Shown: positions 1-32,329 of the stretch, piece by piece
Position numbering within the stretch: position 1 is the first letter of the stretch
Layout: each line of letters starts with the position of its first letter
Origin: Ardenticatenia bacterium
GTDB taxonomy: Bacteria > Chloroflexota > Anaerolineae > Aggregatilineales > JALXEW01
NCBI GenBank assembly: GCA_027069285.1
Contig: JALXEW010000212.1
Coordinates: 14,517 to 46,845 of the forward strand
Reading direction: 5' to 3'
Length of the DNA stretch: 32,329 nt
Notes under the pieces: model-generated
Databases searched by the model: none
What the model was told of the DNA's origin: nothing
Seen by the model: only the letters and a program-made list of their open reading frames with translations
Made by a program: the position numbers and the translations under genes

Positions 1-829
1 GCTCATGGCTCATATTAGCCAGGAACTCGCTCTTATAACGGCTGGCGTCACTCAGCTCCCGGTTCAGCTCCTCGACCCTATCACGTTCGGCGGCCAGCTC
101 CTCCACCGCCTTCCGCAGGTCTCGGTTGGCAGCCATAAGCCGCCGGTTCATCTCGCTGAGCGGGTTGAAAAGCTGCGACTTGACCACCTCCCGCCCGATC
201 CATATGGCGGCCAACGTCGCCAAAACCACGTCCAACGGGAGGGACGATAGCTCTTCCACGGCGTTGGTGAGCCATCCGGCGATCATTAGCAACGCGGGGA
301 CTTCAAGGCGGTCTGCCCTCGGATCGGGAGAAAGGCGCAGGTGTACATACGATGCCAGAGTCGAAAGGAACAACACCCCCAGCCCTACCCCACCCATAGG
401 CATAAGCGTGTACTCATGGTAGCATTCGGGCAGGTTCTCATAGCAAATATCGGTGAAGAGGTAACCCGCCCACATCGCTGCCATCAGGATCAGGTAAAGG
501 GCCAGGAAAATCCTCGTGAGCCACGGCCCCCATCCAAAGCGTGATTCGCAAAAGGAAACCACCATGAAATAAAAAGTCAGAGCGGTGGCTCCCAGGGCCA
601 TCACATCCAGGTAAAACAGCGGTGCGGGCGGCAGCACACGAAGTGATGGCACCGCCCTGAGAAGGGAAAACAGCGACCAGGTGAAAAGCGCGCCCAGGAA
701 GGCGGCAACATACCAATTATATCTTTCCCGCCTTGGCTGCGTGATCACCAAAGTCATCAACCCGACAGTCACCGTCATGGTGATGACATTCGCAACAGCA
801 GCCACAGCTCCAGGCACCGATATATTCAT
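1..829 (-). CDS. Sensor histidine kinase, N-terminal part (multi-TM sensor, coiled coil, start of HisKA), truncated by window edge
   Basis: Open frame absent from ORF track because it runs off the edge. Reverse strand from ATG at 829 reads MNISVPGAVAAVANVITMTVTVGLMTLVITQPRRERYNWYVAAFLGALFTW... with several hydrophobic segments, then ...REVVKSQLFNPLSEMNRRLMAANRDLRKAVEELAAERDRVEELNRELSDASRYKSEFLANMSHE. The terminal FLANMSHE is the HisKA H-box, His codon at 5-7. Confidence 0.85.
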   Translation of the reverse strand, partial: MNISVPGAVAAVANVITMTVTVGLMTLVITQPRRERYNWYVAAFLGALFTWSLFSLLRAVPSLRVLPPAPLFYLDVMALGATALTFYFMVVSFCESRFGWGPWLTRIFLALYLILMAAMWAGYLFTDICYENLPECYHEYTLMPMGGVGLGVLFLSTLASYVHLRLSPDPRADRLEVPALLMIAGWLTNAVEELSSLPLDVVLATLAAIWIGREVVKSQLFNPLSEMNRRLMAANRDLRKAVEELAAERDRVEELNRELSDASRYKSEFLANMSHE

Positions 830-977
830 CCGGCCAAGCCCCCATGTGAAATCCCATCCCTACTTAAGGCTACACCAAAAATCCATTTAACGCCACGACA
901 GGCTTACCAGGAGCCGAAGCACCCGGCCAGGCTACCCGCCGATCACGCCCGCAACCGGCACCGGAAACGTTTTACCG

Positions 978-1006
978 TTGGAAATTACGCCCAAATAGCG
1001 TATACT
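978..1006 (+). promoter_or_regulatory. Putative sigma70-type promoter of atpAGDC-mreB (TTGGAA-N17-TATACT)
   Basis: -35 TTGGAA 978-983, 17-bp spacer, -10 TATACT 1001-1006, about 68 nt upstream of the atpA ATG at 1074. Confidence 0.6.
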
Positions 1007-1073
1007 GGTGCAGTCCGAAACGGAATCCGGTGCCGCATCCGTGGCAGCAACGAATATTGCAGGAGGCTCTTTC

Positions 1074-2579
1074 ATGTCGGACCTGACCAGTGACATCACA
1101 AAGGCCCTGAAGACGCAAATCGAAGCCTTCGAGCCGGTGGTGGAAGCGGTCGAGATCGGCGAGGTGATCGAAGTCGGCGACGGCATCGCCCGCGTATCCG
1201 GGCTGGATAGCGTCCAGTCCAGCGAGCTGGTTGAGTTTGAAAATGGGGTGATGGGAATCGCCTTCAACCTGGAGGTGGATAACGTCGGCGTGATCATCAT
1301 GGGCGATTATACCACCGTCAAAGAAGGCGATCAGGTGCGAGGGACCGGTCGCATAGCATCCGTCCCGGTCGGCGAGGCACTGATCGGGCGCGTGGTGGAC
1401 GCCCTGGGCCGACCAATTGACGGCAAAGGCCCGATCCAGACCGATACTTACTATAACATCGAAAGGATAGCGCCGGGCGTCATCGAGCGGCGAAACGTCT
1501 ACCGCCCGGTGCAAACCGGCATCAAGGCCATAGACTCGATGATCCCGATCGGGCGCGGCCAGCGCGAGTTGATCATCGGCGACCGCCAGACCGGTAAGAC
1601 CGCGCTGGCAATCGATACCATCATCAACCAGAAAGATAAAGACCTGATCTGTATATACGTGGCAATCGGCCAGAAGAAGGCTCAGGTGGCCCGCGTGGTG
1701 GCCACACTGGAGAAGTACGGCGCGATGGATCACACCATCGTGGTCGTCGCCTCAGCGTCCGAGCCGGCCACATTGCAATACATCGCCCCGTACGCCGGAT
1801 GCGCGATGGGCGAGTACTTCATGGAAAACGGCAAGGACGCCCTGATCGTCTACGACGACCTCTCAAAACACGCATGGGCATATCGCCAGGTATCGCTGCT
1901 GCTACGCCGTCCCCCCGGTCGCGAGGCATACCCTGGAGACGTGTTCTACCTCCACAGCCGCCTGCTGGAACGCGCAGCACAGCTTTCCGACGAGCGAGGC
2001 GGTGGCAGCCTGACCGCACTCCCCATCATCGAAACGCTCCTGGGAGATGTTTCGGCCTACATCCCCACCAACGTCATCTCGATCACCGACGGACAGATAT
2101 ACCTGGAATCCGACCTGTTCTACAGCGGCATCCGCCCGGCGGTGAACGTGGGCCTCAGCGTCAGCCGCGTGGGCGGCGATGCACAACGCAAGGCCATGAA
2201 ACAAGTCGCCGGCGGCCTCCGATTGGACCTGGCGGCGTTTCGTGCTCTGGAGGCATTCGCGCGATTCGGCTCAGACCTGGATAAGGAAACCCTGGCCCAG
2301 CTCGAACGCGGACGCAGGCTCACCGAGTTGCTCAAACAGCCCCAATACGCGCCGGTGCCACTCGCGCACCAGGTCATGGCGATATACGCCGGCACCCACG
2401 GCTACCTGGATCAAATCCCGGTGGACCGCATCCGGGAATGGGAATCCGCCTTCCTCAAATTCATGGATACCCACCATCCGGAAGTTGGCGAGGAGATAGC
2501 TACCAAGTACGAGCTAACTCCCGAAAACGAGGAGCGGCTCCAAAAAGCCATCGAAGAATTCAATTCGACCTGGGTGTAG
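1074..2579 (+). CDS. atpA: F-type ATP synthase subunit alpha
   Basis: [15 protein letters not shown] Walker A and full alpha-subunit homology. Start moved from ORF-track 1008 to ATG 1074 ([12 protein letters not shown]...) because of the AGGAGG just upstream and the promoter ending at 1006. Confidence 0.97.
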
Positions 2580-2612
2580 ACCGCGCCTTAGCCCTCAGAG
2601 GGAGAGAGAGCC

Positions 2613-4972
<2,360 letters not shown>

Positions 4973-4984
4973 GGGCAGCAAATC

Positions 4985-5440
4985 ATGCCGATTCAGGTTA
5001 CAATCGTCACTCAGGAACGGGAGCTATTCTCAGGTGAGGCCGAGTCCGTGCTCATACCGGGGGTCGTGGGCGAAATGGGAGTGCTCCCGCGCCACGCGCC
5101 GTTGCTCAGCCTGCTGACAAGCGGCGAGCTGATCGTGCGCAAAAAGGACGGAACCGAGGAGATATTCGCGGTACACGGCGGAGTGGTGGAGGTGATGCCC
5201 GAAAGCGTGATCGTGCTCGCAGACGTGGCCGAGCGCTCGGACGAGATAGACATCGATCGCGCCGAACGCGCCCGACGGCGGGCAGAGAAAATGCTCAAAG
5301 AAGGGCCGCCACCCGATCCCGGTGAGGCAGCCGCGTTCGAGGCAGCACTGCGTCGGGCAGAGGTGCGCATCAAAGTCGCACGCCGTATGCGCCCCCACCG
5401 CGAAAGCCAGATACTCCGCACCGGCGGGGATGAGGATTAG
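4985..5440 (+). CDS. atpC: F-type ATP synthase subunit epsilon
   Basis: IQVTIVTQERELFSGEAESVLIPGVVGEMGVLPRHAPLLSLLTSGEL is a typical epsilon N-terminal domain; directly after atpD. Confidence 0.93.
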   Translation: MPIQVTIVTQERELFSGEAESVLIPGVVGEMGVLPRHAPLLSLLTSGELIVRKKDGTEEIFAVHGGVVEVMPESVIVLADVAERSDEIDIDRAERARRRAEKMLKEGPPPDPGEAAAFEAALRRAEVRIKVARRMRPHRESQILRTGGDED

Positions 5441-5446
5441 CAGGCC

Positions 5447-6445
5447 ATGTTTTCCAAGAAGATCGGCATCGATCTGGGCACGGTAAACGTCCTGGTCTAC
5501 TACAATAACCAGATCGTACTGCACGAACCTTCTATGGTGGCCCTGACCGTGGAAGACGAGCGCATCGTCGCAATCGGCCAGGAGGCCCGCGATATGATGG
5601 GACGCACACCGGAAAATATCGAGGTGATGCGCCCACTACGCGATGGAGTGATCGCCGACTACGAGGTCACCGAGGCGATGCTGCGCTTCTTTATCAACCG
5701 GGTAGTCGGCAGGCTCCGCCTGTTCAAGCCGATCGTGATGATCAGCGTGCCGTACGGCGTCACCAGCGTCGAAAGACGTGCAGTCCACGAGGCAGCCATT
5801 CAGGCCGGGGCCAAAGAGGCGATGCTCATACCGGAGCCACTGGCAGCGGCAATAGGGGCCGGGTTGCCGGTCGGAACGCCTTCGGGCAACATGGTGCTTG
5901 ATCTCGGCGGCGGAGCAACCGAGGCTGCCGTCATCGCCATGAACGGGATCGTGGTCGCCGAATCGATCCGCATCGGCGGCGTCCGCCTGGATGAGGCCAT
6001 AATCAACTACCTGCGCCGCAAGTACAGCCTGATCGTCGGCGAGCCAACCGCCGAGGCGATCAAGATACAGATAGGCTCGGCGATCCCCACGGACGAGGAG
6101 CTGACGATGGAGATACAGGGCCGCGATCAAGTCTCCGGCCTGCCGCGCACTATGACCGTCTCCAGCGGCGAGATCGCCGAGGCGATGGCCGAGCCGCTTT
6201 CCATGATCGCCGGAGCGGCTAAGGCCGTGCTGGAACGCACCCCGCCGGAGCTGGCCTCGGATATTATAGACCGTGGCATCGTGCTGACGGGCGGCGGGGC
6301 GCTCCTGCGGGGCATGGCACAGTTCATCACGCGCGAAACCGGCGTCCCGGCCTATGTGGCAGAAGACCCATTGGTCTGCACGGCGGTCGGCGCGGGCCGC
6401 GCCCTGGATAACCTGGCAGTCATCCGGCGCCTGGGCATGTTCTAG
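5447..6445 (+). CDS. mreB: Rod shape-determining protein MreB/Mbl family
   Basis: [58 protein letters not shown]: actin-fold MreB motifs. Confidence 0.93.
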
Positions 6446-6467
6446 TCCCGTAGCCTATGGGAAACCT

Positions 6468-6497
6468 AAAAGCCCCCGCATTCCGGCGGGGGCTTTT
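6468..6497. terminator. Bidirectional rho-independent terminator between convergent mreB and sigma factor genes
   Basis: AAAAGCCCCCGC (6468-6479), loop ATTCCG, GCGGGGGCTTTT (6486-6497): perfect 12-bp inverted repeat with T/A tracts on both sides. Confidence 0.92.
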
Positions 6498-6518
6498 CGT
6501 CAAGGGTAAGAGGTTCTA

Positions 6519-7703
6519 TCAGCTCAGGTAGTCGCGCAAGTTGTGGGCCAGGCGCGGGTGCCGGAGCCTGCGCAGCGCTTCCTTCTCCAGCTGGCGGATG
6601 CGCTCGCGGCTGAGGCCGAACTTGTTAGCGATCTCCTCGAGGGTATGCGGCTCCCCGCCCCCCAGACCGAAGCGTAGCCGCAGGATATGGCTCTGGCGCG
6701 GCGTCAACTCGGCCAGTACTTCCTCGATAGCCTCCTGCAGCAGATGCTGCGTGGCCGCCTCGACCGGGCTGGGGGTATCCTGATCCTCGATGAAGTCGCC
6801 GAATTCGCTATCGCCGTCATCGCCCACCGGTCGCTCCAGTGCGATGGCATGTTGGCTGGCGTCCATCATGCTGCGGACGCTTTCGGGCGGCAATTCCATC
6901 TCTTTGGCGATCTCTTCGGGCGTGGGGCGGCGACCAAGTGCCTGCTCCAGCACCTGTGCTGTGCGATACATCTGCCGAATCCGCTCGGTCATATGCAGCG
7001 GGATGCGGATGGTACGGGTCTTCTGCGCCAGTGCGCGCGTGATCGCCTGCCTTATCCACCAGGTGGCATATGTGCTGAAGCGGTTACCGCGCTTATAGTC
7101 ATACTTATCCACGGCCCGCATCAGGCCGACGTTGCCTTCCTGGATCAGGTCGGGGAACGGCAACCCCTGACCCATGTAGCGTTTGGCGATGCTGACCACC
7201 AGCCGGGTATTGGCGCGGCCCAGGTGTTCGCGGGCCTCTTGTCCATCTCTCACCAAAGCCTCCAGCTCCGCACGGAGTTCTGGATCGGCATCATGGCCCA
7301 GTTCTTTGAGTTGTTCAGCCGCCTCACGGCCAAGCTCGATGCGCTTGGCGAGTTCGACCTCCTCCTCTGCTGTCAGGAGCGGCTCCTGGGCCATCTGGCG
7401 GAAGTAGAGACCCACCGGGTCGTCGGCGGAGACGGCCTCTATATCGCCCAGGTCGGGTTCCGGCTCCGCATCCGACGCAGACCCATCCTCATCGGATTCG
7501 AGCACATCATCCGAAACCGGCAGCTCATCGCGCCTGAGTTCGATCCCCAGCTCGTCCAGTTCGTCCAGCACGGCCTCTATTGCGCCCAGGTCGTCTTGTT
7601 CTTCGTCCAGCAATTCGAGCACGTCCTCGAACGTGACATAGCCGCGCCGGTCGGCCCGGACGAGCAGTTCTTGGATCACGCTCCTACCCTCTTTTCTCTC
7701 CAT
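6519..7703 (-). CDS. rpoD: Primary RNA polymerase sigma factor (sigma-70/SigA family)
   Basis: Regions 1.2-4.2 present: [130 protein letters not shown]. Start set to ATG 7703 ([14 protein letters not shown]) downstream of GAGGTGGG. Confidence 0.96.
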
Positions 7704-7744
7704 GACGTCCCACCTCAGACTTATCACCGAGGTTTGTTCTATAT

Positions 7745-7750
7745 ATTATA
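7745..7750 (-). promoter_or_regulatory. Candidate -10 element (TATAAT) upstream of the sigma factor gene
   Basis: Reverse-strand TATAAT 41 nt upstream of the ATG; no good -35 at 16-18 bp. Confidence 0.4.
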
Positions 7751-7921
7751 ACGGCAAAACGCTCCTATTTTACCACATTCCCAACGTTTTGCCTACCCTT
7801 TCGAAACAGGCTTTGAGCCAGAAGCCACCTAGCCAAAGGGGGAAAGCTTGAGCTATGATGGCATTGGCAAAACCCTTATTATTATACAACACGTGTCAAG
7901 CGACCCGTGCCTGGAGAAAAG

Positions 7922-8074
7922 ATGATGTTCTTCCCGATAGGATTACTTGCGGCAATAGTGATACTGATCGGAGTGGTGGCGGCCATTCTGCTGATTCCGC
8001 GCCGCCCGCCACCGCCCAGAAGGCCCTGGCTCAGGCCGCCGCCAAGACGAAGATGGTGGCGCAGGTGGTGGTAA
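7922..8074 (+). CDS. 50-aa single-TM microprotein with cationic Pro/Arg/Trp tail
   Basis: ATG...TAA reads MMFFPIGLLAAIVILIGVVAAILLIPRRPPPPRRPWLRPPPRRRWWRRWW*. Shine-Dalgarno-like GGAG 5 nt before ATG. Below the length cutoff of the supplied ORF track. Confidence 0.6.
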   Translation: MMFFPIGLLAAIVILIGVVAAILLIPRRPPPPRRPWLRPPPRRRWWRRWW

Positions 8075-8098
8075 CGCCCCCACGCGATCAGTACACGT

Positions 8099-10576
8099 TC
8101 ACCCAGATTCCGGCGCCAGCACCAGGTGATGTTCGGCTGAACTCAGCACCTCCGTCTCGTAAAACAGCAGTGGGTGATATAGGATATATTGCCAGCGCGT
8201 GATCATATCGCGGTAATGCTCGCTATATGGATGGCCGCTCTGGCCGGTGGTATGCACCCCGTAGGCGACGATAGGCTCCTCGAGGGAAACCATCATGCGC
8301 ATCGAAGGCAGCCAGCGCACGGCGAATGATCCAGAGCTGGCATCCCACACCGTATTGTTCACGATCGCGGAACCACCGCCCACCGGATAAGGCCCGGCGT
8401 TGAACATAGCCTCAATAATGGGGATGCCGGAGCGTCCGAGCGGGTCGCTGACGAATGTGACCGTATGCATATCGCCCCACGACCATTCGCCCGGATGGCC
8501 CCCGTAGTTATCCACCAGCCATTCCACGCCCTCGCCGAACGCCCGGCGCAGGATGTCATCGCGCGCCTCGATCTGAGGGGTGCCGACGTCATCCCACCAG
8601 GGGTTATCCGGCTCGTCCATCAGCAGCCGGACGGCCATTTGATTATTGAATATCCCGGTCGGTGGATCGAGTTCATCCGGCATCTGATCGGCAAACACAT
8701 CCCGCACCAGCATCATCCAAAAGGCCTCGTAGATCGGCGCCCCGGTGCTATCCATATCGTTGCGCAGATCCCATTCGGCAAGCACCTGGGCCGCTTCCTC
8801 CAGCAGGGGATCGTCGAAATCCAGCTCCAGCAGGAAGGGCAAAATCTCGGACGCGACGTTGTTGAAATTATCCCCCTGCATCGCCCTGAAGCTGGCCATA
8901 TCATGGGTTTGAAGGCGCGTTAGCATCTCCTCGATCCGGCGGGCACGGTAGCCGCGATGCAGCTCGCCGGAGATCAGGTAGACCCTTCCGGTGCCCAGCT
9001 CCTCCTCCAGCAACGCCTGGTACTCGACCGGATCCACCACCGTGTTATTTGCCGTGATCACGTACCCACTTTCCGGATCGAGAACCGACGGGAGATATTC
9101 AAATGGGATATACCCCTGCCACTCATACTCGCCCGTTCCGGGAACGGGCACCAGCCCGTTATGGCCCTGGACGCGGATCGGGACCTTGCCCGACATCTGA
9201 TAACCTATGTGGCCCTCAACATCAGCGTACACGAAGTTTTGCGCAGGCCAATCCCAAAGCTCCAGCGCCTGCCGGAACTCATCCCAATTCCGCGCCATAT
9301 CGATTCCGATGACCGCCCCAAGCAGATTACCCGGTTCCAGGACCGTCCACCTGAGCGCGAGCACCTCATCGGCCTCATCATTCAAATCGGTCACGATCGG
9401 CCCATGTCGCGTCCACCTGACTTCGATCTCGACCGGTTCGCCGCCGAAGACGTGAATCGTCTCGGTCGCAATGTCCATATCCACCCACTCACCGTCGAAT
9501 AAGTACTGATCCGGGTTATCGGGGTTGAGCGTCTCGATGTACAGGTCTTGTACGTCCGGGAAGGCGTTGGTAACGCCCCAGGCTATACGACGATTATGTC
9601 CGATGATCACACCCGGGCTGCCGGGAAAGGTATAGCCGATCACCTCCATCGGGCAATCATCGGTGACCGGACTGCAGTGCAGCCCGTTGGTATACCATAT
9701 CGACGGCATCATAACCCCCAGGTGTGGGTCATTGGCCAGGAATGGGGCGCCACTTTCGCTCCTGGCGGGGGCGACCACCCAGTTATTGGAGCCTATCCCC
9801 TCGCCGGGTTCAAAGCCCAGGCCCAAATCCGCCGAAGGTGAGACGCCACCGACCAGGCGTACATCGACACGGGAGTAAAGCTCATCCAGGTTCGGCACTA
9901 TAAGGGGGAAAAGCTCGTAGTCGCCTGGGAAATAGTCCTCGGTCATCTCCTCGCCGAGTTCACGCAGCATGATCATGCGTGCCATCTCGTTATCCATGTT
10001 ACCGCTCAGGTACCAGCTTATCAGCTTGGCCCAGGTGAGCGTATCGGCAGGCTCCCACGGCTCGATCTCCCAGGTATGACCGGTCAGCGCCATCACCTCG
10101 AAGTTCAGGGCCAGATCGGCAGGGCTGCGGGATGATATGTAAGCGTTGATGCCGTCGGCATAAGCCTCAAGCGCGGATGCCGTGAAATCATCCAGCAGCT
10201 CCACCTCCTGCTCGGCAATGCGCCGGATACCAAGTGTGCGCAGGAACATATCGGTTTCGACCAACTCCTCTCCGGTGATCTCGGCAAGGCGCCCCTGTAC
10301 GATATGGCGCCACCACTCCATCTGCCAGAATCGATCCTGAGCGTGCACGAAGCCCTGAGCCATGAACAGATCGTGCATGGTGGAGGCATATATATGCGGC
10401 ACCCCCCACTCATCCCGGTAAACATGTACCTCTGCGTCCAGGCCGGGAACGACAAGCGTCCCGTCCAGAGTCGGCAGGGCACGGCGTAGCTCGCGATCGA
10501 GCGCGGAAGCGGCCAATAACCCCACGATCGCCAGGCCCACCACCACGGCTCCGGCGATTTTAACCCACTTGCTCAT
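8099..10576 (-). CDS. Penicillin acylase family protein (Ntn hydrolase, S45-like)
   Basis: GVPHIYASTMHDLFMAQGFVHAQDRFWQMEWWRHIVQGRLAEITG, GIGSNNWVVAPARSESGAPFLANDPHLG (processing-site Ser-Asn), and C-terminal GQSGHPYSEHYRDMITRW. Start moved to ATG 10576 (MSKWVKIAGAVVVGLAIVGLLAAS...) after GGAGGTACCGTG. Confidence 0.92.
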   Translation of the reverse strand: MSKWVKIAGAVVVGLAIVGLLAASALDRELRRALPTLDGTLVVPGLDAEVHVYRDEWGVPHIYASTMHDLFMAQGFVHAQDRFWQMEWWRHIVQGRLAEITGEELVETDMFLRTLGIRRIAEQEVELLDDFTASALEAYADGINAYISSRSPADLALNFEVMALTGHTWEIEPWEPADTLTWAKLISWYLSGNMDNEMARMIMLRELGEEMTEDYFPGDYELFPLIVPNLDELYSRVDVRLVGGVSPSADLGLGFEPGEGIGSNNWVVAPARSESGAPFLANDPHLGVMMPSIWYTNGLHCSPVTDDCPMEVIGYTFPGSPGVIIGHNRRIAWGVTNAFPDVQDLYIETLNPDNPDQYLFDGEWVDMDIATETIHVFGGEPVEIEVRWTRHGPIVTDLNDEADEVLALRWTVLEPGNLLGAVIGIDMARNWDEFRQALELWDWPAQNFVYADVEGHIGYQMSGKVPIRVQGHNGLVPVPGTGEYEWQGYIPFEYLPSVLDPESGYVITANNTVVDPVEYQALLEEELGTGRVYLISGELHRGYRARRIEEMLTRLQTHDMASFRAMQGDNFNNVASEILPFLLELDFDDPLLEEAAQVLAEWDLRNDMDSTGAPIYEAFWMMLVRDVFADQMPDELDPPTGIFNNQMAVRLLMDEPDNPWWDDVGTPQIEARDDILRRAFGEGVEWLVDNYGGHPGEWSWGDMHTVTFVSDPLGRSGIPIIEAMFNAGPYPVGGGSAIVNNTVWDASSGSFAVRWLPSMRMMVSLEEPIVAYGVHTTGQSGHPYSEHYRDMITRWQYILYHPLLFYETEVLSSAEHHLVLAPESG

Positions 10577-10723
10577 CACGGTACCTCCCACTTGATGAAG
10601 AAGGCGCACCACCCAGAGCATGACATCTGGGGTAAATGTGAAAATATCACCTATTCCCAATCCGAACAATCGCCGAATTCGCCGAACTTCCCACAAAATC
10701 GCTACACACCATCGCATCTTCGT

Positions 10724-10739
10724 GCTATCATCTGATAGC
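10724..10739. promoter_or_regulatory. 16-bp perfect palindrome, candidate operator between acylase and psuK genes
   Basis: GCTATCA-TC-TGATAGC, 40 bp upstream of the psuK ATG. Confidence 0.4.
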
Positions 10740-10779
10740 GCACCTGGGCGAGCCATCGCCCGTACTTCCTGGAGACGTC

Positions 10780-11727
10780 ATGGTGGACGAGGGATACGTC
10801 CTTGTGATCGGAGCCGCCGGGATGGACGTCAAAGGCCATCCCGACGCACCACTTGTATACGGAACGTCTAATCCCGGCTATGTCCGACATAGCGTTGGGG
10901 GAGTCGCCAGGAATATAGCCGAGAACCTGGCCCGACTGGAAGTGCCGACGATCCTGATCAGCGCGGTTGGCGATGACGCGGCAGGGCAACGAGTGCTGGA
11001 ACAGGCCCGCGAAAGCAACATAGATACGAGCTACATCCAGGTAGTACCGGGCGCACATACCGGCGTTTACATGGCCCTGATGAAGCCCGAAGGCGGGCTG
11101 GACGTAGCCGTGGATGATTTCGAAGTGCTCAAGGCCATAACTCCCAGGTACCTGCGCGAGCATAGTCGCCTTTTCGCCGAAGCCAGCATGGTTGCCGTGG
11201 ACGCGAACCTGGAACCCGGTGCGCTGAAAACCGTCTGCTCACTGGCGGCCAGGCACAAAGTCCCGGTCTGCGCCGATCCCACATCAAAGAGCCTGGCCCC
11301 CAAACTCAGGCCACATCTGAACCAGCTGATGATGGTGGCGCCGAATATGGCCGAGGCATTCGCTTTGTGCAACGAGGATGATACGGGTATCATCTCAGAA
11401 AAAGACCGCGATATGGCCCTCATAGTGGCCAAAAAGCTGGTCTCGCAGGGAGTGCAGATCGCGATCGTCACCCTGGGGGAATGGGGCGTGGTGTATGCCG
11501 ATTCGTCCAGCAGCGGGCATGTCCCTGCCATCCGGACAGAGGTAATCGATTCCACCGGCGCCGGGGATGCACTGACGGCAGCGGTCATCTTCGGCCTGTT
11601 GAACGAGATCCCACTGGACGAATCGGTCAGATTAGGGGCAGCAGCTGCATCCCTCACACTCCGATCACGCGAGACCGTGGTTCCCGATCTCAGTCTGGAG
11701 ATGCTCTACGATCAACTGGCGGTGTGA
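10780..11727 (+). CDS. psuK: PfkB-family kinase, probable pseudouridine kinase
   Basis: VLVIGAAGMDVKGHP, GGVARNIAENLARL and DSTGAGDALTAAVIFG (PfkB signature); adjacent to psuG. Confidence 0.85.
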   Translation: MVDEGYVLVIGAAGMDVKGHPDAPLVYGTSNPGYVRHSVGGVARNIAENLARLEVPTILISAVGDDAAGQRVLEQARESNIDTSYIQVVPGAHTGVYMALMKPEGGLDVAVDDFEVLKAITPRYLREHSRLFAEASMVAVDANLEPGALKTVCSLAARHKVPVCADPTSKSLAPKLRPHLNQLMMVAPNMAEAFALCNEDDTGIISEKDRDMALIVAKKLVSQGVQIAIVTLGEWGVVYADSSSSGHVPAIRTEVIDSTGAGDALTAAVIFGLLNEIPLDESVRLGAAAASLTLRSRETVVPDLSLEMLYDQLAV

Positions 11728-11730
11728 AAC

Positions 11731-12639
11731 ATGTCCAATCTACTCATCGTCTCCGACTCCGTGAGACGCGCCATAGCGATCGGCGATCCGGTCGTGGCGC
11801 TCGAATCCACAGTGATAGCGCACGGGTTGCCCTGGCCACGTAATATGGAAGTGGCCCTCGATATGGAGGAACTGGTGCGCACCGAGGGCGCAGTCCCGGC
11901 CACAGTGGCCGTGATAGACGGGCAACTGCGCGTGGGTCTGAAAGAATCCGAAATCGAACGCCTGGCAAAAGGCGAGGAACCGGTACTAAAGCTCAGCCGC
12001 AGAGACCTGCCCGGAGCTGTTGCCGCCGGGGCAACCGGCGCCACCACGGTAGCCGCCACGATGCTGCTTGCGAGAATGGCCGGCATCGGGGTGTTCGCCA
12101 CCGGCGGCATAGGCGGGGTTCACCGTGGAAGCTCCGGCGACATTTCGGCAGACCTGCCGGAACTGGCACGCACAGCCGTCGCCGTGGTATGCTCAGGCGC
12201 CAAATCACTGTTAGACCTGCCGCGCACCCTGGAATGGCTGGAAACTGCCGGAGTCCCGGTGATAGGGTACCGTACCGATGAGTTCCCGGCCTTCTACGCA
12301 CGCTCAAGCGGGCTGCCGGTTTCCGAAAGGGTGGAATCGCCGGACGAGGCGGCCAGGATCATCCAGGCCGGCTGGGATCTGGGGCTGACGGCAGGCGTGC
12401 TGGTAGCCGTGCCCATCCCACAAGAGGCTGCCCTGGAGCCGGAACTGGTCGAAAATGCCATATCCCAGGCCCACTCCGAGGCGGAAGCTAAAGGGATACG
12501 GGGCAAGGCCCTGACCCCGTTCATCCTGAAGCGGATGGCCGAGATCACCGACGGGAAAACTCTGGATGCTAACCTTGCACTTTTGCGCAATAATGCAATC
12601 GTGGCTGCACGCATAGCACGAGCGCTTGCCAAACCGTGA
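11731..12639 (+). CDS. psuG: Pseudouridine-5'-phosphate glycosidase
   Basis: VVALESTVIAHGLPWPRN, GATGATTVAATMLLARMAGIGVFATGGIGGVHRG, VVCSGAKSLLDLPRTLEWLET are PsuG hallmarks. Confidence 0.96.
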   Translation: MSNLLIVSDSVRRAIAIGDPVVALESTVIAHGLPWPRNMEVALDMEELVRTEGAVPATVAVIDGQLRVGLKESEIERLAKGEEPVLKLSRRDLPGAVAAGATGATTVAATMLLARMAGIGVFATGGIGGVHRGSSGDISADLPELARTAVAVVCSGAKSLLDLPRTLEWLETAGVPVIGYRTDEFPAFYARSSGLPVSERVESPDEAARIIQAGWDLGLTAGVLVAVPIPQEAALEPELVENAISQAHSEAEAKGIRGKALTPFILKRMAEITDGKTLDANLALLRNNAIVAARIARALAKP

Positions 12640-12760
12640 ATACTTCCCCACCCGGAAAGACAACCAGTGGCAGGGGAATTGCACCCTTACCAATTGATGC
12701 TAAACTAAATCCTGCGATTGACGAGCGGGATGAACCTGTTGGTGAAAGGAAGAGCACCCA

Positions 12761-13135
12761 GTGGCAGATAAACGAATCTTGGTCGTGGACGACGAAATAG
12801 GAGCCTTGACCCTCATCGGGATCATGCTGGAGCGGGGTGGCTTCGAGGTGCTAAAGGCCAAAGATGCCACATCCGCTCTGAAGATACTGGAGCAGGAAAC
12901 GCCCGACCTGATCATCCTGGACGTGATGCTGCCCGGGATGGATGGGATCGAGCTATGCAGACGTATAAGGAAGAGGAAAGAAACCAAAAACACCCCGGTA
13001 TTGATCCTTTCCGCACGAGGGGATGCCGAAAGCGTGGTACGCGGCATGGAAGCCGGGGCCAGTGATTACCTGCCGAAACCGATCCTGCATCACGATCTGG
13101 TCGCCAAAGTGCGCCAGATGCTGAAGATGGACTAG
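12761..13135 (+). CDS. Single-domain response regulator (CheY-like receiver)
   Basis: RILVVDDE, LIILDVMLPGMDG, PVLILSARG, SDYLPKP; no output domain; GTG start. Confidence 0.93.
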   Translation: MADKRILVVDDEIGALTLIGIMLERGGFEVLKAKDATSALKILEQETPDLIILDVMLPGMDGIELCRRIRKRKETKNTPVLILSARGDAESVVRGMEAGASDYLPKPILHHDLVAKVRQMLKMD

Positions 13136-13914
13136 GCCGGCCCGGTAGGGGTAATTGGGGGAACCCCGGTCTCTGGGACGATCAAAGCGATGGCCTCGTC
13201 CAACACCTCCGGTGTGAGGCCGCCGACTTGGATCCAACGAACTATCCCGTCTGCATCAATGAAAACGGTCGTCGGTATCCACCTGACGACGTAAAGGCTT
13301 GTGGTTACCTCCCCGTCGGCGTCCAATAGCACCGGAAGCTCCACGCCCTGCCGGCGGAAATATTCCTGGACCTGCTCGGCGCTCTCGCGCCAATTAACAG
13401 TCCAAACGTCCACAACATCCCCGTATAGTGCCGGTATGCTCTCGATCACCGGGTATTCAGGGCCACATTCCGGGCACCAGCTGGCCCAAAAATTCAGGAC
13501 AATCGGCCTTCCCGGCCCCCCGATCGTGACCTCTTGCCCGTCCAGAGTAGGCAGCGAGAAAACCGGTGCCGGCATACCAGGCGAAACGCCCAGGGGCGCA
13601 TCCTCAACCCTGCCGCCGATCCCCGCCTCACCGGTGGGTACCGAGGTGGCAACCAACGTAGTCCGCACCTCCACGGTGCCGCCCGGAGATGGAGTGGCTA
13701 TCTCGGCAGGCCTTGTCGCAGTAGCCAACGTGGCACGCACCTCCACAGTCTCGGTCGGGGTAGCGGCCCCGGTAGTCCCGGCCCCTCGCCCATAAAACGG
13801 GAATCCCCAACCCATCTGGACAACCGCGTTAAAACATATGGCAGCGCTCAAAAGCAAGGCAGCGATCACTATCGCCACCGACAGGATCACCGTATCCCTT
13901 CGCCCGGTACTCAT
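13132..13914 (-). CDS. Membrane-anchored TlpA/ResA-like thioredoxin-fold protein
   Basis: N-terminal TM, Thr/Val-rich linker, then APVFSLPTLDGQEVTIGGPGRPIVLNFWASWCPECGPEYPVIE (CPEC motif) and WIPTTVFIDADGIVRW. Start ATG 13914 overlaps the upstream stop (ATGA). Confidence 0.88.
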   Translation of the reverse strand: MSTGRRDTVILSVAIVIAALLLSAAICFNAVVQMGWGFPFYGRGAGTTGAATPTETVEVRATLATATRPAEIATPSPGGTVEVRTTLVATSVPTGEAGIGGRVEDAPLGVSPGMPAPVFSLPTLDGQEVTIGGPGRPIVLNFWASWCPECGPEYPVIESIPALYGDVVDVWTVNWRESAEQVQEYFRRQGVELPVLLDADGEVTTSLYVVRWIPTTVFIDADGIVRWIQVGGLTPEVLDEAIALIVPETGVPPITPTGPA

Positions 13915-14414
13915 TTCACCTCCACAAATTCCAGGTCGCCGGACGTATCGAGGACGCAAACCGTCCTGGCGCCAAATCGGATTCCACCTAAGGCCCCCGG
14001 ATTGATCACACGGGTGTTGCCAATACGCTCATCACGCCTGCGGTGCGTATGGCCGTGCACAACTATGTCGTACTGGCCGCTTGAGATCAGGTGGCGCAAA
14101 AGGCCATCATCACTACCGTGACAAAGCGCCAGGCGCACACCGTCCAGGCTTAACGAGTGCATCGCCCTGGGCCTTTCGGCGCCGATGGCTTCTGCAGCTG
14201 CGACAAGGCCGCTCACATCGCGATCCATATTGCCCAGCGCCAGGACGAACTTCCACCCCTCGAAAAGCGCTAACATATCCGGTGAAGTGACATCTCCGGC
14301 ATGGAGAATCACCTCAACTCCACGCTCACGGAATATCTCCAAAGCCGCGCTCACGCGCTCCCAATTGTTATGCGTATCCGAAAGCACCCCGATCTTCATG
14401 CGACCCTCACTCAT
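13911..14414 (-). CDS. YfcE/MJ0936-family metallophosphoesterase
   Basis: MKIGVLSDTHNNWERV, ILHAGDVTSPDML, ALGNMDRDV, LCHGSDDG, VHGHTHRRRDERIGNTRVINPGALGG. Start may be ATG 14399 (MKIGVL). Confidence 0.9.
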   Translation of the reverse strand: MSEGRMKIGVLSDTHNNWERVSAALEIFRERGVEVILHAGDVTSPDMLALFEGWKFVLALGNMDRDVSGLVAAAEAIGAERPRAMHSLSLDGVRLALCHGSDDGLLRHLISSGQYDIVVHGHTHRRRDERIGNTRVINPGALGGIRFGARTVCVLDTSGDLEFVEVK

Positions 14415-14757
14415 CCACGCTGTAATCTCCCTCGATCACCTGATCTTCCTCAGACGGCGCATTCACAGGGATGCCCAAGATCTCCCTCAAATGATCCTGC
14501 ACCACATACTCAGGCGCATTCGCGATGAAAATCTGGAGGGCTGCAAGCACGATGCCGATGTCATCCAGCTCCCCAACCGGGATGAATACATCAGGGATCA
14601 GATCAATGGGGGAAATCAGGTATGCCAGCGCCAGGAGTGGGATCAACTTGACGATAGGGTCCACACGCCCGTCCCAAAACAGGCGCCAGGCCAGCCGAAT
14701 CTGTCTCCAGAGCTGGAACGGCCCCGGACGCTTGATCTCCGAGCCACCAGTACCCAT
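14407..14757 (-). CDS. DUF1232 (YkvA-like) membrane protein
   Basis: DPIVKLIPLLALAYLISPIDLIPDVFIPVGELDDIGIVLAAL matches the DUF1232 core. Confidence 0.88.
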   Translation of the reverse strand: MGTGGSEIKRPGPFQLWRQIRLAWRLFWDGRVDPIVKLIPLLALAYLISPIDLIPDVFIPVGELDDIGIVLAALQIFIANAPEYVVQDHLREILGIPVNAPSEEDQVIEGDYSVDE

Positions 14758-15041
14758 ATTCGCCCCTCCGGAATAGTGTAGCCAATCGGCGACTCACGCC
14801 AGGCCGGGTGAAGCCACCTGATGGCTACATTCTAACTCAAGCGCGACGGCGCACAATCACGATCACCCCCAGGATGCCGGCCCCATTACCTGTAGAGCAC
14901 CAACATATGCTAACATACCGCACTCAAGGGTCAAATCCATCGCCAGGGGCCTTTAAGGCCATTACAGGGCATCCCGGCCAACTAAAGAGGGTTATGTTAT
15001 ATAGATCAGACGACCGGAAAACCACCGCTCTGGAGGGGAGA

Positions 15042-15899
15042 ATGAGTCCAAACGTAGCGATCTTCACCGATAGCACCGCCGACCTGCCACAGGAAATCGT
15101 GGCCAAGCGGAACATCATAGTCGTGCCCCAAACCATCGTCTGGGGCAGCGAGGAGCTGAAGGACGGGATTGACATCACACCGCAGGAATTCTACGAGCGA
15201 TTACAGCGCGATCCAGTCCATCCGAGCACCGCCCAGCCGACGGCATACGATTTCGTTGAAACCTTCCGCCAGGCAAAGAAAAACGGAGCCGAGGGTGGGG
15301 TCGCCATAGTACTCTCGCAGGAGATGAGCGGGACTTACCATTCCGCCCTGAACGCAGTCCAAGAGATAGGCGACGAATTCCCATCGCTGGCGCTTGATTC
15401 CCGCACGGTATCTATGGGACTCGGCCTGGTGGTGCTGGCCGGGGCAGATGCCAGAGATGCGGGCGGCTCACCGGAAGATATTTACGAGGCGGCCAAGCGC
15501 GTCTCGGAACGTATGAACGTGCTGTTCGTCGTGGATACCCTCGAATACCTGCACCGTGGCGGGAGGATCGGCGGGGCAGCTAAACTGGTCGGCACGGCAC
15601 TGAACCTCAAGCCGCTGCTAGAGGTGCGCGACGGCAGGATCGAACCGCTGGCCCGCATCCGGGCCAAGAAGCGAGCAGTCGCCAGGATGCTGGACGAGAT
15701 GGAAAAGCGAGTTGAACCTGGCAAACGCCTGATCGCGGCGGTCCTGCACGGGAATGTGCCGGACGAGGCCGAGGCACTGGCAGATGAAGTGCGGCAACGC
15801 TTCTCGCCGGATGACTTGCTGGTCTCGCTGATAGGCCCGACAGTCGGTGTACACGTCGGCCCCGGAGTCCTGGGGGTATGCTTCTACCACCCGGACTAG
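15042..15899 (+). CDS. degV: DegV family fatty-acid-binding protein
   Basis: VAIFTDSTADLPQEIVAKRNIIVVPQTI, PSTAQPTAYDF, SMGLGLVVLAGA, VVDTLEYLHRGGRIG. ORF-track start 14808 rejected; ATG 15042 follows GGAGGGGAGA. Confidence 0.92.
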   Translation: MSPNVAIFTDSTADLPQEIVAKRNIIVVPQTIVWGSEELKDGIDITPQEFYERLQRDPVHPSTAQPTAYDFVETFRQAKKNGAEGGVAIVLSQEMSGTYHSALNAVQEIGDEFPSLALDSRTVSMGLGLVVLAGADARDAGGSPEDIYEAAKRVSERMNVLFVVDTLEYLHRGGRIGGAAKLVGTALNLKPLLEVRDGRIEPLARIRAKKRAVARMLDEMEKRVEPGKRLIAAVLHGNVPDEAEALADEVRQRFSPDDLLVSLIGPTVGVHVGPGVLGVCFYHPD

Positions 15900-15914
15900 A
15901 GGGGGAGCGACGCC

Positions 15915-15944
15915 TTGCCTGCGCATAAGGCCGCGCGTTACAAT
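15915..15944 (+). promoter_or_regulatory. Putative sigma70-type promoter for the tal-pgi fusion gene
   Basis: TTGCCT 15915-15920, 18-bp spacer, TACAAT 15939-15944; ATG at 15989. Confidence 0.4.
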
Positions 15945-15988
15945 CACATCGGTAAGCGCGAAATCCAACGCGATCACCTGGAGGCGCA

Positions 15989-18796
15989 ATGGCGAATAAT
16001 CCGCCGGTCGAAGTGCTGAAATACGGCCAAAGCATCTGGTACGATAACATCCGCAGAGACATCCTGAGATCGGGCAAGCTGAGAAGGCTGATCGAGGAAG
16101 ACGGCATCAGGGGCGTGACATCCAACCCGGCCATATTCGAAAAGGCCATCGCCGGTAGCACCGACTACGATGAGGCGATGGCCCCTCTCGTTGATGAGCC
16201 GGACCCATACGTCATATACGAAAAACTCGCCCTGGACGACATCCGCATGGCCGCAGACCTCCTGCTGGATGTATACGACCAAACCGAGGGCAGAGACGGG
16301 TACGTCAGCCTGGAAGTATCGCCCTACATAGCCGACGATACCGACGAGACCGTGAGAGAGGCGATCCGGCTCTTCGAGATGCTGGAGCGCCCAAACGTGA
16401 TGATCAAGATACCTGCCACCCAGGCAGGCATCCCGGCCATCGCCCAGGCAATAGCCGAGGGCGTCAACGTCAACGTGACACTGATCTTCTCGGTGGAAAA
16501 CTACTCCCAGGTAGTCGAAGCATACCTCAAGGGCCTGGAAATGCGCCTGGAACGTGGGCTACCTCTGCACGTCATGGCCTCGGTCGCCAGCTTCTTCGTC
16601 AGCAGGATAGACACAGCAGTTGACCGAATACTGGAGTCTATGGGCACACGGGGCAGAGAGCTGATGGGCAAGGCTGCCCTCGCGGTGGCCCGGCTGGCAT
16701 ACAGGCGGTTCCGGGAGCTATTCGCATCCGAAAGATTCGCCAGGCTGGAAAAACATGGCGCTCACATCCAGAGATTACTCTGGGCCAGCACCAGCACCAA
16801 AAACCCCGCCTACCCCGACCTGATGTACGTGGAGCCATTGATAGGGCCGGATACGGTCAACACCGTACCGCCACATACCCTGGAAGCCTTCAAAGACCAC
16901 GGCAAAGTGAGGCCCACACTGGAAGATGAATCGGTCTTCAGGGAAGCGGAGCGCGTGATAGCAGACCTGGCCCACCTGGGGATAGACATCGACGCCGTGA
17001 CGGATAAACTCCAACGCGATGGGGTAAAGGCATTCGCAGATGCCTTCACCAGGCTGCTGAGCTGCATCGATAGCAAGCGGCAACTGATCCGCAGTGGCGC
17101 CGGCAAGCGGCAGAACATCACATCCGGCGGCTACGATAACGCGATAAACTCGGCCCTCAAGCGCATGGCCTCGGATGGATTCGGCCCCAGGCTGTGGAGC
17201 CGTGATCCTTCCCTATGGAAGGACGATGAGTCGGCCCGGAAAGTGATCTCATCTCGCCTCGGATGGCTCAACGCGCCCGAATGGATGGCCGAAAAAGTCG
17301 CCGATCTCAAGGCATTCGCCGATGAGGTAAAGGGCGAGGGGATAACGCACATCGTGCTATTGGGAATGGGCGGCAGTAGCCTGGCTGCGGACGTGCTGAG
17401 GGCATGTTTTGGCCCACAGGAAGGCTATCCGACTCTATCGGTGCTCGACACTACCGATCCAGAGGCCATCGCAGCGCAAGAGGCCGCCCTGGATTTAAGG
17501 CACACCATGTTCCTGGTCTCATCCAAATCCGGCACCACGCTGGAGACTATCTCCCTGTTCCGCTACTTCATGGCACGCATGAGAGAAGCGGCGGGAGACG
17601 AGGCAGGGCATCACTTCGTGGCGATAACCGATCCCGGCTCGCCGCTGGAAAAGATCGCCGACGAAAACGGATTCAGGCGAAAATTCCTGAACCCGCCCGA
17701 TATAGGTGGCCGTTACTCGGCGCTAAGCTACTTCGGCATGGTACCGGCGGCGCTGATGGGGCTGGACATTGAGGAGCTGATCGAACACGGGCGCGAGATC
17801 ATGGGCGCAAGCGGCGCCTGCATCCCGCCGGAGCGTAATCCCGGATTGTGGCTTGGCGGCGTGATCGGCGGGCTTTACGGATTGGGCAGGGATAAGCTCA
17901 CGCTGATAGCACCGGAACCGATCCAGGCCTTCCCGGCCTGGATAGAGCAGCTGATCGCCGAAAGCTCCGGCAAAGAGGGGAGAGGCATCCTCCCGGTACC
18001 GGAACGCTATATCGGCGCCCCCGACGAGTACCCGGCAGACAGGCTATTTATCTACCTGCGTCCCGAAGGGGCCGATCCGGTCACCGACGGAAGGGTGGCC
18101 GCATTAAAAGATGCGGGCCATCCCGTGGTGCAACTCGACATTCCATCGCCGGCACATCTGGGCGGGGAATTCTCCCGCTGGGAAGTGGCAACCGCTGCCG
18201 CCTGCGCGTTTATCGGCGTAAATCCGTTCGACGAGCCGAACGTGCGCGAAAGCAAAGAGATCACCGCCTCGATCCTGGCCGAGCTGGAAGTTGGGGGCGA
18301 CCTGGGCGAAACCCCGCTATTCGCCGACGAGAGCTTCGAGCTATACGCCCGCAGCATCACAGGTACATCCGTGGACGATGCGATAGTCGCATACCTGAAC
18401 CAGGCCGGCCCGAACGAGTACGTGGCGATCCTGGCCTACATGCGCCCAACCCCAGAACGGGATGAGGCACTATGGGAAATGCAGGCAACACTGCGTAAGA
18501 CGCTGAAACGGGCCGTCACCGTCGGATACGGGCCGCGCTACCTGCACTCAACCGGGCAGCTGCACAAGGGGGGGCCGAATAACGGCGTGTTCCTGATGAT
18601 CACCGCCGACACCCAGACCGGGTTGACGATCCCGGATGTCGGGTACGACTTCGGCACATTGCAAATGGCCCAGGTGATCGGCGATATGCGCGCGCTGAAA
18701 AAGCGCGGAAGGCGTGTGATGCGCATACACATTCGCGGCAGCCTGGATGCCGGGTTGCGCAGATTGATGCATAAGATCGGGGGCGAGGCGAGGTGA
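15989..18796 (+). CDS. Bifunctional transaldolase / glucose-6-phosphate isomerase
   Basis: N-terminal transaldolase (GIRGVTSNPAIFEKAIAGSTDYDE, PNVMIKIPATQAGIPAIAQAIAEGVNVNVTLIFSVENY, ASTSTKNPAYPD) fused to a C-terminal PGI/SIS region (HIVLLGMGGSSLAADVLR, FLVSSKSGTTLETISLFRYF, YLHSTGQLHKGGPNNGVFLMI). Confidence 0.94.
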   Translation: MANNPPVEVLKYGQSIWYDNIRRDILRSGKLRRLIEEDGIRGVTSNPAIFEKAIAGSTDYDEAMAPLVDEPDPYVIYEKLALDDIRMAADLLLDVYDQTEGRDGYVSLEVSPYIADDTDETVREAIRLFEMLERPNVMIKIPATQAGIPAIAQAIAEGVNVNVTLIFSVENYSQVVEAYLKGLEMRLERGLPLHVMASVASFFVSRIDTAVDRILESMGTRGRELMGKAALAVARLAYRRFRELFASERFARLEKHGAHIQRLLWASTSTKNPAYPDLMYVEPLIGPDTVNTVPPHTLEAFKDHGKVRPTLEDESVFREAERVIADLAHLGIDIDAVTDKLQRDGVKAFADAFTRLLSCIDSKRQLIRSGAGKRQNITSGGYDNAINSALKRMASDGFGPRLWSRDPSLWKDDESARKVISSRLGWLNAPEWMAEKVADLKAFADEVKGEGITHIVLLGMGGSSLAADVLRACFGPQEGYPTLSVLDTTDPEAIAAQEAALDLRHTMFLVSSKSGTTLETISLFRYFMARMREAAGDEAGHHFVAITDPGSPLEKIADENGFRRKFLNPPDIGGRYSALSYFGMVPAALMGLDIEELIEHGREIMGASGACIPPERNPGLWLGGVIGGLYGLGRDKLTLIAPEPIQAFPAWIEQLIAESSGKEGRGILPVPERYIGAPDEYPADRLFIYLRPEGADPVTDGRVAALKDAGHPVVQLDIPSPAHLGGEFSRWEVATAAACAFIGVNPFDEPNVRESKEITASILAELEVGGDLGETPLFADESFELYARSITGTSVDDAIVAYLNQAGPNEYVAILAYMRPTPERDEALWEMQATLRKTLKRAVTVGYGPRYLHSTGQLHKGGPNNGVFLMITADTQTGLTIPDVGYDFGTLQMAQVIGDMRALKKRGRRVMRIHIRGSLDAGLRRLMHKIGGEAR

Positions 18797-19548
18797 GCGT
18801 CCATCGCCGGCAACTGGTGGTGACGTTTTCCCTGCTATTGGCCGCGCTGGTATGGAGTTGCGGCAGCAGGCCGGAGCCGATCACGGCCAGGCCGGGAGAA
18901 CGCATATACCACACTGAGTTTAACGGCCCATCCGACGAGTGGGATACGTTCGGGGGGACACTGGAGGCTTCGATCGCGGACGGGATGCTCAGGTTGCGGA
19001 TCGGCGAATCGAACGACGGAGCGTACTCCTCGCTGGAGCTACTGCTGGCCGATTTTGACCTGGAGACAACTGCCGTCCAGCTGGCCGGCCCAGACGATAA
19101 CGGATACGGGGTGGTATTCCGCCGCGTAGACCCCACGCACTTCTACCTCTTCGAGATCAGTGGCGATGGCTTCTACCGCCTGATCCGCCAGGACGGCGAC
19201 GAAATGACGGCTCTGAGTGAGTGGAACCCGTCCGAGGCCATCAATACAGGGCAGGCGGAAAACACGATCCGGGTGATCGCGCGAGGTGCCGAGTTCTCAT
19301 TCTACGTCAACGGGCAGCCGATGTTGCTCTGTCCGGCGGCAGAAGGCGCGATATGGGATTACTTCGATCCCACAACATGCAATGGCGCCGAATCGACGTA
19401 CACCATCGAGGATTCGACCTATTCACAAGGGCGGATCGGGCTTGCGGCCCGCTCGTTCGACATCCCAGGCGTTGAGGTGGGGTTCTCGCGCGTGCTCATC
19501 TGCGGCCCGCAACCACCAGATTCCGGCGATCCCCCATGCGAACGGTAA
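18793..19548 (+). CDS. Putative lipoprotein with concanavalin/LamG-like beta-sandwich domain
   Basis: Hydrophobic N-terminus with LVWSCGS (imperfect lipobox); EFNGPSDEWDTFGGTLEASIADGMLRLRI...GYGVVFRRVDPTHFYLFEISGDGFYRLIRQ...GRIGLAARSFDIPGVEVGFSRVLI resembles a beta-sandwich sugar-binding fold. Overlaps the upstream stop (GTGA). Confidence 0.6.
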   Translation: MSVHRRQLVVTFSLLLAALVWSCGSRPEPITARPGERIYHTEFNGPSDEWDTFGGTLEASIADGMLRLRIGESNDGAYSSLELLLADFDLETTAVQLAGPDDNGYGVVFRRVDPTHFYLFEISGDGFYRLIRQDGDEMTALSEWNPSEAINTGQAENTIRVIARGAEFSFYVNGQPMLLCPAAEGAIWDYFDPTTCNGAESTYTIEDSTYSQGRIGLAARSFDIPGVEVGFSRVLICGPQPPDSGDPPCER

Positions 19549-19557
19549 ACAGGTGAT

Positions 19558-19582
19558 CAGGGCGCCCGGATCGGGCGCCCTG
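19558..19582. terminator. GC-rich hairpin between convergent genes; possible weak terminator
   Basis: CAGGGCGCCC-GGATC-GGGCGCCCTG, perfect 10-bp arms, but no T-tract on either strand. Confidence 0.45.
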
Positions 19583-19599
19583 TCGGGTAACGTTCACTT

Positions 19600-20313
19600 T
19601 CACTTCTCACCCAGGTAGACTTTACGCACCATATCGTTGTTACGTAACGCCTCGGCGGTATCCTCAAGGGCAATGGTGCCGGTCTGCAGCACATAGCCCC
19701 TATCGGCCACGTTCAAGGCCATAAGCGCGTTCTGCTCCACCAGCAGGATCGTTGTCCCCTGCTCGTTCAACTCCTTGATGACCCGGAAAATATCCTGAAC
19801 CAACATCGGCGCCAATCCCATCGAAGGCTCATCCAGGAGCAATATGCGCGGACGCGCCATCAGCGCACGGCCAATCGCCAGCATCTGCTGCTCACCGCCG
19901 GAGAGGGTGCCGCCGAGTTGCTTTTCGCGCTCCTTGAGGCGCGGGAAGATGCCAAAAACGTATTCCATATCCCGCTCGATGCCCGCCGGATCGGTGCGGC
20001 TATAGGCACCCATTTCCAGGTTCTCCCGCACGGTCAGCCGAGTGAATATCTTACGGCCCTCCGGTGCCTGCCCCACGCCGCGTTTGACTATCTCATGCGG
20101 CTTGAGGCGGGTTATATCCTCGCCATCGAGCAAGATTTGCCCTTCGGATGCCGGGGTGAGGCCGCAGATGGTGTTAAGCGTGGTGGTTTTGCCGGCGCCG
20201 TTTGCGCCGATCAGCGTCACGATCTCGCCCTCATCGACCGAGATCGAGATGCCTTTGAGCGCGTGAATCTTGCCGTAGTATGTGTGTATATCTCGGACCT
20301 CAAGCAGTGCCAC
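19600..20313 (-). CDS. livF: Branched-chain amino acid-type ABC transporter ATPase LivF
   Basis: IHTYYGKIHALKGISISVDEGEIVTLIGANGAGKTTTLNTICGL, LSGGEQQMLAIGRALMARPRILLLDEPSMGLAP. Confidence 0.95.
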   Translation of the reverse strand: MALLEVRDIHTYYGKIHALKGISISVDEGEIVTLIGANGAGKTTTLNTICGLTPASEGQILLDGEDITRLKPHEIVKRGVGQAPEGRKIFTRLTVRENLEMGAYSRTDPAGIERDMEYVFGIFPRLKEREKQLGGTLSGGEQQMLAIGRALMARPRILLLDEPSMGLAPMLVQDIFRVIKELNEQGTTILLVEQNALMALNVADRGYVLQTGTIALEDTAEALRNNDMVRKVYLGEK

Positions 20314-20324
20314 GGCCAGCCTCC

Positions 20325-21110
20325 TTACTGCAATTCCCCGGCGGGAGCGCCCAGGTACGCCTCGATCACTTTCGGATCGCGTTGGACTTCGGCGGGAGTG
20401 CCCTCAGATATTTTCTTGCCATAGTCCAGCACACTGACCTGATCCGAGATCGTCATCACCACGTTCATGTCGTGCTCGATCAGGAAGATGGTCAATCCCA
20501 TCTCATCACGCAGCCGCTTGATGAACTGGATCGTCTCCTCAGTCTCCTGCGGGTTCATGCCGGCGGTTGGCTCGTCCAGGAGCAGCAGCTTAGGGTCAGA
20601 GGCCAACGCGCGGGCGATCTCCAGGCGGCGTTGATTTCCGTATGGGAGGTTTTTCGCCAAGACGTCCCCCTGACCGCGCAATCCGACGAATTCCAAAAGC
20701 TCCAACGCCCGTTTAAGCGCCCAACGTTCCTCATGCACCGTGCCGGGCAGGCCCAGGAGGGCGCCGGTCGGCCCGGATTTGAGCCTGGGGTGCATCCCGA
20801 CCATGACGTTTTCGATGGCGGTCATATTGGCGAAGAGCCGGATGTTCTGATATGTGCGGGCGATGCCCATTGCCGTGATCTGATCAGGCCGGTAGCCGAT
20901 AATCGGCCTGCCCATGAAGTATATCTCGCCTTCCTCCGGGGTGTAGAAGCCGGTGACGCAGTTGAAGAACGTGGTTTTCCCGGCGCCGTTGGGGCCGATC
21001 AGGCTGGCTATGGCCTTTTCGGGTATCTGCAGGTCAACCTTATCGACGGCGGTCAGGCCGCCGAAGCGTTTGGTAACGCCCCTGGCGTCGAGCACGAGCT
21101 TATCTGCCAT
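20325..21110 (-). CDS. livG: Branched-chain amino acid-type ABC transporter ATPase LivG
   Basis: GVTKRFGGLTAVDKVDLQIPEKAIASLIGPNGAGKTTFFNCVTGFYTPEEG, ARTYQNIRLFANMTAIENVMVGMHPRL, LLLLDEPTAGMNPQETEE. Confidence 0.95.
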   Translation of the reverse strand: MADKLVLDARGVTKRFGGLTAVDKVDLQIPEKAIASLIGPNGAGKTTFFNCVTGFYTPEEGEIYFMGRPIIGYRPDQITAMGIARTYQNIRLFANMTAIENVMVGMHPRLKSGPTGALLGLPGTVHEERWALKRALELLEFVGLRGQGDVLAKNLPYGNQRRLEIARALASDPKLLLLDEPTAGMNPQETEETIQFIKRLRDEMGLTIFLIEHDMNVVMTISDQVSVLDYGKKISEGTPAEVQRDPKVIEAYLGAPAGELQ

Positions 21111-21111
21111 G

Positions 21112-23511
21112 CTACGCCCCCTCCTCTTCCTGAGCGATTGCCTCGGCCTCGGCTTCCAATCGGCGCACAGGCGGTGGCATCAGGCCAGCCGGCTTGACCA
21201 GCATCATAATGACCAACAAGGCGCCGAATGCCAAAAGGCGATAGTCCGCGAACTCACGCAATGCCTCCGGCAACCCGATCAGCACGAAGGCGCCGATCAG
21301 CACACCGGGGATGCTGCCCATGCCGCCGATGATGATCAGGCACAAGATATTGATCGAAACCAGCAAGGTGAAGCTATTGGGGAATATCGAGTGCAGCCAC
21401 GAGCCGAAAACCGCGCCTCCGATGCCGGAGAACGCCGCCCCGGTCGTGAATGCCAGCAGCTTGACGTTGACCAGATTAATGCCCATCGCCTGGGCCACAT
21501 CCTCATCCTCGCGCATCGCCATCCACGCCCGCCCCAGGCGAGACCCGCTGAGCCGGAATGAGACGAATGCCGCGATCAGCACGCCGGCGAGTATCAGGTA
21601 GTATATCTCGTTGGCGCTGGTGAGAACTATCGGCTCCCTCAACCTCTCGGCCAGGCCCTCCAGGAAGGGCACCGACGATAACGGCCCGGCCAAAGCACTG
21701 AGGTTTATCATCGGCGAAGGTATCTGGGTGATGCCCTGGGCGCCGCCCAGATAATCGGCAAAAGTATCCGAAAGCGCGATCAACCGTATGATCTCGCCAA
21801 AGCCCAGGGTGACGATCGCCAGATAGTCGCCACGCATCCGCAAGACCGGGATGCCGAGCAATATGCCCGCAAGGGCCGCCGCCAACATCGCCACCGGCCA
21901 CGCAACCCAGAACGTGGTCACGCCGGTGCATACCTGGCCGATCATGGCCGGGTCAATCGCCTCCGGTCGGACGCCGCCGCAGGTAACCAGGTTCGGCGTG
22001 GTGAGGATGCCGGTTATATAGGCGCCGATGGCGAAGAAGGCCACGTACCCCAGGTCCAATAGCCCGGCGTAACCCACAACGATGTTCAATCCCAGGCCCA
22101 TCATGGTATACAGGCCCACCAGGTCGAGGACGCTGGTGATATACTGATTGAACACCTGCGGAACCATCAGCAACAGGAATGCCGCCACGATCAGGCCCAG
22201 CAGGTTAACCGTGCGGCGCTTACCTTCTGGCATTTTGTTATATCGGGTTGCCGCCTCCATCGAAGTCGAGCGACCGGCGACCTGGACAAAGACCACTATA
22301 CCGGCTATCGCGATGGCAACCGGCACATTCACCTCGCCGGCGCTCTGGAGCACGCCCAGGATCATGATGGTGGAAACCAGGGAAAGCCCGGCGCTATGCA
22401 CCGCGCCAGATGCCACGGTAAGCATCCCGCCAAGCGCCCCGACAATCGCCCCCAGCAAAGCCATCACCACAAAGCGCCCCACCCCTTCCTTGCCCAGCCA
22501 GAAGGCGGAAAGCAGGTCAGACTCGCTTTTGGTGATCATCGAGGCGAACTCGCGCTGCATTGGGATGAGCGCCGCCATCAGCAATAGCAGCACCAGGCCC
22601 GCGACCAGGCCGATCAGCACGCCGGATATGCCCGCCAGGATCGCATTGAGGGTCTTATCATCCTCGCGGCGCGGGCGCGGGATCGGGACGCCCATACCTC
22701 GAAGCACCTCGTCGAACTCGGCCTGACCGGTCACCCTGGCGATCACGCCGAGCACCGCCCCCAGCACGGCGATGGCGATCACGACGGCGATGGCATTACC
22801 CTGCAGCCATATCATCACCTCGCCGATGAGGGCATTATCTTCCGGCCCGCCCAGGGGCAAAGTGATCGCCACCAGCAGCGCCACCACAAGCCCGGCCAGC
22901 GCCCCATATCCCAGTGAATCGGCCAGTTCAGAGCCACGCGAGCGGGCGATCACATACCCCACCCCGCCTGTACTCAGGAGTATTGTGGCGTCCACCAGGG
23001 TAACCAGGTCCTCGATGGCATTTTGCAGCAGGCCGACCACCAAGACGATGGCGCCCGCGAAAAGCACTATCCCCATCTGCCTGGGCGGAACCAGACGCGC
23101 CAGGCCGCCCAAAGCCCCTGCCGTGGCGCCGAGTATGACCATGAGCATCAGCCCGCCGACGCCTTCCTGCCCGAACGAGAGCAAGTTTATCAACTCCGGC
23201 GAGACGTTTGGGAATATCTGGCGGAGGTTAACGCTACGGGCCAACAGGGTGAAAACTGCCACGAAAGTTCCAACCGTCGCGCCGGATACGGCGCCGTTGG
23301 CCGCAGCATTACCGGCGTCATCACCTGCCGCCGCCGCCACGAAACCGGCACCGGCCAGGATCATGAGCAAGAGTGCATCCGAGAGGCTAACCGCGCCGGA
23401 GATGACGTACTTGCCGCTGAAGACCAGGAAGGTACCGATGGCGACCAGGAACAACGTCACCCCGCCGAAAAGAGCGCCTGTTGTGAGAGATTTCCGTCGA
23501 ATCGCGAGCAT
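21112..23511 (-). CDS. livM: LivM-type permease with ~430-aa N-terminal repeat-containing membrane extension
   Basis: C-terminal half is LivM (LNIVVGYAGLLDLGYVAFFAIGAYITGIL, LRMRGDYLAIVTLGFGEIIRLI, GRAWMAMREDEDVAQAMGINLVNVKLLAFTTGAAFSGIGGAVFG). N-terminal half is extra hydrophobic sequence with internal repeats. Confidence 0.9.
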   Translation of the reverse strand: MLAIRRKSLTTGALFGGVTLFLVAIGTFLVFSGKYVISGAVSLSDALLLMILAGAGFVAAAAGDDAGNAAANGAVSGATVGTFVAVFTLLARSVNLRQIFPNVSPELINLLSFGQEGVGGLMLMVILGATAGALGGLARLVPPRQMGIVLFAGAIVLVVGLLQNAIEDLVTLVDATILLSTGGVGYVIARSRGSELADSLGYGALAGLVVALLVAITLPLGGPEDNALIGEVMIWLQGNAIAVVIAIAVLGAVLGVIARVTGQAEFDEVLRGMGVPIPRPRREDDKTLNAILAGISGVLIGLVAGLVLLLLMAALIPMQREFASMITKSESDLLSAFWLGKEGVGRFVVMALLGAIVGALGGMLTVASGAVHSAGLSLVSTIMILGVLQSAGEVNVPVAIAIAGIVVFVQVAGRSTSMEAATRYNKMPEGKRRTVNLLGLIVAAFLLLMVPQVFNQYITSVLDLVGLYTMMGLGLNIVVGYAGLLDLGYVAFFAIGAYITGILTTPNLVTCGGVRPEAIDPAMIGQVCTGVTTFWVAWPVAMLAAALAGILLGIPVLRMRGDYLAIVTLGFGEIIRLIALSDTFADYLGGAQGITQIPSPMINLSALAGPLSSVPFLEGLAERLREPIVLTSANEIYYLILAGVLIAAFVSFRLSGSRLGRAWMAMREDEDVAQAMGINLVNVKLLAFTTGAAFSGIGGAVFGSWLHSIFPNSFTLLVSINILCLIIIGGMGSIPGVLIGAFVLIGLPEALREFADYRLLAFGALLVIMMLVKPAGLMPPPVRRLEAEAEAIAQEEEGA
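22339..22497 (-). repeat. Repeat B core in the LivM N-terminal extension
   Basis: LGKEGVGRFVVMALLGAIVGALGGMLTVASGAVHSAGLSLVSTIMILGVLQSA, paralogous to repeat A. Confidence 0.65.
23020..23175 (-). repeat. Repeat A core in the LivM N-terminal extension
   Basis: FGQEGVGGLMLMVILGATAGALGGLARLVPPRQMGIVLFAGAIVLVVGLLQN, paralogous to repeat B (22339-22497). Confidence 0.65.
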
Positions 23512-23526
23512 GTCATCCCCTCCGGA

Positions 23527-25620
23527 TCAGGCTTTCTTCTCGGACAGCACCTCGCCCAGGATGCCGGTAGGCCTGAAGATCAGGACCATAACCAGCAGGC
23601 CGAACGAGATAACGTCCTTCAACTGCGGAGCGATCCCAAGCAGCGCCGGTGCCACCGATTCGACAAGTCCGAGGAAGAACCCGCCGAACATAGCGCCCGG
23701 AATGTTACCGATGCCGCCCAGAACCGCAGCCGTGAACGCTTTCAGGCCTGGTATGAAGCCCATAGTATGTGTGACCTGGCGGGTGTAGAGCGCGAAAAGG
23801 ACGCCCGCAGCTCCCGCCAATGCCGCGCCCAATACGAACGTCGTCACGATCACGCGATCCACATCAATGCCCATCAGCGCTGCAACTTCCTTATCCTCGG
23901 CGACCGCACGCATGGCCTTACCTGCCTTTGTATATTGCACAAACCAGAACAGGCCCAACATCATCAGGACTGCGGCCACGAAGACCAGGAAGTAGATCGG
24001 GCGGATTATCAGCTTGATGCTGCCGGTTACATCTACCCACCTGATCTCAAAACCGGCTTCCTCGGCCATCGCCTCCATCAAATCCACCTCAAAGCCGTCT
24101 ATGTCACCGGTCTCGCGCAAAGTGGTCAGCGGAGGCTGATTGGCATTGATGCCGATCACAATCAAATCCACATCAGGGTACGACTCGCCGGACGCATCCG
24201 GCTCAAACGGCAATTCCGCCGGCTCCACCCCAAACCAACGGCGATACGCCTTAGCATACTCGCCGTTGGCCACCACGGCGTGGAGCGCATGGTTGAGCAC
24301 CTCGGCCAGGTCATCACGGTTTGGCGATAGGGCTATCGCGACCGGCCTCTCGATGATCGGGGCGCCCACCGGCACCAGCTCCATGCGCCAGTACTCTATC
24401 TCCCTGGCGGCGACCGGCAACTCCTCCACCGCCGCGTCCACCTCACCGTAGAGCACTGCCAGGAATGCGTCCTTAGTCGAATGGAAGGTGACCACCTCGA
24501 CGCCATCCAGCCGATGAGCCGCCTCCTCTGCCAGGCCGCCGTTGGTCACGGCCACGCGGCTACCGGGCCTCAGATCATCCGGCCCGGTGATAGTTTCGGC
24601 ATCATCCTCACGCACCACCAGCACCGGCCCGACGTCCAGGTATGACAAGGTCTGCGCGTCATCCGAGCTGATCCCAGCCATCACCGCGTCGAAATCCCCC
24701 CCATCCAGACGGTGTATCAGCCACTCATCGCCCATCTGTGCGGCCTGCAGGTCACCCGGAAGTGACCACAGCTGGCCGACGACCAGCACCGCCATGATCA
24801 GGATCGTGATCACCGGGGTGAGATTATTAGATGCCCACTTCAGGATGCCGAGGGGTGAGAGTTCAACCTCAGATTCCTTGAATTTGCGGCTCAGGCGCAG
24901 GCCCAGGTAGACGGCCAAAGCCACGGCAGCCGCGATCACCACCGCCCGGATGATCACCGCCCCCCAGGGTGAGATCCACAGGGTGACGGGATAGCGCCCG
25001 CTGATCAGATCTAGGCCCAAAGCCACGCGGCGTCCGGTTTCGGGGTCAACTGCCCATTCGAGGTCGCCAAAGACCTGCGGCAACACGTACAAGTGCACGT
25101 TTGGGTAGTTCTTAGTGCCGGTACCGAAAAGCCCACGGAATGCCTGTTGCAAGAAAAGCGACGCTCCGATTGCGGTGATCAGCGGGACCAGGCGTGGGGC
25201 TTTGCGGAGTGGGCGGTATGCGATCCGCTCCAGCAGCACCGCCACGATGACCGATGTGGCCATCGCGACCAGGAAGACGACCGTCACGGCCAGCAGGGTA
25301 TGCTCTTCCAGGAAGCCGCTCTCATCCATTGCGGCGATGACGAAGTAGCCGATATAGGTGCCGGACATAAAGACTTCGCCGTGGGCGAAGTTAATCATAA
25401 ACAGGATGCCGTAAACCAGGGTGTATCCGAGTGCGATAAGCGCGTAAATACCGCCCTGGGCAAGGCCGAAGATGAGCTGGCGTATAAATGTGTCAAAGCC
25501 ATATGCGCCGGACGCCAGATTGCCAACGGCCCTGATCACCACGAACGCCAGCATCGCCAGGCCCATCCCCCATATGATGACGTTGGTCAGAGTAAGGCGA
25601 CGCAGGAAACGTAAACCCAT
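23527..25620 (-). CDS. livH: LivH-type permease with internally inserted solute-binding-protein-like domain
   Basis: N-term IYALIALGYTLVYGILFMINFAHGEVFMSGTYIGY and C-term QYTKAGKAMRAVAEDKEVAALMGIDVDRVI...GFIPGLKAFTAAVLGGIGNIPGAMFGGFFLGLVE are LivH. The central region contains family-3 SBP motifs. One uninterrupted 697-aa ORF, over twice the usual LivH length. Confidence 0.93.
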   Translation of the reverse strand: MGLRFLRRLTLTNVIIWGMGLAMLAFVVIRAVGNLASGAYGFDTFIRQLIFGLAQGGIYALIALGYTLVYGILFMINFAHGEVFMSGTYIGYFVIAAMDESGFLEEHTLLAVTVVFLVAMATSVIVAVLLERIAYRPLRKAPRLVPLITAIGASLFLQQAFRGLFGTGTKNYPNVHLYVLPQVFGDLEWAVDPETGRRVALGLDLISGRYPVTLWISPWGAVIIRAVVIAAAVALAVYLGLRLSRKFKESEVELSPLGILKWASNNLTPVITILIMAVLVVGQLWSLPGDLQAAQMGDEWLIHRLDGGDFDAVMAGISSDDAQTLSYLDVGPVLVVREDDAETITGPDDLRPGSRVAVTNGGLAEEAAHRLDGVEVVTFHSTKDAFLAVLYGEVDAAVEELPVAAREIEYWRMELVPVGAPIIERPVAIALSPNRDDLAEVLNHALHAVVANGEYAKAYRRWFGVEPAELPFEPDASGESYPDVDLIVIGINANQPPLTTLRETGDIDGFEVDLMEAMAEEAGFEIRWVDVTGSIKLIIRPIYFLVFVAAVLMMLGLFWFVQYTKAGKAMRAVAEDKEVAALMGIDVDRVIVTTFVLGAALAGAAGVLFALYTRQVTHTMGFIPGLKAFTAAVLGGIGNIPGAMFGGFFLGLVESVAPALLGIAPQLKDVISFGLLVMVLIFRPTGILGEVLSEKKA

Positions 25621-25656
25621 ACGGACTTCCTCCGAGGACTATCCCAATATAAGAGT

Positions 25657-25687
25657 GGGAGGCGTGACGGCAACCCGTCCGCCTCCC
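25657..25687. promoter_or_regulatory. Strong intercistronic hairpin between binding-protein gene and livH
   Basis: GGGAGGCG-t-GACGG-CAAC-CCGTC-CGCCTCCC: 13 bp paired with one bulge, no T-tract. Confidence 0.6.
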
Positions 25688-25720
25688 GTTATCAGCTAAG
25701 GATCGGGCGCCGATGCGAGA

Positions 25721-27028
25721 TTACTCTCCCTCGCCCTCAGCCTCACCTTGCTCGGCCTCCTCGGCGCCTTCCTCAGGCTGTTCCTCTTCCTCCGGCTGGA
25801 CGGGCACTACTTCACCGTCCTCGGTCACCTCGACGGGCACGAACTCGCCATCAACCACCTGATAGAACATGATCTCGGCGCCGCTGGCGCAGTCACCGAA
25901 CTCATCGCAGGTGATTGTGCCGGTCAGGCCCTCGTAGCCCTCGGTGCTCTTGATCGCATCGCGCAGGGCCTGGCGACCGATGTGCAGGGCGCCGTCATCA
26001 TCGACGTAGCCGACCTCTTCGATGGCATTGAGGATGACGTTGACGGCATCGTAGGCCTGTGCGTGGAACGCGGCGGTTGGCTCCTCGCCGTAGACCTCGA
26101 CGTAGGCCTCGACCATTGCGTCGTAGGCCTCACCGGAGGCAGCCACGTTAGCCGCCGAGGCGAATGCGCCCTCAGCAGCATCACCGGCGGCATCCACGAA
26201 CTCAGGCGACAGGATACCATCGGCGCCCATGAAGATCACGTCGCCCATGCCGACGTCAAAGCGCTGCATTGCCAGGTATGCGCCCTCGGCGATGAAGCCG
26301 CCGAAGTAGATCGCATCCGGCGGGCCGGCAGAAGCGATCAGCTCCAGCACCGGGCGCATATCGGTATCGCCGACGTTGATGGCCTCCTGGGCCACCACCT
26401 CACCGCCCATCTCCTCGAAGGCCTCGGCCATCGCGTTCACCAGACCCTCACCATATGGGCTGCCGTCGTGGATGGTCGCCACCGAGCGGACGCCCTGTGC
26501 CCACAGGAACTCTGCCGCAGCAGGGCCCTGTACCCGGTCGTTCCAGGCCACGCGCGTGAAGGCCGGGTAATCGCCGGCGGTCAGCACCGGTGCGGTGCAC
26601 GAGGGCGATACCATTGTGTAGTGTGCGTCCTCGTAGATCGGTGCCGCTGCCACGCAGGAGCTGGAGCACATGTGCCCCACGATTGCCACGATGGTTTCAT
26701 CGGAGACGAAGCGGTTGGCCACGGTCTGGCCGCCCTCGGCGGAGCAGAGGCTATCCTGCACGTCCAGCTCGACCGGGAAGCCCAGTACCTCAGGCCGGTC
26801 GCGCACGGCCAGCTCGGCGCCGCGCTGCTCGTCGATGCCCAGTACGTCGATGCCGGCGCCCGAAAGACCGGCGGCAAAGCCGATGCGTACCGGATCACCG
26901 GGTTCGATCACGACTTCGCCCCACGGATCACCTTCCTGGGCCATGATGCGCGAGGCAATTGAGGAAGTCGCCAGGAGCATAGCGATGATAGCCACCAGAC
27001 CTGCCATACGAACCCATCGGTAATGCAT
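25721..27028 (-). CDS. Branched-chain amino acid-type periplasmic binding protein (LivJ/LivK family)
   Basis: Signal-peptide-like N-terminus, then VRIGFAAGLSGAGIDVLGIDEQRGAELAV, VAIVGHMCSSSCVAAAPIYEDAHYTMVSPSCTAPVLT typical of LIV-binding proteins; acidic C-terminal tail. Confidence 0.93.
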   Translation of the reverse strand: MHYRWVRMAGLVAIIAMLLATSSIASRIMAQEGDPWGEVVIEPGDPVRIGFAAGLSGAGIDVLGIDEQRGAELAVRDRPEVLGFPVELDVQDSLCSAEGGQTVANRFVSDETIVAIVGHMCSSSCVAAAPIYEDAHYTMVSPSCTAPVLTAGDYPAFTRVAWNDRVQGPAAAEFLWAQGVRSVATIHDGSPYGEGLVNAMAEAFEEMGGEVVAQEAINVGDTDMRPVLELIASAGPPDAIYFGGFIAEGAYLAMQRFDVGMGDVIFMGADGILSPEFVDAAGDAAEGAFASAANVAASGEAYDAMVEAYVEVYGEEPTAAFHAQAYDAVNVILNAIEEVGYVDDDGALHIGRQALRDAIKSTEGYEGLTGTITCDEFGDCASGAEIMFYQVVDGEFVPVEVTEDGEVVPVQPEEEEQPEEGAEEAEQGEAEGEGE

Positions 27029-27167
27029 AACATCCTCCTCCTTAATGTGTAGTAGAGAAGAGACCCCTACCTGCCCGGCGGGAGGGGGTAACCCCGCCCC
27101 AGCAGGCGCATCGAAGCGACTTCACGATGCCCCCGACATCACCTCCTCACGGCAGGACACTTAAAAG

Positions 27168-27196
27168 ATAGTACAGAAGTACCCCCAATGTGTCAA
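27168..27196 (-). promoter_or_regulatory. Strong sigma70-type promoter of the liv operon (TTGACA-N17-TACTAT)
   Basis: Reverse-strand consensus TTGACA at 27196-27191, 17-bp spacer, TACTAT at 27173-27168, about 140 nt upstream of the binding-protein ATG. Confidence 0.8.
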
Positions 27197-27207
27197 GTAC
27201 CTGAATC

Positions 27208-27234
27208 AAAAAAACCCCAATTCGTCGAGGGGTT
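27208..27234 (-). terminator. Rho-independent terminator downstream of the LCP-like gene
   Basis: Reverse strand AACCCC-TCGACGAATT-GGGGTT followed by a T run; just after the stop at 27274. Confidence 0.8.
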
Positions 27235-27273
27235 ACGCTCAAATTCCAAATCTCACCAAAATATAACACCGGA

Positions 27274-28134
27274 TCACGGCACCAGGTACAACGCCGGCAA
27301 ACCATCCGGTGGCGGCGGCTCCATCGGCACATGATTTGGCACCACGAACGAGAACGGATGTGCCAGGTTCAAAACGTAGCCGTGCACGAAGCGCTCCATA
27401 TCCCGGCGGCGCAAAGTGGACTCGCCATGCCTTTCCAAAACCATCATCAGGTATTCCAGGCGCTGCTGGGTATAGCGCCGCCTCAACATGCTCAACGTCG
27501 CCTCCATCACCCTGCGTTGCCGCTCCAGGGCCGAGATCGGGTCATCGGCGCCGTGAACGTAATCCATCGCCTCCTGTCCGTCCATGCCCACCCCGCCGAT
27601 CTCAACCGGCCCGTAGCGATTGATCGCACATATGAACGCATACTGGTCCACCACCAGCACGGCATCCGCCCCAGGCTCCAACTCCACCCCCAGCCCCATC
27701 CTGCTCACCAGCTCCTCGATCCTATCGGCCACCATATGGGCCGCGACCGTCAGATTAGGGTTATCGAAAGCGTCCACCAGCCGTCTACCCTCCCAATCCA
27801 GCCATAGCCACGGCGAAAAGCCCACCACCGATACCCCGGCATATCCCGGCACTATGCGAACCAGCCACAGCCCCATCAGGTCGTAAACCGGGTCGCTCAT
27901 CGGGTCGTTCCAGACCCAGGCCAGCAATATACTTACCGTTTCCTCGTCAAAGAGGCTCGTCTCGTCCCCATCGCGGTACAGCTGCACTTCGACTCGCTGG
28001 CGGGTTGGCCTGGATAGCAACCTCCCCACACCCCAGACCGCCAATGCACAAACAATGCCCGCCATCACACTGGCGAGCAGGAAAATCAACCTCTTCCAAA
28101 ATTCCAGACGACGATTGTAGTATGGGTAACCCAT
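27274..28134 (-). CDS. Membrane-anchored, divergent LytR-CpsA-Psr (LCP)-like protein
   Basis: N-terminal TM. VVDQYAFICAINRYGPVEIGGVGMDGQEAMDYVHGADDPISALERQRRVMEATLSML resembles the C-terminal LCP region (DG..AL.Y.R....D..R..RQ); the rest is very divergent. Confidence 0.45.
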   Translation of the reverse strand: MGYPYYNRRLEFWKRLIFLLASVMAGIVCALAVWGVGRLLSRPTRQRVEVQLYRDGDETSLFDEETVSILLAWVWNDPMSDPVYDLMGLWLVRIVPGYAGVSVVGFSPWLWLDWEGRRLVDAFDNPNLTVAAHMVADRIEELVSRMGLGVELEPGADAVLVVDQYAFICAINRYGPVEIGGVGMDGQEAMDYVHGADDPISALERQRRVMEATLSMLRRRYTQQRLEYLMMVLERHGESTLRRRDMERFVHGYVLNLAHPFSFVVPNHVPMEPPPPDGLPALYLVP

Positions 28135-28137
28135 CGG

Positions 28138-29277
28138 TCAATCAGGTACATCGGGCATGGCATCCGCGCTATGGCGCTCCGCCGCAATCGGCGCCTCATC
28201 CCAAACCCGCACCGACTGGCGCATACGGGCCAGGGCCATGAACGCAGGCCGAGCCGTCCAATCGGGGCGCAGTAAACTGAATGCCCCCATTATATCACCG
28301 GCTGGGACCAAAGTGGCGTAATTGAAATTATTGACCACCATCAGGCCCACAAAAGGCTCGTGGGATGCTATCTCAAACGCCCTGACCAGGTATTCCGCCT
28401 GCTGCTCCTCCGTCACATACCCCTGACCGCTGCCGTCTGCCGAGGCCCATCCGACCATAGTCAGCCACATCTGAGCCTCGGCATCCCCATACTCCACCAT
28501 TACCTGTCTCAGCTCCTCGTAGTGCAAGAAGAAACGCTGTGACCCTTCGAAGTTACCCCCCTGACTGCCGGGCAAAGCATCCGGTGGGTTATCGTAGCCG
28601 TTCAGATGCACTCCGAGCACATCAAACCACTGGCCTCCACCGGCACGATAAAGCTCCGTCAGATAAGCCACGTCATCCATACCGTTTACGCCCTCTTCCC
28701 CCAACACCGGCTCCAACCCCCCGGATACCACCACGCACATCGGATCGGACGTTTTGAGCGCGTTATAAGCCGTCTGCAACAAGATGGCGTACCCGGCAGG
28801 GCTTATTCCGTTACTCCCGGCCCGATTCACCCCCGGCCATATCTCATACGCAGCGATCCTGCCACGGTAGCGGGTGGCCATCTCCGTCAGGAACGCCGAC
28901 AGGGCGTCCAGCCTGACAGGCAGGCCGGAGCCACCGTCATCCAACGCCCAATCCGGCGCGTCGTAGATAGCAACCAGCACCTTTATCCGAAAAGGCCCCA
29001 CCGCAGCAACAAGTATATCCAAAGGCTCCCAATAATATTGCCCCTCGACAGGTTCCACGTCGGCCCATCTGACCGCCTGGCGTAGCCAGTCGAACCCCAT
29101 CCCGGCCACCCCGTTGATCACCGGCTCCGGATCCTGTCCCCACAGCTGCACGGCCACCCCATACCCGAATCCGCTCTGTGCAGATATGCTAATACATGCC
29201 GGCCATAACATCAGCAACATCACAAAAACCATTACGATCATCAGCAACCGGATCATATTCGCCTTTGCCGGGGTCAT
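28138..29277 (-). CDS. GH-A-clan glycoside hydrolase-like protein (GH5/GH39-like TIM barrel), probable pseudoenzyme
   Basis: GMGFDWLRQAVRWADVEPVEGQYYWEPLDILVAA, YRGRIAAYEIWPGVNRAG, AGYAILLQTAYNALKTSDPMCVVVSGGLEP, WFDVLGVHLNGYDNPPDA, MWLTMVGWASADG: fold motifs of cellulase/beta-galactosidase-like proteins with catalytic positions altered. Confidence 0.75.
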   Translation of the reverse strand: MTPAKANMIRLLMIVMVFVMLLMLWPACISISAQSGFGYGVAVQLWGQDPEPVINGVAGMGFDWLRQAVRWADVEPVEGQYYWEPLDILVAAVGPFRIKVLVAIYDAPDWALDDGGSGLPVRLDALSAFLTEMATRYRGRIAAYEIWPGVNRAGSNGISPAGYAILLQTAYNALKTSDPMCVVVSGGLEPVLGEEGVNGMDDVAYLTELYRAGGGQWFDVLGVHLNGYDNPPDALPGSQGGNFEGSQRFFLHYEELRQVMVEYGDAEAQMWLTMVGWASADGSGQGYVTEEQQAEYLVRAFEIASHEPFVGLMVVNNFNYATLVPAGDIMGAFSLLRPDWTARPAFMALARMRQSVRVWDEAPIAAERHSADAMPDVPD

Positions 29278-29300
29278 TTTGCCCTCACCTCATATAACAA

Positions 29301-29501
29301 TCAGCCGATGCGGAAGAAAGATAACGTCATAAGGGTTGCGAGGAAGGCGGAAACGTAGAATATCGCCCCCCATAGGATCATTGGCTTATAGCTGCGATGC
29401 AGGTACAACCAGGTAGTCATGCGGGCAATTTCTCGCCAGAATAGCAGTTTCAGTCCATAACCTAAGTCATTCAATGCCTTTTTGTATCTTTCTGTTGTCA
29501 T
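29301..29501 (-). CDS. Small membrane protein (~66 aa), unknown function
   Basis: MTTERYKKALNDLGYGLKLLFWREIARMTTWLYLHRSYKPMILWGAIFYVSAFLATLMTLSFFRIG; one hydrophobic segment; 23 nt upstream of the GH-like gene on the same strand. Start could be ATG 29510; the ORF-track N-terminal extension is unlikely. Confidence 0.55.
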   Translation of the reverse strand: MTTERYKKALNDLGYGLKLLFWREIARMTTWLYLHRSYKPMILWGAIFYVSAFLATLMTLSFFRIG

Positions 29502-29518
29502 ATTACCCATCCAGGCGC

Positions 29519-29539
29519 CCCGATTCTGTACGAATCGGG
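29519..29539. promoter_or_regulatory. Perfect inverted repeat in divergent intergenic region (operator or 5'UTR hairpin)
   Basis: CCCGATTC-TGTAC-GAATCGGG between the small membrane protein gene and ecfT. Confidence 0.45.
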
Positions 29540-29623
29540 TTGTAATCCACTTGTGATCAGGATAGAACTTCCACATACTGCCATGCAAGTTCCGTGCCAT
29601 TGGACTCGAAAACGGAGGGAAAT

Positions 29624-30397
29624 GTGGGAATATCCGCCGACCTGTACGCGCCTGGACGCTCGTGGCTGCACACCCTCGATCCGAGGGTGAAGCTTTGGGG
29701 AACATTCCTGGGCATCATCGCCGGGCTGGCCACCGCCGACCCTTTTCCCTTACTCGGCGGCCTGGTGGGATTGAACGCGCTGCTGCTGTGCTGCGGGGTT
29801 CCGTTCCGACGTCTGAGGTGGATATGGGGAGCGATCACACCGATCATGGTGCTGATACTGGTACTTCAGCCGTGGTTCGCCCCGTCCGGCACCGCCATCT
29901 TCCGGCTGGGGCCGCTGCACCTGACCGTTGGCGGGATCACAAGCGGACTGACCTTTGCCGTACGGGTGGCACTTCTCGCATTCATAGTGGCAACTCCGTT
30001 GCTGAGCACCAGACAGGACACCCTGGTACACGGGATGGTCAAACTCGGCCTTCCATACACGTGGGGGCTGACGATCACCCTATCGCTGCACTACCTGCCG
30101 ACCGCATACGAAATGTTCCAGAACATACGGCAAGCACAGGAAGTACGCGGCTGGACATCCGGACGTGGGAACCTGTTCGAGCGGGCCAGGAGCTATATGC
30201 CGATACTGGTCGGCGTGGTGATCTCATCGCTCCGGTTGGCGGATCAGCTTGCATTGGCAATGGCAGCGCGTGGGCTTGGCGCCGGCCCCCGCACACCACT
30301 ACACGAAATCAAAATGCGCCCGGCGGATTGGGGCGCCGCGTTCGCCATCACCGCGATCACAGCCGCATTCCTGGCCGGCAGACTCGCCGGGCGATAA
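29624..30397 (+). CDS. ecfT: Energy-coupling factor transporter transmembrane protein EcfT family
   Basis: WLHTLDPRVKLWGTFLGIIAGL, AQEVRGWTSGRGNLFERARSYMPILVGVVISSLRLADQLALAMAARGLGAG (EcfT Ala-Arg-Gly motifs). Start set to GTG 29624 after GGAGGG. Confidence 0.88.
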   Translation: MGISADLYAPGRSWLHTLDPRVKLWGTFLGIIAGLATADPFPLLGGLVGLNALLLCCGVPFRRLRWIWGAITPIMVLILVLQPWFAPSGTAIFRLGPLHLTVGGITSGLTFAVRVALLAFIVATPLLSTRQDTLVHGMVKLGLPYTWGLTITLSLHYLPTAYEMFQNIRQAQEVRGWTSGRGNLFERARSYMPILVGVVISSLRLADQLALAMAARGLGAGPRTPLHEIKMRPADWGAAFAITAITAAFLAGRLAGR

Positions 30398-30412
30398 AGC
30401 CCTCATATCTCC

Positions 30413-31276
30413 TCACTTCGCCGTCAGCACGTAGAAGCCGCGTTCGCGCCCTTCGACCACCTGGCGGATGAAATCGGTCACCATATAGCCGCGCGCAAAT
30501 GCATCTTCGAAAAGCTCCCGGATATGCATCCTCCAGGCCAGCGCCAACCCCATATCCGAGGCCAGGATGGCATCAAAATCGGTCGGTATCTCGATCAGTA
30601 GCCACCTGCCCTCCGGGAAACGGATCACGTCAGACGGACGAACCGCGCCGTCACCATCGGAACGCGCCGGGTTCAGTATCACCGCCCCCGCCTGGGTATA
30701 ATGCGAGATGGAAAGCGGTTCTCGCTTCCCTGCCAGCCTACGCTCCACGCGCCTGCTGGTTATCCACCACTCCGCCAGCAGCCGATCCGTGGGCAGGCCG
30801 ACGTTTTGCGCGTCCTCAAGCCTGCCGTAATAGTCGCGCAGGTACCGCTCCACCACGGCTCCCAGCTTATGCGTGTTGAAATAAGCATTCCGGCTCCGCA
30901 GCGGGTCGAAAGTCCACGTGATCAACCGGACCCCCTGTTTGATCGCGAAATCCCGCTGGGCCAGCTTCATCCGATAGCCCAGCCCCAAATCCTGATACTC
31001 CGGCAGCACGCCCATCCGCTTGGAAACGTGCTTCAGCCGCGTCATAACCGGGCGACGCTCATCCCCCTCGTCTGCGCCCAGAAAGCCAATCAAAAAGCCG
31101 ACCACCTTATCACCGTCGAACGCGCCCAGCACCAATCCTCCGTTGCGTGCAATGGTCAGCAACATATGCGTATGCACGATCATGGCCTCGTCCCCGGCCC
31201 AGAGCACCCGCTGTACCTCTTCCACCTGATACATCTCGTCCAGGGACGTGACCGGTCGAATCGCGATCTCACCCAC
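30413..31276 (-). CDS. Predicted GNAT-superfamily acetyltransferase (COG3375-like)
   Basis: LVLGAFDGDKVVGFLIGFLGADEG..HVSKRMGVLPEYQDLGLGYRMKLAQRDFAIKQGVRLITWTFDPLRSRNAYFNTHKLGAVVERYLRDYYG is characteristic of this family. Confidence 0.85.
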   Translation of the reverse strand: MGEIAIRPVTSLDEMYQVEEVQRVLWAGDEAMIVHTHMLLTIARNGGLVLGAFDGDKVVGFLIGFLGADEGDERRPVMTRLKHVSKRMGVLPEYQDLGLGYRMKLAQRDFAIKQGVRLITWTFDPLRSRNAYFNTHKLGAVVERYLRDYYGRLEDAQNVGLPTDRLLAEWWITSRRVERRLAGKREPLSISHYTQAGAVILNPARSDGDGAVRPSDVIRFPEGRWLLIEIPTDFDAILASDMGLALAWRMHIRELFEDAFARGYMVTDFIRQVVEGRERGFYVLTAK

Positions 31277-31277
31277 C

Positions 31278-32228
31278 TCACAACCTCCCTCGCGGACGCC
31301 TGGTCATGTGCCTGATCAGATCCGGCCAGTACGAATGCCCGCGCATATAAGTCATCAAGGTATCCTCAAAGCGCGCCGGACGAATGCCAAAGTAACGCGA
31401 CATGCTATCCAGCTCGGCAGTGCGATTGGCCGCCAGGATGTCAAACCACTGCGGCGTTATTATCGGGTTCGGCAATATCTGTCCGGCAAGCTCCGCAGCG
31501 TTCCGCAGCAGAAAAGGCGGCAACGAGATCAATATCCTCGGCGCACGACTGACGCGCATCACCGTACGCACCGTCTGCTGATACGTCAGGTACTCCGGCC
31601 CGCCGATCTCCAAAGTGCGGTCCACCGTATCCAGGTTCTCCAGGCTATTTAGTATAGCCTCGACCAGATCGCCTATCCAGAGCGGGTGCAACAACGTCTC
31701 CCCCTCGCCTGGGATCGGGAAGAAAATCGGGTTAAGCCGCAAGGCCATCGCTATGCCGTTGACGAATACATCCCCAGGGCCGAACACGATCCCCACACGG
31801 AATATGGTATGCGGCAGCCCGGAATCACGCACCACCTCCTCGACCTGCCCCTTAATCCGCAGCAGCGGATACGCAGACGTGCGATCCGCGCCCAGCACAC
31901 TAATTATCATAATCCTGCCGATCCTGGCTGCCTTTGCAGCCTCGACCACGCGCTCGGTGGTCTCCAGGTCAATCCGGCGGAGATCGTCCGGGCTTCCCCA
32001 CCATTGGGCACTCACCAGGTGGATCACGGTGTGGGCAGTCCGCATCACGTCTTCCAACGCATCAAGATCGTCCAATGAGACGGGGATCACATCCACGGTC
32101 GTTTCCCAGGGCAGGCGCGGCATCCTACGAGTGGGTCGCACAATGCAAGTGACGTGCTTGCCGGCCTCGGCCAGCCTTTCGACCAGGTTCCGTCCAACGA
32201 ATCCGGTCCCGCCGGAGATCAGGATCAT
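31278..32228 (-). CDS. NAD(P)-binding atypical SDR, NDUFA9-like/nucleoside-diphosphate-sugar epimerase family
   Basis: MILISGGTGFVGRNLVERLAEAGKHVTCIVR (Rossmann glycine motif), YPLLRIKGQVEEVVRDSGLPHTIFRVGIVFGPGD, HPLWIGDLVEAI. Confidence 0.88.
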   Translation of the reverse strand: MILISGGTGFVGRNLVERLAEAGKHVTCIVRPTRRMPRLPWETTVDVIPVSLDDLDALEDVMRTAHTVIHLVSAQWWGSPDDLRRIDLETTERVVEAAKAARIGRIMIISVLGADRTSAYPLLRIKGQVEEVVRDSGLPHTIFRVGIVFGPGDVFVNGIAMALRLNPIFFPIPGEGETLLHPLWIGDLVEAILNSLENLDTVDRTLEIGGPEYLTYQQTVRTVMRVSRAPRILISLPPFLLRNAAELAGQILPNPIITPQWFDILAANRTAELDSMSRYFGIRPARFEDTLMTYMRGHSYWPDLIRHMTRRPRGRL

Positions 32229-32329
32229 CCCGCTTCCAAAGCCCTCCTCACCCTGCGCCGTGCCGCCTCCGGCCCGATCAGCGCCAGCACATCGGCCAGA
32301 TGTGGCCCACGCACCGATCCGGTCAGCGC
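32225..32329 (-). CDS. gltX: C-terminal end of glutamyl-tRNA synthetase (partial, window edge)
   Basis: Reverse-strand ALTGSVRGPHLADVLALIGPEAARRRVRRALEAG* resembles the GltX C-terminus; ATGA overlap with the next gene. Only 34 aa visible. Confidence 0.55.
   Translation of the reverse strand, partial: ALTGSVRGPHLADVLALIGPEAARRRVRRALEAG

Follow-up and report, generated by a model that had tools for sequence, protein, structure and literature searches.

Among known pseudo-glycosidases, YKL-39 binds glycans and klotho binds partners (PMC7828330). For the family GH39, a text search combining it with pseudoenzyme found no such case. The best fold match, and a close sequence match, of the protein described here is PslG of Pseudomonas aeruginosa (GH39, PDB 4ZN2/5BX9/9G17), an active endo-beta-glucanase in which Glu165 is the acid/base and Glu276 the nucleophile (PMC11912335); PslG residues are given as PDB chain numbering plus 26. 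The two proteins have the same barrel, with the active-site motifs at the same positions and an identity of about 22%; where PslG carries its two glutamates, however, the present protein has Gly and Met, together with a shorter beta-4 loop. Another described system is BcGH39 of Bacteroides cellulosilyticus (PDB 5JVK), which among solved structures is the closest by sequence (E 2.9e-9) and the fourth by fold; unlike our protein, it has WNEPN and TEIGW as its site motifs. Here, we describe one gene within a window (the whole stretch of DNA analysed, 32,329 nucleotides) from an Ardenticatenia bacterium, the sequences compared being draft MAGs. With moderate confidence, this gene is regarded as a member of a selected, secreted, GH39-derived pseudo-glycosidase clade that probably binds a cell-surface or exopolysaccharide glycan, perhaps together with an LCP-like neighbour.

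Reading frame, fold and family

The gene (28138..29277, minus strand) is an uninterrupted reading frame of 379 aa, with its ATG at 29277, a stop codon ending at 28138 and a AGGTGAGG-like ribosome site upstream of the start. Its codon-position GC (0.64/0.44/0.69) is similar to that of the neighbouring genes, with a GC3 below theirs. An earlier sequence-only reading of this DNA had claimed an intact frame, and the run from ATG to stop and the codon signature bear this out. Residues from about 1 to 33 (29179..29277, minus strand) resemble a signal peptide by sequence and are modelled as a helix (3-24) followed by a low-confidence segment (25-34); no cleavage site was predicted in this N-terminus. 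The barrel begins directly after it, at residue 37, and the N-terminal LysM that characterizes the LysM-GH39-like clade of the order is absent from this protein. Upstream, a small ORF (29301-29705, minus strand) with a C-terminal membrane helix and no Pfam match ends 24 bp before the gene. Elsewhere in the window, a 697-aa branched-chain permease-like protein (23527-25620, minus strand) matches BPD_transp_2 in two stretches and SBP_bac_3 (family 3 solute-binding) in another two, one of them (487-532) lying just ahead of the second permease stretch, which makes it an unusual fusion or insertion.

The 379-aa protein was modelled by AlphaFold2, from a 70-row alignment of it and related loci, as a (beta/alpha)8 barrel of eight strand/helix units (pLDDT 87.5, pTM 0.83). 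When the PDB was searched with this model (Foldseek), PslG came first (E 2.4e-19, TM 0.67), followed by BcGH39 and then by GH10, GH5 and GH39 xylosidases, the top four matches being PslG and BcGH39. By sequence, phmmer against the PDB found PslG (5bx9/4zn2, E 7e-9) and the Bacteroides protein (5jvk, at the E-value given above), and a profile search gave E 5.8e-34. Sequence and fold homology thus place the protein in GH39, among PslG-like members. None of the Pfam GH families passed its curated cut-off (the best, GH42, scored 12.9 bits against a cut-off of 21), and no NCBIfam family was matched. The GH-A fold proposed previously has been borne out by the predicted barrel, by the sites lying at beta-4 and beta-7 and by PslG as first Foldseek match; of the GH5/GH39-like affinity proposed with it, the GH39 part holds, with PslG nearest, and GH5 was dropped on the phmmer and Foldseek results.

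Catalytic sites, orthologs and residue 189

In the phmmer alignment, WPGVN stands opposite PslG WNEPN and TMVGW opposite PslG TEWGW. Gly149 therefore aligns with Glu165, and Pro148-Gly149 (28831..28836, minus strand) replace the Asn-Glu of the acid/base motif; Met274 (28456..28458, minus strand) aligns with the nucleophile Glu276. These are the codon positions that the sequence-only reading had given. In the model, site 149 follows strand beta-4 (143-146) and Met274 lies within beta-7 (269-277), which are the GH-A positions; the GH39 acid/base Glu after beta-4 (WNEPN) and the nucleophile Glu at beta-7 (TEWGW/TEFGW) are both absent there. The loop after the acid/base motif lacks 4 residues that are present in the orthologs and in the paralog L002 from the same genome, so that, in the alignment, the motif is partly deleted as well as substituted; the substitution claimed for this site was correct but incomplete. 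Of the 32 family columns conserved at 88% or more in 67 relatives (a set that leaves out the window protein and its two orthologs), 27 are retained, in agreement with the earlier claim that both glutamates are replaced while the surrounding fold motifs are kept. The five altered columns are N148, E149, the Glu of the REW loop (lost in the 4-residue deletion), A199 and E274, and by our own count the chance that five random changes among 32 columns include both catalytic ones is about 2%. Since both glutamates are strongly conserved across 365 family domains (acid/base in 352, nucleophile in 337), a chance explanation of the double loss is unlikely. A single-base assembly error cannot yield both altered sites together with a loop deletion, and the orthologs come from independent assemblies.

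A class-wide search found only two orthologs, both at 45% identity, in the Ardenticatenales MAGs CSMAG_849 and GLR113. A single-sequence scan of genome contigs returned no relatives, and a three-sequence alignment query returned these two MAGs. In trees restricted to the order, the window protein formed an isolated long branch; when members of the class were added, it was placed with the orthologs, and the grouping has 99% SH-aLRT in a tree built with the motif columns left out. Rare residues common to the three proteins include G56, L225, Y253 and V275. The orthologs have the same layout, that is, a signal-like N-terminus and no LysM, and at the two catalytic sites they read YQIWQDPN and WLTQVGWAS. 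Homologs altered at both sites do exist, although with WQDPN and TQVGW rather than the WPG and TMVGW of the window protein. No synteny was found between the window and the ortholog loci, the latter lying near SufS and FtsZ-like genes. On the contig of one ortholog, a barrel-like protein beside the FtsZ-like gene (L144, 4329-5801, minus strand) may be a further degenerate protein of this glycosidase-like kind.

A comparison of the two orthologs gives a dN/dS of 0.14 for the domain (0.13 with the domain cut differently) versus 0.53 over the first 60 codons, the signal-peptide segment. Together with the alteration of both sites, these domain values support the earlier proposal that the gene has been retained as a pseudoenzyme. 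Because the window gene lies on a long branch (0.71-1.2) without a close relative, selection on it is inferred from the orthologs, and the maintenance that, with a kept fold and lost catalytic residues, defines a pseudoenzyme is measured in the orthologs and extended to the window copy. The long branch, the loop deletion, a GC3 of 0.69 below that of the neighbours and the lack of a same-family genome for a selection test would also suit a duplicate that is losing its function, its open frame being a remnant. This is improbable, however, as the frame is intact with a codon signature, the changes in near-invariant columns cluster at the active site and the orthologs are under purifying selection. 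Rather than a broken enzyme, the product is thus probably a functional protein that does not cut sugars and perhaps binds them.

Another feature of the clade is an acidic residue after strand beta-5, Glu189 in the window protein (28711..28713, minus strand) and Asp in the orthologs. No Asp or Glu occupies this position in any of the other 362 domains, nearly all of which have Ala, Ser, Thr or Gly, and the residue may reflect pocket remodelling or a relocated carboxylate. The latter would allow a new enzyme, an inverting hydrolase or transglycosylase using residue 189 alone or with D106, D229 or the Asp that the orthologs carry in place of the acid/base Glu. The acidic 189 in 3/3 clade members and 0/362 others, and that ortholog Asp, are what such an enzyme would predict; but the residues that might supply a second carboxylate are not common to the clade (the orthologs have G and S in place of D106 and D229), M or Q occupies the nucleophile position, and this analysis found no GH39 enzyme with a site of that kind, so that we consider a new activity unlikely. 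The preferred reading remains that of a glycan-binding pseudo-glycosidase. Its ancestor would have been a GH39 (PslG-like) endo-glycosidase of Anaerolineae/Chloroflexota, giving rise to an exported (beta/alpha)8 protein in which, with acid/base and nucleophile lost, the retaining GH39 reaction is not expected. The small LysM-less clade that it forms with the Ardenticatenales orthologs, in which the same sites are altered, is kept by purifying selection, as measured in those orthologs, and the protein would act outside the membrane, its old cleft holding a glycan of the cell surface or of an exopolysaccharide.

The LCP-like neighbour

Four bp downstream of the pseudo-GH39 gene starts a gene (27274..28134, minus strand) for a 286-aa protein with an N-terminal membrane helix and a putative, divergent LCP (LytR-CpsA-Psr)-like domain; a sequence search gave a weak hit to an LCP gene. 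When compared with 33 LCP proteins by hhalign as a single-sequence query, it reached 84-90% probability and a score of 49.9 over 194 columns; among the controls, about 240 ORFs scored at most 37.3 (12 columns), 30 shuffles 26.9 and the reversed sequence 17.8. In our reading of the hhalign alignment, the SIPRD and YxR-x-R arginines are absent. No Pfam family, PF03816 included, matched at E up to 10, nor did TIGR00350; a structure model made without an alignment has a pLDDT of 45; and the search for homologs in the class gave none that was convincing and no ortholog, leaving the gene an orphan.

In the genus g85, too, an intact LysM-GH39 gene is followed at 4 bp by an intact LCP gene, and because of this equal spacing the GH39-LCP arrangement, though rare, may be old. 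A conserved operon across the family was considered and rejected, as the only adjacent cases in a set of 366 GH39-like ORFs, each followed by 1 kb or more of sequence, were two copies of one locus, to which a second g85 genome (L124) adds another. The two Ardenticatenales orthologs do not adjoin an LCP gene. The LCP-like product of the downstream gene is a possible partner, with which the pseudo-GH39 may act. Taken further, the barrel could bind protein instead of glycan, its ligand being this neighbour or the active GH39 paralogs, as in klotho or heparanase-2. Such a role would fit the short spacing to a gene whose product itself departs from the usual Arg positions, the intact g85 pair and the seven paralogs in the same genome; yet neither ortholog adjoins an LCP gene and no ortholog of the neighbour was found in the class, and we hold a purely structural or regulatory role to be quite unlikely. 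It is likewise improbable, as a more elaborate version, that a GH39/LCP module of the Anaerolineae handling glycopolymers at the cell surface has become a non-catalytic pair, a pseudo-GH39 with a cleft remodelled around residue 189 and a pseudo-LCP, serving as glycan receptor or wall-glycopolymer organiser.

LysM-GH39-like relatives and known pseudo-glycosidases

Each of the 61 genomes covered by the first search for relatives contained members of the family, and seven paralogs occur in the window's genome, none above 39% identity to the window protein. A further comparison within the Anaerolineae is with a LysM-GH39-like clade of 33 members (97% support), made up of the own paralog L002, which retains both catalytic Glu, and 32 relatives from the order. 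These proteins have a homologous barrel at about 35-40% identity and, in contrast to the window protein, have at least one LysM repeat at the N-terminus, an architecture seen in those clade ORFs that were read and, for L002, by Pfam. At least one catalytic Glu has been lost in 14 of the 33, versus 8 of 137 other members (Fisher 9e-7, with kinship among sequences not corrected for), and parsimony requires a minimum of 7 changes at the nucleophile and 3 at the acid/base within the clade. Mostly one site is lost and rarely both. Pairs that include such members have dN/dS of 0.06-0.17 where computable, and this recurrence of catalytic loss under low dN/dS indicates that the GH39 fold is useful without full catalysis. 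Across this clade (L009-L039, L058 and L060), the nucleophile is the residue most often lost, with K, Q, R, G, A, S or D in its place. Some Anaerolineae loci (L165, L171, L174, L178, L188, L192, L196 and L199) have GH39-like domains or genes in tandem, three to four in a row, and family homologs are present in Mycobacterium, Mycolicibacterium, Rhodococcus and Subtercola (L205-L225).

The window protein and its orthologs are related to a LysM-GH39 family with many losses of catalytic Glu under purifying selection, and members with both glutamates, one or none form a natural series for measuring when binding replaces cutting. Counts of GH genes in Chloroflexota MAGs may accordingly overestimate hydrolytic capacity. 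By analogy, the glycan-binding or scaffolding roles put forward in the sequence-only reading are plausible. In YKL-39 (GH18), klotho (GH1) and heparanase-2, a glycosidase fold has likewise outlasted the loss of catalysis, and the protein is reused for binding or regulation (PMC7828330, PMC12406646). These are animal proteins of other GH families, as are the best-known pseudo-glycosidases in being animal, whereas the GH39-like protein described here is bacterial and belongs to a clade conserved across two orders.
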